A stretch of DNA of 45,720 bases from a virus. The position numbers were made by a program, and so were the translations under genes. This document shows, in pieces, positions 1 to 45,720 of the stretch (its first letter is position 1; the number at the start of each line of letters is the position of its first letter). The stretch is taken from the IMG/VR virus record IMGVR_UViG_3300037321_000056, positions 1-45,720 of that record; one strand, written 5' to 3'. The notes below the pieces were generated by a model. That model searched no databases. It saw only the letters and a program-made list of their open reading frames with translations, and had not been told where the DNA came from.

Positions 1-2067
1 ACATTAATCGAAGCTTTAGCGTTTGTCTTATACGGCAAGCCATTTAGAAAGATTAATAAGGGTTCATTGGTAAATTCTGTTAATAAAAAGGGCATGGAAA
101 TTGAATTAAGTTTGACTGTAAAATCTGATGAATATCTAGTCAAACGTAGTATTAAGCCTAACACATTTTCTATTATTAAAAATGGTGTTGAGCTACCCCA
201 ACATGGTTCGGCTAGTGACTATCAAGATATGTTAGAAGAAACCGTACTCAAAATGAGTTTTGTAACCTTTAAACAAATTATTGTGTTAGGTACAGCTGGA
301 TTTGAGCCATTTATGGATTTAGATGCACCAAAGCGTAGGGCAATTGTTGAAGATTTAGTTGACGTTGGTATATTCACCAAAATGAGTGATATGAACAAAC
401 TGACTATCCGCGATTTAAGAACCGAATTAACCATTGAGACAAATAGCCTTGAATCCCTCAATCGAATCCTAGCAGTTCAGGAAAAAAATAGTGTAGATAT
501 TATTGATGCAAATAAAGTTCGCATTGACACCCTACAAGTTCGTTATGATAGAAATCTAGTTGACGGTAAGGAATTAAAATCTCAGCTGGTTAAAATGGTA
601 GACGATTTAAATGTTATTGATACTGCTAATGCCGCCGAAATTGCTAAGTTGAATGGTGAAATTTCAAATAAGCTTTCTGACCTTGATCAGTCAACCGACA
701 TTGAAGACCTTAAAAATTCACACATTGAATTAGTTAATGATTTTATTAAAGTATCTGCTACAAAGTATAATTCGTTTAAACTAGAATTAGATGATGAATA
801 TATAGCAGATAAACTCGAACATGATAAAGTGCTTGGAGAAATTACTTCAAGGTTATACCCAAAAACCGATGTATCCGATAAAACCAATACGATTAATTCA
901 TCTAAAGCCGATATAAAAGTACATAATATAACCATTGCCGCCAACACTAAGCGATTAGAATTCTTTGAGCATACCGTTGAATGTCCAACTTGTGAAAGTT
1001 CATTAGATGATGCGTATCGTGATAAAATGTCGAAACTCCTGATTGATGAATCTACTACGTGTAAGGTTAAAATTGCAGATTTGGAATTGGTTATTACTGA
1101 ATGTGACACTTTTATTACAGATGAAAGAATTAAGTATGACAAGTCAGTTAAGGAAATAGGTGAAGAAGTACGTAATGAAAATACTGCATATGATGATAAA
1201 AGTGATATTCTACGATATAAGAAAATTAGTCGCGAATCTCAGGATACTAAAAATATTGCCGAATTTACCAGAGGTCTGTCTGACAATCTGACTGAATTTA
1301 AAGTAAGTGCAAATGCTAATTATTTTGAATACCAGAAGTCTTCGCAAAACAATCTTACTTCAGTTAAAGATGGTCATGTTGATTCTACTAAAGGATATAG
1401 GGATGATATTCAGGAATTAAAGACGAAAATCAAATCAATATTATTAAGTGTTAAAAGTATCAAAGACGACATTGATAGTTTAAATAGAGAACAAGAACAT
1501 CTTAAAGCAAATACCGGAGACATAGATAAGGCTAAATCTGACATTCGTGAATGCGAACTAAAGGTTAAGACTAATACGCTAGAAATTAAAAATCTAAGTA
1601 TTCTTCAAACGCTATTGAAAGATGATGGTATTAAGGCTAAGGTTATCAAGCAATATATTCCATTTATTAATAGTAGTATTAATGGATATCTAAAAACGAT
1701 GGGGTCTACGATTAACTTTACATTAGATGAACAGTTTAATGAAAAAATTAAATCGAGAGGTCGCGAAGAATTCACATATAACTCATTTAGTCAAGGTGAG
1801 AAAATGAGAATTGATGTTGCCATTATGTTTACGTGGCGTGATGTTGTGCGCAAGCGTACAAACTTCTTATCCAATTTATTGATAATGGATGAAGTTATGG
1901 ATGGGGCGAGTGACGATGCTGGTATCAAATCATTACATCAATTAATCGATGTGTTAAATGATAACGTCTTTATTATTAGTCATAATGAAACGCATGACTT
2001 GGATAAATTTGATAATCATCTTACTATGCAAAAAAAGGGGAACTTTACATATAAAATACAAAATTAA
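1..2067 (+). CDS. 46: gp46-like recombination endonuclease subunit (Rad50/SbcC family), 5' partial
   Basis: This is the ATPase subunit of the T4 gp46/gp47 nuclease, which resects DNA ends for recombination-dependent replication. The frame is open to base 1 and reads T-L-I-E-A-L-A-F before the first possible start at 67, matching the region just after Walker A in gp46. The N-terminus and Walker A therefore lie upstream of the window. A zinc-hook CPTC is encoded at 982-993, flanked by long charged coiled-coil segments. Near the C-terminus are the ABC signature SQGEKMR and Walker B LLIMDEVMDG. The gp47 nuclease gene would be expected just upstream. Followed by gene 45, as in T4. Confidence 0.95.
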   Translation, partial: TLIEALAFVLYGKPFRKINKGSLVNSVNKKGMEIELSLTVKSDEYLVKRSIKPNTFSIIKNGVELPQHGSASDYQDMLEETVLKMSFVTFKQIIVLGTAGFEPFMDLDAPKRRAIVEDLVDVGIFTKMSDMNKLTIRDLRTELTIETNSLESLNRILAVQEKNSVDIIDANKVRIDTLQVRYDRNLVDGKELKSQLVKMVDDLNVIDTANAAEIAKLNGEISNKLSDLDQSTDIEDLKNSHIELVNDFIKVSATKYNSFKLELDDEYIADKLEHDKVLGEITSRLYPKTDVSDKTNTINSSKADIKVHNITIAANTKRLEFFEHTVECPTCESSLDDAYRDKMSKLLIDESTTCKVKIADLELVITECDTFITDERIKYDKSVKEIGEEVRNENTAYDDKSDILRYKKISRESQDTKNIAEFTRGLSDNLTEFKVSANANYFEYQKSSQNNLTSVKDGHVDSTKGYRDDIQELKTKIKSILLSVKSIKDDIDSLNREQEHLKANTGDIDKAKSDIRECELKVKTNTLEIKNLSILQTLLKDDGIKAKVIKQYIPFINSSINGYLKTMGSTINFTLDEQFNEKIKSRGREEFTYNSFSQGEKMRIDVAIMFTWRDVVRKRTNFLSNLLIMDEVMDGASDDAGIKSLHQLIDVLNDNVFIISHNETHDLDKFDNHLTMQKKGNFTYKIQN

Positions 2068-2078
2068 TGTTTATAATC

Positions 2079-2110
2079 GCTAGGGTTCTAGTGGTATAAT
2101 AGAATCTAGC
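2079..2110 (+). promoter_or_regulatory. Stem-loop with extended -10 promoter in its loop
   Basis: Left arm 2079-2090 (GCTAGGGTTCTA) pairs with right arm 2100-2110 (TAGAATCTAGC) with a small bulge. The loop carries TGGTATAAT at 2092-2100, an extended -10 box like those of T4 early promoters. No good -35 is seen at 17 bp. It probably serves the small gene at 2172 and gene 45. The nested layout resembles the promoter-early stem-loop (PeSL) cassettes of T4-type phages. Confidence 0.6.
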
Positions 2111-2118
2111 AAATCGAG

Positions 2119-2138
2119 AAACCTTAGCAATAAGGTTT
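2119..2138 (+). terminator. Perfect 8-bp hairpin with GCAA loop
   Basis: AAACCTTA (2119-2126), loop GCAA, TAAGGTTT (2131-2138), followed by ATTTACTT. GCAA is a stable GNRA tetraloop. It lies in the leader upstream of the gene at 2172. It could be a weak terminator or a leader RNA structure; the T-tract is short. Confidence 0.5.
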
Positions 2139-2171
2139 ATTTACTTAAAGTATGAATATTAGGGATCACAT

Positions 2172-2462
2172 ATGAATCCAGCTATAAAATTAGATTTTGA
2201 AAGTTTAAAAAAACTCTATAAATCAATTACCAAGAACTCACGAACATCAAAATTCCGAGTACGAAAAGAATTCGGATTGTTTATCACTGACTCAAAAATT
2301 ATTATGTATCTTATGGACGAGCATAATAGAGCAGAAAAAGCTCTTGAGTTGATGGGTGTAAGTACATACCCAGATCAAGAAATCGTTGCTAATCTGCATT
2401 TGCAGATGAAGCGTTCCTCAGTAGATGTGATTGCGCATCTATACAAATGCCGTAATTTATAA
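2172..2462 (+). CDS. Small hypothetical protein between genes 46 and 45 (96 aa)
   Basis: A basic, mostly helical 96-residue protein with no signal peptide or membrane segment. I do not recognise the family. The ATG has an AGGG ribosome site 8-11 bases upstream. It sits where T4 has 45.2 and rpbA (the RNA polymerase-binding protein), but I see no clear RpbA similarity. It ends 9 bases before gene 45, so it is probably co-transcribed with the clamp gene. Confidence 0.75.
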   Translation: MNPAIKLDFESLKKLYKSITKNSRTSKFRVRKEFGLFITDSKIIMYLMDEHNRAEKALELMGVSTYPDQEIVANLHLQMKRSSVDVIAHLYKCRNL

Positions 2463-2471
2463 GAGAAAATT

Positions 2472-3134
2472 ATGAAACTTAGTGTACAAACATTAAACTT
2501 ATTGAAAAACTTCGCTTCAATACAGGGGTCTATCTTAATTAAAGAGGGTAGCCAAATACAGACTAAATCAGTAGCCAATAACATTGTGGCTTTTGCTAAT
2601 GTCGAGGAAGTATTCGAATCAGATTTTGGTATTTATGAATTATCTGAATTTTTAAGCGTCTATGGTATGTTGAAAGATCCAGAATTGGAATTTCATGACG
2701 GTTATCTGAATATTGTTTCTGGTCAATCGAAATGCCGCTACAATTATTGTGAACCTGAATGTATTGTTCGACCCAAGGACGGCGGTATAAAGTTACCTTC
2801 TGAGGACGTTACCTTCGATCTATCTGAAGCTGACTTAGAGAGACTTGTAAAAGCCGCTAATACTCTAAAGCTTGAAGATGTATGTGTTCATAACGAAGAT
2901 GGTCAATTACTCGTCTCTGTGCTTGACGCTAGAACTAAGGGTGGAAATAAATTTTCCATTAATGTTGGCGAATGTACCCATGAAAATAAATTCATGCTAT
3001 ACATTAAAGCAGATAACATAAAAGTTATTAAAGATGATTACAAAGTCACGTTTTCTTCACAGGGTATAACTGAATTTAAAGGTTCAAAATGTACCTACAA
3101 TATCACCCTAGAACGAAAAACTAGTACCTATTAA
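2472..3134 (+). CDS. 45: Sliding clamp, DNA polymerase processivity factor (gp45-like)
   Basis: The 220-residue product is close to the 228 of T4 gp45. It opens like gp45, with an M-K-L-S-x-x-T-L-x-L-L-K-N-F-A pattern followed by S-I-L. The clamp forms a trimeric ring that tethers gp43 to DNA; in T4 it also activates late transcription together with gp33 and gp55. The gene order 46 - small gene - 45 - 44 - 62 - regA is that of T4. A strong hairpin follows at 3144. The late promoters elsewhere in this window fit a conserved clamp-dependent late transcription system. Confidence 0.9.
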   Translation: MKLSVQTLNLLKNFASIQGSILIKEGSQIQTKSVANNIVAFANVEEVFESDFGIYELSEFLSVYGMLKDPELEFHDGYLNIVSGQSKCRYNYCEPECIVRPKDGGIKLPSEDVTFDLSEADLERLVKAANTLKLEDVCVHNEDGQLLVSVLDARTKGGNKFSINVGECTHENKFMLYIKADNIKVIKDDYKVTFSSQGITEFKGSKCTYNITLERKTSTY

Positions 3135-3143
3135 TCAACCGGT

Positions 3144-3174
3144 ATGCTATCATCTTTAATCAAGATGGTAGCAT
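3144..3174 (+). terminator. Long hairpin downstream of gene 45
   Basis: Left arm ATGCTATCATCTT (3144-3156), loop TAATC, right arm AAGATGGTAGCAT (3162-3174). This is a 13-bp stem with one G-U pair. There is no U-tract, only AAATTAGG. It may attenuate transcription, block 3' exonucleases or act as a processing site between the clamp gene and the following genes. Confidence 0.6.
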
Positions 3175-3189
3175 AAATTAGGAATAATC

Positions 3190-3393
3190 ATGATCGGAAT
3201 ACTTTATTTTATTTTATTTGCATTAACCGCATACGCCGTGGGTTATGGAATTATCTATGGGGCTACTGCTTATGTACACACCCCGACCAATGAACTTCCC
3301 GAATTCTGGGCTAATTATTTTATGATTAGTGGATTAATAATTGTGTTGGATGTTCTTGTAATAGTGTATGCTATTGCATCGTATTTTTTATAA
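3190..3393 (+). CDS. Small membrane protein, two TM segments (67 aa)
   Basis: Hydrophobic residues at about 2-25 and 43-66 suggest two membrane helices with a short polar loop between them. The ATG follows AGGA with about 6 bases spacing. It lies between genes 45 and 44, where T4 has no gene, so it is an accessory insertion in the replication operon. Function unknown. Confidence 0.65.
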   Translation: MIGILYFILFALTAYAVGYGIIYGATAYVHTPTNELPEFWANYFMISGLIIVLDVLVIVYAIASYFL

Positions 3394-3414
3394 ACAAAAA
3401 GAGAAAGTTATATT

Positions 3415-4362
3415 ATGCAAAAACCTAATGATATGTTGTGGGAATCGAAATATAGACCTTCAACGGTTGCCGAGTGTATTTTACCCACAGTACTAAAGAA
3501 ATTCTTTGAAGATATTGTAGCAACCGGAAAACTTACAAACTTACTATTGACATCAACAATGCCCGGTACTGGAAAGACGACAATAGCGCGCGCATTGTGT
3601 AATGATTTAGATTTTGATTATCTATTCATTAATGCTTCAGAATCTTCCGGTGTTGATACATTGAGAACCACGATTCGAGATTATGTTAGCTCATACAGTA
3701 TTGACGGTAGAAATAAAGTTGTCATATTGGACGAGTTCGATCAAACATCCGATGCATTTCAAAAGGCATTCCGTGGATTTATCGAAGAATTTCCATCGGC
3801 GCGATTTATATTAACCGCAAATTATGTTAATAAGGTTATTAAGCCTATTCGTTCAAGACTGAGACATTGTGAATTTGTCTACCCAGAATCTGAGCGCATA
3901 TCTTTAATAAAGCAAGGCATTATACGTTGTATTGATATTTTAAAGAAAGAAGACATTCTTTGTGAAAATAAGAAAGTTTTAATGGAATTGGTTCGTAGAA
4001 ACTACCCAGACAATCGTTCTGTGATAGTTGATTTACAGAATTATTCTATAAATGGTCAAATTGATGAAGGTATTTTAGGTAAAATTGTCGATAATGACGA
4101 TGTATCTGAATTTGTTGGTCATTTACAAAATAAAGACTTTGGTTCGGCTAGAAAGCTTATACCTATGTACGCAACCGATTACACCAACTTCATTCATCAA
4201 ATGTATAAAAAGTCGGATACCGTTGTTGATAAATCTTCTATTGGTGATTACATTTTAATTTTAGGTGAAAACATGAAGTTTGCAAATCAAGTTGTTGATA
4301 TGGAATTACATATTGCCGCATTGGTACTTGAACTTATGACAGAAGTGACATTTAAATCATGA
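3415..4362 (+). CDS. 44: Clamp loader large subunit (gp44-like AAA+ ATPase)
   Basis: gp44 forms the tetrameric ATPase core of the T4 clamp loader, which opens gp45 and closes it on primer-template DNA. The 315-residue protein begins with W-E-x-K-Y-R-P, typical of clamp loader ATPases. It has Walker A MPGTGKTT near residues 49-56, Walker B ILDEFD, sensor 1 ILTAN and an arginine-finger SRLR. Its stop overlaps the gp62 start (ATGA), the usual coupled arrangement for 44 and 62. Confidence 0.95.
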   Translation: MQKPNDMLWESKYRPSTVAECILPTVLKKFFEDIVATGKLTNLLLTSTMPGTGKTTIARALCNDLDFDYLFINASESSGVDTLRTTIRDYVSSYSIDGRNKVVILDEFDQTSDAFQKAFRGFIEEFPSARFILTANYVNKVIKPIRSRLRHCEFVYPESERISLIKQGIIRCIDILKKEDILCENKKVLMELVRRNYPDNRSVIVDLQNYSINGQIDEGILGKIVDNDDVSEFVGHLQNKDFGSARKLIPMYATDYTNFIHQMYKKSDTVVDKSSIGDYILILGENMKFANQVVDMELHIAALVLELMTEVTFKS

Positions 4363-4814
4363 GTGAATTAACCGATGGATATGGTGGTGTAGATGTAGTC
4401 GATTGGACCAAAGAAAAAATTGCCGATGATGGTCTGAATGCATTATCACCATTCGAGTTTGTGAAGTCTATTAATAGCAAGAAGCGGCTATCTGATGAAG
4501 ATGTTGAGCGTTACTATGACCCATTCTTAGTTAATCGCGCTATGAGCCAACATGCGGATACTACGGCATATGCCCAATGTATGAATAAGTATCCATCGTT
4601 ACCAAGAAAAATGCAGTACGATTTTCTTTTTAATACAATACGCAAGGGTACTAGGTACGGTAAATGGGCAAAGTTGGTAGATGTCGATGTTCAGATGATA
4701 ATCGACATTTATCAAGTTAGTAAATCAAAAGCTTTAGCTATTATGGATAGATTGACCAAAGAAAATATTAGCGATTTAGAGCATTATTATAGGAAAGGTG
4801 GTAGGTCTAAATAG
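4359..4814 (+). CDS. 62: Clamp loader small subunit (gp62-like)
   Basis: gp62 is the single non-ATPase subunit of the T4 clamp loader. This 151-residue product is shorter than T4 gp62 (187). It keeps the S-P-F-E-F-V-K-S-I segment and the Y-D-P-F-L-V-N-R-A-M-S segment I associate with gp62. Start overlaps the gp44 stop by 4 bases, implying coupled translation. An 8-bp perfect hairpin covers its stop codon. Confidence 0.85.
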   Translation: MSELTDGYGGVDVVDWTKEKIADDGLNALSPFEFVKSINSKKRLSDEDVERYYDPFLVNRAMSQHADTTAYAQCMNKYPSLPRKMQYDFLFNTIRKGTRYGKWAKLVDVDVQMIIDIYQVSKSKALAIMDRLTKENISDLEHYYRKGGRSK

Positions 4815-4825
4815 TTGTAGACCTA
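4802..4825 (+). promoter_or_regulatory. Perfect 8-bp stem-loop over the gp62 stop codon
   Basis: TAGGTCTA (4802-4809), loop AATAGTTG, TAGACCTA (4818-4825). It includes the end of gene 62 and lies 43 bases before regA. There is no strong U-tract, so it is more likely an mRNA structure that affects ribosome passage or regA expression than a terminator. Inference only. Confidence 0.45.
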
Positions 4826-4867
4826 ATTATATTATGGTCGTAATGATACATACTGAGGATAAGAAAA

Positions 4868-5257
4868 ATGTTAGATAATATGTTAGAAATTGAATTAGCC
4901 GATAATGATGCGTTCCTTAAAATTAGAGAAACATTAACTAGAATCGGTATAGCAAGTAATAAAGATAAAACCATTTACCAAAGTTGCCATATTTTACAAA
5001 AGCGCGGTTTATATTACATTGTGCATTTTAAAGAATTATTGCGTATGGATGGTAGAACCGTGGATATATCTGCTGAAGATATTGAGCGAAGAACTGATAT
5101 TTCGAAACTATTACAAGAATGGAAATTATGTACAATAATTAAACCTGACGATCATGTATCCGGTAGACAAAATCTATTTAGGGTTATAAGTTTTAAAGAA
5201 TCTAAAGTCTGGGCTAAAATTTCCAAATATCAGATTGGAAACGTGTATACAGATTGA
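4868..5257 (+). CDS. regA: RegA-like translational repressor
   Basis: RegA binds the translation initiation regions of T4 early mRNAs, including 44 and 45, and represses them. The 129-residue product matches T4 RegA (122 residues) closely in what I recall: E-T-L-T-R-x-G-I-A, then N-K-D-K-x-x-Y-Q-S-C-H-I-L-Q, G-L-Y-Y-I-V-H-F-K-E and L-R-M-D-G-R. The ATG at 4868 has GAGG about 10 bases upstream; a second ATG at 4880 would give a length nearer T4. Confidence 0.95.
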   Translation: MLDNMLEIELADNDAFLKIRETLTRIGIASNKDKTIYQSCHILQKRGLYYIVHFKELLRMDGRTVDISAEDIERRTDISKLLQEWKLCTIIKPDDHVSGRQNLFRVISFKESKVWAKISKYQIGNVYTD

Positions 5258-5277
5258 ACATAAAGTAAACAAATATA

Positions 5278-5322
5278 TTGACAAATAAATCCTAATCGTA
5301 TAGTATGTGATTAGGATTTTTT
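5278..5322 (+). promoter_or_regulatory. Promoter/terminator unit (PeSL-like)
   Basis: TTGACA (5278-5283), 17-bp spacer, TAGTAT (5301-5306). The -10 lies in the loop of an 11-bp perfect stem, 5287-5297 (AAATCCTAATC) with 5309-5319, followed by a T-run. The same DNA can thus end the regA transcript and start transcription of the genes at 5337 and 5573. Confidence 0.75.
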
Positions 5323-5336
5323 ATTTAAGGGGTATT

Positions 5337-5498
5337 ATGAAAAAGTATAATTGGGTATTTTTACTATCGATTATTTATGTTATCGGTGTTATTTATTATA
5401 GATTGGAAATTGGATTGCCTAGCATTCTTGCGGTTATTCCATGTATTGTATGTTCACTTTATATAAATTTAGTAGTTCTGCATAAATTATATCCTTGA
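5337..5498 (+). CDS. Small membrane protein (53 aa)
   Basis: Two hydrophobic segments (about residues 5-20 and 29-48) indicate an inner-membrane protein. The ATG at 5337 has AAGGGG 5-10 bases upstream and follows the promoter/stem-loop at 5278, so upstream in-frame codons are leader. Function unknown; probably early and accessory. Confidence 0.6.
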   Translation: MKKYNWVFLLSIIYVIGVIYYRLEIGLPSILAVIPCIVCSLYINLVVLHKLYP

Positions 5499-5572
5499 TT
5501 TTTGTGGATTATAACTGTAAGATGTATGTATTGGTTTTAGAGACTATTATTTTTAACTTTGAGGTATATATT

Positions 5573-5968
5573 ATGAAAGACAATTTATTAGGTAACAATA
5601 TTAAGGATTTGTTATTAAGTAACTTTCCAAATGCAAGGGTTATAGTGTCACCTTTACGGCTGGGTATTAGTAATAGTAGCTACTTCACTGTAACTTTTGG
5701 TACAATTGGAAATATCAGCGAATTAACTAGTCGCATCGAGCAAAATGATCCAGTAGGTCATAAATGGATAATTTGGGTTAACGGTGAAGATAAGTATTTG
5801 GTAGAATCTATCAGTTCTGGTATTAGTATCAACCCAACTGAAAAGTACTACGCAATGGGTACAGTCAAAACTAAGTTTAGAAAGGTTAGCGGTGATTCTA
5901 ATAGTATTACCAGAGCATTTACTCGATTCTCCGACCGTTTAGTTGGCTTAGTTAAGGATAACGAATGA
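5573..5968 (+). CDS. Hypothetical protein (131 aa)
   Basis: The start at 5573 is chosen because it carries the recurrent ribosome site TTGAGGTATATATTATG; the in-frame open sequence back to 5495 looks like leader. Soluble protein of mixed alpha/beta character, with repeated Ile/Ser stretches in the centre and a basic C-terminal third. I do not recognise the family. It precedes the Dam-like methylase. Confidence 0.65.
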   Translation: MKDNLLGNNIKDLLLSNFPNARVIVSPLRLGISNSSYFTVTFGTIGNISELTSRIEQNDPVGHKWIIWVNGEDKYLVESISSGISINPTEKYYAMGTVKTKFRKVSGDSNSITRAFTRFSDRLVGLVKDNE

Positions 5969-5981
5969 AATATCTATCAGC

Positions 5982-6797
5982 GTGATAAATACAGCGATAA
6001 ATACTTTGACTTTTCTTAAATCCGCAATACCGTATATGGGTAACAAATATTCAATACTAGATCAGTTGGTATGGCGAATACCAACTGATATTAGTACATT
6101 TAGAGAAATATTCTGTGGTTCTGGTGTGGTTAGTTTAAATGTATCCGCTAAAAACTATGTACTAACTGATATAAATCCACAATTGATAGAGTTGCACAAT
6201 TGCTTAATGAATATAGAATTTTGCAAGAATGCCTTAGACCTTTCCAATACGTATTTATCCGATATTGATGATTACCTTAGACTCAGAAAAGATTACAATG
6301 AAAACCCTACCCCAGATAAATTCCTATTGTTAATATACAGGTCATTTTCTAACCAAATTAGATTTAACTCTAGTGGTGAATTTAATATGCCGTATGGGGC
6401 TAGGAACACATTTAATTGGGCTAAGATTGTAAAACATTTTTCGGTTGTAATGAATGAAAGTGTTGAAATATATCTTTCCGATTTCAGGGATGCACTATCA
6501 TCTATATCTGATGATGATTTTGTATTTATAGATCCGCCGTATTACAATTCAGTAGCCACATATAACGATGGATGGTCAGCCCAAGATGAAATAGACTTAT
6601 ACGAATTAATTGGGCAGTTAAAATGCCGTTGGATGCTAACCAACACATTAGAAAATCGTGGGGTTGAAAATAAATATTTGACTGACTTTGTTAAAGGGTA
6701 TAATGTAACTCCTATAAATTCGTCATTTAACTATGATAAGTTTAGAAAGACTGATCATAAAAAGAAAGAAATTATTGTAACTAATTATAAGGTTTAA
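5982..6797 (+). CDS. dam: Dam-like N6-adenine DNA methyltransferase
   Basis: Methylates adenine in DNA using S-adenosylmethionine; the T4 homologue recognises GATC. Class alpha Dam layout: I-P-Y-M-G-N-K near residues 16-22, motif I F-R-E-I-F-C-G-S-G-V-V-S-L-N-V, motif D-I-N-P-Q-L-I, an R-x-N-x-x-G-E-F-N-x-P-Y-G segment, and the catalytic DPPY in V-F-I-D-P-P-Y. The start is uncertain: GTG at 5982 has no good ribosome site and TTG at 6006 is an alternative. It may protect phage DNA from host restriction or mark it for its own use. Confidence 0.88.
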   Translation: MINTAINTLTFLKSAIPYMGNKYSILDQLVWRIPTDISTFREIFCGSGVVSLNVSAKNYVLTDINPQLIELHNCLMNIEFCKNALDLSNTYLSDIDDYLRLRKDYNENPTPDKFLLLIYRSFSNQIRFNSSGEFNMPYGARNTFNWAKIVKHFSVVMNESVEIYLSDFRDALSSISDDDFVFIDPPYYNSVATYNDGWSAQDEIDLYELIGQLKCRWMLTNTLENRGVENKYLTDFVKGYNVTPINSSFNYDKFRKTDHKKKEIIVTNYKV

Positions 6798-6798
6798 C

Positions 6799-8289
6799 AT
6801 GACAGAAACATTTTTAAATACAGTTGTTCGAGGTGACAATATCCTAGAACGATACTTAGATGGTAATAATGAGGAACAGGTACGAAAAGTTCCGTATAAG
6901 CCGTCATTATTCTTTAATAGTAAGGATGAAACTAACTATAAAGATATTTATGGCAATTATGTAATGCGAAAGAAATATGATTCATTAGTTGATGCCAGAG
7001 AAGCCAGAAAGAGTTATGACGGCGTTCATGGTGCATCTGTATTAGGTATGGATAACTTTGGCTATGCGTATATGTCAGACACATATAATGATATGAAACC
7101 GGATATGAAAAATGTTCGAATAGCTATAGTCGATATTGAGGTCACAGCCCCATGTTTCCCTTCGCCAATAGTAGCTATCTGGGAAATAGATGCGATAACT
7201 CACTATGATTATCTTGAAGACCAATTCTATACTTGGGGTTGTGGTGAGTGGTGTCGAGAGAAATCGGTTCTACCAGAAGAAATATTAAACAAGTTAACAT
7301 ATTTTCGCTGTACATCCGAAAAGGATATGCTGATTAAGTATTTACAATTTTGGGCAGAAAATCCACCTGTTATTATTAGTGGCTGGAATTCTAAGTTTTT
7401 CGATACTCCATATATTTACCAAAGAATTTTAAAGGTGTTGGGTGAAACCAATGTAAGAAGATTGTCACCGTGGAAGATTGTTCGATGTGTTGAAGGTGCG
7501 GATGCTTATCATAATGATACTATTAGTATTGATATCCTTGGTGTTTGTGAGTTAGATTATATTAAACTGTATAGAAAATTCGTATTAGAGCCTAGAGTAA
7601 GTTATAAATTAGACAGCATTGGTGAGATTGAAGTTGGTCAAAAGAAAATTGATTTTTCGGAATATAAAAACTTAGCAGATCTGAAAGCTCGTAATCATCA
7701 ATTGTATATAGATTATAATATCGGTGATGTTGATTTGGTATTTAGAATTGACGGCGCTAGAAATTTGTTTAACTTGGCAATCAATATAGCATACTATGCA
7801 AAGATTAATTTTGATGATGTATTTTCTCCAATACGAACGTGGGATGCAATATTGTTTAACTCATTGCGTCAGCAAAATATAGTTATTCCTGAAAAAGTAC
7901 AGCACCCAAAAGAAAGATTTATGGGTGCTTGGGTTAAAGAACCTAACGGCGGCGCGGGTGGACTATTTGAGTCTATCCTAAGTGTGGATTTAGAATCACT
8001 GTATCCATGTGTTATAATGCAATGGAATATTAGCCCAGAAACCATAGTAGAAGAATTTCATCCACAGCCGATACAAAAATGGGTTGATGGGACGGCTAAA
8101 TTTGATACCAATGATTTATCGTGTAACCCAAATGGTGTTAGGTATTCAAAAACTAAACGAGGTGTTATACCTATAGAAATTGAAAAGGTATTTAAACAGC
8201 GTAAGCATCATAAAAAATTAAATCAACAATACGCACAAGAATTATTGTTAATTGATAAAGAGATTGAACGAAGAGGGTTAAAGGTATGA
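6799..8289 (+). CDS. 43A: DNA polymerase, N-terminal piece (gp43A): exonuclease domain and first half of polymerase domain
   Basis: Family B replicative polymerase of the T4/RB69 type. The 3'-5' exonuclease motifs are present: V-D-I-E-V, G-W-N-S-K-F-F-D and Y-N-x-x-D-x-x-L-V. Palm motif A follows as S-V-D-L-E-S-L-Y-P. The chain ends in the fingers after Q-R-K-H-H-K-K-L, 496 residues into a protein that would be about 860-900. Motif B and motif C are in the separate genes at 9782 and 10819. A split in the fingers is known in some T4-like Aeromonas phages (gp43A/gp43B), so this is probably a functional two-chain arrangement. The stop overlaps the next ATG. Confidence 0.93.
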   Translation: MTETFLNTVVRGDNILERYLDGNNEEQVRKVPYKPSLFFNSKDETNYKDIYGNYVMRKKYDSLVDAREARKSYDGVHGASVLGMDNFGYAYMSDTYNDMKPDMKNVRIAIVDIEVTAPCFPSPIVAIWEIDAITHYDYLEDQFYTWGCGEWCREKSVLPEEILNKLTYFRCTSEKDMLIKYLQFWAENPPVIISGWNSKFFDTPYIYQRILKVLGETNVRRLSPWKIVRCVEGADAYHNDTISIDILGVCELDYIKLYRKFVLEPRVSYKLDSIGEIEVGQKKIDFSEYKNLADLKARNHQLYIDYNIGDVDLVFRIDGARNLFNLAINIAYYAKINFDDVFSPIRTWDAILFNSLRQQNIVIPEKVQHPKERFMGAWVKEPNGGAGGLFESILSVDLESLYPCVIMQWNISPETIVEEFHPQPIQKWVDGTAKFDTNDLSCNPNGVRYSKTKRGVIPIEIEKVFKQRKHHKKLNQQYAQELLLIDKEIERRGLKV

Positions 8290-8624
8290 GTAGGTCATTT
8301 GAAGAATTATGTAACATGAAGGCTGGTGAATTTTATTGGGAAAATACACAGCAAGGTAGTATACTGTTCATGGTGGAATCACTCCCAGAGATAATAACCA
8401 CTTCTACTAGACAGGTTGTTTGGTATGGGGTGTGTGTAGACCCACTATTTAGAAATGTCTGGATGGGTCGATTTTTAGCAACCGAAAAATACATGCATTA
8501 TGCTCCCAGAATTAGTAATAATGCAGAGTATATTAATGTTAGTAAACTTGAAAAGTACGAAACCGAACCACTTAAAAAACTTATAATGGAGAACCAAGAT
8601 GTCGAATACACCAGCAAATACTAG
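8286..8624 (+). CDS. Hypothetical protein in the gp43A-gp43B insert (112 aa)
   Basis: Soluble, Trp/Tyr-rich 112-residue protein, unrecognised. Its ATG overlaps the gp43A stop (ATGA), and its end overlaps the next gene by 26 bases, so it is translated as part of the polymerase operon. First of five genes that separate the two polymerase halves. Confidence 0.7.
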   Translation: MSRSFEELCNMKAGEFYWENTQQGSILFMVESLPEIITTSTRQVVWYGVCVDPLFRNVWMGRFLATEKYMHYAPRISNNAEYINVSKLEKYETEPLKKLIMENQDVEYTSKY

Positions 8625-8814
8625 AACCTTATCACCCTCAGAAGCACTTTTTGGATTTTGTGGATGGTTAACTACCAGAGATAAAATTACCCGAATGGGG
8701 TTAGTTTGTGAATGTTCAGAAATACCAGATCTAATAGTGGAATTCTGTGAATTTAATAATCTACCAATGCCCGAACACGATTGGCATAAAAATTTAAATC
8801 ATCCAAAAGAGTAA
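8599..8814 (+). CDS. Small conserved phage protein with GFCGWLTTR motif (71 aa)
   Basis: The core L-S-P-S-E-A-L-F-G-F-C-G-W-L-T-T-R and C-terminal L-P-x-P-x-x-D-W-H-K-N-L-x-H-P resemble a small uncharacterised protein family that I recall from many unrelated phages. No known function. It overlaps the preceding gene; an AAGATG context precedes the ATG. It is directly upstream of the holin-like gene. Confidence 0.75.
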   Translation: MSNTPANTRTLSPSEALFGFCGWLTTRDKITRMGLVCECSEIPDLIVEFCEFNNLPMPEHDWHKNLNHPKE

Positions 8815-8818
8815 AATG

Positions 8819-8826
8819 TCTAAATA
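8819..8826 (+). promoter_or_regulatory. Near-consensus late promoter (TCTAAATA)
   Basis: Differs from the T4 late promoter TATAAATA at one position and lies 27 bases before the holin-like gene. It would allow the lysis-like genes to be expressed late although they sit inside the early polymerase locus. Single-mismatch matches are common in AT-rich DNA, so this is tentative. Confidence 0.35.
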
Positions 8827-8852
8827 GTAATCAACCCAATAGAGGAATTACT

Positions 8853-9113
8853 ATGTTTGTAGAACATTTTCGAAAAGATGATAATGATAAAAATAAGATT
8901 AGCCGAAACGTATTTTTCACATCATCATTAATTTATATAACGATGTTGACGGCTTTTATAGTCGGCTGGTTTATGAATTTGGATACTAGGGATCTGAGTG
9001 CAGTTCTAATAAGTATTACAACTTCATACGTTACAATCGCATCGTGGTATGTAAAATCTACCAAAGATAAAGAAATAGAAGAAATAAGGACAAAATCAAA
9101 TGCTAAATTTTAA
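8853..9113 (+). CDS. Holin-like small membrane protein (86 aa)
   Basis: Two predicted membrane helices (about residues 20-42 and 47-66), a charged N-terminus and a basic, Lys-rich C-terminal tail: the layout of a class II holin. It has a GAGG ribosome site and overlaps the inner-spanin gene by 14 bases. The gene order with the spanin pair is the main argument for a lysis role. No endolysin is seen in the window, so it could instead be an unrelated membrane protein. Confidence 0.6.
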   Translation: MFVEHFRKDDNDKNKISRNVFFTSSLIYITMLTAFIVGWFMNLDTRDLSAVLISITTSYVTIASWYVKSTKDKEIEEIRTKSNAKF

Positions 9114-9528
9114 TCCATTAACTAAAGTTACAGGGTTTTTCAGTGCTAAGGTATTATTGGTTATAGCTGTTTGTGGTTTTACTGCATCTTCAGCTATAAT
9201 ATATTACCAGAAGGTACAAAAAGCTGGTCTTAGGCAAGATATTATAGAACTTAATAATCAAATTGTTGCCAGTAAAGCATCATATGTGATGTGTTTAGGT
9301 CAAATTGATATTATCTCAAAAGACCACAATGATCAGTTGCTAAAACAAGTTGAACAGAGTAAACTTAATAATCAGAAGTTGAAAAACGAGATTAATGCAC
9401 TAATCAATGACACATTACTTGAATCTAATAAGAAACTGAATAAAGTTAAAGGCGTTGTTGAAAAATACGATTGGAGTAAAGAATCTCCACCGGAAGAAAT
9501 ACTAGGGATGATTAATGAAAAATCTTAG
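9100..9528 (+). CDS. Rz-like inner-membrane spanin
   Basis: One N-terminal membrane helix (about residues 16-36), then an extended, Asn/Lys/Gln-rich, coiled-coil periplasmic region, the typical i-spanin form. It overlaps the lipoprotein gene at 9515 by 14 bases in a different frame, the classical Rz/Rz1 relationship. With its partner it would fuse inner and outer membranes in the last step of lysis of a Gram-negative cell. Spanins have little sequence conservation, so the call rests on architecture. Confidence 0.75.
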   Translation: MLNFNPLTKVTGFFSAKVLLVIAVCGFTASSAIIYYQKVQKAGLRQDIIELNNQIVASKASYVMCLGQIDIISKDHNDQLLKQVEQSKLNNQKLKNEINALINDTLLESNKKLNKVKGVVEKYDWSKESPPEEILGMINEKS

Positions 9529-9772
9529 TGTAATATTATTAACTCTATTTATTACCGCATGTAGTAGTACACCATCTGTAATAACTGAAACTAAAATTAA
9601 ATACGTTGATCGTATTGTATTAGAAGAAAAAACGATTTGCTGTAATTGTACTCCGATTCCACTATGTGAATATGAATCAGCAATTACAACAAATGGTGAA
9701 CTAGCATCAACTTACGTTTGCTTGTTAGAACAAAAAAAGCTTGAAAATCGATTAAAATTACAATGTAAATAG
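9515..9772 (+). CDS. Rz1-like outer-membrane spanin lipoprotein
   Basis: A signal peptide ends in the lipobox I-T-A-C with the lipidated Cys at residue 16, followed by S-S-T-P, which suits outer-membrane sorting. The mature part is about 70 residues and has several more cysteines (C-C-N-C and later ones), possibly disulphide-linked. The start lies inside the i-spanin gene, with ribosome site AGGG. This pair points to a Gram-negative host. Confidence 0.78.
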   Translation: MKNLSVILLTLFITACSSTPSVITETKIKYVDRIVLEEKTICCNCTPIPLCEYESAITTNGELASTYVCLLEQKKLENRLKLQCK

Positions 9773-9781
9773 AGGTATATT

Positions 9782-10414
9782 TTGAATTATACAGACTTAT
9801 CGGACGCTGATTTATTAGCCTTGAGAGCAAAGACTAAGCAAGATGTTTCAATTGAACATATCAATCAACACGCCAGAAAGATTTTAATCAATGCACTTTA
9901 TGGGTCAGTTGGGAATAGATTTTTTAGATATTACAGCTTAGATAATGCAAAAGCCGTTACGATGGGCGGTCAGTTAGCCACACGATGGGCGCAGAGGGAA
10001 CTTAATAGTTATCTTAATAGGTTGTTCAAGACCGATACGGATTATGTCATATACGGCGATACGGATAGTGTAATTGGGTCTACGATAATAAAAGTAAATG
10101 GTGAAAATACTAGCATTGAAAATTACTACAATGATCTACCAGAAAATTTTATTAAAAATGATGTAATTGGTCATGATTACGTAAAATATGGTGAGGGTGA
10201 ATCTTTATCGGTAAATCAATCCTTAGATGTTGAAAGTAAACCTATAAAATATTGCATGAAACATAAAGTTAAAAAACGTATGTTTAAAATAATTTGTGAT
10301 GGTGATGCTGTAACTGTAACAGAAGACCATTCTGTGATGGTGCTTAGATGTGGAAAATTAATAGATTGTAAGCCTACAGAAATTAAAAAAACTGATAAAA
10401 TTTTGAAATTGTAG
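9782..10414 (+). CDS. 43B: DNA polymerase middle piece (gp43B) fused to an N-terminal split intein
   Basis: Residues 1-95 continue the polymerase with motif B, K-I-L-I-N-A-L-Y-G, and the first part of motif C, Y-G-D-T-D. Residue 96 (Ser, codon 10067-10069) begins a 115-residue N-intein that has a block-B V-T-V-T-E-D-H. The chain then stops. The TTG start at 9782 has AGAGG just upstream. After trans-splicing with the product at 10819, the joined sequence would read YGDTD-SLYLSLKEL, matching the YGDTDS of RB69 gp43. The first intein residue is Ser instead of the more common Cys. Confidence 0.92.
   Translation: MNYTDLSDADLLALRAKTKQDVSIEHINQHARKILINALYGSVGNRFFRYYSLDNAKAVTMGGQLATRWAQRELNSYLNRLFKTDTDYVIYGDTDSVIGSTIIKVNGENTSIENYYNDLPENFIKNDVIGHDYVKYGEGESLSVNQSLDVESKPIKYCMKHKVKKRMFKIICDGDAVTVTEDHSVMVLRCGKLIDCKPTEIKKTDKILKL
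10067..10411 (+). mobile_element. Split intein, N-terminal half (115 aa)
   Basis: Starts at Ser after Y-G-D-T-D and runs to the stop codon. It contains an early N-G-E segment and the T-E-D-H motif that assists N-S acyl shift. Length is typical for the N-half of a split intein. It interrupts the most conserved motif of the polymerase, a common intein target in family B polymerases. Confidence 0.88.
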
Positions 10415-10440
10415 ATACTGACATAGGCGAGGAATAATAT

Positions 10441-10815
10441 ATGAAATATGAACAGCAATTTTTTAGATTTTGTGAAAGTAAAAGTAACTTAGTCGATTTG
10501 GACACATTAAATGAAATAAAGCCAAAAATCATTCAAGTGTTTAAATATTTGGATGATTGTAATTCAGTTTTAAAAAAGCAAAATACTTATAAATTAATGT
10601 ATCAAATGTTAAATTCTGGTGTTAATACGCTGATTCTCAGAAGACTTATAAAGTTAAAGCGATATGGATATGCTCAGACTAAAATAAAAACAGTTATAAA
10701 GTATGGAAAGATAATGGGTATTGAGAAGTGGAATTCTTATTTAGACCGCCAAGCGTATACGAATAGTTTAGATTATTACAAAGGTAAAGGATTCACTATA
10801 TGGAGGACTATGTAA
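10441..10815 (+). CDS. Endonuclease-like ORF between split intein halves, probably truncated (124 aa)
   Basis: Basic protein with its own AGGA ribosome site, lying between the two intein halves. The C-terminal half has R-R-L-x-K-L-K-R-Y-G-Y followed by K-Y-G-K-I-M-G and R-Q-A-Y-T-N-S-L-D-Y-Y. I recall this pattern from free-standing homing endonucleases found between split-intein gene halves ("fractured genes"). It ends just after this region, so a nuclease domain may be missing and the gene may be degenerate. Function is inferred mostly from position. Confidence 0.6.
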   Translation: MKYEQQFFRFCESKSNLVDLDTLNEIKPKIIQVFKYLDDCNSVLKKQNTYKLMYQMLNSGVNTLILRRLIKLKRYGYAQTKIKTVIKYGKIMGIEKWNSYLDRQAYTNSLDYYKGKGFTIWRTM

Positions 10816-10818
10816 CCT

Positions 10819-10935
10819 ATGAAAATTTATAGTGATTTTGAAATTGTAGATTTGGGTATTCAAGAAGTTGAAGTTTATGATATAGAAGTTGAAGATAATC
10901 ATAATTTTTTTGCTAATGATATACTTGTACACAAT
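10819..10935 (+). mobile_element. Split intein, C-terminal half (39 aa)
   Basis: Ends in His-Asn followed by Ser (TCG at 10936-10938), which supplies the nucleophile for the second splicing step. Length matches usual C-halves of 35-40 residues. All residues needed for splicing appear present, so I infer an active trans-splicing intein. Confidence 0.88.
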
Positions 10936-11736
10936 TCGTTATATCTATCATTAAAGGAATTAACTGATAGGTTTCCCAATAAGACTGAAGACGAAATGGT
11001 TGATGTCTTGGATAAGTTTTATGAAACTAAACTTAAACCTGTAATCGACAACGGTTATGTTGATTTATCTAATTATGTAAATGCCTTTGATAATAAGATG
11101 AAAATGGATCGTGAGGTTATTGCTACGCGCGGTTTATGGACTGACAAAATGAAACGATATGCTCTATGGGTAAAGGATAACGAAGGATTGAGAAAGGACA
11201 AGCTCAAAATTTTGGGATTGGAAACTCAAAGTTCAACTACGCCGCGCGCCGTTGTATCTGCATTAACTCATTGCATAAAACTTATACTGACTAAAACCGA
11301 ATCGGATTTGCAAGATTATGTTGAACAATTCAGCAAAGAGTTTAGGAATATTAGTTATCTAAAAATGGCTAAAGTTTCAACGGTTAATAATATTGCAAAA
11401 TATTCAGACTCTGAAGGTAATGCTATAAAAGGTACGCTTGGGCAAATTAAGCCGGTGTTAATTTATAATAAATTAGCGGTAATTCATGGTTTTGATAAAA
11501 TACAGGAGGGTGAGAAAGTTGCAATAATTCCTTTAATTAAGCCTAATAAATATCAAGTTGAAACTATGGGGTATCCCAGTGGTTCAGAGTTGCCGATAGA
11601 AATCCGTGAATATTGTATTAGTAAAATGGACTATAACTTATTATGGGATAAAATGTTTATTAAGCCATTAATGAATATATGCAATGCGATAAAATTCAAC
11701 CCAGAGAAAACTTTCTCTATTGATGATTTTATGTAA
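10819..11736 (+). CDS. 43C: C-terminal split intein fused to DNA polymerase C-terminal piece (gp43C)
   Basis: Residues 1-39 are a C-intein with V-Y-D-I-E-V, N-H-N-F-F-A-N-D and terminal V-H-N; residue 40 is the +1 Ser. Residues 40-305 are the rest of the palm and thumb: S-L-Y-L-S-L, then D-R-E-V-I-A-T-R-G-L-W, K-R-Y-A-L, L-K-I-L-G-L-E-T-Q-S-S-T-P, N-N-I-A-K-Y and W-P/Y-P-S-G-S-E. The C-terminal F-S-I-D-D-F-M resembles the clamp-binding tail of gp43. Total polymerase from the three genes after splicing is about 857 residues, a normal T4-type size. Confidence 0.93.
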   Translation: MKIYSDFEIVDLGIQEVEVYDIEVEDNHNFFANDILVHNSLYLSLKELTDRFPNKTEDEMVDVLDKFYETKLKPVIDNGYVDLSNYVNAFDNKMKMDREVIATRGLWTDKMKRYALWVKDNEGLRKDKLKILGLETQSSTTPRAVVSALTHCIKLILTKTESDLQDYVEQFSKEFRNISYLKMAKVSTVNNIAKYSDSEGNAIKGTLGQIKPVLIYNKLAVIHGFDKIQEGEKVAIIPLIKPNKYQVETMGYPSGSELPIEIREYCISKMDYNLLWDKMFIKPLMNICNAIKFNPEKTFSIDDFM

Positions 11737-11742
11737 AAAATG

Positions 11743-11771
11743 TTTACTTCTGCATGAATAGCATGTAGAAT
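11743..11771 (+). promoter_or_regulatory. Promoter upstream of uvsX
   Basis: TTTACT (11743-11748), 17-bp spacer, TAGAAT (11766-11771), preceded by G as in the GTTTAC -35 of T4 early promoters. It lies 25 bases before the uvsX ATG, which has AGGAG. Confidence 0.6.
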
Positions 11772-11795
11772 ATCTGAAAATTATAGGAGACACAA

Positions 11796-12857
11796 ATGTC
11801 AACAAAAAATGCTCTAATGGATACATTGAAAGCCGCTAGTAATTCGAAATTAACAGCGCGCCTAGATCAATCGGAATTAACAACAAGGGATACAATAAGA
11901 ACAAGTATTCCCGCACTTAATATTGTGCTAAGTGGTGATATTTTCGGCGGTTTAGGTAACGGTTTAACGATGTTAGCTGGTCCTAGCAAGCACTTTAAAT
12001 CAAACTTAGCATTATGTTTAGTTGCGGCGTATTTAAATAAGTATCCAGACGCGGTGTGTGTATTTTACGATACTGAATTTGGTATTACTGATGAATATTT
12101 AAAATCGTTTAAGATCGATCCTAAAAGAGTTTTGCATACGCCGATTGAAGATATTGAAGAACTTAAACAGAATATGGTTAAAACGCTGGATGCGATTAAG
12201 CGGGGTCAAAAAGTTATATTCTTAATTGACTCATTTGGTAATATTGCGTCTAGGAAAGAAGTTGAAGATGCTCAAAAAGGTGAATCAAAAACCGATATGA
12301 CTAGGGCAAAATCTTTAAAATCTCTTACTCGAATAGTATCCAACAAACTAGTACTGAGAAACCTACCATGTGTTGCTGTTAACCATACCTACGATACTCA
12401 GGAAATGTTTAGTAAAACCGTTATGTCTGGTGGTACTGGATTAGCATACAACTCAAATACAACTATTATCATTGGTCGTAGACAGATTAAAGAAGGTAAA
12501 GATATTGTAGGTTGGGAATTCGTTCTAGACGTGGAAAAATCTCGATTTGTAAAGGAAAAATCTAAAATATCAATATCTTCAACTTATGCGGCGGGTATCA
12601 ATCCGTGGTCTAGTCTACTGGATTTGGCTGTAGAATCTGGGTTTGTAGTTAAACCATCTAACGGTTGGTACTGTAGGGCTTTTCTGGATGAAGAAACTGG
12701 TAATATTGCGGTAGAAGAACAGAAGCATCGTGAAAAGGATACCAATAATCTAGCATTCTGGGGTGATTTAATGAAGCATAAGCCATTTACCAATGCTATA
12801 GTTGATATGTTTACACTCAAAGCCGTTACTACCGAAGAAATTGATTACAGTGAGTAA
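11796..12857 (+). CDS. uvsX: UvsX-like RecA family recombinase
   Basis: UvsX coats ssDNA and performs strand invasion for recombination-dependent replication. Walker A is G-P-S-K-H-F-K-S at residues 62-69. Further matches to T4 UvsX as I recall it: F-Y-D-x-E-F-G-I-T, D-M-T-R-A-K-x-x-K-S-L, N-H-T-Y-x-T-Q-E-M-F-S-K-T-V-M-x-G-G-T-G, and V-V-K-P-x-N-G-W-Y. At 353 residues it is slightly shorter than T4 UvsX, lacking part of the acidic tail. Next come the gene 40 position and gp41, as in T4. Confidence 0.96.
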   Translation: MSTKNALMDTLKAASNSKLTARLDQSELTTRDTIRTSIPALNIVLSGDIFGGLGNGLTMLAGPSKHFKSNLALCLVAAYLNKYPDAVCVFYDTEFGITDEYLKSFKIDPKRVLHTPIEDIEELKQNMVKTLDAIKRGQKVIFLIDSFGNIASRKEVEDAQKGESKTDMTRAKSLKSLTRIVSNKLVLRNLPCVAVNHTYDTQEMFSKTVMSGGTGLAYNSNTTIIIGRRQIKEGKDIVGWEFVLDVEKSRFVKEKSKISISSTYAAGINPWSSLLDLAVESGFVVKPSNGWYCRAFLDEETGNIAVEEQKHREKDTNNLAFWGDLMKHKPFTNAIVDMFTLKAVTTEEIDYSE

Positions 12858-13110
12858 TGATAAAGAATTTGACGATCGTCTAAATAAAACTTTAGACGAA
12901 ATTGAAAAGATTGTTTTATTTGTTTACATGACTAAGATTGATGATAGAGTTATCAAGATGTATGTAACGAATCTTGATTATCAAGATAATGGATTTGTAA
13001 TCGAATTTTTTAGTGATGATGATTTAAGTTCTCAAGATGAAGAAACAGCTAAAACTCATTTAGCTAATGAAATGTTAAATCGAGTAAATGATTTGAAAAA
13101 TGCGTCTTAA
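12850..13110 (+). CDS. Small acidic protein in the gene 40 position (86 aa)
   Basis: Lies between uvsX and the gp41 helicase, where T4 has gene 40 (a head-vertex initiation factor). Start taken as GTG 12850, overlapping the uvsX stop; TTG 12841 is possible. It has an aliphatic stretch I-V-L-F-V-Y and an acidic F-F-S-D-D-D-D segment. I assign homology to gp40 only by synteny. Confidence 0.65.
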   Translation: MSNDKEFDDRLNKTLDEIEKIVLFVYMTKIDDRVIKMYVTNLDYQDNGFVIEFFSDDDLSSQDEETAKTHLANEMLNRVNDLKNAS

Positions 13111-13128
13111 CGGCGCATTTTATTTTAA
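13097..13128 (+). terminator. Intrinsic terminator before gene 41
   Basis: AAAATGCG (13097-13104), loop TCTTAACGG, CGCATTTT (13114-13121), then ATTTTA. The stem overlaps the stop codon region of the preceding gene. It may only attenuate, as gene 41 starts 9 bases later with AAGG. Confidence 0.6.
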
Positions 13129-13136
13129 GGTAAATA

Positions 13137-14507
13137 ATGGAAAAAACAATACTATCAAACTTAATTCATAATACTGAGTATCTACAGTTATCTTTACCGC
13201 ATCTAAAGGCTGAATATTTTGAGGGCGAGCCAAGAATAATTTTTCAGATGATCAGTGACTATGTTTACAAATATAAAAAGTTACCGACTAAAAATACACT
13301 AATTGTAACGCTGGATGCTAAAGGTTTTAATGATCAAAAATTTGAAGAAATTGAAGCCGATATTCGTTCACTAGAAGATATACCCGATGATTTGCAATGG
13401 TTAGTCGATAATACGGAAAAGTTCTGTCAAGAAAGAGCGATAGTTAATGCTATTACTACATCTATAGAAATTCACGATAACTCTGTTCTTGAAGAATCAA
13501 AGCGTGATAAGACATTACCCGATGTTGGTGTAATAACTGGATTATTAACCAAGGCACTTGCCGTATGTTTTGATAATACAGTAGGTCATGATTATTTTGA
13601 AGATTGGGAAGAACGGCATGATTCTTATCACTTAAAAACTAGTAAGATACCGTTTAGACTATCAATGCTTAATAAAATAACCAAGGGTGGTGTGGAGCGT
13701 AAAACCTTAAATATATTACTAATGGGCGTTAACGTTGGTAAGACATTGGGGTTATGTAGTCTAGCGGCTGATTATGTCAAATCTGGGTACAATGTACTGT
13801 ATATAACAATGGAAATGGCAGAAACTGCTATATCTCAACGTATAGATGCAAATTTACTAGATACAGAAATGGACGATCTAGGTGAAATACCAAAAGCATC
13901 ATACGGTGATAAGGTTTCGCATCTGAGGGGAAAAACCGATGGGAAATTAGTAGTTAAGCAATTCCCAACGGCGGGGGCAAATGTCAATCATTTTAGAAGT
14001 TTACTTTCTGAATTAGTTACTAAGAAAAAGTTTGTTCCCGATGTTGTTTTTATAGACTATCTTGGAATATGCGCTAGTAGTAGAATCAAAGGTGGTGTTG
14101 AAAATACGTATATACTAGTTAAGTCTATTGCCGAAGAATTGCGCGGCTTTGCGGTTGAAAATAACTTTGCGGTTTGGTCGGCGGCACAAACAACTAGAAG
14201 TGCGTGGGGTGCATCTGATATAGAAATGGGCGATACTGCTGAATCTGCTGGATTACCCGCAACATGTGACTTTTTGTTAGGTGGTCTTGAAACAGACGAA
14301 CATGTAGAACAAGGTCAACAAATGTTCAAGCAATTGAAGAGTAGATATGCTGATAAAAATTGGTATAATAAATTTGTACTAAATGTTCATAAGGCAAAGC
14401 AAACTTGGAGTGATGTAGACGATTCTGGATTTACGCCAAATGAACACAAGTTAGATAAAACCAATGCCGTTGACAAGAAGAATAAAATGGCAAACATACA
14501 ATTTTAG
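13137..14507 (+). CDS. 41: Replicative DNA helicase (gp41-like, DnaB family)
   Basis: gp41 is the 5'-3' hexameric helicase of the T4 replisome and works with the primase encoded at 24105. Walker A is G-V-N-V-G-K-T at residues 197-203; then Y-I-T-M-E-M-A-E (DnaB motif), Walker B V-V-F-I-D-Y-L-G, and W-S-A-A-Q-T-T-R-S. Length 456, near T4 gp41 (475). The order uvsX-40-41 is preserved. Confidence 0.95.
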   Translation: MEKTILSNLIHNTEYLQLSLPHLKAEYFEGEPRIIFQMISDYVYKYKKLPTKNTLIVTLDAKGFNDQKFEEIEADIRSLEDIPDDLQWLVDNTEKFCQERAIVNAITTSIEIHDNSVLEESKRDKTLPDVGVITGLLTKALAVCFDNTVGHDYFEDWEERHDSYHLKTSKIPFRLSMLNKITKGGVERKTLNILLMGVNVGKTLGLCSLAADYVKSGYNVLYITMEMAETAISQRIDANLLDTEMDDLGEIPKASYGDKVSHLRGKTDGKLVVKQFPTAGANVNHFRSLLSELVTKKKFVPDVVFIDYLGICASSRIKGGVENTYILVKSIAEELRGFAVENNFAVWSAAQTTRSAWGASDIEMGDTAESAGLPATCDFLLGGLETDEHVEQGQQMFKQLKSRYADKNWYNKFVLNVHKAKQTWSDVDDSGFTPNEHKLDKTNAVDKKNKMANIQF

Positions 14508-14516
14508 GGATGTGAA

Positions 14517-15809
14517 GTGATACAATTAAACGAAGACCAGATGAATGCTAAACGAGAAATTTTAGAATCGATAAAAAATCCAAGTGAAGAATTTCATACT
14601 CTAAAAGGTGCGGCTGGTGTGGGTAAAACTACTATGGTCGCGGATTTAATTAAAGATATTCCATCTAATAAAACTATATGTGTTGCTACTCCGACCCATA
14701 AAGCAACTAAGGTTGCTAGAAAGATGGGATTAATTAGTGGTGTGGCTAGTAGGTGTGATTATAGTACCATTCATGCAGTATTGGCTATTAAACCAGTTCG
14801 AAAAAATGGTGAAGAGATATACCAAAAGGATAAATATGCCGAAGAAAAAGTTTACGATGTGCTATTAATCGATGAAGCGAGTATGCTGGGTGGCGATATA
14901 ATCGAGTACATTTTAGAATGTGCTTCATCTACAATAATTTTTATTGGTGATCAATTTCAAATATCTCCGGTTAATAATGGTGGTGCGATTAGCACCGCAT
15001 TTACACAAGTTGATAACGTATCAAGATTAACGAAGATTGTTCGATATGATAACCCGATAATTAACCTAGCTACCGCATATAGGTACAGTCAAGCTAAAGG
15101 TACGGACCTACCAGAGATTAAAACTGATTTAGATACCAACGGTCACGGTGTACAAGTTTATCCATTTAAAGAGTGGTTTAGAGCCGCTATGGTTGATTTT
15201 AATTCTGATCAATTTAATGATTCTACGGATTATTGTAGAATTGTTGCATATACTAATAAATCAGTTGACCTATTAAATCAAAAGATTAGAAAACTTATTC
15301 ACGGTGTTGATGTGGATGAATATATTGTGGATGAAGTTATTGTTGCACAAAAAGGTCATAAGCGAGGTGACTTTAATAACTCAGATGAATTGAAAATTAC
15401 TTCGGTTGAATCAATGTATGACTACGATCATAATTATGATTACTGGGAATTAGGTGTATGTTCATTGGAGGATCATAAACAAATTTATATTAATGTATTG
15501 AAAGAATCCAGTGTTGAAGCATATCAAACTAAACTAAATGAGTTGGCAAAGAATGCCAATGAGAGTATGGAAAAATCTGCGGATTACTGGAAGGAATTTT
15601 GGGTTCTAATGGATTTATATTTTCCTGTTAAACATATATATTGCTGTACGGCGCACAAAAGTCAAGGTTCAACATTTAATAAAACATATGTTTTCTTGAA
15701 TGACTTCTTAAAATCTAGTAACTTGTATGAAAATGGAAGATTGGAGTTAAAACAATTGATTTATACAAGCATTACGAGAAGTAGTGAATTAACTACGGTA
15801 TCTTGCTAA
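14517..15809 (+). CDS. dda: Dda-like 5'-3' SF1B DNA helicase
   Basis: Dda removes proteins from DNA and helps UvsX and origin initiation. Q-motif region L-N-E-D-Q, Walker A G-A-A-G-V-G-K-T-T (residues 31-39), motif Ia T-P-T-H-K-A, Walker B L-L-I-D-E-A-S-M, motif III F-I-G-D-Q-F-Q-I-S-P, and C-terminal T-A-H-K-S-Q-G-S-T-F and Y-T-S-I-T-R-S. Start is GTG 14517 with GGGATG upstream. Length 430, T4 Dda 439. Confidence 0.95.
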   Translation: MIQLNEDQMNAKREILESIKNPSEEFHTLKGAAGVGKTTMVADLIKDIPSNKTICVATPTHKATKVARKMGLISGVASRCDYSTIHAVLAIKPVRKNGEEIYQKDKYAEEKVYDVLLIDEASMLGGDIIEYILECASSTIIFIGDQFQISPVNNGGAISTAFTQVDNVSRLTKIVRYDNPIINLATAYRYSQAKGTDLPEIKTDLDTNGHGVQVYPFKEWFRAAMVDFNSDQFNDSTDYCRIVAYTNKSVDLLNQKIRKLIHGVDVDEYIVDEVIVAQKGHKRGDFNNSDELKITSVESMYDYDHNYDYWELGVCSLEDHKQIYINVLKESSVEAYQTKLNELAKNANESMEKSADYWKEFWVLMDLYFPVKHIYCCTAHKSQGSTFNKTYVFLNDFLKSSNLYENGRLELKQLIYTSITRSSELTTVSC

Positions 15810-16882
15810 TGAATAAACGAACCTTAATTATAGAATCAATTGGTAGACCAATAGAAAAAGACTTTTCTAAAACGTCCGTAGCTCATGCCAGAAATTCGGT
15901 TATATTAGCCGATATTCTTAACGCCGATATTATAACATGCGAACGTGATATGAGTATTACTAACGAGCAAAAATACGACAATATTATATGCTGTTATGCT
16001 AGTCCTTACATGAAATATAAGAAATTAATTCAGGTAGTTAGAGATAATCCAGATGCAAAATTATGGTGGCTTGTCAATGATCATGACTTAGAAGACAATA
16101 TTCTATTACGCAATGTTTTGAAGGAGACTAACGGTAATCGAAAATTTAATATGATTTGCAATAACGAGCGAACCAGCTACCGTGGATGGATTCTTAGAAA
16201 GAAAATCAAGAATGCGGCTGGTGAACATGTTGGTATATTAGATGATTTTATTGAAAATTGGTACACTGTAAATTTAAATGCCTTGATATTCAGCTATTAT
16301 AAATCGTATAAATGGTCTGATAAAAAGTTTGAATCGATCTATTATGGAACAATGCGAAAGCACCGACTCGATGATCTGAAGTTATACCAGAGTGATAAAA
16401 TAACTCTATCCGCTACACCCAGAACACAAGAAAAATTTATAAAAGCTGGTATTGATAAATGTTATTTTGTTGATAAATTAAGTTGGCAAAGGGATCATGA
16501 ACATTTAAATAGCTATAAATTCAGTTTATATATTGAAGATATTCACACACACGACCACTATGCTTTCATGGCAAATCGGTTTTATGAAGGGTTAATGTTC
16601 AATGTGATAAACATATTCGATAGCAAGTGCGCTAAAAATATAGAAAAGTCTGGATATCGTATTGACCCAAAATTTGTGGTTAACAGTGCCGAAGAATATT
16701 ATAATCTGGTTGACCAGTTATCAGACCAAGAAAGTTTTGAATCCGCATTAGCCGATAATACCGAACACATTAGAAAAGCAGAATGTGAATACAGGAGAAC
16801 GGTTCATAGTCTCCAAGATTTGCTTGGTGTGTATGTCGATTTTGCACCATTTGAAGTTAATTATACATTAGATGATTTTTAA
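15809..16882 (+). CDS. Putative GT-B glycosyltransferase, possibly a DNA base glycosyltransferase (358 aa)
   Basis: ATG 15809 overlaps the Dda stop (TAATG). The spacing of elements resembles T4 beta-glucosyltransferase: an N-terminal Rossmann-like half with D-I-I-T-C, a central Y-Y-G-T-M-R-K-H-R-x-x-D-L strand-loop, then A-N-R-F-Y-E-G-L-M-F-N-V-I-N-I-F-D and F-V-V-N-S-A-E-E-Y-Y-N-L-V. In T4 that enzyme transfers glucose from UDP-glucose to hydroxymethylcytosine. The gp56-like gene at 25134 supports cytosine modification, but no dCMP hydroxymethylase is in this window. It could instead modify a protein or sugar. Confidence 0.65.
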   Translation: MNKRTLIIESIGRPIEKDFSKTSVAHARNSVILADILNADIITCERDMSITNEQKYDNIICCYASPYMKYKKLIQVVRDNPDAKLWWLVNDHDLEDNILLRNVLKETNGNRKFNMICNNERTSYRGWILRKKIKNAAGEHVGILDDFIENWYTVNLNALIFSYYKSYKWSDKKFESIYYGTMRKHRLDDLKLYQSDKITLSATPRTQEKFIKAGIDKCYFVDKLSWQRDHEHLNSYKFSLYIEDIHTHDHYAFMANRFYEGLMFNVINIFDSKCAKNIEKSGYRIDPKFVVNSAEEYYNLVDQLSDQESFESALADNTEHIRKAECEYRRTVHSLQDLLGVYVDFAPFEVNYTLDDF

Positions 16883-17081
16883 GTTGACTCTGATAGTTAG
16901 TATTAAATGTTTGCATGACTACGATCCCATTCGTATGTGGCATAAATATACGCGGATGGAGTCAAAATATCCAAATTATACTGTTATAGGTAAGACCGAT
17001 ATTGATGATATTCATAAAATACAATTGTCAAATGAAAAAATTATCAAGATAGTGTTTAAATTTGTTGCATTTATCCGATAG
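16872..17081 (+). CDS. Small hypothetical protein (69 aa)
   Basis: Overlaps the end of the glycosyltransferase-like gene by 11 bases and has no strong ribosome site. Basic, with hydrophobic ends. Part of a promoter (TTGCAT at 17065) lies in its last codons. It may be a real coupled gene or a chance ORF. Confidence 0.4.
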   Translation: MIFKLTLIVSIKCLHDYDPIRMWHKYTRMESKYPNYTVIGKTDIDDIHKIQLSNEKIIKIVFKFVAFIR

Positions 17082-17092
17082 TATGGTAATAT
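17065..17092 (+). promoter_or_regulatory. Early-type promoter TTGCAT-N16-TAATAT
   Basis: -35 TTGCAT (17065-17070) and -10 TAATAT (17087-17092), upstream of the gene at 17127 with leader ending GAGAAATATATTATG. Member of the TTGCAN promoter series in this window. Confidence 0.5.
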
Positions 17093-17126
17093 AGGTACTC
17101 ATTCAGTCACTAGCGAGAAATATATT

Positions 17127-17375
17127 ATGAGTAATTGTTATGTAGTAGCATACGGTGTTGACAATTCCCACACAACGGAATTAAAAACGTTCAAATTGTA
17201 TTCCGAAGCCATGAAAGCGTACAATGGATTAGATAGAGAAACGTATAAAGCCGCATATATAGCCAAATTGGTATACAATGCTAAAGGTTTTGTAAGTGAT
17301 AGAGTTTGTAAGCAATATTACAATGAGTTTGGTACTGATCACTTTGCTTGGTTAAAATCATTAGAATTAAGCTAA
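17127..17375 (+). CDS. Hypothetical early protein (82 aa)
   Basis: Soluble, Tyr/Lys-rich, unrecognised. It has its own promoter and the shared GAGAAATATATTATG start context, so it is probably expressed early. Ends with F-A-W-L-K-S-L-E-L. Confidence 0.65.
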   Translation: MSNCYVVAYGVDNSHTTELKTFKLYSEAMKAYNGLDRETYKAAYIAKLVYNAKGFVSDRVCKQYYNEFGTDHFAWLKSLELS

Positions 17376-17428
17376 AATATCACGTAAAGCTATTTACCCC
17401 ATCCAATTAATTAAGTGAGAAATATAAT

Positions 17429-17761
17429 ATGAGCAATACCTATGAACTTTTAAAAATATATGAATATCCAGTTCTAAGAAAATTCTACTCAGGTGACATT
17501 GAAAGCGATACGGTGGATAGTTTACAGGACTTGGCTTTATACGAAAAAAAGGAAGATGATACTTCAGCATCTGACATTTTTGATTTAATGGCTAAAGAAG
17601 ACGAATTATGTGATATATATGATGGTCTTTTTGATGCACTATCTATGACCAAAGCTGATATGATTGCGCAGATTAAATCGACACTATCTCAGTTAGAAGA
17701 TAAAAATAAAGAATTCTGCGATAAGCAAACTACCGCCGCATCATATTTACCAAAGGATTAA
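17429..17761 (+). CDS. Hypothetical acidic protein (110 aa)
   Basis: Strongly acidic and helical, with many Asp/Glu and Leu residues and a coiled-coil-like C-terminal third. Start context GTGAGAAATATAATATG. Acidic small early phage proteins are often inhibitors of host enzymes or DNA mimics, but nothing specific supports that here. Confidence 0.65.
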   Translation: MSNTYELLKIYEYPVLRKFYSGDIESDTVDSLQDLALYEKKEDDTSASDIFDLMAKEDELCDIYDGLFDALSMTKADMIAQIKSTLSQLEDKNKEFCDKQTTAASYLPKD

Positions 17762-17763
17762 TC

Positions 17764-17961
17764 ATGACTAAGGAAGAGTTTCGTGCAATTGAACGCTCGT
17801 TATCTTACAAAATATCATTAACTAAACCTAGCGGCAAGATGATGAAAGACCCAAAATTAACATTAGACGGCAAAATTAAAATTCATAGAGTGCGCGCCGA
17901 TTATATTAAAAGGCTACGCGAGCATAGGCTATCTTATTTCAACTTGGTGGAACAATTATGA
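17764..17961 (+). CDS. Hypothetical basic protein (65 aa)
   Basis: Begins 2 bases after the preceding stop and overlaps the next ATG by 4 bases. Very Lys/Arg-rich and helical. Immediately follows an acidic protein gene. Function unknown. Confidence 0.6.
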   Translation: MTKEEFRAIERSLSYKISLTKPSGKMMKDPKLTLDGKIKIHRVRADYIKRLREHRLSYFNLVEQL

Positions 17962-18392
17962 TTTATAAACCTAGTTTTGCACTTCGCAAAGCCAATAATT
18001 TTCTAAAAAAACTATCTAGTAAATATAAAATAATTGGAAATACTCACAACGTTAATTTTAACATACGTTGCAGTGAACACTTTTTAGAAAGACTTGATGA
18101 TCGGTCTATTCCAAAAGATGTATTCGAAAGTATGGTTACTAGATTAATTAAATATAATATTTGTGAAATTATTTATTTACTTGAATCTGGTGAGCATAGA
18201 ATAAATCTTTATGGTGACGGTTATTATATGATGGGTATAATTGGTAATGTCGTTAGTGACAAAAACTATAGTATATTATTATCTACCATATATTTAGAGC
18301 GAAACAAAGAAAGTAGAAACAGGGTAGTCAAAACATCAAAACTCAACCTCAAAACTAAATCAGATTTTTATGAATTAGACCTTGCAAGTTAG
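17958..18392 (+). CDS. Hypothetical protein with S-E-H-F-L-E-R-L-D-D-R segment (144 aa)
   Basis: Basic protein. The segment S-E-H-F-L-E-R-L-D-D-R-S-I-P and following beta-rich region (L-L-E-S-G-E-H-R-I-N-L-Y-G-D-G) weakly recall small RelE/BrnT-like or DUF4258 folds. I would not assign a function. Overlaps the previous gene (ATGA). The next promoter's -35 is within its last codons. Confidence 0.6.
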   Translation: MIYKPSFALRKANNFLKKLSSKYKIIGNTHNVNFNIRCSEHFLERLDDRSIPKDVFESMVTRLIKYNICEIIYLLESGEHRINLYGDGYYMMGIIGNVVSDKNYSILLSTIYLERNKESRNRVVKTSKLNLKTKSDFYELDLAS

Positions 18393-18463
18393 TTATTTTT
18401 ACCATATAATGATTTTGTTGGGTTGATTAATACCCCTTTTAATCCCCTCTTGAGGAATATATT
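18382..18463 (+). promoter_or_regulatory. Consensus-like promoter and structured leader
   Basis: TTGCAA (18382-18387), 17-bp spacer, perfect TATAAT (18405-18410). The leader has GGGT...ACCC (18420-18423 with 18432-18435) and ends TTGAGGAATATATTATG. Almost the same leader stands before the gene at 35778, so this is a repeated regulatory cassette. Confidence 0.8.
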
Positions 18464-19258
18464 ATGAACGAATCAAAAGACACTTATTATCTTGGTACTG
18501 GCGAAAAAACAATGATGTATACGCTCCGTGTGCAATGGTATGAAACCGTTGTATATGAGGGTGAAAAAGTTGTCCTAGAGCGAGATAGCTATATTCAAAA
18601 TTTGTCTATCGATTATGATAAGGCGCGCGAAAAAGCCCAAAATATGGGTTATGTAGTTAATACCCCAATGTTTGACCTTGAAGAAATTCGCCGCAATGAG
18701 GATGTGAAGCGTACACTTTATCGTTCTGAGTGTGAAGCTTATGATGAATATGACCGAATAGCCAAAGAAGCTAGTTTAATTGAGTATATTAAGTTAGGTA
18801 AATTTCCATTCGGCAAATTCCGCGCGCAATCATTCGAAGACGCTGATACTAGTTACCTAATGTATTGGTTACAGTCTAACCCAGAAGACTCAGTAACAAG
18901 ATCGCTAGTATCTATGTTGCAAGTCAAATTTCCAAAGCTAGTTGAACTTATGAATATGAAGCCCAACGGCGAGTATTATGGTTCACCAAAAACACGTTAC
19001 CAAACGCTGAAAGGCATCGTAACTACTAGATTCAAATTTATTGGCTTCTACGGTTGGGTTACTGTTATGAAGGTTATCCTTGAAACTGGCGAATTGGTAG
19101 TCTACAAGGGTTCTGGTGACGTTGTATTGCCAAGTGGTGACTATCCACAGCTTGGTAACACGATAACATTCGCGGGTACTGTTAAGGAACACACCGTATA
19201 CGAAAAAGTGAATCAAACAATGGTTCAGCGTCTTAAACTTAAAAGCATTGAGGTATAA
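18464..19258 (+). CDS. DUF3820-like domain plus OB-fold-like C-terminal region (264 aa)
   Basis: Middle segment K-L-G-K-F-P-F-G-K-F-R, then F-E-D-A-D-T-S-Y-L-M-Y-W-L-Q, has the form of the short domain (DUF3820) found alone or at the end of exonuclease-X-like proteins. The last about 90 residues (beta-rich, ...G-N-T-I-T-F-A-G-T-V-K-E-H...) look like an OB-fold found in phage proteins. A nucleic-acid role is plausible. Strong own promoter and leader indicate high early expression. Confidence 0.65.
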   Translation: MNESKDTYYLGTGEKTMMYTLRVQWYETVVYEGEKVVLERDSYIQNLSIDYDKAREKAQNMGYVVNTPMFDLEEIRRNEDVKRTLYRSECEAYDEYDRIAKEASLIEYIKLGKFPFGKFRAQSFEDADTSYLMYWLQSNPEDSVTRSLVSMLQVKFPKLVELMNMKPNGEYYGSPKTRYQTLKGIVTTRFKFIGFYGWVTVMKVILETGELVVYKGSGDVVLPSGDYPQLGNTITFAGTVKEHTVYEKVNQTMVQRLKLKSIEV

Positions 19259-19261
19259 ATT

Positions 19262-19504
19262 ATGAACAAGTCAGATGCTATAGAATTATTGAAACTTGGT
19301 AAGAAAATATCTCACCCTTTCTTTTTTGAAGATTGGGAATGGATAAGGTCGGTAAACCCATTAGTATGTGATGTATATGTTAATGAATCCGGTGGTAAAT
19401 ATACCTCTGATAGATTTTGGGGTGATAGAGATCATCCATCTTGGGAAGAGGGTTGGATCGAATTTGGTATGGGTTCTAATGATGAATACTTTAATTATAT
19501 TTAA
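19262..19504 (+). CDS. Small conserved phage protein, S-D-A-I-E-L-L-K-x-G-K-K type (80 aa)
   Basis: N-terminal A-I-E-L-L-K-L-G-K-K-I-S-H-P followed by Trp-rich acidic sequence is typical of a small protein family common in T4-like phages. It distantly recalls DUF2829/Tad2-like proteins, which sequester signalling nucleotides, but I cannot support that assignment. Directly follows the gene at 18464 and precedes the late promoter at 19512. Confidence 0.6.
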   Translation: MNKSDAIELLKLGKKISHPFFFEDWEWIRSVNPLVCDVYVNESGGKYTSDRFWGDRDHPSWEEGWIEFGMGSNDEYFNYI

Positions 19505-19511
19505 CTTCGTG

Positions 19512-19519
19512 TATAAATA
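19512..19519 (+). promoter_or_regulatory. T4-type late promoter TATAAATA
   Basis: Exact match to the T4 late promoter. Only 5 bases separate it from the ATG of the next gene, so transcription from the usual distance would start at or next to the A of the start codon, giving a leaderless or nearly leaderless mRNA. It heads the capsid-targeting-motif gene group. Confidence 0.75.
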
Positions 19520-19524
19520 TAAGT

Positions 19525-19989
19525 ATGAAAACATACAAACAATTTATATCAGAGAAAAATGACGGCACATATGTTGCCGTTAGGTTTTCTGACGAATCTA
19601 ATAAAAAACTAAAAGCGTATGCTGAATCATTGAACCTTAAACCCATTAAGGACTTTCATGCGACCATAGTATACTCACCAACTACCTTAGACGTACCTAT
19701 TGGCGATACGTCATTCAATACTACTCTTATACCTAAGTCACTAAAATATCTTGGTGAGGTCGGTAATAAGTATCGTGCATTGGCTTTAGTCGTGCATTCC
19801 GATGATCTTCAAACTAGATATGACTATTATGTTGATAAAAAGAACTTTAAAAGTCGATTTAATTCATACATACAACACATTAGTTTAGCATACCAGCCAA
19901 GTGAAGGTATAAATATAAATGAACTACCGTTACCTGACTTCGAAATAGAAGTAATTAATGAGCGCGTAGAAAAATTAAATAGTGGGTAG
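19525..19989 (+). CDS. acb1: Acb1-like 2H phosphoesterase with capsid-targeting N-terminus
   Basis: Two H-x-[TS] motifs, H45-A-T47 and H118-I-S120, define the 2H phosphoesterase fold. Size (154) and motif spacing match T4 57B/Acb1 (152 residues, His44/Thr46 and His113/Thr115), which degrades the cyclic nucleotides of CBASS anti-phage defence. The first ten residues, M-K-T-Y-K-Q-F-I-S-E, closely match the T4 internal-protein capsid-targeting sequence M-K-T-Y-Q-E-F-I-A-E, including the I-x-E gp21 cleavage site. Together with the late promoter, this suggests a packaged, injected anti-CBASS enzyme. RNA processing is an alternative for the fold. Confidence 0.82.
   Translation: MKTYKQFISEKNDGTYVAVRFSDESNKKLKAYAESLNLKPIKDFHATIVYSPTTLDVPIGDTSFNTTLIPKSLKYLGEVGNKYRALALVVHSDDLQTRYDYYVDKKNFKSRFNSYIQHISLAYQPSEGININELPLPDFEIEVINERVEKLNSG
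19908..19915 (+). promoter_or_regulatory. T4-type late promoter TATAAATA inside the acb1-like gene
   Basis: Exact match, 78 bases upstream of the start of the gene at 19993. Coding constraint could produce it by chance, but it points to the next members of the same group and is therefore likely real. Confidence 0.5.
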
Positions 19990-19992
19990 TAT

Positions 19993-20427
19993 ATGAAATC
20001 TTTTTCTGAATACGTAGAAAGTAAAATAAAAATACCCAAAGGAAATTTAGGCATTCTTAGAAAAAATATGCCACAAATTAAATCTAATCATGTTCCAGAG
20101 TTTATGAAATGGTTGAAAACATTCGGCGTTTCTATGATAACTAAAAGTGTAGCAATTAAGACACTAAAAATGACTCAAAAAGAAGTTAGTATGGATAAAA
20201 TTTTAGGTATGATAAACGATGCCCCAGAGGAATCACTTAGCAAGCCGATAATTCTATCTTCGGATAATTATATATTGGATGGACATCATAGATTCGTTGC
20301 ATTATATAACAAAAATAAAAATATTAAATTGACTGTATATCAGGTGAATGTTAAAATAGATGCCTTATTAGAGTTAGCGCATAAATTTCCAAAGGCAATA
20401 AAACAGGGCATAAATGAAAACGTTTAA
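19993..20427 (+). CDS. ParB/sulfiredoxin-fold protein with capsid-targeting-like N-terminus (144 aa)
   Basis: Begins M-K-S-F-S-E-Y-V-E-S, similar to the capsid-targeting motif of its neighbours but without a clear [LI]-x-E site. The central part has the ParB/Srx signature: K-P-I-I-L-S-S-D-N-Y-I-L-D-G-H-H-R-F-V-A-L. This fold includes DNA-binding ParB, nucleases and kinases; activity here is not predictable. It overlaps the next gene by 14 bases. Likely delivered with the phage DNA or part of the head interior. Confidence 0.78.
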   Translation: MKSFSEYVESKIKIPKGNLGILRKNMPQIKSNHVPEFMKWLKTFGVSMITKSVAIKTLKMTQKEVSMDKILGMINDAPEESLSKPIILSSDNYILDGHHRFVALYNKNKNIKLTVYQVNVKIDALLELAHKFPKAIKQGINENV

Positions 20428-20941
20428 AGAGTATTTACTAGATGAAAGTGTTGGTTTAAAGATATACGTAGATATGGATGGAGTCGTTGCCGATTTTGTT
20501 GAATATATGGAATCTGTAACTGGTGAAAAAATTGATCAGTTAACTAAAGATGATGTTGCATTTAAAAAACTTAAACAAAAATTGACGGCTGGTGACTTCT
20601 TTTCAAAATTGAAGCCAATGAAGGGATTAAAATTACTTAAAGACTTTCAGGCGGCTGGTGTCGATTATGAAATACTATCAAGTGTTGGTAAATTTAATTC
20701 TGCAAATGTTGCAAATCAAAAAAAGGCATGGCTTAAAAAACACTTGGGATTTGCCCCAAAATTTAATTACACGACATCTAGTGTGGATAAAGTTAAATAT
20801 GCTAAACCTAATACTGTCTTGATTGACGATAGAACTAAAAGTACTAGTCCCTTTAAATCTGCTGGCGGTCAAGTTATATTGCACAAGACATACGAAGATA
20901 CAAAGAAAAAGATAGACAAATTATTAAAGGATCATAACTAA
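20414..20941 (+). CDS. HAD-family phosphatase, 5'-nucleotidase-like, with capsid-targeting-like N-terminus (175 aa)
   Basis: N-terminus M-K-T-F-K-E-Y-L-L-D-E carries an L-x-E cleavage-type site at residue 11. HAD motif I follows directly as D-M-D-G-V-V-A-D-F; a later V-L-I-D-D-R-T-K-S is motif IV. This is the layout of 5'(3')-deoxyribonucleotidase-like enzymes. Candidate substrates are nucleotides or phosphorylated ends. Its stop overlaps the ATG of the next gene. Confidence 0.8.
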   Translation: MKTFKEYLLDESVGLKIYVDMDGVVADFVEYMESVTGEKIDQLTKDDVAFKKLKQKLTAGDFFSKLKPMKGLKLLKDFQAAGVDYEILSSVGKFNSANVANQKKAWLKKHLGFAPKFNYTTSSVDKVKYAKPNTVLIDDRTKSTSPFKSAGGQVILHKTYEDTKKKIDKLLKDHN

Positions 20942-21924
20942 TGAAAGAGTTCAACCAATTTATTTGCGAAATGAATATACTGCAAGAAAAGCTGATAACG
21001 TTCGGAAAAAAAGCATATCCTAAATTCGGTAATGTCGTTATTCTAGCTGGCGGTGCTGGTAGTGGAAAGGGCTTTACTGCTGAACACTTAATGGGTATTG
21101 AAGGTAGAACTTTTGACGTAGATGCTGTTAAGAAACTGGTTCAGGCATCTGTATTGGTCGCCAAAGCGATTAAAGCTGAATTTGGTGTAGATGTTAAAAC
21201 CCTATCACTTAAAAATCCAGATAATGTTTCTAAGTTGCATGCACTATTAAAGAGTACTCGATTCTTAGATGGTAATCAAAAAGCATTTTTTAGTAATTTA
21301 GAAAATATCCCATTATTAGCCGACAAGGGTGCTGGTGGAACTAAGGGTGCTGAAGGTAGAAAGCCTAATATGATATTTGATGTAACTTTAAAGGATATAG
21401 ATAAGTTAAAGACTATATCTAAGTCAGTTATGGATCTAGGATATGCCAAAGAAAATATTCACATTGTTTGGGTTTTAAATGACATAGAAATGGCAAAAAC
21501 GCAAAATCAAAAACGTGATAGAGTAGTACCAGCCGATATATTACTAGATACCCATATTGGAGCTAATCAAACATTTAAAGATTTAATTAGTCGTAGTTCA
21601 AATTTGAGATCTTACATGGATGGTGATGTATGGATTAGTTTCAATAAATTTAAAGTTGACTCAACTCTAATAAATGCCCAAAGTAAGGAAGATTCTGTAA
21701 TGTGGAAGGGTGCAGAACGCCTAATAACTAAAGTTGGTGATGATGAACGTGTACAATCAAATGTGTTTAAAACTAAAACTAGTGGTAATGGTATGTTTAT
21801 TCCTCAGTCGTTTTTTGTTAAAGTAAAAGAACAAGGTAAATCGACTAGAGGTAAGCGAGATATTTCAAGGGCATCAATTCGAAAAATTAAAGAATATGTT
21901 CCAAATCCTGAAGCTTGGGATTAA
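20941..21924 (+). CDS. Zeta-toxin-like P-loop kinase with capsid-targeting-like N-terminus (327 aa)
   Basis: Starts M-K-E-F-N-Q-F-I-C-E-M-N-I-L-Q-E, with two possible gp21 sites (I-C-E and L-Q-E). Then a P-loop, L-A-G-G-A-G-S-G-K-G-F (about residues 35-45), and later R-D-R-V-V-P-A-D, typical of zeta-toxin-type kinases, which phosphorylate UDP-activated sugars or other small molecules. The C-terminal third, with S-G-N-G-M-F-I-P-Q-S-F, is unassigned. If injected it would act on the host immediately after infection. No epsilon-like antitoxin is obvious next to it. Confidence 0.75.
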   Translation: MKEFNQFICEMNILQEKLITFGKKAYPKFGNVVILAGGAGSGKGFTAEHLMGIEGRTFDVDAVKKLVQASVLVAKAIKAEFGVDVKTLSLKNPDNVSKLHALLKSTRFLDGNQKAFFSNLENIPLLADKGAGGTKGAEGRKPNMIFDVTLKDIDKLKTISKSVMDLGYAKENIHIVWVLNDIEMAKTQNQKRDRVVPADILLDTHIGANQTFKDLISRSSNLRSYMDGDVWISFNKFKVDSTLINAQSKEDSVMWKGAERLITKVGDDERVQSNVFKTKTSGNGMFIPQSFFVKVKEQGKSTRGKRDISRASIRKIKEYVPNPEAWD

Positions 21925-21936
21925 TAGGAGAAATTT

Positions 21937-22146
21937 ATGTTATCAAATGTTAATAATAAAACAGATTATCAAGTTTTTCAAATGTTTAAAAACTTGTATG
22001 AAACTTATATGAGTGCCAGTGAAAATGACCGAAGGGTATTTCATGATAATGATATGGAAGTAATTCTTGAAAGATTGGGTAATGTTGATTATTTGGGTAA
22101 TAGATTTACCCTAGTTAATGAATCTATAGTTGTAACTAAACTATGA
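21937..22146 (+). CDS. Hypothetical protein (69 aa)
   Basis: Acidic helical small protein with AGGAG ribosome site; its stop overlaps the next ATG (ATGA). No capsid-targeting motif. Position after the zeta-like gene would suit a regulator or antitoxin, but I have no sequence evidence for that. Confidence 0.6.
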   Translation: MLSNVNNKTDYQVFQMFKNLYETYMSASENDRRVFHDNDMEVILERLGNVDYLGNRFTLVNESIVVTKL

Positions 22147-22556
22147 TTGCTGGCGATTCTGGTGGCGATCCAAACGCAATTGCATCTGGCACTAACTCTG
22201 GGTCTGTGGTACTTGTACCGGACGGTCTTAAAAAGAAAAAACGTAAACCTATAAAAACCTTTAAAGAATTTAAAAACTCTAATATAGTTGAGCGTTGGAA
22301 TCCATTTTCGGATTTAGATAACTACAAATTATCAAAGTTTTTTATGGGTACTGGTAAATCTAAAGATGCTGTCAATTTATTCGACAAAATGACCCAACGA
22401 TATCGCGCCGGAAAATGGGAATTTAGTAAAACCCCATTACAAACACTCGCGGATATTACGGATATTAAGATTAAACTTCTGATATTCGATCTAAAGGCGG
22501 CTGGCTACTCTGACAAGCAAATAAATATCGGCAAAGACAAAGTAAAATTTAATTAA
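22143..22556 (+). CDS. Basic protein with Gly/Ser-rich N-terminus and internal capsid-targeting-like motif (137 aa)
   Basis: Residues 1-28 are low-complexity Gly/Ser/Asp; then K-K-K-K-R-K and I-K-T-F-K-E-F-K-N-S-N-I-V-E, an internal version of the motif seen at the N-termini of the neighbours, with an I-x-E site. The C-terminal half is helical and basic. It resembles a head-interior or prohead core type of protein in composition. Function unknown. Confidence 0.65.
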   Translation: MIAGDSGGDPNAIASGTNSGSVVLVPDGLKKKKRKPIKTFKEFKNSNIVERWNPFSDLDNYKLSKFFMGTGKSKDAVNLFDKMTQRYRAGKWEFSKTPLQTLADITDIKIKLLIFDLKAAGYSDKQINIGKDKVKFN

Positions 22557-22574
22557 ATAAAAGGAAAAGTAAAT

Positions 22575-23318
22575 ATGTTAAGTTTAATTGAATATATAGT
22601 AGATGGTGATTTTGATGATTTAATCCATGAACACGAATTTATGGAGTTTTTCGATAAATATTATATGGAATTCAATCTTGAAGAATCGAAACCCAGTGTT
22701 AAATTCACTAGTCAACCTTGGGATGATGAAGGTGATTTAGATGATATCTATGCCCAAATATTAAAGCACGTTGATGCTAATAAAGCAGAATTCCTAAGAA
22801 AAGCGAAATTTGTTGCAAGAAAGGCAAGAAATGCTAAAGTGTATGTTGGTGAGTTTAACGTAAAGTCATTAAAATCTTTCAAAGATAAAGTCAGTAATCG
22901 CGATAAGAAAGCAAGTCAATTAACTGATGTTATGCGAACTTCTATTTCGGTTGAATCGGCAGAAGATGTTGAAGCTGTATCCAAAATGATATTAAAGACC
23001 TTTGTTGTGGTTAATAAGAAAGGTGGATTAGTTGACGCAAAAACTAAGGGTAAAGATAAGGACTTTGGCTATTATGGGGCTAATCACTTTTTGGTTAATA
23101 TGAATGGATTGGTTTCTGAGATTATCGTAATGACCAAAAGATTATCTTCTATGAAAGATGAAGCCCATAAGTTCTACGATGAACATCGTGATGCTGTAGA
23201 CTATGCCAAGAAACATGGTACTGAGCTTACGCCAGATGTATTAAAGGATATGGATCGCTCTAAGAGAATGTTTGCACAGGGTAATAGATCAAACAAATTC
23301 TATAATCGTGGTAAATAA
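22575..23318 (+). CDS. RelA/SpoT-like nucleotidyltransferase domain protein (247 aa)
   Basis: The central domain has the order of conserved elements of (p)ppGpp synthetases: K-S-L-K-S-F (97-102), D118-x-x-R121 in L-T-D-V-M-R, G-Y-Y-G-A-N-H (165-171), E-I-I-V-M-T (182-187) and H198 in D-E-A-H-K-F. Related small proteins either make alarmones or, as toxSAS toxins, pyrophosphorylate tRNA or make (p)ppApp. The N-terminus, M-L-S-L-I-E-Y-I, is a weak variant of the capsid-targeting motif. Lys/Arg-rich. An HD hydrolase is encoded 360 bases downstream. Activity is inferred from motifs only. Confidence 0.68.
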   Translation: MLSLIEYIVDGDFDDLIHEHEFMEFFDKYYMEFNLEESKPSVKFTSQPWDDEGDLDDIYAQILKHVDANKAEFLRKAKFVARKARNAKVYVGEFNVKSLKSFKDKVSNRDKKASQLTDVMRTSISVESAEDVEAVSKMILKTFVVVNKKGGLVDAKTKGKDKDFGYYGANHFLVNMNGLVSEIIVMTKRLSSMKDEAHKFYDEHRDAVDYAKKHGTELTPDVLKDMDRSKRMFAQGNRSNKFYNRGK

Positions 23319-23321
23319 CAC

Positions 23322-23366
23322 TTGCAATGAAGCCACAATCAATATATACTGTTGTTTGTGGTTTTT
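23322..23366 (+). promoter_or_regulatory. Promoter/terminator unit (PeSL-like)
   Basis: TTGCAA (23322-23327), 17-bp spacer, TATACT (23345-23350). The -10 lies in the loop of a stem formed by 23330-23338 and 23356-23364 (one G-T pair), which ends in a T-run. It terminates the preceding late group and starts the genes at 23388 and 23679. Confidence 0.75.
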
Positions 23367-23387
23367 AGTTTATGAGGAATATGTGAA

Positions 23388-23642
23388 ATGAAAAAAATAA
23401 TTTATGCTATCAGTTGGGATGATTATCAGTTGGGATATGGTGCAACGCCGTCTCACTACTCAATTCACTTAACCAAAAAAGATAGAGAAATCTACTTCGA
23501 TAAAACTATTATGGAAGGTGATAAATCCAATTCAACCGATCCAACTGGATTCTTCACACTCTACGCTACCGATGCCCCTAAAAAATTATTAAGTCGATTA
23601 TATTACGAAAAAACACTTGAAGTTGACTACAAATTTTGGTAA
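23388..23642 (+). CDS. Hypothetical early protein (84 aa)
   Basis: Tyr/Lys-rich soluble protein, unrecognised. Own promoter/stem-loop upstream and GAGGAATATGTGAAATG start context. Confidence 0.65.
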   Translation: MKKIIYAISWDDYQLGYGATPSHYSIHLTKKDREIYFDKTIMEGDKSNSTDPTGFFTLYATDAPKKLLSRLYYEKTLEVDYKFW

Positions 23643-23678
23643 AATGGTGTCTGTTGTTATTGAGAGAGGTTTTTAGTT

Positions 23679-24089
23679 TTGAAAGATTTAGCATTAAGAA
23701 TTGTCACTGAAGAATTTAAGGGCGCTGTCGATAAAGCTGGCGCACCTTACATTGACCATTTGATTGCAGTAGCTTCTAAGTTTGATGATGAAATAAAATA
23801 TACAGTTGGTTTGTTGCATGACTTGTTGGAAGATACTGATTACACTGTTGAGAAATTGAGCGAGTTATTTCCAAAAGTTGTTGTTGATGCGGTTGTTGCA
23901 ATTACTAAAGTTCGTGGTGAGAAATACAGCGAATACATTGCGCGCGTTAAAGCCAACCCAGTTGCTAATGTCGTTAAGATTGCCGACATTGCCCATAACT
24001 GTGACTTGACTCGTTTAAGTGTTGTCACTGACAAAGATTTGAAACGAGTTGAAAAATACAAAAAGACGGTTATTGAATTAACAAGTTAA
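23679..24089 (+). CDS. HD-domain phosphohydrolase, SpoT/MESH1-like (136 aa)
   Basis: TTG start with GAGAGAGG upstream. HD motifs: H27 in I-D-H-L, H47-D48-L-L-E51-D52-T and D103 in K-I-A-D-I-A-H-N, the order found in (p)ppGpp hydrolase domains (SpoT/MESH1). Small and single-domain, like the hydrolase antitoxins of toxSAS systems. It may degrade host alarmones or neutralise the RelA/SpoT-like product encoded at 22575. Its codon use appears less AT-biased in places (more GTT/GTC/TTG) than its neighbours. Confidence 0.82.
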   Translation: MKDLALRIVTEEFKGAVDKAGAPYIDHLIAVASKFDDEIKYTVGLLHDLLEDTDYTVEKLSELFPKVVVDAVVAITKVRGEKYSEYIARVKANPVANVVKIADIAHNCDLTRLSVVTDKDLKRVEKYKKTVIELTS

Positions 24090-24104
24090 ATTGAGTATAT
24101 TATC

Positions 24105-25100
24105 GTGGAATTATATGTACAAAAAGACTTAGCAAAGCAAGTTATGCCTTTGCTGAGATTATCAATTATAACATCTACCAACCCACTAAAAATTAATTTT
24201 AGATGCCCAGCTTGTGGTGACTCAAAAAAAGACCCATATCTTTGTCGTGGATGGTTGTATGAGAAGCAAGGTAACATGAAATTCGGTTGCTTTAATTGTG
24301 ATGAAGGAACATATCTAGCCCCATTCGTAAAAAAATACTTTCCTAATGTGTGGGATGGTTTTCGCCTTGAGCATTTTAAAAATAGAAATGCAGAAAAACC
24401 GCCGGTCGTAAACCTAAAACCTAGAAAGGTAATATATAAGCATCACGATTATAAGTCGGTTAAATATTTATCCGATGAACATGATGCTGTCAAGTATTTA
24501 CTAAATCGAAAAATACCAAGAGGATTCTTCAAAGATATTTACTACACTAGTCATTGGAAAAAATGCGCCGATGATATATGTAGTGGTATAATGAGAACTA
24601 TGGATAATGATTATCCTAGAATCGTATTTCCATTACAGGATAAAAAAGGTGTATTTGGTATTCAAGGTAGAGACTTGGCAAATCATCCCGCAAAATATCA
24701 GACTATATTATCTTCACCGGATGCCGTTAAAGTGTGGGGATTACATCGTGTAGACGATTCTAAGCGTGTTTTTATTCTTGAGGGAATACTAGACGCTATG
24801 TTCATTGCAAACGCTGTGGCTATGCTAGGTGGCTCTGCTAACCCTAAATTACTACCATTCAACAATAAAGTTTGGGTACTAGACAATGAACCCCGACACC
24901 CCGACACAAAAAAGCGCATGAATAAGTTAATAAATCAAGGAGAACATGTTATGATTTGGTATAATTGCCCATTCAAGGGTAAAGACGTTAATGAAATGAT
25001 TCAAAATGGCGGTTCGATCATTGACATTAACAAGTATATGTGGAAAAATGTATATTCTGGTCTTATGGCTAAGATGAAAATGAGTGATTGGAGTAAGTAA
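24105..25100 (+). CDS. 61: DNA primase (gp61-like)
   Basis: Makes RNA primers for lagging-strand synthesis with the gp41 helicase. The N-terminal zinc ribbon is C-P-A-C-G-D-S-K-K-D-P ... C-F-N-C. The TOPRIM-like core is F-I-L-E-G-I-L-D-A with V-W-V-L-D-N-E, and a conserved F-G-I-Q-G-R-D. Length 331 against 342 in T4. GTG start chosen at 24105, with a weak GAG upstream. Confidence 0.94.
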   Translation: MELYVQKDLAKQVMPLLRLSIITSTNPLKINFRCPACGDSKKDPYLCRGWLYEKQGNMKFGCFNCDEGTYLAPFVKKYFPNVWDGFRLEHFKNRNAEKPPVVNLKPRKVIYKHHDYKSVKYLSDEHDAVKYLLNRKIPRGFFKDIYYTSHWKKCADDICSGIMRTMDNDYPRIVFPLQDKKGVFGIQGRDLANHPAKYQTILSSPDAVKVWGLHRVDDSKRVFILEGILDAMFIANAVAMLGGSANPKLLPFNNKVWVLDNEPRHPDTKKRMNKLINQGEHVMIWYNCPFKGKDVNEMIQNGGSIIDINKYMWKNVYSGLMAKMKMSDWSK

Positions 25101-25133
25101 TGAAACTTAAAAAACTAGAAGAGAGTAAAAATA

Positions 25134-25655
25134 ATGGCTGAACAAAATGAATGTGCATCGTTAGTTGATAGTGAAGATTACGTTGAAGCTGGGCATATGT
25201 ACAAAAATTTATTGAATCTTGGGAAAGACCCATATCAAACGATGTTAGATATGCAATCTAATTTACAATTAAAATTGAGTGAAAAGTTAGATTGGAATCC
25301 GATCCCAGAAGAATTAGAAACTTGTGGGGAAATTTTATCTTGGTTACAGCATAATAATGATGCAATCGATGATGAACGCCGCGAACTTTATACCGCGCTT
25401 GGTGGTATGTCTAATGGCGAAAAGGCGGCTACTGCTGTCTGGAAATCTTGGAAAGTTAATCACTGGGAAATGCAAGACAAACTAATGTCTGACTTATCCG
25501 AAGCTGATCAAAATGAAATTGCATTTGAAATGATTGATCAATTACATTTTATCAAGGCGCAACTATTAGCATTGAAATTAGATGCCAAGAAAATATTCTG
25601 TCTGTATTACGTTAAGAATGCTGAAAACTTTCGCAGATACGAATCTGGTTATTAA
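25134..25655 (+). CDS. 56: dCTPase/dUTPase (gp56-like)
   Basis: T4 gp56 hydrolyses dCTP and dUTP and their diphosphates, keeping unmodified C out of phage DNA. The match is strong across the chain: N-E-C-A at the start, D-P-x-Q-x-M-L-D-M-Q, E-T-x-G-E-I-L-x-W, R-E-L-Y-T-x-L-G-G-M-S-N-G-E-K, A-V-W-K-x-W, and the C-terminal L-Y-Y-x-K-N-x-E-N-F-x-R. 173 residues, T4 171. A 13-codon mini-ORF (25100-25141) overlaps its start. Presence suggests hydroxymethyl- or otherwise modified cytosine. Confidence 0.95.
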   Translation: MAEQNECASLVDSEDYVEAGHMYKNLLNLGKDPYQTMLDMQSNLQLKLSEKLDWNPIPEELETCGEILSWLQHNNDAIDDERRELYTALGGMSNGEKAATAVWKSWKVNHWEMQDKLMSDLSEADQNEIAFEMIDQLHFIKAQLLALKLDAKKIFCLYYVKNAENFRRYESGY

Positions 25656-25684
25656 ATGCAATTTAGCTTAATAGTGCATATATA
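25656..25684 (+). promoter_or_regulatory. Putative promoter ATGCAA-N17-TATATA
   Basis: Just after the gp56 stop; resembles the TTGCAN promoter series with one change in the -35. Upstream of the 12-bp hairpin at 25705. Confidence 0.4.
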
Positions 25685-25704
25685 GCTTATTAAGTCAATA
25701 AATC

Positions 25705-25740
25705 CGCTTAAAGGGTCACATATAACCCTTTAAGCGTGTT
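25705..25740 (+). terminator. Strong 12-bp perfect hairpin
   Basis: CGCTTAAAGGGT (25705-25716), loop CACATATA, ACCCTTTAAGCG (25725-25736), then TGTT. The loop includes an AT-rich TATAAC-like box, as in the other promoter/stem-loop units. It separates gene 56 from dexA. Confidence 0.7.
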
Positions 25741-25752
25741 AAGGAGTCATAT

Positions 25753-26418
25753 ATGATACAAATAGATTTTGAAACTTTAGCAACCACACCAGATGCAATG
25801 TTGGTATCACTTGCATTAGTTAAATTTCCAGATGTTAGTGATCAAAATTCTTGGAAATTATTAAACGAAGCTGGGGCGTTTGAGTGTCTAGTTAGAGATA
25901 ATTCCATTAATATTAAATTTGAACTAAAATCTCAGCGTGGCTTGCGAGCTATGGATAGCAAAACTATTGCTTGGTGGAAAAATCAAGGCGAAGCCGCTAA
26001 ACAAATTAAACCATCCGATGAAGACCTTACTTTGGCTCAAGCATTGCCGATCATAATAAAATTCTTTAAAGACAATTTTGATTCAAAGACTGATTTATTG
26101 TATTCGAGAGGTAATGCATTTGACATATCTATGTTTGAGCATTATCTAGTTCAACAAAATTATTTACCTTACGATTTATTCAGATTTTGGAATGTTAGAT
26201 GTGTTCGAACTGATATAGGTTCGGTCCTAATGAACAGATCATTGGATAAGTGTCATATACGAAAAGAGGAACTTAAGGGCTTTATTGCGCATAATCCGGT
26301 ACATGATTGTTGCAAAGATATTATGATGATGTACTATGCACAACAATATTCGTTAGGAAATGCGGAATACCCCGAAGCTGAAGATAGTCACGAAGTCACA
26401 ATAAACTACAGGAAATAA
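25753..26418 (+). CDS. dexA: Exonuclease A (DexA-like, DEDD 3'-5' exonuclease)
   Basis: Starts M-I-Q-I-D-F-E-T-L with the first D-x-E; then L-Y-S-R-G-N-A-F-D (second Asp) and H-N-P-V-H-D-C (last Asp) complete the DEDD set. Also I-A-W-W as in the T4 protein. Length 221, T4 DexA 227. In T4 it is a nonessential 3'-5' exonuclease helping degrade DNA. AAGGAG ribosome site. Confidence 0.9.
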   Translation: MIQIDFETLATTPDAMLVSLALVKFPDVSDQNSWKLLNEAGAFECLVRDNSINIKFELKSQRGLRAMDSKTIAWWKNQGEAAKQIKPSDEDLTLAQALPIIIKFFKDNFDSKTDLLYSRGNAFDISMFEHYLVQQNYLPYDLFRFWNVRCVRTDIGSVLMNRSLDKCHIRKEELKGFIAHNPVHDCCKDIMMMYYAQQYSLGNAEYPEAEDSHEVTINYRK

Positions 26419-26421
26419 AAT

Positions 26422-26937
26422 ATGAAGCTAATAGTAATGGGTTATAAACGGCATGGTAAAGATGCAGTATGCGAATTAATTAAAGCTAGGCATGGTAAAA
26501 CGTTTATTTCTAGTAGCTGGTTCTGTTGTAAAAAATTTATATTTGATGAATTAAAAGATATTCATGATTATGCTACACCAGAAGAATGCTTTGAAGATCG
26601 GGTAAATCATCGTAAATATTGGTATGAATCAATTAGAAATTACAATAGTAAAGATCGTGCGCGATTGGGTAGAGATATATTTGCTATTCATGATGTGTAT
26701 TGCGGAATTCGTGATCTGCAAGAATTAGACGCTATTAAAGCGGCGGGTTTAGTTGATTATGTAATATGGGTTGATGCGTCTGCAAGATTACCACCGGAAT
26801 ATCTTAGTAGCATGAACATTTCTATAAAACATGCTGATATGTACATAAATAATAATGGTATTGAGCATGATTTACCTGAGCAAGTAGATATGGTGATGAA
26901 AACTGCAATCGAAGCATTTTATTATAGGACCGGATAA
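26422..26937 (+). CDS. P-loop nucleotide kinase-like protein (171 aa)
   Basis: N-terminal M-G-Y-K-R-H-G-K-D-A-V-C is a P-loop of the dNMP-kinase-like type; a later L-G-R-D-I-F-A and V-D-Y-V-I-W-V-D are consistent with that fold. I recall the family from many phages, usually annotated as a phosphotransferase or dNMP kinase. T4 gp1 is larger and only distantly similar. Confidence 0.7.
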   Translation: MKLIVMGYKRHGKDAVCELIKARHGKTFISSSWFCCKKFIFDELKDIHDYATPEECFEDRVNHRKYWYESIRNYNSKDRARLGRDIFAIHDVYCGIRDLQELDAIKAAGLVDYVIWVDASARLPPEYLSSMNISIKHADMYINNNGIEHDLPEQVDMVMKTAIEAFYYRTG

Positions 26938-26940
26938 ATC

Positions 26941-27147
26941 ATGATTGATAGCATGTTATCATTAATTAATGTAGAACTTTATGAAATATTTACCTTATGG
27001 TCTATAGGAATGTTGATTATATTCATTATTAGACATACTGTAAATTGTATTATTAAATCGAATCAAGGTGATATTGTCGAATTTTCAATTGGAATTATCG
27101 CCCCACTATTATTATTAAATTTTGCGGTATACCTAATTAAATTCTAA
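26941..27147 (+). CDS. Small membrane protein (68 aa)
   Basis: Two hydrophobic segments (about residues 14-36 and 48-67). Begins right after the kinase-like gene. Function unknown. Confidence 0.6.
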   Translation: MIDSMLSLINVELYEIFTLWSIGMLIIFIIRHTVNCIIKSNQGDIVEFSIGIIAPLLLLNFAVYLIKF

Positions 27148-27174
27148 AAAACTTACAATACAGGGATTTTTTAT

Positions 27175-27618
27175 ATGTCTTGGACGAGTCGAATTTCTAC
27201 CAAATCCTATTATCTTTACCATTACAACGGTTTGGATGTTATAGATTATTTAGCCACAAGTGATTATTTTTTGATGGTGGCTAGTTTAATTTCAAAATAT
27301 GACGCATATATGTTTAAAGATTCAAATGCTGATACTGTTCATAATTTAACTTTAAGCATGAATGTAAGCGAAGAAACCTTAAAAATAAAACTATCGGTTA
27401 ATGACCAAGTAATCATAATAGATGGTGATTTGAATAATATTAAACCCAGAGAACACTATTGCAATTTGATAGCTCAAGAGGTATTATTTACGTCCGACAA
27501 ATGGGGTGATGAAATTACTAGGGTTTACAATATGATAGTCGATGCAGACTTAACGCCCCGACAATTACAACAATCCTTTGAACTTTCTTTTAGTAAATTC
27601 GAAAACGAAAAAATATAA
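27175..27618 (+). CDS. Hypothetical protein upstream of topoisomerase gene (147 aa)
   Basis: Soluble acidic protein, unrecognised. Starts after CAGGGA and ends 9 bases before the topoisomerase ATPase gene, so likely in the same transcript. Confidence 0.65.
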   Translation: MSWTSRISTKSYYLYHYNGLDVIDYLATSDYFLMVASLISKYDAYMFKDSNADTVHNLTLSMNVSEETLKIKLSVNDQVIIIDGDLNNIKPREHYCNLIAQEVLFTSDKWGDEITRVYNMIVDADLTPRQLQQSFELSFSKFENEKI

Positions 27619-27627
27619 GGCACAATT

Positions 27628-29421
27628 ATGAATGAGTTATTCAAAGTCTTAACAGATAAAGACCACTGTTTAACCAGACCAAATATGTACATAGGATCAA
27701 TAGATGAAGAAATGATTGAGCAATTTGTATTTGGTAAATATCAATCTGTCGGCTATGTTGCTGGACTTGCTAAGATTATTAATGAAATAATTGATAATTC
27801 GGTTGATGAAGCAATCAGGACCAATTTTAAATTCGCCAATATTATTAACGTAGATGTTTCTGCCCATTCGGTAAAAGTTACCGACAATGGTAGGGGTCTA
27901 CCACAAGATATGATAATTGATACGGACGGAAGTAAAATTCTATTACCGGTTGCGGCGTGGACAAGAACTAAAGCTGGTTCGAATTTCAATGACGATGATA
28001 GAACGACAATAGGATTAAATGGCGTTGGTAGTGCATTAACTAATTATTTTTCTATCAAGTTTGTTGGTGAGACTAGAAACGGAAAACAGAGAACAACTGT
28101 CACTTGTGTTAATAATGCGGATAGTGTCACTACTACTCAAGTTGCCTGTGACCTAGAAGCTGGTACGTCAGTTAGTTTCATTCCAGACTTTGAAAGATTT
28201 GGTGTTAGCGATATCAGTGAAGATTTACAGAATATCATTAATGACCGAATTGCGTCACTACAAATATGCTACCCGAAAATTGTATTTAAGTTTAATAATA
28301 AAAGAATTGTACATAAAACCATCGGATTATATCGGTCGCTATATGCTGAACAATCCGTATTGATGAATACCGAAAACTGTAAATTTTTCTTTTTTAATTC
28401 CGATGGATATAAACAAAATTCATTTGTCAACGGCGTTCAAACTAAAAGCGGTGGTAGTCATACCGAATATGTATCTAATCAGGTTATAGATTCCCTTATA
28501 CCAATGATTAAGAAAAAATATAAAATTGATATACCTAAATCTATTGTAAAATTAAATCTTGGGCTAGTGTTATTTTTGACCAACTTTAATAATCCAAAAT
28601 TTGATTCACAGACAAAGGAAAAGTTAACTAATACACCGTCTGAAGTTAAAAATAACATTGGCGATATTGATTTTGTTTCGATAGCCAAACAGATTGTTAA
28701 TATTGACTCAATGATCAATCCCATTGTTGATGCTATTTTGGCTAAAAAGATTGCGGCTGATAATCGCGCGGCGGCATTAGAACAAAAGAAATTAGGTAAG
28801 AAAAAAGTATCTGGACATATTAAAGCCAACGGTAACAAAAATACGACACTGTTTTTAACTGAGGGTATGAGTGCAAGCGGATTCTTTATAAATGTTAGAG
28901 ATTCATCCAAACATGGATTATTTCCATTGCGCGGTAAAGTCTTAAATACCAGAGATATGAAACCAGTTGAAATAATAAAGAACGCCGAATTGGGTAGCAT
29001 AATGAGTATCCTTGGCTTAGAGTATGGTAGACGATGTATCCTACCCCATTACGATTCAATAGCTATCATGGTTGATGCCGATACAGATGGATTGGGGAGC
29101 ATATACCCACTGTTATTAAATTTCTTTAGTGAATGGATTGAGTTATTCGAAGATAAACGGATTAAGTTTATAAAAACGCCTTTGGTTATAGCTAAAAAGA
29201 ATAAAACCGTAAAGTGGTACTACAACATAGCGGATTACAACAAGGCTAAATTAGACGGATATAAAATAAGATATATTAAGGGTCTGGGTTCTTTAGAGAT
29301 TGATGAATATAAAGAAATTATTCACAATCCGCAATATGAAGTTGTTGAGTTAGATGATATGGATAAGTTAGAAATGCTATTCGGAAAAGATAGCCAGCGT
29401 AGAAAAGAGTGGATGTTATAG
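27628..29421 (+). CDS. 39: Type II topoisomerase large subunit (gp39 and gp60 fused)
   Basis: GyrB-like ATPase: N-E-I-I-D-N-S-V-D-E-A, V-T-D-N-G-R-G-L-P and G-L-N-G-V-G-S-A. TOPRIM: L-F-L-T-E-G-M-S-A-S-G and V-D-A-D-T-D-G-L-G. 597 residues in one chain, whereas T4 itself splits these parts between genes 39 and 60; a single gene is found in several other T4-type phages. Partner is gp52, encoded at 33231. The enzyme supports replication initiation and relieves supercoils. Confidence 0.95.
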   Translation: MNELFKVLTDKDHCLTRPNMYIGSIDEEMIEQFVFGKYQSVGYVAGLAKIINEIIDNSVDEAIRTNFKFANIINVDVSAHSVKVTDNGRGLPQDMIIDTDGSKILLPVAAWTRTKAGSNFNDDDRTTIGLNGVGSALTNYFSIKFVGETRNGKQRTTVTCVNNADSVTTTQVACDLEAGTSVSFIPDFERFGVSDISEDLQNIINDRIASLQICYPKIVFKFNNKRIVHKTIGLYRSLYAEQSVLMNTENCKFFFFNSDGYKQNSFVNGVQTKSGGSHTEYVSNQVIDSLIPMIKKKYKIDIPKSIVKLNLGLVLFLTNFNNPKFDSQTKEKLTNTPSEVKNNIGDIDFVSIAKQIVNIDSMINPIVDAILAKKIAADNRAAALEQKKLGKKKVSGHIKANGNKNTTLFLTEGMSASGFFINVRDSSKHGLFPLRGKVLNTRDMKPVEIIKNAELGSIMSILGLEYGRRCILPHYDSIAIMVDADTDGLGSIYPLLLNFFSEWIELFEDKRIKFIKTPLVIAKKNKTVKWYYNIADYNKAKLDGYKIRYIKGLGSLEIDEYKEIIHNPQYEVVELDDMDKLEMLFGKDSQRRKEWML

Positions 29422-29435
29422 ATATCATTAATATG

Positions 29436-29443
29436 TATAAATA
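29436..29443 (+). promoter_or_regulatory. T4-type late promoter TATAAATA
   Basis: Exact match, 26 bases before the ATG at 29470, a normal late promoter position. It indicates that the two genes after the topoisomerase are late and probably structural. Confidence 0.75.
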
Positions 29444-29469
29444 TAATATAATGAATTTAAAGGGTAATA

Positions 29470-29805
29470 ATGGCTAATCAAACGGTAACTACCAGTAAAA
29501 GTATGGAAGATGTCATATCTGACGGATTGCTGAATGGTGATTTATTACCTCAATCGTATGATATGTTTCGAAAAAAGTCTATTATTGTAATAGAGATTAA
29601 TGGAATTGAATATCGTGGCGTATTTGACCATAAATTGGGTATAAATAGTACATCAATAAAGGTTAATAACATTGACATTGAATACCCGATAGCCGAAGTT
29701 TCGATGTTTGACGCTAATACTAAAGAAATAAAATCAATTGTAGAAATACAGTTACTAGAGGTTAAAAATGACTACACCAATAAAATTAAAGTTGAATTCA
29801 TCTAA
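29470..29805 (+). CDS. Predicted late, beta-rich hypothetical protein (111 aa)
   Basis: Begins with a helical, acidic N-terminal segment, then alternating hydrophobic strands (I-I-V-I-E-I-N-G-I-E-Y). Preceded by an exact late promoter. Overlaps the next gene by 38 bases in another frame. Possibly a virion or assembly protein; unrecognised. Confidence 0.65.
   Translation: MANQTVTTSKSMEDVISDGLLNGDLLPQSYDMFRKKSIIVIEINGIEYRGVFDHKLGINSTSIKVNNIDIEYPIAEVSMFDANTKEIKSIVEIQLLEVKNDYTNKIKVEFI
29640..29647 (+). promoter_or_regulatory. Late promoter match TATAAATA within the gene at 29470
   Basis: Exact match, about 120 bases upstream of the start at 29768, on the coding strand. It may give extra transcription of that gene. 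Confidence 0.45.
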
Positions 29806-30172
29806 CGAGATTAAGTTATCTCTTAAATCGTATGGAGATATAAACACTATTACCGAAGTTTCTTTAATAATAGAATCCGATATGTACGACTATAAATTTA
29901 CCGGAAAAATGGTAGATGGTATCGTGCATGTTAAAGTGCCAAAACTTCAAGGAATTATGGAATCCGGTTCATATACAGCAAATGTAAATGTTATCGCAGA
30001 TGGTGACAAATTTTTCCAACCGTATAAGGGTAGTGTAATTTTTCCCGATTTGGGAAAATTTGATATGACTGAAGCCGTTATCAAAGACGTAACATCGGAT
30101 GTTGAGGTTGAGGTTATTCGAGAAGATTTACCTAATGATACTAGATATTCTCAATACTTTGACAAAGATTAA
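29768..30172 (+). CDS. Predicted late, beta-sandwich-like hypothetical protein (134 aa)
   Basis: Nearly all beta-strand pattern: L-K-L-N-S-S, V-S-L-I-I-E-S, F-T-G-K-M, and a G-S-Y-T-A-N-V-N-V-I-A-D-G strand. This is the layout of an Ig-like or capsid-associated domain; I have a weak memory of similar proteins in T4-type phage head clusters. GAGG-type ribosome site (AGAGG) 8 bases upstream. Function not established. Confidence 0.65.
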   Translation: MTTPIKLKLNSSNEIKLSLKSYGDINTITEVSLIIESDMYDYKFTGKMVDGIVHVKVPKLQGIMESGSYTANVNVIADGDKFFQPYKGSVIFPDLGKFDMTEAVIKDVTSDVEVEVIREDLPNDTRYSQYFDKD

Positions 30173-30173
30173 T

Positions 30174-30210
30174 TTGACAAGCCACCATTTTTAATGTTAA
30201 ACTGGTGGTT
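30174..30210 (+). promoter_or_regulatory. Promoter/stem-loop unit (PeSL-like)
   Basis: TTGACA (30174-30179), 17-bp spacer, weak TTAAAC -10 (30197-30202) inside the loop of a stem 30180-30187 with 30203-30210 (one G-T pair). It separates the late pair from the genes at 30233 onward. Confidence 0.55.
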
Positions 30211-30232
30211 ACATCAATTAAAAAGGTATATT

Positions 30233-30454
30233 ATGTTTACACAATTACAATTTACATTAGCAATGTTTGTATTTATATTTTCATTTGGTGTAATACTCGC
30301 ATTTGCATTCATTGGGGCATCGACTGAAATTGACCCAAGTTATGACCCAAGTTATGCATCAAAAGTGATATTTGGTCTAATGCTACTAGTTCTAGCCATA
30401 TTTTCCTTTCTAATTACCAAGTTAATGAACAATAATAAATTTTTTGAGGACTAG
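30233..30454 (+). CDS. Small membrane protein (73 aa)
   Basis: Start at 30233 is favoured by AAAAGG 8 bases upstream; in-frame sequence back to 30194 overlaps the stem-loop. Two membrane helices (about residues 5-28 and 45-63). Function unknown. Confidence 0.6.
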   Translation: MFTQLQFTLAMFVFIFSFGVILAFAFIGASTEIDPSYDPSYASKVIFGLMLLVLAIFSFLITKLMNNNKFFED

Positions 30455-30457
30455 ACA

Positions 30458-30796
30458 TTGATTGCATATAAGATAGTAGAAACTTATGATAACGGTTTAA
30501 GATCATTATTTCATGGTACGGATGGTACAAGACACTTTTCTGTAGGTGTTTGGCTGGATGCTCAAATAAGATTAAATGCCAAAGACGGTACAAGTAAAAC
30601 CACATATCGTTCAGGATTTCACGTATTGCCAACACTTGAAGAGTGTGAGGAATATCTAAGTAGATTCACGAAAAGATTAAACAATCTTGTAATTGTGAAA
30701 GTAGAAATTGGTGAAGAATGTTGGGAAAAGGTACATTCACCAGCCAATGTTATATTAACAAGTAGAATGAAGATTATAGAAGTTGTATCTAAGTAA
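30458..30796 (+). CDS. Conserved phage hypothetical protein (112 aa)
   Basis: TTG start with TTTGAGGA upstream. Contains S-G-F-H-V-L-x-T-x-E-E-C-E-x-Y-L and L-V-I-V-K-V-E-I, a pattern I recall from small proteins of many phages. Function unknown. Confidence 0.65.
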   Translation: MIAYKIVETYDNGLRSLFHGTDGTRHFSVGVWLDAQIRLNAKDGTSKTTYRSGFHVLPTLEECEEYLSRFTKRLNNLVIVKVEIGEECWEKVHSPANVILTSRMKIIEVVSK

Positions 30797-30833
30797 CTAA
30801 ATACTTTAGATAAATTACCATAAAGGATGTTAT

Positions 30834-32480
30834 ATGATATTTAACGATGATGATTTAATTGAGATTATTAGGTTGAGTGAACAGGATGATCTTAGTTCTC
30901 GTCAAATCGCAGAAATATATGATTGTGGTAAAACTACAATAAACAATTTTTTAGCTAAAAATACTTACACTGAATTTTGGGAACAATACGATAGTAAACC
31001 TACAGCTGGCGGTAAAGTAACTGACGCAATAGTTCACAGGGCTTTAATTAGCTCAATTACTGATAAAAAAGTATTCATTTTTACCTCCGCACAAAATAAC
31101 ACACACATCCATTCTAAATTTTGGGAAAGCCTAAAGCAATGCGCTAAACATAGAAACGCCGAAATTATTGTAGGTAGCTATAAGTACAATATGAATGGAT
31201 TCCAAAATAAAGAAGATGAAGATCTATGGTATGATCCCAAAATTCGAGATTATATTTTAGATGAACCAATTATCTTAACTGATGGATTAATATGGTGCGG
31301 TGAATTAAATATTTTACCAACGGCTGTAAATCCAATTTCAGGATTGAATAATTACACCGGAAAAGATAGTTGTATAATTCCTCATGCTAAGGTTCAATTA
31401 GAATCTGTACCCAGTGCTAAACATGCTGATACAAAAATGATTTATACTACCGGATCGATCACCCAATCAAACTACATTCAAAAGAAAGCTGGTCAAAAAG
31501 GCGCACATAATCACATTTATGGTGCAACAATAGTAGAAGTCGATCCAGATGGTACTTGGTTCGCTAGACAGTTAATTGCTGAAAGTGCCACTGGTGAATT
31601 TTATGATTTGGACCATTATTACGAACCAACAATGACTAGAAAGTCTACTGGGGCGTTAGCTATTAACTGGGGCGATATTCATATTGAGAAACTGGATAAT
31701 ATTGTAGGAAGAGTTTCATTTGGTATTGGTATGGATGGTGAAGATAAATTACCATATTCGGTTGAATCTAATAATATGCTGGACGACCTAAAACCAAAAT
31801 ATTCTTTTTTCCATGATATTATTGACTTCAAAGTACGAAATCATCATAATAGAAAAAATCCATTATTCAAAATAAAGATGCAAGTAGATAAGACTGAGGA
31901 AGTTGATTTTGGATTAAAGCAGTGCGGCGCTCTACTGAAATATACTCATAGAGATTTTTGTCAACAAGTTGTTGTTAATTCTAATCATGATGCGGCTTTA
32001 CAGAAATGGGCGGTTGAGTGCAACTGGTGGGATGATCCAATTAATGCACAATTCTTACTAGAATGTCAATTAGCCTTAGTTAAAGCTGTTAAAAGTAAAG
32101 ACGGCAATTTCTGTATATTCGAAACAATGACTAAGTTAAATACCGAAAATATTGAGGGTGTTAAATTCTTGAGATTAGATGAATCTCTTATAATCGGCGG
32201 CGAAAACGGTATTGAATGTGGATATCACGGTCATACTGGTAATAATGGTGCTAGAGGTGGTACACAAGGATATAGAACGGCTGGTATTCGATACAATATT
32301 GGACATCAACACTCAGCTGGGATAAAAGATGGGGTTTATATTGCGGGGGTAACGGCGAAACTTGACCTTGGATACAATGTAGGTATGGGTAGTTGGAGTC
32401 AATCGCACATTGTGACTTATAATAATACTAAGAGAACGATGGTAACTATTAAAAACGGTAGATATAGAGGTAAAAAATAA
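30834..32480 (+). CDS. Metallophosphoesterase-like protein with N-terminal HTH, possibly T5 A1-like (548 aa)
   Basis: Residues about 15-40 read as a helix-turn-helix (L-S-S-R-Q-I-A-E-I-Y-D-C-G-K-T-T-I). The body carries calcineurin-type metal motifs: N-W-G-D-I-H, V-V-V-N-S-N-H-D and C-terminal Y-N-I-G-H-Q-H-S. This combination and size recall the T5 pre-early A1 protein, implicated in host DNA degradation and second-step transfer, but I cannot confirm homology. It could be a DNA-directed nuclease. Located before gp52, with its own AAGGA ribosome site. Confidence 0.68.
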   Translation: MIFNDDDLIEIIRLSEQDDLSSRQIAEIYDCGKTTINNFLAKNTYTEFWEQYDSKPTAGGKVTDAIVHRALISSITDKKVFIFTSAQNNTHIHSKFWESLKQCAKHRNAEIIVGSYKYNMNGFQNKEDEDLWYDPKIRDYILDEPIILTDGLIWCGELNILPTAVNPISGLNNYTGKDSCIIPHAKVQLESVPSAKHADTKMIYTTGSITQSNYIQKKAGQKGAHNHIYGATIVEVDPDGTWFARQLIAESATGEFYDLDHYYEPTMTRKSTGALAINWGDIHIEKLDNIVGRVSFGIGMDGEDKLPYSVESNNMLDDLKPKYSFFHDIIDFKVRNHHNRKNPLFKIKMQVDKTEEVDFGLKQCGALLKYTHRDFCQQVVVNSNHDAALQKWAVECNWWDDPINAQFLLECQLALVKAVKSKDGNFCIFETMTKLNTENIEGVKFLRLDESLIIGGENGIECGYHGHTGNNGARGGTQGYRTAGIRYNIGHQHSAGIKDGVYIAGVTAKLDLGYNVGMGSWSQSHIVTYNNTKRTMVTIKNGRYRGKK

Positions 32481-32498
32481 TTTAAAATAACTGAAAAA

Positions 32499-32532
32499 GC
32501 CTATTGACTCCAATGTCGATAGGCGTTACTAT
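32499..32532 (+). promoter_or_regulatory. Promoter/stem-loop unit (PeSL-like)
   Basis: Stem GCCTATTGAC (32499-32508) with GTCGATAGGC (32515-32524), one G-T pair, loop TCCAAT. The -35 TTGACT (32504-32509) is in the left arm, and TACTAT (32527-32532) follows at 17 bp. The leader ends TTGAGGTTTATATTATG before the gene at 32583. Confidence 0.7.
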
Positions 32533-32582
32533 ATGTTTGTTGGTTACGAAGCAAGTCCATTTATATTATTGAGGTTTATATT

Positions 32583-33161
32583 ATGTCAAACACAAATTCA
32601 GTTACAATCACTACAGCCATTGCAAAAAAAGCTTACCCAATTCTTAAAGGTGGTGATTCAGCTTGGTACGACTTTGCAGAAAGTGAGTTAGGTATCAAGA
32701 AATTACATGACTTTTCAATTCCAGAGAATGTTCGCCCAAAACCTTCTTATACCGAAATTCGTGATTACTATGAATCATCCAGAGCCGCTAAAGCTGAATG
32801 TCGTAGACTTTATAATCCAATTGACGATGCTAAAGTTGGTGATGGTGTTTCAGAGCATGGTTATTCAGATTCACACGCTGGAACAATTATCTCAAGAACA
32901 GCTAAGTCAATCACTGTTCAATACGACACCGCAACATTACTTAACCCAGAAGCCTTAAAGTTTCATGTTGGTGGTTTCTCGGCTCACTGTAGTACTCAGA
33001 ATGCTCAAGAGTATTCATACGCACCAAATCCAGAAGCATCGACTGTTAAGTTCACAAGACGCAAAGACGGTAGTTGGAGAAATGTCGGCGCTCAACATGT
33101 TTCTAACCGTTACAATGATGTAACACTAGGTAGACGCGAGTTTTACGACTATAACTTTTAA
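32583..33161 (+). CDS. Conserved phage protein, E-H-G-Y-S-D-S-H-A type (192 aa)
   Basis: Conserved elements V-G-D-G-V-S-E-H-G-Y-S-D, R-T-A-K-S-I-T-V-Q, F-H-V-G-G-F-S-A-H-C and G-R-R-E-F-Y-D-Y-N-F belong to a family I recall from many phages and some plasmids, without known function. Strong promoter and leader suggest high early expression. Confidence 0.7.
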   Translation: MSNTNSVTITTAIAKKAYPILKGGDSAWYDFAESELGIKKLHDFSIPENVRPKPSYTEIRDYYESSRAAKAECRRLYNPIDDAKVGDGVSEHGYSDSHAGTIISRTAKSITVQYDTATLLNPEALKFHVGGFSAHCSTQNAQEYSYAPNPEASTVKFTRRKDGSWRNVGAQHVSNRYNDVTLGRREFYDYNF

Positions 33162-33163
33162 GG

Positions 33164-33209
33164 TTGACAAACTAACCATTAGCCGCTAAATTAGGGCTAA
33201 TGGTTTTAT
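33164..33209 (+). promoter_or_regulatory. Promoter/terminator unit (PeSL-like)
   Basis: TTGACA (33164-33169), 17-bp spacer, TAAATT (33187-33192) located in the loop of a perfect 11-bp stem, 33174-33184 with 33195-33205, followed by TTAT. Drives gp52. Confidence 0.78.
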
Positions 33210-33230
33210 CGTAAGTATAAGGATAAGATT

Positions 33231-34517
33231 TTGGAAACTTCAAGAACAGTAACCAGTATCGTAGACAATGAAGCACTAGAATATGCTATGTATACGCTAC
33301 AGAATCGCGCGCTACCGTCTTTAATTGATGGATTTAAGCCAGTGCATCGTTATGTCATGACAATGGCACTCAAGACCGCTAAGACGGAATTTAATAAGGT
33401 TGCGGCGATAGGTGGGTCAGTTTCGTCATTAGGATATAATCACGGCGAAGTTTCAGCTCAAGATGCGTGTAAACTACTAGCGGCAAATTGGTCCAACAAT
33501 GTACCATTTTTGCAAGGGAGAGGTAATTTTGGTTCTAGGCTAGTAAATCAATCGGCGGCATCAAGATACGTATATGCCAAAATTCATCAAAACTTTACGG
33601 ATTTGTATAAAGACTTTGATATATTACCAGAAAACCCAGATCCAGAGCAAAAAGTCCCATTGTGGTATTTACCAACTATACCGACTGTATTGTTAAATGG
33701 TATGGAAGGTATCGCCACTGGATTTGCTACCAAAATTTTACCGTACTCACTAAGAGACATTAAACGATGCTGTGCTGAAATTTTATCTGAAAAAGCCCTA
33801 ACCCCACTTGTGCCAACATTTCCACAATTTAGAGGTGAGGTTACTAGGGATGGTACAGTAGTTACCATGAAAGGAATTCACAAGTTAACTGGATACTCAC
33901 TAAAAATCACCGAAGTTCCAATTGGATTTGATAGAGAAAAGTACATCATACTATTAGATAAGCTGGAAGAAGACGGCAAGTTAGTATCGTATATTGATCA
34001 GTGTGATGAAAACGGATTCAATTTTACAATCAAGCTAAAACGAAACCTAAAATGGAATGATACAAACGTTGTAAAAATGTTTAGATTAGAAAAAAAGATA
34101 ACCGAAAGTCTATCTGTTCTGGATGAAAACGGTAAATTTAAATTGTTTGATTGTCCAGAAGATTTAGTTAATTATTTCATCAATTTTAAAATGGTTATAT
34201 TAGATACTAGAATTAAGTCTAGTATTTTAGCTACCAAGAAATTAATCGATTTTGCGGCTAATAGGGTTAGATGGATCACAGAAAACATTTCAGGAAACAT
34301 CGAATACACCAAAGTTACCAAATCTGAGTTAGAAAAATACATTACGGAAAAATACGGAAAAGATTTTGTATCAAATTTAATGTCGATGAACATATACCAT
34401 ATGTCTACCGATGAACTTAAAAAGTTAGAATTTGAATTAGCTAGATTACAGGAATTACTATTGTACTGGAAAAAGCAAACGCCAAGAATGCAATTTATAT
34501 CTGACTTAAAAAACTAG
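33231..34517 (+). CDS. 52: Type II topoisomerase medium subunit (gp52-like)
   Basis: GyrA-like cleavage subunit. Conserved R-A-L-P-S-L-I-D-G-F-K-P-V-H-R, the S-L-G-Y-N-H-G helix region, and the active-site Tyr113 in A-A-S-R-Y. 428 residues (T4 442). TTG start at 33231 after AAGGATAAG. Partner of the gp39/60 fusion encoded at 27628. Confidence 0.95.
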   Translation: METSRTVTSIVDNEALEYAMYTLQNRALPSLIDGFKPVHRYVMTMALKTAKTEFNKVAAIGGSVSSLGYNHGEVSAQDACKLLAANWSNNVPFLQGRGNFGSRLVNQSAASRYVYAKIHQNFTDLYKDFDILPENPDPEQKVPLWYLPTIPTVLLNGMEGIATGFATKILPYSLRDIKRCCAEILSEKALTPLVPTFPQFRGEVTRDGTVVTMKGIHKLTGYSLKITEVPIGFDREKYIILLDKLEEDGKLVSYIDQCDENGFNFTIKLKRNLKWNDTNVVKMFRLEKKITESLSVLDENGKFKLFDCPEDLVNYFINFKMVILDTRIKSSILATKKLIDFAANRVRWITENISGNIEYTKVTKSELEKYITEKYGKDFVSNLMSMNIYHMSTDELKKLEFELARLQELLLYWKKQTPRMQFISDLKN

Positions 34518-34546
34518 TTGTATCTTAAATAATTATGAGTTACTAT
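34518..34546 (+). promoter_or_regulatory. Promoter TTGTAT-N17-TACTAT
   Basis: -35 34518-34523, -10 34541-34546; the leader ends TTTGAGGTTTATATTATG at 34594, the same leader type as before 32583. Confidence 0.6.
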
Positions 34547-34593
34547 GTCTGTGTTGTTTGAGTTTTCCCTTTTTTAGATTTGAGGTTTATATT

Positions 34594-35112
34594 ATGATTG
34601 ATGTAGAAGTACAAGCGAAGTTTAATGAAGTAAAAGTACTAGCTGAAAAAATATATGGTATTAATTGCGGTTTACTAAAATTAAAAACCACATTAGTTGG
34701 AACGAGTGCGGGGCTTGCTACTATGGCGTTTCCAAAAGGATTACCTAAACTAGAAATAAACTTAAACATAAATGCAATTAACGGTACGGATGAACAGCGT
34801 GACCATGTAATAAATAACACTATCGCGCACGAAATGGCGCACATTGTTAACTATTTACTACCTAGTAGTGGTAACAATCATAATCGCGGTTGGCAAAGAG
34901 TATGCCGCAATTTAGGTGGTGATGGTAATGCTACATACTCTGTAAAAAAGGTTGGTAACATTAGTTCATCTGTTAAATATTTGTATGAAGTAAATGGTAA
35001 TCGAGTTTTTATGGGTAAAATTAGACATAATAGAACCCAAAGACGTAGTACGGTTTATTACTATAGTGGTTATAAGATAGATCCTTCTATGTGGACTGGT
35101 AATGTTGTATGA
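34594..35112 (+). CDS. SprT-like zinc metallopeptidase (172 aa)
   Basis: H-E-M-A-H (HExxH) and downstream N-H-N-R-G-W-Q-R-V-C-R give the SprT/Spartan pattern of DNA-associated proteases. Start at 34594 is chosen from the GAGGTTTATATTATG context. In cells, Spartan proteases remove DNA-protein crosslinks; here it might clear proteins from DNA or process host factors. Strong early promoter upstream. Confidence 0.78.
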   Translation: MIDVEVQAKFNEVKVLAEKIYGINCGLLKLKTTLVGTSAGLATMAFPKGLPKLEINLNINAINGTDEQRDHVINNTIAHEMAHIVNYLLPSSGNNHNRGWQRVCRNLGGDGNATYSVKKVGNISSSVKYLYEVNGNRVFMGKIRHNRTQRRSTVYYYSGYKIDPSMWTGNVV

Positions 35113-35140
35113 ATATTAAAAATAAAATTTGGAGAAGATA

Positions 35141-35458
35141 ATGTCAAGATTTAGTAAAGTTCCAGAGTCATTTCAAAATATAAAAGATGCAATGATTGCA
35201 GATGATCCAAGCGCCCTTGGTAGCTATGCCCACGGTTGGCATTGTAATATTGCAATGGCTGTATATGATTCATTTGAACACATTGATAAAATATCGACAA
35301 AGCGCAAACATGAAATTGGAAATGAAGCCGCATCAAGATTTATGAAAATACTATTTGACGTAGAAACTACAAACGAGGGTAAGGTTCAACTATCGTCTAA
35401 GTATAAGTCTGACGAAGCGGAATTATCGGATTCTGAATATGATTGGTCAAAGCTATGA
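35141..35458 (+). CDS. Hypothetical acidic protein, G-W-H-C-N-I-A-M-A motif (105 aa)
   Basis: Start 35141 is chosen for GGAGAAG just upstream. The segment S-Y-A-H-G-W-H-C-N-I-A-M-A and acidic C-terminus match small phage proteins I recall without known function. Stop overlaps the next ATG. Confidence 0.65.
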   Translation: MSRFSKVPESFQNIKDAMIADDPSALGSYAHGWHCNIAMAVYDSFEHIDKISTKRKHEIGNEAASRFMKILFDVETTNEGKVQLSSKYKSDEAELSDSEYDWSKL

Positions 35459-35523
35459 AAACATTATTTGACATAGAAACATTTAGAAATATTGGAAATT
35501 ATGTTTTAATGGTCGATTATTGA
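35455..35523 (+). CDS. 22-residue ORF, possible remnant of a DEDD exonuclease or polymerase gene
   Basis: ATG overlaps the preceding stop (ATGA). The peptide begins M-K-T-L-F-D-I-E-T-F, which looks like exonuclease motif I, and stops after 22 codons. It may be the stub of a decayed gene or only a coupling peptide. Confidence 0.3.
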   Translation: MKTLFDIETFRNIGNYVLMVDY

Positions 35524-35525
35524 TA

Positions 35526-35672
35526 TTGAAGTATAGGGTTACAGTTGAACTGATAACTGAATCCGATGAAGTAATACGCGCGCGAATTCAAAAATTATGG
35601 GACGAATGTGACAAACATCATCATCGTTCGGTTCTAATACAAGCCGGTAAAGAATATGGGCTAGAACTATAA
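35526..35672 (+). CDS. Small hypothetical protein (48 aa, TTG start)
   Basis: Fills most of the gap before 35778. Reads M-K-Y-R-V-T-V-E-L-I-T-E-S-D-E, protein-like composition, ending Y-G-L-E-L. TTG start 2 bases after the preceding short ORF; no strong ribosome site, so translation would depend on coupling. Confidence 0.4.
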   Translation: MKYRVTVELITESDEVIRARIQKLWDECDKHHHRSVLIQAGKEYGLEL

Positions 35673-35696
35673 ACCGTAAATAAATGAAAATAAATC

Positions 35697-35777
35697 TTGC
35701 ATTACCTATCAACCTACCGTATACTAATTGTGTTGGGTTAATTAAGACCCCTTTTTAATCTCTTTGAGGAATATATT
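35697..35777 (+). promoter_or_regulatory. Promoter and structured leader, near copy of the one at 18382
   Basis: TTGCAT (35697-35702), 17-bp spacer, TATACT (35720-35725). The leader has GGGT...ACCC (35735-35738 with 35747-35750), CTTTTTAATC and TTGAGGAATATATTATG. Nearly identical to the leader before 18464, indicating cassette duplication. Confidence 0.78.
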
Positions 35778-36359
35778 ATGACTGATTTAAGACTAGAGCG
35801 TTACATTCCAGAAGTTGCTACTGAGGTTGCTGTTATATCAACCGTAGCAAGTTGTAGAGCCGTTGTTTACATTTTCGAACAGACTACTAAGGCTGGTACA
35901 GTTAATTACCTTGCTAAGACTTACATTGGTTCTAAGAAAAAGCCATATTCATTTTATCGCTATCTGACTCCTGAACAGCGTCAAGAAGCGGTTGATAGAT
36001 TTATCTCAATACAGCAAGCTGAATCGGATGAAGCTGAAGCTAGAAAAGCTGTGGTAAATGGATTCAAGCGTGATGTTGAAGTTGGTGATATTTTGCATAG
36101 TTCATGGGGATATGATCAAACTCAGTCTGACTTTTATCAAATAACTGAATTAGTTGGTAAAAAATCTGTCAAATTCAGAGAGATTGCATCAGATAAGAAA
36201 TACGATTATTCAATGGCTGGCACTAATACGCCGATAAAAGATCAATTCATCGGCGGCGAATATACCAAGCAGTACGGAATATACGGTGCTAAACTTTCAT
36301 CTTTTGAAACAGCGAGAAAGTGGGATGGTCGTCCTAAACATTGGTCAAGCTACGCTTAG
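35778..36359 (+). CDS. Conserved phage protein, S-S-W-G-Y-D-Q-T type (193 aa)
   Basis: Contains V-G-D-I-L-H-S-S-W-G-Y-D-Q-T-Q-S-D-F-Y-Q-I, a domain I recall in many phages and mobile elements with unknown function. N-terminal half has V-N-Y-L-A-K-T-Y-I-G and S-F-Y-R-Y-L. Strong promoter upstream and terminator at its stop suggest a stand-alone early unit. Confidence 0.7.
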   Translation: MTDLRLERYIPEVATEVAVISTVASCRAVVYIFEQTTKAGTVNYLAKTYIGSKKKPYSFYRYLTPEQRQEAVDRFISIQQAESDEAEARKAVVNGFKRDVEVGDILHSSWGYDQTQSDFYQITELVGKKSVKFREIASDKKYDYSMAGTNTPIKDQFIGGEYTKQYGIYGAKLSSFETARKWDGRPKHWSSYA

Positions 36360-36371
36360 AGCGTAGTTTTT
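36347..36371 (+). terminator. Intrinsic terminator at the stop of the gene at 35778
   Basis: CTACGC (36350-36355), loop TTAGA, GCGTAG (36361-36366), then TTTTT; A-T and G-T pairs extend the stem to 36347. It includes the stop codon. Confidence 0.8.
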
Positions 36372-36470
36372 CCGTCAACAGTTTTCTGCTCCATTCGTTG
36401 TTAATTTAAGCCCATTTAAGGCTATAGACGGTGCATAGTGGATAGCTAATTTAAGGAAGTAAAATTACAA

Positions 36471-36556
36471 ATATAATCACCGTTATTAGTGATTATATAA
36501 AACCCATTCACATTTTGATGAATAATAACTAATAACGATGATCATTCATCAAAATG
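36471..36556 (+). ncRNA. Two hairpins with complementary loops (possible kissing-loop RNA or operator)
   Basis: Hairpin 1: 36471-36480 with 36489-36498, perfect 10-bp stem, loop CGTTATTA. Hairpin 2: CATTTTGATGAAT (36511-36523) with 36544-36556, perfect 13-bp stem, 20-base loop. Loop 2 contains TAATAACG (36530-36537), the exact complement of loop 1; complementarity extends to 10 bases (36481-36490 with 36528-36537). The remainder of the 223-base gap (36360-36581) holds the terminator and nothing else recognisable. RNA function is inferred; an inverted-repeat protein-binding site or origin is possible. Confidence 0.5.
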
Positions 36557-36581
36557 GCTTACTGTAAAATAGGCACAAATT

Positions 36582-36893
36582 ATGAATACTGAATACTTGG
36601 ATCGTGAAGTTTTAATAAATATATCTTTTGATGGTACGTTAACATCGAGAGCTAAAGGCGAACAGGTTCTTAATAGTGCCGACATATCTGTATATTCAAC
36701 TAATACAAAACGAGAAGCTGATTTAGTTATATTATTAGTTTGTGAAATCCTAAGAGAAAAAAATCCACTACTTTTACCTGAAGAGGAATGGAGAGTATTC
36801 CCAGACTTTAATGGTGAAATTGACCAGATGGACCAAATATCTGACAAATTTAATCAATATTACAATGCAATTAATAGAAAAAGGTTGCATTAG
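36582..36893 (+). CDS. Hypothetical acidic protein (103 aa)
   Basis: Soluble, no recognised motif. Starts 25 bases after the paired hairpins. Its last codons contain the -35 of the next promoter. Confidence 0.6.
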   Translation: MNTEYLDREVLINISFDGTLTSRAKGEQVLNSADISVYSTNTKREADLVILLVCEILREKNPLLLPEEEWRVFPDFNGEIDQMDQISDKFNQYYNAINRKRLH

Positions 36894-36913
36894 TTGATAT
36901 GGTCTGTTATTGT
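36885..36913 (+). promoter_or_regulatory. Promoter TTGCAT-N17-TATTGT
   Basis: -35 36885-36890, -10 36908-36913. The leader ends TAGAGAAAAATATATTATG at the short ORF at 36949. Confidence 0.6.
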
Positions 36914-36948
36914 AAGTACTGAAATTAACTAGTAGAGAAAAATATATT

Positions 36949-36996
36949 ATGATTGATTTAAAGCAATTTCAAGATGCTGAGAGTGTAGGATCATGA
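36949..36996 (+). CDS. 15-residue leader peptide ORF
   Basis: Starts in the shared ATATATTATG context and its TGA overlaps the ATG at 36993. Might couple translation of the downstream gene, or be a shortened gene. Sequence M-I-D-L-K-Q-F-Q-D-A. Confidence 0.3.
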   Translation: MIDLKQFQDAESVGS

Positions 36997-37433
36997 TTAC
37001 AGATTTAAAATTATTCCCATTAAGATTGGTTCATGGTGGTACTAGCCATGCTGAGTATAGTGGTAATATGTGTACAGAATCAATGTCAATGTTAAAAGAT
37101 GTCGATCTACAGCAATTTAAAGCTATTTATGATCAGTGGACATCAGTAATGATGAATCCTACCTTTAAATGTATAGATTCTTTGTTATCTACATTAGCTG
37201 AAAGACATATTAGTATTTGCGGTGGTTTAGATGATGATAATAGTGTATATGACTCTACTGGACTTAGGCGCATATTTGAGTATTTGCATAATAATCTCCA
37301 TAAAACTTATACGTTTAGATTTAATATATTTCCTAGAACTGGCGGTCTTCGAGAAGCCATTATTCGTAGTATTGAATCCGAAGAAGAAACACTGATTTTA
37401 AAAGTATTTATAGGATATCCAGAAAATGTTTAA
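36993..37433 (+). CDS. Hypothetical protein (146 aa)
   Basis: Soluble mixed protein, no recognised motif. Overlaps the leader peptide at its start and the next gene at its end, so part of a small operon. Confidence 0.65.
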   Translation: MITDLKLFPLRLVHGGTSHAEYSGNMCTESMSMLKDVDLQQFKAIYDQWTSVMMNPTFKCIDSLLSTLAERHISICGGLDDDNSVYDSTGLRRIFEYLHNNLHKTYTFRFNIFPRTGGLREAIIRSIESEEETLILKVFIGYPENV

Positions 37434-37608
37434 TAAAATTCCAATGTACAGACCGTTTAAAGTTCGAAGACTTGCTACAGGACTAATATACACATTTATA
37501 TGTATTCATGATCCAAATAGTGATAAGTTCGCATTTAAAGAAATTTATAAGCCGTTTGAAAAATTAACATCGGCGGCTGAAATGGCAGAGCGTTTTGAAT
37601 TAGTATAA
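37426..37608 (+). CDS. Small hypothetical protein (60 aa)
   Basis: Overlaps the preceding gene by 8 bases. Contains R-P-F-K-V-R-R-L-A-T-G-L-I-Y-T-F. A late promoter match lies at its stop. Function unknown. Confidence 0.6.
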   Translation: MFNKIPMYRPFKVRRLATGLIYTFICIHDPNSDKFAFKEIYKPFEKLTSAAEMAERFELV

Positions 37609-37611
37609 ATA
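37604..37611 (+). promoter_or_regulatory. T4-type late promoter TATAAATA
   Basis: Exact match, 24 bases before the start of the membrane protein gene at 37636, a typical distance. Confidence 0.65.
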
Positions 37612-37635
37612 GAACATAATAAGGACTACACCACA

Positions 37636-37992
37636 ATGAACAAAAAATTTGACACTTTTTACAAATTGACAACGATGGTATCTATAATTATTATTATAAT
37701 AATACTTTATCGATGTTGTTGTGGTAATAAAGTCGTTGACCTTGAAATTGTTAATAAAAGTGTGGTCCTAATAGAGCCGCTAAATTGTACAATAGAAAAT
37801 GCACCTATATACTCAAAAAATCCGAATGAAGAAGAATTGGAATATATGAAAGCATTTTCCGATTGTTATGACACCTTAAATCTACCCTATGATGAATCGG
37901 ATCTGGTTATAGTACCAGAACCGAAACCCATATATCTATTTATTATTGTATTAGTCTTTATTATTGGCATGGCAATTAGATTCAAGAAATAG
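37636..37992 (+). CDS. Two-TM membrane protein with Cys cluster (118 aa)
   Basis: Ile-rich membrane helix at about residues 12-26, followed by R-C-C-C-G-N, a soluble acidic loop of about 65 residues and a second helix (about 96-113). Late promoter and AAGGAC ribosome site suggest a late role at the envelope, perhaps lysis control or superinfection exclusion; no direct evidence. Confidence 0.65.
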   Translation: MNKKFDTFYKLTTMVSIIIIIIILYRCCCGNKVVDLEIVNKSVVLIEPLNCTIENAPIYSKNPNEEELEYMKAFSDCYDTLNLPYDESDLVIVPEPKPIYLFIIVLVFIIGMAIRFKK

Positions 37993-38003
37993 ATAAATAA
38001 CCC

Positions 38004-38079
38004 TTGCAACAAAGTTCATATTGCCCTATACTATCTATGTCGGGTAAGAAAATCCATTTTCAATTTTGAGGAATATATT
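38004..38079 (+). promoter_or_regulatory. Promoter TTGCAA-N17-TATACT with TTGAGGAATATATTATG leader
   Basis: -35 38004-38009, -10 38027-38032; leader end identical to those before 18464 and 35778. Confidence 0.75.
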
Positions 38080-38499
38080 ATGAGTAACCATCTTTACGGT
38101 ATTGTTGCTAAGAAAATCAATGTTAAAATTGGCGGCGTTAAAGCTCCGGTCAATTTATCAACCTTCGTTGCATCAACTATCTACACTGAAGATTTATGTT
38201 CTAGCTACGTCTGCGATTATGACAATGCCGAATGTTCACCTTGGCAATTAGAAGTCAAAAAAACTATTCAATACATCGGTAGACGTAAAGATTACTTTGA
38301 ATACCTTTACGAGACTCCAAAGTATTTTGTAGAACAGTTGGGTGAATCGACTTCAGATTTAGAAGGTCAAACAGTTTATAAAATTCCTACCGATATTGTT
38401 GGTAAGAGATTCAATGGTGTCTATGACGAATATGAAACTGAAAAGTTTGTCGCTGTAGGTAAATTAACTAAACAAGGTCGCGGCTGGATTGTCGCGTAA
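38080..38499 (+). CDS. Hypothetical early protein (139 aa)
   Basis: Soluble, Tyr/Asp-rich; contains C-D-Y-D-N-A-E-C-S-P-W and a C-terminal G-R-G-W-I-V-A. Unrecognised. Strong promoter, so probably abundant early. Confidence 0.65.
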   Translation: MSNHLYGIVAKKINVKIGGVKAPVNLSTFVASTIYTEDLCSSYVCDYDNAECSPWQLEVKKTIQYIGRRKDYFEYLYETPKYFVEQLGESTSDLEGQTVYKIPTDIVGKRFNGVYDEYETEKFVAVGKLTKQGRGWIVA

Positions 38500-38508
38500 G
38501 GATTACAT

Positions 38509-38748
38509 ATGTTAGTAGAAAAAAATACTAGTATCTATATAGACTTAGATGCTGAAAAAGGGGATGCTTACGCATTACTTGGTTTTGCTAAACAGCTATG
38601 CTCTATAAGGAAAATTGATTATGCGGAAGTGCATGATAAAATGATATCTAGTAATTATATCAATTTAGTTTGTGTATTTGAATCGTATTTTGGTGATGTC
38701 GTTGATTTAGCTACCGATAATCCTGAATTAAAAAAGGCGCTATCATGA
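38509..38748 (+). CDS. Hypothetical acidic protein (79 aa)
   Basis: Starts M-L-V-E-K-N-T-S-I-Y-I-D-L; small acidic protein, unrecognised. Its stop overlaps a short ORF carrying a tandem repeat. Confidence 0.6.
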   Translation: MLVEKNTSIYIDLDAEKGDAYALLGFAKQLCSIRKIDYAEVHDKMISSNYINLVCVFESYFGDVVDLATDNPELKKALS

Positions 38749-38825
38749 ATGGGTTATTATTAAAAATTCGAAAGACAATCAAAAATTCGAAAGACAATCA
38801 AAAATTTGAGGATGATAAATCATGA
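38745..38825 (+). CDS. 26-residue ORF with internal tandem duplication
   Basis: Overlaps the stop upstream and the methylase ATG downstream (both ATGA), so it bridges two genes. Lys-rich. The 19-bp duplication inside it shifts frame, suggesting that it is a coupling spacer rather than a conserved protein. Confidence 0.3.
   Translation: MNGLLLKIRKTIKNSKDNQKFEDDKS
38762..38799 (+). repeat. 19-bp tandem direct repeat, two copies
   Basis: AAAAATTCGAAAGACAATC at 38762-38780 and again at 38781-38799, followed by AAAAATTT. Copies are identical, suggesting a recent slippage or duplication event. Each copy includes the palindromic TTCGAA. Confidence 0.85.
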
Positions 38826-39544
38826 ATGATTTACAAGTAAATATTAGTAAAATGGAAATAAATGGTAATCGGTTAGAGCTACCGTCTAATGAGATATTTA
38901 AGAACTACGCAATGGTAAAAAAGACACTGATCAAGGCGGGTGGAAAATATGTAAAAAATGGCTTTGTATTTTCTGACGGAATTGAAAGTATTAAAGCGCG
39001 GTTAACTGGTGGTGGGGTTATTGACGATAAAAAGAAATTTCAATATTTTCCTACACCTAAACCAATTGCCGAAAGATTAGTTGAACTTGCCGAAATTGAT
39101 TCTGGTGATTATGTTTTAGAACCCAGTGCGGGGCAAGGCGCTATCGTTGAATGTATACCAAGGGTATCTACCTTGCAAATAGTTGAACTTATGCCAGAAA
39201 ATTGCAAGATATTAAACGATAAAGGGTATAAGGTATTTAACAAAGACTTTTTAACCTTAACTAATAATGATTTTGGTGGCACTTTCAATAAGGTCATTGC
39301 TAACCCACCATTCACTAATAATCAAGACATTGACCATGTTAAGCATATGCAATCGTTAATGGCTGAGAGTGGCATTTTGGTGTCTATATCATCTAATTCA
39401 TGGCGTACAGGAACACAAAAGAAGCAAGTGGCATTCAGAGAGTGGCTAAATACATTTGATTATAATATTTATGAATTACCATCTGGTACTTTTAAGGAAT
39501 CAGGAACGATGGTGGCTACGAATATTCTAGTTATCTATACATAG
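38822..39544 (+). CDS. N6-adenine DNA methyltransferase (NPPF type, 240 aa)
   Basis: SAM-binding motif I is Y-V-L-E-P-S-A-G-Q-G-A; the catalytic motif is I-A-N-P-P-F. F-P-T-P before motif I and a C-terminal specificity-like region are typical of phage type I/II-like adenine methylases. The N-terminal 60 residues form a separate small domain. Differs from the Dam-like enzyme at 5982; may guard against a different restriction system. Confidence 0.85.
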   Translation: MNDLQVNISKMEINGNRLELPSNEIFKNYAMVKKTLIKAGGKYVKNGFVFSDGIESIKARLTGGGVIDDKKKFQYFPTPKPIAERLVELAEIDSGDYVLEPSAGQGAIVECIPRVSTLQIVELMPENCKILNDKGYKVFNKDFLTLTNNDFGGTFNKVIANPPFTNNQDIDHVKHMQSLMAESGILVSISSNSWRTGTQKKQVAFREWLNTFDYNIYELPSGTFKESGTMVATNILVIYT

Positions 39545-39647
39545 GCAATCATAATCGGTTGCAATCAGATAAAGCAATCATAATCGGTTGCATTATCTGA
39601 AATTAAATTAAACATGGGTTGCAATCGCAACCTTTTTCATGTATTGT
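39545..39647 (+). promoter_or_regulatory. Repeat-rich regulatory region: direct repeats, large hairpin, terminator and promoter
   Basis: GCAATCATAATCGGTTGCA occurs at 39545-39563 and 39574-39592. The second copy sits inside a larger hairpin: TCAGATAA (39565-39572) with TTATCTGA (39593-39600) around GCAATC/GGTTGC. Then GGTTGC-AATC-GCAACC (39617-39632) plus TTTTT is a terminator. Its left arm carries the -35 TTGCAA (39619-39624), with TATTGT at 39642-39647, 17 bp later. Confidence 0.7.
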
Positions 39648-39676
39648 AAATACTAATAAAATATATAGGAGATAAA

Positions 39677-39937
39677 TTGCAAAATCAAAGAATTCACCCA
39701 GAACGTATGCGCCAATTTATAGCCGTTAGATCAATCATGTGGAAACATTTAGGTGACTATGTTGAAAATGCGCCAATAGATATTAATGATGCTATAGTAC
39801 TAAGTCAATTAGAATTTGACATTAATAGAGCGATATCTGAAATAATTAAAGATTATGATTTAATTAGTAACGGTAACTATGTTACCGGATGCTCATTCAA
39901 ACATCATAATGGTCAAATTTCGATAGAATTAACCTGA
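39677..39937 (+). CDS. Hypothetical protein (86 aa, TTG start)
   Basis: AGGAG stands 7-11 bases upstream of the TTG, which decides the start. Helical protein, unrecognised. Confidence 0.6.
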   Translation: MQNQRIHPERMRQFIAVRSIMWKHLGDYVENAPIDINDAIVLSQLEFDINRAISEIIKDYDLISNGNYVTGCSFKHHNGQISIELT

Positions 39938-39946
39938 GTAAATATT

Positions 39947-40402
39947 ATGACGTTATATAATGTAAAAATAAAACGAGTAGAACATGCAATTGTTCAATAC
40001 GCAATTCAGTATAAGTGTACTCAAGAAATATTGGAAATAATCTTAAAAAAACATATAAAGATAAATCCGTATAAGAAGTATTTTCTAAGACCAAATGTAC
40101 TTGTAAATGTAGATAATTTTTGGAGTATTTATAATCCATTGGCTACGAATATATTTTCATCCACTGAATCTACATTCGTAAAAGAATTCCCAATACATTT
40201 CAAAATTTTGAAGAATGAGCCAAAATTTATGAATACGATGATATACTCTAAGTCTCAAATAGATATACTTAATCTATGTGATAAGGCAAACGATACTGTA
40301 TTACTTTCTAAGCGAGATATGGACTTTTTAGTTTTTTGGGAATCGTATTGCCAACCTTATACAAAAAGACATTATCACATGCTAAATATTACAGGACTTT
40401 AA
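39947..40402 (+). CDS. Hypothetical basic protein (151 aa)
   Basis: Lys/Ile/Asn-rich, no motif recognised. Closely spaced with its neighbours in an operon of five small genes that runs to the end of the plus-strand block. Confidence 0.6.
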   Translation: MTLYNVKIKRVEHAIVQYAIQYKCTQEILEIILKKHIKINPYKKYFLRPNVLVNVDNFWSIYNPLATNIFSSTESTFVKEFPIHFKILKNEPKFMNTMIYSKSQIDILNLCDKANDTVLLSKRDMDFLVFWESYCQPYTKRHYHMLNITGL

Positions 40403-40645
40403 ATGACAAGAATGGAATTATTATTAGATATATCAGCTACCGCATCAATTCTTTATAAATTTGGATTTGATGAATTAGTAGATAACCAGCGCGCATTTGT
40501 TAGAGTGTTAAATCAACTTGGGTTTAGGACCATATCAGATAAAAAGATTACACTTATGAATTACCGAATGATGATAAAGAGATTAAACAAATATGACAGA
40601 AACCGAGTTGTTGATGTTTTAGAAATGGATATAGCGCATATATGA
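40403..40645 (+). CDS. Hypothetical basic helical protein (80 aa)
   Basis: Starts at the base after the preceding stop, with AGGA upstream. Helical, Arg/Lys-rich, unrecognised. Confidence 0.6.
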   Translation: MTRMELLLDISATASILYKFGFDELVDNQRAFVRVLNQLGFRTISDKKITLMNYRMMIKRLNKYDRNRVVDVLEMDIAHI

Positions 40646-41025
40646 AAATCGAACCGAATATGTTAGACAAATTATTAGACGGACACCTGAATTACCTAGT
40701 TGCTAAAGGATTAAACTGTTTTCCTAAGATAAAATACACTGATACTAATATAAGCAACTGTTATGTAGGAACGGAATTATTCGCTGTAGTGAACAGTACA
40801 AATTACGTAACAACAAATTTAATCCCATATATCGTCATTGAAGAAGATATGAAGGTTGATATATCATATACTAAGAATTATGTCGCTTCTACGATAACTA
40901 CGTTGGATAATGTGGCATATATTGGATACGGTGGCTCGATTGCCGATTCAACAGCAAGAGCATTCGTGCTAATGAAATTTAACAATCAAGATATAGAAAT
41001 ATTCTATGATGAAGTACTACACTAG
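40642..41025 (+). CDS. Hypothetical protein (127 aa)
   Basis: Overlaps the previous stop (ATGA). Soluble mixed alpha/beta; G-Y-G-G-S-I-A-D-S-T-A-R-A-F resembles small phage proteins involved in metabolism, but no assignment is possible. Confidence 0.6.
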   Translation: MKIEPNMLDKLLDGHLNYLVAKGLNCFPKIKYTDTNISNCYVGTELFAVVNSTNYVTTNLIPYIVIEEDMKVDISYTKNYVASTITTLDNVAYIGYGGSIADSTARAFVLMKFNNQDIEIFYDEVLH

Positions 41026-41033
41026 GAGGACCG

Positions 41034-41234
41034 ATGATAGAAATTAACGGAAAGGAAATAGAAAGGGGTTATATAGAAGATCCTATCGTGCGTGATTATT
41101 TAGAACAAATTACATTTATTGATATGAAAATTAAAGAGATTAAAATGGAACAATCCAGACTAGACGTAGCTAGGATTGTCTATTCAAACTCTTTAATTAA
41201 ATATATCGAAAGTCACCCATTGGATGGTCAGTAA
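41034..41234 (+). CDS. Small helical protein (66 aa)
   Basis: Has one of the strongest ribosome sites of the window (AGGAGG). Amphipathic helix in its second half, possibly coiled coil. It is the last plus-strand gene; its end overlaps the end of the convergent fibre gene by 7 bases. Confidence 0.65.
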   Translation: MIEINGKEIERGYIEDPIVRDYLEQITFIDMKIKEIKMEQSRLDVARIVYSNSLIKYIESHPLDGQ

Positions 41235-42865
41235 GTGTACCAACCACCTTTTGACTTAATGTAGATGAATTTGTAAGTTTCACCGTGAGATAATGTAAAC
41301 TCTTCAACCTTTACAAATTCATCATAATCATAATCTTCAACTAGTTCCCAAGTTTCATCATCATATGATTTATATATACCGTCAGGTTCATCACGGAATA
41401 TTGGAATATTTCCATATTCGACATTATTAAATGTCAATCCAGACCCTTTAAGTGTAACAGTTCCTTGATATTCGCACAATATAACCGACACACTAAATCT
41501 AAAATTATCTTTTGGTTCAGCGGGTAAATGTACATTAATATCCTGTTCTGGGAAAATAACTTCACTTTCACCATCAGCTACCCACACATCGGTCACTGTT
41601 AATATTTTTTCAACATCCGGTAATAATTCACATGTTTCGTTAACAACTACATAACAAGCATAATCCAATGACTTAACTATATGAATAGTGGATTTAGGTT
41701 TCATTGTAAACCCATTCAATTTGGTATTCGAGTTATTCGCATCAAATTTTGATATCCACACACTACCAGATCCAACCGCCAGTAATGATTCGCCGTCATT
41801 TGTTAATGAAAGATTTTCTGCTACCATATCAGTTTTATAATCATTCCAAAATCCTAGCTTAGATGATACGGATAAACTACCTCTGGTTAACAATGCAAGC
41901 TTTGTTAAATCGTAATTTGCGTCAAATGATTGAAAGTAGCCAGTGTATTCTTTTACTAAGGACATTCCATTTTGATTAAGTAAATATATAGAACCCTTTG
42001 TTTGTTCGTCAGATATGAATATAACACCCCTTGAGGTTGCCACAGGACATTTTACAGTACCTTTAACGGTTACTACCTTACCACCGTATTGAATTTGCTT
42101 ACCAACGTATATACATGGTTCTAGGTGCGTTGCTATGAGTTTTGTTGCTGGTATCAGTTTATTCATCTTTTTAAATGAATCACCGGAATTATTAGAATAG
42201 TGAATTTCGCGTTGATTATTTAATGTTGCAATTGAATTACCAATGATATCGACCAATGAGCAATCATCCAATAAAATACAATCAGTCTGATCACATTGTA
42301 TATCGGTCTTATATAATTTATTATTTTGAACATATACCAGTGTATTGCCAGATGAATTAACGGCAAAATCCTGAATACTTTCTTTTAAAATTGGGTTTAA
42401 TGAAGATGCGCCCAGACCATATAATACTTGATCCTGTCTGCTATATAGTAAATGCCCTTGTGCGCTATTAACCGTATATGCATGATTAGGTATATCCAAC
42501 TTATCCCAATTCTTTCCAACTATTTCACTATTATCCAAAAATGGATTAATAATGCCTAATCTGGATGTTAGGCTAACGTCCGATTTTGCAAGCGTATTGG
42601 TAATAACAAATTCATCACCCTCAACTAAACTATGCGTAGCTGATTCAGTATTAGTACATAATACAATTCCAGCTACCAAAGTTGAACTTGATTTAACCGC
42701 CGTATTTTCTTTAGGTTTATCTACATTTGAAAATTTATTGTTGACATATTCTTTCATTTGTGAAAGAACAACTGCATCCGAATCTTCTTTTGCGTTTCCT
42801 ACATTTTGAATTCGTTCATTATTTGAATCGAATCCCTTTCTACCTTTAAACGGTTTTGCTGTCAT
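41228..42865 (-). CDS. Fibre/appendage protein with beta-propeller-like body (545 aa)
   Basis: N-terminus K-P-F-K-G-R-K-G-F-D-S-N-N-E-R-I-x-N-V-G-N-A with D-A-V at about 30 is the usual virion-attachment motif of phage fibre proteins. The middle consists of repeated short beta-segments with S-N-N-S-G-D-S-F (Asp-box-like), suggesting a propeller. The C-terminus, ending H-G-E-T-Y-K-F-I-Y-I-K-S-K-G-G-W-Y-T-Y, resembles a beta-sandwich end domain. A late promoter lies upstream on the minus strand. Which tail structure it belongs to is not clear. Confidence 0.75.
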   Translation of the reverse strand: MTAKPFKGRKGFDSNNERIQNVGNAKEDSDAVVLSQMKEYVNNKFSNVDKPKENTAVKSSSTLVAGIVLCTNTESATHSLVEGDEFVITNTLAKSDVSLTSRLGIINPFLDNSEIVGKNWDKLDIPNHAYTVNSAQGHLLYSRQDQVLYGLGASSLNPILKESIQDFAVNSSGNTLVYVQNNKLYKTDIQCDQTDCILLDDCSLVDIIGNSIATLNNQREIHYSNNSGDSFKKMNKLIPATKLIATHLEPCIYVGKQIQYGGKVVTVKGTVKCPVATSRGVIFISDEQTKGSIYLLNQNGMSLVKEYTGYFQSFDANYDLTKLALLTRGSLSVSSKLGFWNDYKTDMVAENLSLTNDGESLLAVGSGSVWISKFDANNSNTKLNGFTMKPKSTIHIVKSLDYACYVVVNETCELLPDVEKILTVTDVWVADGESEVIFPEQDINVHLPAEPKDNFRFSVSVILCEYQGTVTLKGSGLTFNNVEYGNIPIFRDEPDGIYKSYDDETWELVEDYDYDEFVKVEEFTLSHGETYKFIYIKSKGGWYTY

Positions 42866-42906
42866 AAGATTACCCTCTTAATTGCGGTGGCTTTTACACC
42901 ACCATT

Positions 42907-42914
42907 TATTTATA
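42907..42914 (-). promoter_or_regulatory. T4-type late promoter TATAAATA (minus strand)
   Basis: Reads TATAAATA on the minus strand, 42 bases before the ATG of the 545-residue gene, and overlaps the stop of the upstream fibre gene. A short GGTGG/CCACC hairpin (42884-42901) and an AGAGGG ribosome site follow. Confidence 0.75.
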
Positions 42915-45720
42915 TTCTTGAATCGTTAACTTTTGGAATTATCAACCAGTTGGCTGTTATTGCCTTACCTACATCAGCCGAATTAAAAGATAACTCACCA
43001 GTACCGCGACATACGTATACACTTCCAGCCGTTGGTAAACTTACACCATCGGCTGGTAATATATCAGCCTTTACACCATCGAGAAATATTTCACCATTAC
43101 CAGAACCCGCAAAGTATTCATATGATAACTTTGCAAAATTTGGGTCAAATGCCCCAGTGGTACTACCATCCCCAACTTTAACCACATGCCTAATATCATC
43201 AAATGTCACCGTTGCATCCCAAATATTTAAACTGAAATAATCGCTTTTGCTAGTCATAGTACCCTTTAAGACACCAGAAATATTAGTCCCATACTCAATT
43301 ACCAGATCGCCATTTCTCTTTAATTCTAATGTACTACCAACTCTAACAAACTCATATTCATCGTTAATTGGGTCAAAATCGGTAATGTCGTAAGTCGTTT
43401 CCGTACTTAATGTTATCATTCTTAACTTAGCCAAATCTGGATTGTCATTATTATATTGAATAAACACACCAAAATCTGGCACATTAGCCGATAATGGGTC
43501 TATTGAAGATTTAGTACTAAGTCCAAAGAACGCATGATAAGCCGATGCTAAATTAGTTGGCATATTATAAGCGTAATAATTACAACTCATACCGAATTTA
43601 ATTGAAAAGTCTCCATCTAGATCCGCACCTATAATTAATCCATCTGGTGAGCCAGTTTTAGGTGTATTGTAAGGTGAAAACTGTCCGATATAATCAATTT
43701 CCATTGTAAATTTACAGTTAGATATAGTGTCTTCTTGTAAATGAGATTCAAACGCAAATGGCATTGTAGTTACACCAATTGGATTAGGTACACTTGATGG
43801 GAATGTACCAGTTCCTTTAGCGCCAGGTCCATACATAGATGTAAATTCAGTAGTAAATTCAGTAGTATCATCTTTAACAATACCATCAAAAACATATGTA
43901 TCGTATACATCATCAGCTACAAAATTTGTTGCGCTACCCTCACTACCCGCTAATTCCTCAAATTGTATAGACAATCCACTTACCGTTAAATCATTAGTTG
44001 TATGGGTGGGTTTAGTACCATTGAAATCCTTTACCCAATTTGTACCATTCCAACCATAATATTCCCATGCACCTTCACCACCGCTGATATATCCGTCATT
44101 ATTACCTAGACCGGTTGGATCACCAACACTATGGTCCACAATATATATCCCATCCACATAACTACTTTCAGCATAGTATGAAGGTGAACCTCCATAAAAA
44201 GCCTTATCTGATCTAATCATGGTCAAGCCGGCGCCTAGATGTATGAAATTACAACTAACATTTAGGTTTGATGAACCGTTGTTTTCACCGGCGCTAAATA
44301 TTTTCACGTTCATTGGTTGACCATCTAAATAACCTTCGATGTTATTTAACGTTAGTCCATTCCGATACGATTCAAACAAATTTGAAGAATAAGAATATTG
44401 TGATCTTACGTAGTATAGATATTGCCCTAAATCATCATCGTATTTCATACACGCTGGATTAGAACCAGACACCATTGACCTCACTGCTACCGATGAACTT
44501 CGAAATTCACACAGAGTATTTACCACTACCCATTGGTCTGTTCCAAGTATCGTATGGACGCAATTATTTCCATGCAATGGATACATGAAATATTGTCCGG
44601 CACTTACATTAGCATTAGTTAGTAATTGATCTGAGGTTGTAGTTGAACCACCTACCGACCACCAATAACAACTAGCATATCTAGTGGATGTTCCCGCCGA
44701 GTTAAATGTACCATCATCATCGAATGGTATATTAGACGACAAAAAGCACATGCGTTCGTCAACGTGAACAGCATCAACATGCATTCCAATTAGCCTATTG
44801 TATGCATCGGCATCGGCTAAATCAGTTAATATAAACTGGGGTGATGTTCCCGCATTTAATACTGTCCAAGTTGCACCTTGATCCTCTGAATACGCTAATT
44901 CGGTACTGAATAGCGCCCACCATTTAGTACCATGCAATCCAGTATGGCTAGGTGAGTTAGTACAAAATGCTTGACATTTTGTGTTATCTACTAATCCAGT
45001 TGGTGTAATATGGGTAATTGTAGCCAAGTTAGCGGCTTCACCAATAGTTCGCTCTATTTTCCATAATCCAGTATTTGCACATGCAACAACAATAGTACCA
45101 TCTAAAAATCCTTCAACGGTTTTAATTTCTGTAACTGGTAATGATGGTGTAGTTCCCGCACTCCATTCAAAATAATCATTTTGGTCTATAGCATGAATAC
45201 TTCTAACAAACACAGCATTTCTACCAGATGGTTTACTATTTACTGATATAAATTCTGGGAAAGAGTACTGACCAATATACCAGCCAATACTAGCAATATC
45301 ACATTCATCAGCCCATAGTCCAGTATCTTTGGGTGTAGACCCATCAGATAATCTAGTATATATTTTATCTTCAGCAAATGCCGATATATGTGGTAGTCTC
45401 GAACTAACTCTACTAAACCACGAATTTTGACTAGCAAATCCAACTATCAATTTTTTAGATATTTTATACGTGCTATCGCCTATAGCCCCAGAATCTATTA
45501 TATGGGTTCTATATAATTCAGCAAATCCATTTTTAGATTCATAACTTGTATCACCACTTGAAAGATTGTCAGATAAAGCGGCACTACCTAATCCATTTCC
45601 AATAAAGTCTGTATCTAGGAACGGTTTAGGTACTTTGGCAAATTCGGCATCACCTAAAGATTTATGGAATGTACTGTTTATAGCCGTATCTGTAGGTCTT
45701 CGCATCTTAGTATTAAATAG
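42910..45720 (-). CDS. Large fibre/appendage protein with Asp-box and LamG-like regions, 5' partial (at least 936 aa)
   Basis: The frame is open to the window end: L-F-N-T-K precedes M-R-R-P at 45705, which has no clear ribosome site, so the real start is probably outside. Near residues 265-275 is S-E-D-Q-G-A-T-W, an Asp-box (sialidase-type propeller). The C-terminal third (about 630-850) has F-T-M-E-I-D-Y, G-L-I-I-G-A-D and F-V-R-V-G-S-T-L-E-L-K-R-N-G-D spacing typical of LamG/concanavalin-like lectin domains. Likely a receptor- or glycan-binding tail fibre or whisker component. Confidence 0.72.
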   Translation of the reverse strand, partial: LFNTKMRRPTDTAINSTFHKSLGDAEFAKVPKPFLDTDFIGNGLGSAALSDNLSSGDTSYESKNGFAELYRTHIIDSGAIGDSTYKISKKLIVGFASQNSWFSRVSSRLPHISAFAEDKIYTRLSDGSTPKDTGLWADECDIASIGWYIGQYSFPEFISVNSKPSGRNAVFVRSIHAIDQNDYFEWSAGTTPSLPVTEIKTVEGFLDGTIVVACANTGLWKIERTIGEAANLATITHITPTGLVDNTKCQAFCTNSPSHTGLHGTKWWALFSTELAYSEDQGATWTVLNAGTSPQFILTDLADADAYNRLIGMHVDAVHVDERMCFLSSNIPFDDDGTFNSAGTSTRYASCYWWSVGGSTTTSDQLLTNANVSAGQYFMYPLHGNNCVHTILGTDQWVVVNTLCEFRSSSVAVRSMVSGSNPACMKYDDDLGQYLYYVRSQYSYSSNLFESYRNGLTLNNIEGYLDGQPMNVKIFSAGENNGSSNLNVSCNFIHLGAGLTMIRSDKAFYGGSPSYYAESSYVDGIYIVDHSVGDPTGLGNNDGYISGGEGAWEYYGWNGTNWVKDFNGTKPTHTTNDLTVSGLSIQFEELAGSEGSATNFVADDVYDTYVFDGIVKDDTTEFTTEFTSMYGPGAKGTGTFPSSVPNPIGVTTMPFAFESHLQEDTISNCKFTMEIDYIGQFSPYNTPKTGSPDGLIIGADLDGDFSIKFGMSCNYYAYNMPTNLASAYHAFFGLSTKSSIDPLSANVPDFGVFIQYNNDNPDLAKLRMITLSTETTYDITDFDPINDEYEFVRVGSTLELKRNGDLVIEYGTNISGVLKGTMTSKSDYFSLNIWDATVTFDDIRHVVKVGDGSTTGAFDPNFAKLSYEYFAGSGNGEIFLDGVKADILPADGVSLPTAGSVYVCRGTGELSFNSADVGKAITANWLIIPKVNDSRI

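What the first reader, a model, noticed from the sequence alone, without database searches (positions are those of the whole stretch)
6799..11736. DNA polymerase encoded in three pieces: a fingers split plus a split intein cut exactly at catalytic motif C
gp43A stops in the fingers. gp43B ends YGDTD followed by an N-intein, and the third gene starts with a C-intein ending HN|S and continues SLYLSL. The active replicative polymerase therefore needs both non-covalent assembly of A with B and protein trans-splicing of B with C. The intein sits between the catalytic Asp pair and the next Ser, so no active polymerase can exist before splicing. Either split type is known separately in phages; the combination in one gene is, as far as I know, unusual.
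Basis: partly seen in the sequence, partly recalled or inferred. Interest (0 to 1): 0.92.

Follow-up and report, generated by a model that had tools for sequence, protein, structure and literature searches.

The report
Phage DNA polymerase in three pieces
A T4-type phage encodes its replication DNA polymerase as three separate proteins, two of which are predicted to be stitched together by a split intein at the catalytic centre; the anatomy is real, but the same three-gene arrangement has been annotated in other phages for years, so this is a new member, with some new details, of a known kind.

Summary
Gene 43 of this T4-type phage is split into A (6799-8289), B (9782-10414) and C (10819-11736). 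B ends YGDTD plus a 115-aa N-intein; C starts with a 39-aa C-intein ending HN|S. The joined 857-residue chain aligns with T4 gp43 (42% identity), and every catalytic residue checked is present. The break between A and B is at the fingers tip; the intein sits between T4 D620 and S621.
The claim that the combination is unusual is only partly right. Aeromonas phages Aes508, Aes509 and AS-gz and Tenacibaculum phage PTm1 carry the same order, already annotated as split and intein-containing, and eleven more environmental contigs show it besides a close sister contig. The homologous Aes123 PolB1 intein is known to trans-splice.
New here: five small genes (weakly spanin- and holin-like) lie between A and B. 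The endonuclease between B and C lost its nuclease domain through a deletion of about 697 bp; the sister keeps it whole. Synonymous divergence drops from 1.2 to 0.015 at the intein junction, a sign of recent homing or exchange. The window's fingers break does not group with the Aeromonas break (AU p=0.007).
Splicing and assembly were not tested here.

The parts
6799..8289 (+). gene 43A: N-terminal domain, complete 3'-5' exonuclease site, palm motif A and the first fingers helix of a T4-type PolB; stops at the fingers tip (T4 residue about 513)
8286..8624 (+). 112-aa ORF in the 43A-43B gap, function unknown; conserved in sister contig L004 (91%)
8599..8814 (+). 71-aa ORF in the gap, function unknown; 76% in sister
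8853..9113 (+). 86-aa membrane protein in the gap, weakly holin-like (PHROG 1350, E 0.03)
9100..9528 (+). 142-aa protein in the gap with an N-terminal membrane segment; inner-membrane spanin-like by anatomy only
   Evidence: sequence inspection
9515..9772 (+). 85-aa lipoprotein-like protein (lipobox LFITAC) in the gap, weak Rz-like spanin match (E 0.003)
9782..10066 (+). 43B extein: second fingers helix, motif B and palm up to motif C YGDTD; TTG start, also TTG in the sister
10067..10411 (+). N-intein, 115 aa: Ser1, NX-motif Lys-His, N3 TEDH
10400..10416 (+). 17-bp direct repeat, copy 1 (ATTTTGAAATTGTAGAT)
10441..10815 (+). 124-aa remnant of the VSR-type endonuclease (PHROG 22677, residues 29-116 of 353); nuclease domain deleted
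10797..10798 (.). junction of the deletion of about 697 bp relative to sister contig L004
10819..10935 (+). C-intein, 39 aa, ending His-Asn before Ser+1
10835..10851 (+). 17-bp direct repeat, copy 2
10936..11736 (+). 43C extein: rest of the palm and the thumb (T4 S621 to C-terminus)
10046..10371 (.). 326-base stretch identical to sister L004, starting 21 bases before the intein; presumed homing/exchange tract

Best explanation
The replicative PolB (gp43) of a T4-type phage is made as three polypeptides. B and C meet through the two halves of a Ser1/Ser+1 class-1 split intein, which forms one intein domain, cuts itself out and joins YGDTD to SLYLSL, completing palm motif C and the thumb (inferred; homologous intein shown to do this). 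The joined B-C chain then docks on A along the natural break at the fingers tip to give a two-subunit polymerase like that of Aeromonas phages 44RR and 25 (inferred; homologous assembly reported). The intein reached this site as a 'fractured gene' element in which a VSR-type homing endonuclease gene lies between the intein halves. The element moved by homing recently (supported by the near-identical intein amid diverged flanks). In this phage the endonuclease was later truncated by a deletion, leaving the split intein as a fixed passenger that must splice (deletion shown by comparison with the sister; later course inferred).
For: Three pieces covering gp43 with only the fingers tip missing, all checked catalytic residues conserved. 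Splicing residues conserved across eight loci: Ser1, Lys-His of the NX motif, TxxH of N3, terminal His-Asn and Ser+1 (NX motif in PMC10189870). The solved structure 9hth of the homologous Aes123 PolB1 intein matches both halves; that intein trans-splices (PMC11923092). Same order annotated in Aes508/Aes509/AS-gz and PTm1. A sister contig has the same order with an intact 344-aa endonuclease where the window has 124 aa. dS 1.20 in the B extein, 0.015 in the N-intein, 0.28-0.41 in C extein and A; 326 identical bases starting 21 bases before the intein. No second gene 43 in the record.
Against: No splicing, assembly or activity was measured for these proteins. The window intein is only 53% (N half) and 67% (C half) identical to the tested Aes-type intein (Aes509 copy), and even that one splices at only about 30% efficiency in its natural split (PMC11923092). 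The record is a 45.7-kb fragment, so an intact gene 43 elsewhere in the genome is not excluded. B relies on a TTG start. Low divergence in the intein could partly be local selection or gene conversion rather than homing.
Confidence: 0.88

Rival explanations
1. Decayed or displaced polymerase: the three pieces are relics and replication uses another polymerase (an intact gene 43 outside the fragment, or the host's).
For: The record is only a fragment; the gene is heavily broken and one neighbour (the endonuclease) is clearly decayed.
Against: All checked catalytic and splicing residues are intact. Against the sister, A and the C extein show strong purifying selection (dN 0.024 vs dS 0.41; dN 0.020 vs dS 0.28). 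The clamp, clamp loader, regA, uvsX and helicase genes sit around it in T4 order.
Confidence: 0.06
2. The pieces assemble entirely non-covalently (intein halves included) into an active enzyme without needing the splice.
For: Fingers-split gp43A/B assemble without a covalent link (PMC2988022); split intein halves associate tightly.
Against: The intein interrupts motif C directly after the second catalytic Asp; the splice residues are all conserved, which would not be needed for mere association.
Confidence: 0.04
3. Assembly artefact: separate genes or alleles were joined wrongly in the metagenome.
For: Single metagenomic record; the deletion junction is seen in one record only.
Against: An independent contig repeats the whole order A-five ORFs-B-endonuclease-C at 92-96% identity for the polymerase pieces; cultured phages show the same arrangement.
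Confidence: 0.02

Closest known systems
Aeromonas Tulanevirus-type phages Aes508, AS-gz, Aes509, Aes123 (GenBank JN377894, MF479730, JN377902, JN377899): gp43A / gp43B1 with N-intein / VSR endonuclease / gp43B2 with C-intein
   Same: Same three polymerase pieces, same fingers break, same intein insertion point, same endonuclease family; N-intein 53% and C-intein 67% identical (Aes509).
   Different: In Aes508 and AS-gz 43B also carries a group I intron, and in Aes508 a Seg GIY-YIG gene fills the A-B gap; the window has no intron, five other small ORFs in the gap, and a truncated endonuclease. Piece A does not form a clade with theirs.
Tenacibaculum phage PTm1 split PolB
   Same: A / N-intein B / VSR endonuclease / C order, annotated as intein-containing split polymerase.
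   Different: Very distant (A about 25% identical over the matched part); two other genes, about 280 and 351 aa, in the A-B gap.
Fractured genes with split inteins (Dassa et al. 2009, NAR 37:2560; cited in PMC6892783, text itself not held)
   Same: Replication enzyme gene broken in two by a split intein with an endonuclease gene between the halves.
   Different: Here the host gene has a second, non-intein break, and the endonuclease is truncated.
Split gp43A/gp43B of phages 44RR and 25 (Petrov et al. 2010, described in PMC2988022)
   Same: Break at the fingers tip giving two non-covalent subunits.
   Different: No intein; gap is untranslated sequence (44RR) or an endonuclease gene (25).
Nanoarchaeum equitans PolB split intein (recalled; noted in PMC10189870 as the first naturally split cysteine-less intein)
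   Same: Family B polymerase completed by a Ser-type split intein; same motif C site as recalled, not checked here.
   Different: Archaeal, two pieces only.

Membership tests
T4-type family B DNA polymerase (gp43) | 3'-5' exonuclease, palm motifs A and C, motif B and thumb in collinear order | tested here: met
   Joined chain aligns with T4 gp43 at 42% over 845 positions, all listed residues conserved; PHROG 262 and RB69 matches
Class 1 Ser1/Ser+1 split intein (Aes123 PolB1 type) | Ser1, NX-motif Arg/Lys-His, N3 TxxH, terminal His-Asn, Ser+1 | tested here: met
   Invariant or conserved in alignments A1 and A2; definition from PMC10189870. Four cysteines are present in the N half, none at a splice position
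Class 1 Ser1/Ser+1 split intein (Aes123 PolB1 type) | Trans-splicing activity | not testable with these tools
   Shown only for the homologue (PMC11923092)
Fractured gene (split intein with endonuclease gene between the halves) | Conserved enzyme gene broken at a conserved motif by a split intein | tested here: met
   Break at motif C, T4 D620|S621
Fractured gene (split intein with endonuclease gene between the halves) | Endonuclease-family gene located between the intein halves | tested here: met
   PHROG 22677 / VSR-family ORF at 10441-10815, but truncated to 124 aa; intact (344 aa) in sister L004
Active homing element | Complete nuclease domain encoded at the locus | tested here: not met
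   Nuclease region (L004 endonuclease residues about 269-328) absent from the window
Split gp43A/gp43B polymerase of Aeromonas phages | Break at the fingers tip with separate A and B products | tested here: met
   A ends at T4 513, B starts at about 514 with its own N-terminus
Split gp43A/gp43B polymerase of Aeromonas phages | Common descent of the split A piece | tested here: not met
   One clade of window/sister and Aeromonas A pieces rejected, AU p=0.007; two independent breaks, or one break and a re-fusion

The most novel reading that the evidence does not exclude
Three-part polymerases built from a fingers break plus a motif-C split intein arose several times independently in T4-superfamily phages, and fragmentation is maintained because it regulates when polymerase becomes active, here coupled to genes (some lysis-like) translated from within the polymerase operon.
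Probability: 0.12. Interest if true: 0.65.

Novelty: new member of a known kind. Interest (0 to 1): 0.42.

Why it matters
It shows an essential enzyme tolerating two different kinds of break at once. The close pair of phages (one with the endonuclease intact, one with it deleted, the same intein within diverged flanks) is a clean natural snapshot of homing followed by loss of the homing enzyme while the intein stays because it must splice. The intein itself is a further Ser-type split intein that could be tried as a protein-ligation tool. The arrangement as such is not new.

Tried and rejected
Second gene 43 in the record: none, but the record is a fragment. Group I intron between A and B as in Aes508 or phage 25: none in the window at Rfam gathering thresholds, while found in L001, L089, L099, L024, L033 and L148. 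Short B starts in several census loci turned out to be intron cases, so only loci with their own B N-terminus were counted. Sliding clamp as the gap gene of PTm1, L005, L175 and L228: suspected by eye, not confirmed by Pfam or PHROGs, so left as unassigned. Common origin of the window and Aeromonas fingers breaks: rejected as a clade, though break plus re-fusion cannot be told from two breaks. Enrichment of fingers breaks among split-intein loci: not claimed, as the loci were fetched with split queries and no unbiased baseline was made. Literature search for a paper that describes the three-part combination found none in the held library; the Dassa 2009 text is not held. No structure was predicted, because the spliced chain is not letter for letter in the DNA.

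Full report
Observation. Piece A (6799-8289) matches RB69 gp43 residues 2-487. Piece B (9782-10414) matches gp43 up to motif C and then the solved PolB intein 9hth. Piece C (10819-11736) begins with the C-intein and continues as gp43 to its C-terminus. Joined in silico at YGDTD|SLYLSL the chain has 857 residues and is 42% identical to T4 gp43 over 845 aligned positions. The exonuclease acidic residues and motif A lie in A, motif B and the two motif C aspartates in B, and the residue after them and the thumb in C. The breaks fall at T4 513/514 and 620/621.

Surroundings. Upstream lie genes 46, 45, 44, 62 and regA in T4 order and a Dam-type methylase; downstream lie uvsX and the gene 41 helicase. 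Between A and B are five small ORFs (8286-9772). The last three are membrane or lipoprotein-like with weak holin and spanin matches. Between B and C is a 124-aa ORF that matches the first third of PHROG 22677, the family of the VSR-type endonucleases that sit at the same place in Aeromonas phages.

Relatives. A contig from another record (IMGVR_UViG_3300037320_000108; L004, L011) carries the same order at 92-96% protein identity for the polymerase pieces, so the order is not an assembly accident. It has a complete 344-aa endonuclease; the window lacks about 697 bp of it, with the junction at 10797/10798. Synonymous divergence between the two is 0.41 in A, 1.20 in the B extein, 0.015 in the N-intein, 0.06 in the endonuclease remnant, 0.11 in the C-intein and 0.28 in the C extein. 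A run of 326 identical bases starts 21 bases before the intein. This is what recent homing or exchange of the intein cassette would leave; the divergent B extein suggests conversion tracts of different length from different donors (inference).

How common. Cultured phages with the same arrangement are already annotated: Aes508, Aes509, AS-gz and Tenacibaculum PTm1. Vibrio VPALA and Pseudomonas MIJ3 have the split intein without the fingers break. In a profile census of fetched IMG/VR loci, eleven contigs besides the sister (L005, L029, L037, L110, L118, L123, L124, L138, L175, L185, L228) have a real fingers break with its own B N-terminus plus a split intein. Many more (48 of 115 counted cases, phage records included) have the split intein with A and B fused. 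A tree of piece A puts the window and its sister beside the Straboviridae; holding the window and the Aeromonas split pieces in one clade is rejected (AU p=0.007), and three changes between split and fused are needed on the careful tree. Gain and re-fusion cannot be separated by this.

Mechanism. Splicing: the residues needed by Ser1/Ser+1 inteins are all present, and the Aes123 homologue trans-splices, at about 30% in its natural form. Assembly: split 43A/43B of phage 25 co-purify and are active. So the likely enzyme is A plus spliced B-C. For this phage both steps are inference. DNA synthesis before splicing is unlikely because the intein separates the second catalytic Asp from the rest of the palm and thumb; exonuclease activity of A alone is possible.

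Verdict. A sound observation and a mostly sound reading, but of a known kind. What is new is the particular phage, the five-gene insert at the fingers break, and the paired alleles with intact and deleted endonuclease.

Noticed in passing
window 10400-10416 and 10835-10851: 17-bp exact direct repeat ATTTTGAAATTGTAGAT at the end of the N-intein ORF (it holds the TAG stop) and at the start of the C-intein, flanking the endonuclease remnant; shared with the sister, not seen in other split-intein loci. Possibly a trace of how the endonuclease entered.
   Followed up: partly
window 9782-10045: B extein is only 77% identical to the sister (dS 1.2), much less than genes on either side: a local replacement tract.
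   Followed up: partly
window 8853-9772: Membrane and lipoprotein-like genes resembling holin and spanins between two polymerase fragments; matches are weak and function is untested.
   Followed up: partly
window 5982-6797: DNA adenine methylase-type gene (PHROG 56) inserted between the regA region and 43A, not there in T4.
   Followed up: no
L024, L033, L148: Group I introns inside PolB genes that also carry the motif-C split intein, giving polymerase genes with both an RNA-level and a protein-level insertion.
   Followed up: partly
L005, L175, L228 and PTm1 (L093): A gene of about 270 aa with no Pfam or PHROG assignment lies between 43A and 43B; in L005, L175 and L228 the intein halves have no endonuclease gene between them.
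   Followed up: partly
window 41228-42865 and 42910-45705, minus strand: Two large ORFs (545 and 931 aa) on the opposite strand without any PHROG match at E 0.001.
   Followed up: no

Follow-up and report, generated by a model that had tools for sequence, protein, structure and literature searches.

Does the Acb1-type enzyme encoded at positions 19525-19989 of a T4-like phage fragment act only inside the cell in which it is made, or might it be packed into the phage head and delivered into the next host with the DNA? The Acb1 family is known for destroying the cyclic nucleotides of CBASS, a bacterial alarm signal, and the first-pass annotation of this locus had proposed both an enzyme of this kind and a leader that would direct it into the capsid. 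The window, i.e. the whole stretch of DNA that was analysed, is a 45.7-kb IMG/VR fragment whose gene content, with its replication genes, resembles that of a T4-like phage. The gene itself (plus strand, ATG start, TAG stop, 154 aa) is a real and complete open reading frame, its stop codon lying 3 nt ahead of the next gene, and both the gene order and the leader are kept in contig G001, a 97%-identical relative. Neither a capsid gene (gp23) nor a prohead protease was found in the 45.7-kb window or in G001, both of which are fragments.

The octamer TATAAATA, on the plus strand at 19512-19519 and 5 nt ahead of the start codon, resembles a T4 late promoter; it is not counted as evidence here, since the octamer shows no enrichment (10 occurrences in the window, where chance predicts 14) and, spaced in this way, it would produce a leaderless mRNA. 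Further upstream, a family-B DNA polymerase (6799-11736) is apparently present in three pieces (6799-8289, 9782-10414 and 10819-11736); small lysis-like genes lie in the first gap, and the middle piece ends, and the last begins, with intein-like halves (YDIEVEDNHNFFANDILVHNS) that flank a possible homing endonuclease ORF. Downstream, the protein encoded at 30834-32480 matches phrog_1745 (E=1e-176), whose label, DNA transfer protein, is unexpected next to T4-type replication genes.

The ten-residue capsid-targeting leader (CTS) of T4 has been mapped by mutation, positions 4 and 7 being those for targeting and 8 and 10 those for processing (PMC9026906), and the gp21 protease cleaves after L/I-x-E. 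The leader of the 19525 gene, MKTYKQFISE (19525-19554, plus strand), keeps all four determinants, Y4 and F7 for targeting and I8 and E10 for processing, and its F-I-S-E end fits the gp21 motif, with I8-S9-E10 as the processing site. The identity of 7/10 with the T4 peptide, claimed from the first reading of the sequence, was confirmed against MKTYQEFIAE of IPII and IPIII; a composition-based simulation puts the chance of so close a match at about 5.5e-6 for any one gene and 4e-4 for 68 genes together. The simplest reading is that the leader is detachable from the Acb1 core, since in the AlphaFold model residues 1-10 lie outside the fold with a mean pLDDT of about 47, the FBB1 Acb1 crystal construct spans G8-D152 and so is without the leader, and the segment ahead of the core is between 4 and 32 residues long across 43 relatives, some of which have no leader. 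The Pfam match, likewise, begins at residue 13. Processing of the leader is less clear. The residue after E10 is Lys, where the T4 IPI-III leaders have Ala, and canonical sites of the form [ILV]xE/[AGS] (the slash marking the cut) show enrichment behind leaders in T4 (p=0.006), a weak one in contig G002 (p=0.026) and no significant one in the window, G001, G003 or G008, so that processing in the 19525 protein stays uncertain. The body of the protein is near-neutral (pI 6.3 versus 9.0 for mature IPI) and is devoid of the basic charge typical of the T4 internal proteins.

The leader is not confined to one gene. The pattern MK.[FY].[EQ][FY] is found in 4 of 70 window genes (19525, 19993, 20414 and 20941), all of them consecutive, where 0.011 would be expected from composition; the last three had been overlooked in the first-pass annotation. 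The first of these (19993-20427, plus strand, MKSFSEYVES) encodes a stand-alone ParB-like domain with a weak ParBc_2 match, below the cut-off, and among its homologues are Ackermannviridae proteins annotated as structural and a segment of a DarB-like antirestriction protein of Burkholderia phage DC1; injection is thought to apply to polyvalent proteins with ParB-like domains (PMC5512222). The second (20414-20941, plus strand, MKTFKEYLLDE/S) encodes an NT5C-type (HAD-type) deoxyribonucleotidase (Pfam NT5C 6.4e-10; phrog_2643 6e-38), and its leader carries a cleavage-like site, L-D-E/S. The third (20941-21924, plus strand, MKEFNQFICE) encodes a zeta-toxin-like P-loop kinase (Pfam Zeta_toxin 2.8e-5; phrog_5268 1.4e-96), the RB43 homologue of which starts MKSFKDFVSLDE/A. 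The ParB-like protein, nucleotidase and kinase would all fit as host-takeover cargo. A possible extra member of the island lies at 22143-22556 (plus strand; phrog_1823 3e-10), where a GDSGG module is followed by an internal KTFKEF; its T4 homologue gp61.1 (NC_000866 18966-19130) has the reverse order, a full CTS-like leader, MKTFKEFIKE, and then GDSGG, and this gp61.1 type could possibly be an unrecognised internal protein. Near the leader cluster, a gene at 23679-24089 encodes a small phosphohydrolase of the HD-domain type (phrog_990), similar to alarmone hydrolases of the RelA/SpoT type and without a leader. PADLOC gave no match for the seven proteins of the island region.

Considering whether this arrangement recurs, a scan of IMG/VR for Acb1 loci yielded 59 loci, in which the full CTS register is carried by 12 of 68 Acb1 ORFs as against 28 of 823 other ORFs of the same loci (p=1.5e-5, Fisher, a value that is too small, as are the other Fisher p values, because related sequences are not independent and relatedness was left uncorrected). 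Two of the twelve Acb1 ORFs (in L042 and L017) have doubtful upstream starts, and many of the matches among other ORFs are genes near Acb1, while some are probable chance matches. Leaders that can be cited as examples are MKSYKEFLTE/A (L088) and MKTYKEFVEE (FBB1). In Vibrio phage D479 (L022 3004-4919), Acb1 is followed by three genes in a row with leaders ending LTE/A, MVE/A and MVE/A, which are alike in the following residues and are probably a family of head-targeted proteins. Arrays of CTS-like genes also surround Acb1 in three further loci (L036, L043 and L045); that of L045 holds the same kinase as the window island and a HAD-type nucleotidase, and that of L043 (contig G002, about 80656-86006) comprises some eight CTS-like genes, several with I-x-E/[AG] sites. 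The Acb1 of Vibrio phage pv27 (L023 2417-2941) has a 20-residue leader, MKPKSFREHLNQTSTDFITE/A, which ends F-I-T-E/A and resembles the leader of T4 IPI; a search with this protein as the query returned no matches. A gp21-type S77 protease was found in 7 of 18 records (16 Acb1 carriers, the window and its near twin), all seven being Acb1 carriers on contigs of at least 60 kb. A recurrent link across phages between Acb1 and genes with head-targeting leaders, in the form of an island and thus broader than one tagged gene, is a well-supported hypothesis.

These counts also bear on the most serious alternative, in which the protein belongs to the Acb1 family and counters CBASS in the very cell that produces it, apparently the mode of action of T4 Acb1, and its leader reflects a common T4-like N-terminal style with no role in packaging. 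All that many Acb1 homologues have is a short start of the M-K-L-S-E-L type, the looser leader pattern is present on 153 of 600 other ORFs, and T4 Acb1 activity is seen only from about 15 min post infection, in step with CBASS killing, which also sets in late, so T4 itself is not obviously using injection. We nevertheless consider this explanation unlikely, as the full register is rare on other ORFs and the leader clusters on four consecutive window genes. In T4, M[KR].[FY]..[FY] retrieves IPI, IPII, IPIII, gp61.1 and a few others; the full register picks out just 5 of 277 T4 ORFs, IPII and IPIII among them, which likewise counts against this alternative.

The identity of the enzyme rests on profile, fold and catalytic residues. 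The protein matches the Pfam Acb1 family PF23474 over residues 13-152 with 67.2 bits (cut-off 27; E=1.6e-18), and a phmmer search of the PDB finds Acb1 structure 7t26 at 6.5e-6, which improves to 5.2e-43 with a profile built on 43 relatives. The AlphaFold model has a mean pLDDT of 89, with a core above 90, and Foldseek places it closest to 7t26 and 7t27, 7t26 being the best match (E=9.1e-8, TMt 0.75). The first catalytic motif, H45-A-T47 (19657-19665, plus strand), aligns with H44/T46 of T4 Acb1 and its H and T are invariant in 45 sequences; the second, H118-I-S120 (19876-19884, plus strand), aligns with H113/T115, the last position being T in 30 and S in 15 of the 45 sequences and never another residue. 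In the same alignment the residues kept with respect to T4 are Y16 (Y12), H45 (H44), T47 (T46), F112 (F107), H118 (H113), S120 (T115) and E149 (E141). That the protein is a member of the Acb1 family with an intact catalytic tetrad is thus well supported, and the initial assignment as an Acb1-like enzyme is upheld by profile, predicted fold and conserved active site alike; the accompanying claim that the motifs agree with T4 Acb1 in spacing and total length needs correcting in one part, as the length agrees (154 versus 152 aa) and the spacing is close, not equal (73 versus 69 residues).

Two nucleobase-pocket features of T4 Acb1 are changed, W74 being replaced by Leu and the W147 lid being absent, and both changes are common in the family, with Leu at 74 in 12 and a gap at 147 in 13 of 45 sequences. 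With the lid tryptophan missing, the nucleotide pocket and substrate range may be altered relative to T4 Acb1. The same loss lends something to a second alternative, that the protein is no anti-CBASS enzyme and instead heals RNA ends, its 2H domain opening 2',3'-cyclic phosphates and joining the P-loop kinase and HAD phosphatase encoded next to it in repairing RNA cut by defence nucleases, possibly after delivery in the virion. 2H phosphoesterases do act in this way in RNA repair (PMC7824862, PMC9503650), and the neighbours are indeed a P-loop kinase and a HAD-type nucleotidase. We judge this improbable: the profile is that of Acb1, with no match to LigT or 2_5_RNA_ligase2 at E<=0.1 in either Pfam or NCBIfam, the best structural matches are Acb1, the adenine-contacting Glu is kept, the cluster is without an RNA ligase, and in Pfam the kinase matches zeta toxin, not polynucleotide kinase. 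As to nomenclature, the protein belongs to phrog_755 (PHROGs, 1.1e-22), which is labelled RNA ligase, and the same label is widespread on Acb1-family proteins in RefSeq phage records, T4 57B and many relatives included. It is very improbable that a protein packaged via its leader acts mainly on the packaged DNA or in head assembly, a process that T4 IPIII does influence (PMC9026906), rather than on host signalling, since a scaffold role needs no conserved catalytic 2H active site.

Virion carriage of Acb1-type enzymes has precedent. CBB_118 of Pectobacterium phage CBB (KU574722 59615-60061, L096) scores 58.1 bits on the Acb1 profile and was detected in CBB virions by mass spectrometry through 7 unique peptides that cover 60.4% of its sequence (PMC5259590 Table 4), labelled there only as "structural protein"; this detection speaks for presence in the virion, not for injection. 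CBB_118 has no CTS-like leader, and since it is packaged without one, the presence of the family in virions is no proof that the leader does work. In the portal protein of cyanophage Pam3 (PDB 8hds), the Acb1 profile matches residues 488-611, with the motifs H-V-T and H-I-S, and 2H domains fused to MuF/portal proteins have been proposed to be injected against nucleotide signalling (PMC9503650). That proposal is the nearest found in a literature search, which returned no published claim of a virion-borne or CTS-bearing Acb1 and no virion evidence for T4 57B itself. Virion-packaged 2H domains directed against nucleotide signalling are thus already known as a proposal for MuF/portal fusions; the CTS route on a free Acb1 was not found in the literature searched.

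Our preferred explanation, which we regard as probable, is that the 19525 protein acts against CBASS, is delivered by way of its CTS and belongs to an island whose products are candidates for injection. Expressed in the infected cell, its product would be a metal-independent 2H phosphoesterase of the Acb1 type that bears a T4-type capsid-targeting leader; Y4 and F7 would recruit it into the prohead core, where the prohead protease would probably cut after E10 (I-S-E); and the enzyme, enclosed with the DNA, would be injected, alongside the proteins encoded by the three genes downstream, when the next host is infected, and would there cleave adenosine-containing cyclic di- or trinucleotides and dampen CBASS signalling from the earliest minutes on. 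Family, fold, catalytic residues, leader register, clustering and recurrence on homologues were computed here, Acb1 chemistry, CTS targeting in T4 and the Acb1-family protein in CBB virions come from the literature on relatives, and from these we infer packaging, cleavage after E10, injection and the substrate. Delivery with the DNA is a well-supported hypothesis because of several independent lines of evidence, namely the full CTS register, the clustering of CTS genes, the recurrence on homologues, a leader that is dispensable for the fold and relatives in virions. Counted against it are the Lys after E10, the fragment's lack of a protease or capsid gene, the near-neutral body, the late T4 Acb1 with no clean CTS and the leaderless CBB_118. 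The advantage in timing that a pre-loaded enzyme would have, as the first-pass annotation suggested, is an argument to be handled with care because CBASS killing comes late in T4 infection.

All three T4 internal proteins whose targets are known (IPI, IPII and IPIII) block type IV restriction enzymes (PMC12373910). If the proposal is right, an Acb1-family enzyme with a head address would mean that injected counter-defence reaches beyond restriction to nucleotide second messengers, and the phage could act while the CBASS signal is still low. It would also offer a cheap route to further injected counter-defence genes, with the leader, not the body, as the search key. Now that an Acb1-family protein, CBB_118, has been detected in virions and the Pam3 portal is seen to carry such a domain, the idea can be tested on phages already available. 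More tentatively, and with a little less than even confidence, we suggest a modular island in the T4 superfamily, in which unrelated counter-defence enzymes (Acb1, ParB-like domain, nucleotidase and kinase) might each have gained the same ten-residue head address and be pre-loaded in virions, such that cyclic-nucleotide defence would be countered before any phage gene is expressed; Acb1 would then have at least three routes into virions, viz. CTS leader, portal fusion and leaderless packaging.

Among known systems, the closest enzyme is T4 Acb1 (gp57B), the founding anti-CBASS enzyme (Hobbs 2022, PMC9117128), with which the window protein shares the 2H fold, the H-x-T/H-x-[TS] tetrad, the equivalents of Y12, F107 and E141, and its length, whereas the two are only 29% identical and W74 and W147 are absent from the window protein. 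They differ also in leader, the full CTS register standing against MMEFKDFSTG in T4, and in locus, the window gene lying near replication genes and T4 acb1 (57B) by gene 57A, although 57B adjoins ipI, itself an injected-protein gene (PMC9117128). With T4 IPI, IPII and IPIII it shares a short leader, in which the targeting and processing residues agree, on a small accessory protein, but those proteins inhibit GmrSD restriction enzymes (PMC12373910) and the body here is an Acb1-family enzyme. CBB_118 is an Acb1-family protein as well, detected in virions; it comes from a jumbo Rak2-like phage and does not have the CTS-like leader of the window protein. The MuF/portal 2H fusions (PMC9503650, PMC5512222; Pam3 portal 8hds) are similarly 2H domains for which carriage in the head and action against nucleotide signalling have been proposed, yet they are covalently fused to a head protein, where the window enzyme is free-standing and begins with a short leader. 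T4 Alt, finally, is an enzyme packaged in the T4 head and injected, as the window protein is a candidate to be, but it is an ADP-ribosyltransferase that acts on RNA polymerase and has a different propeptide.
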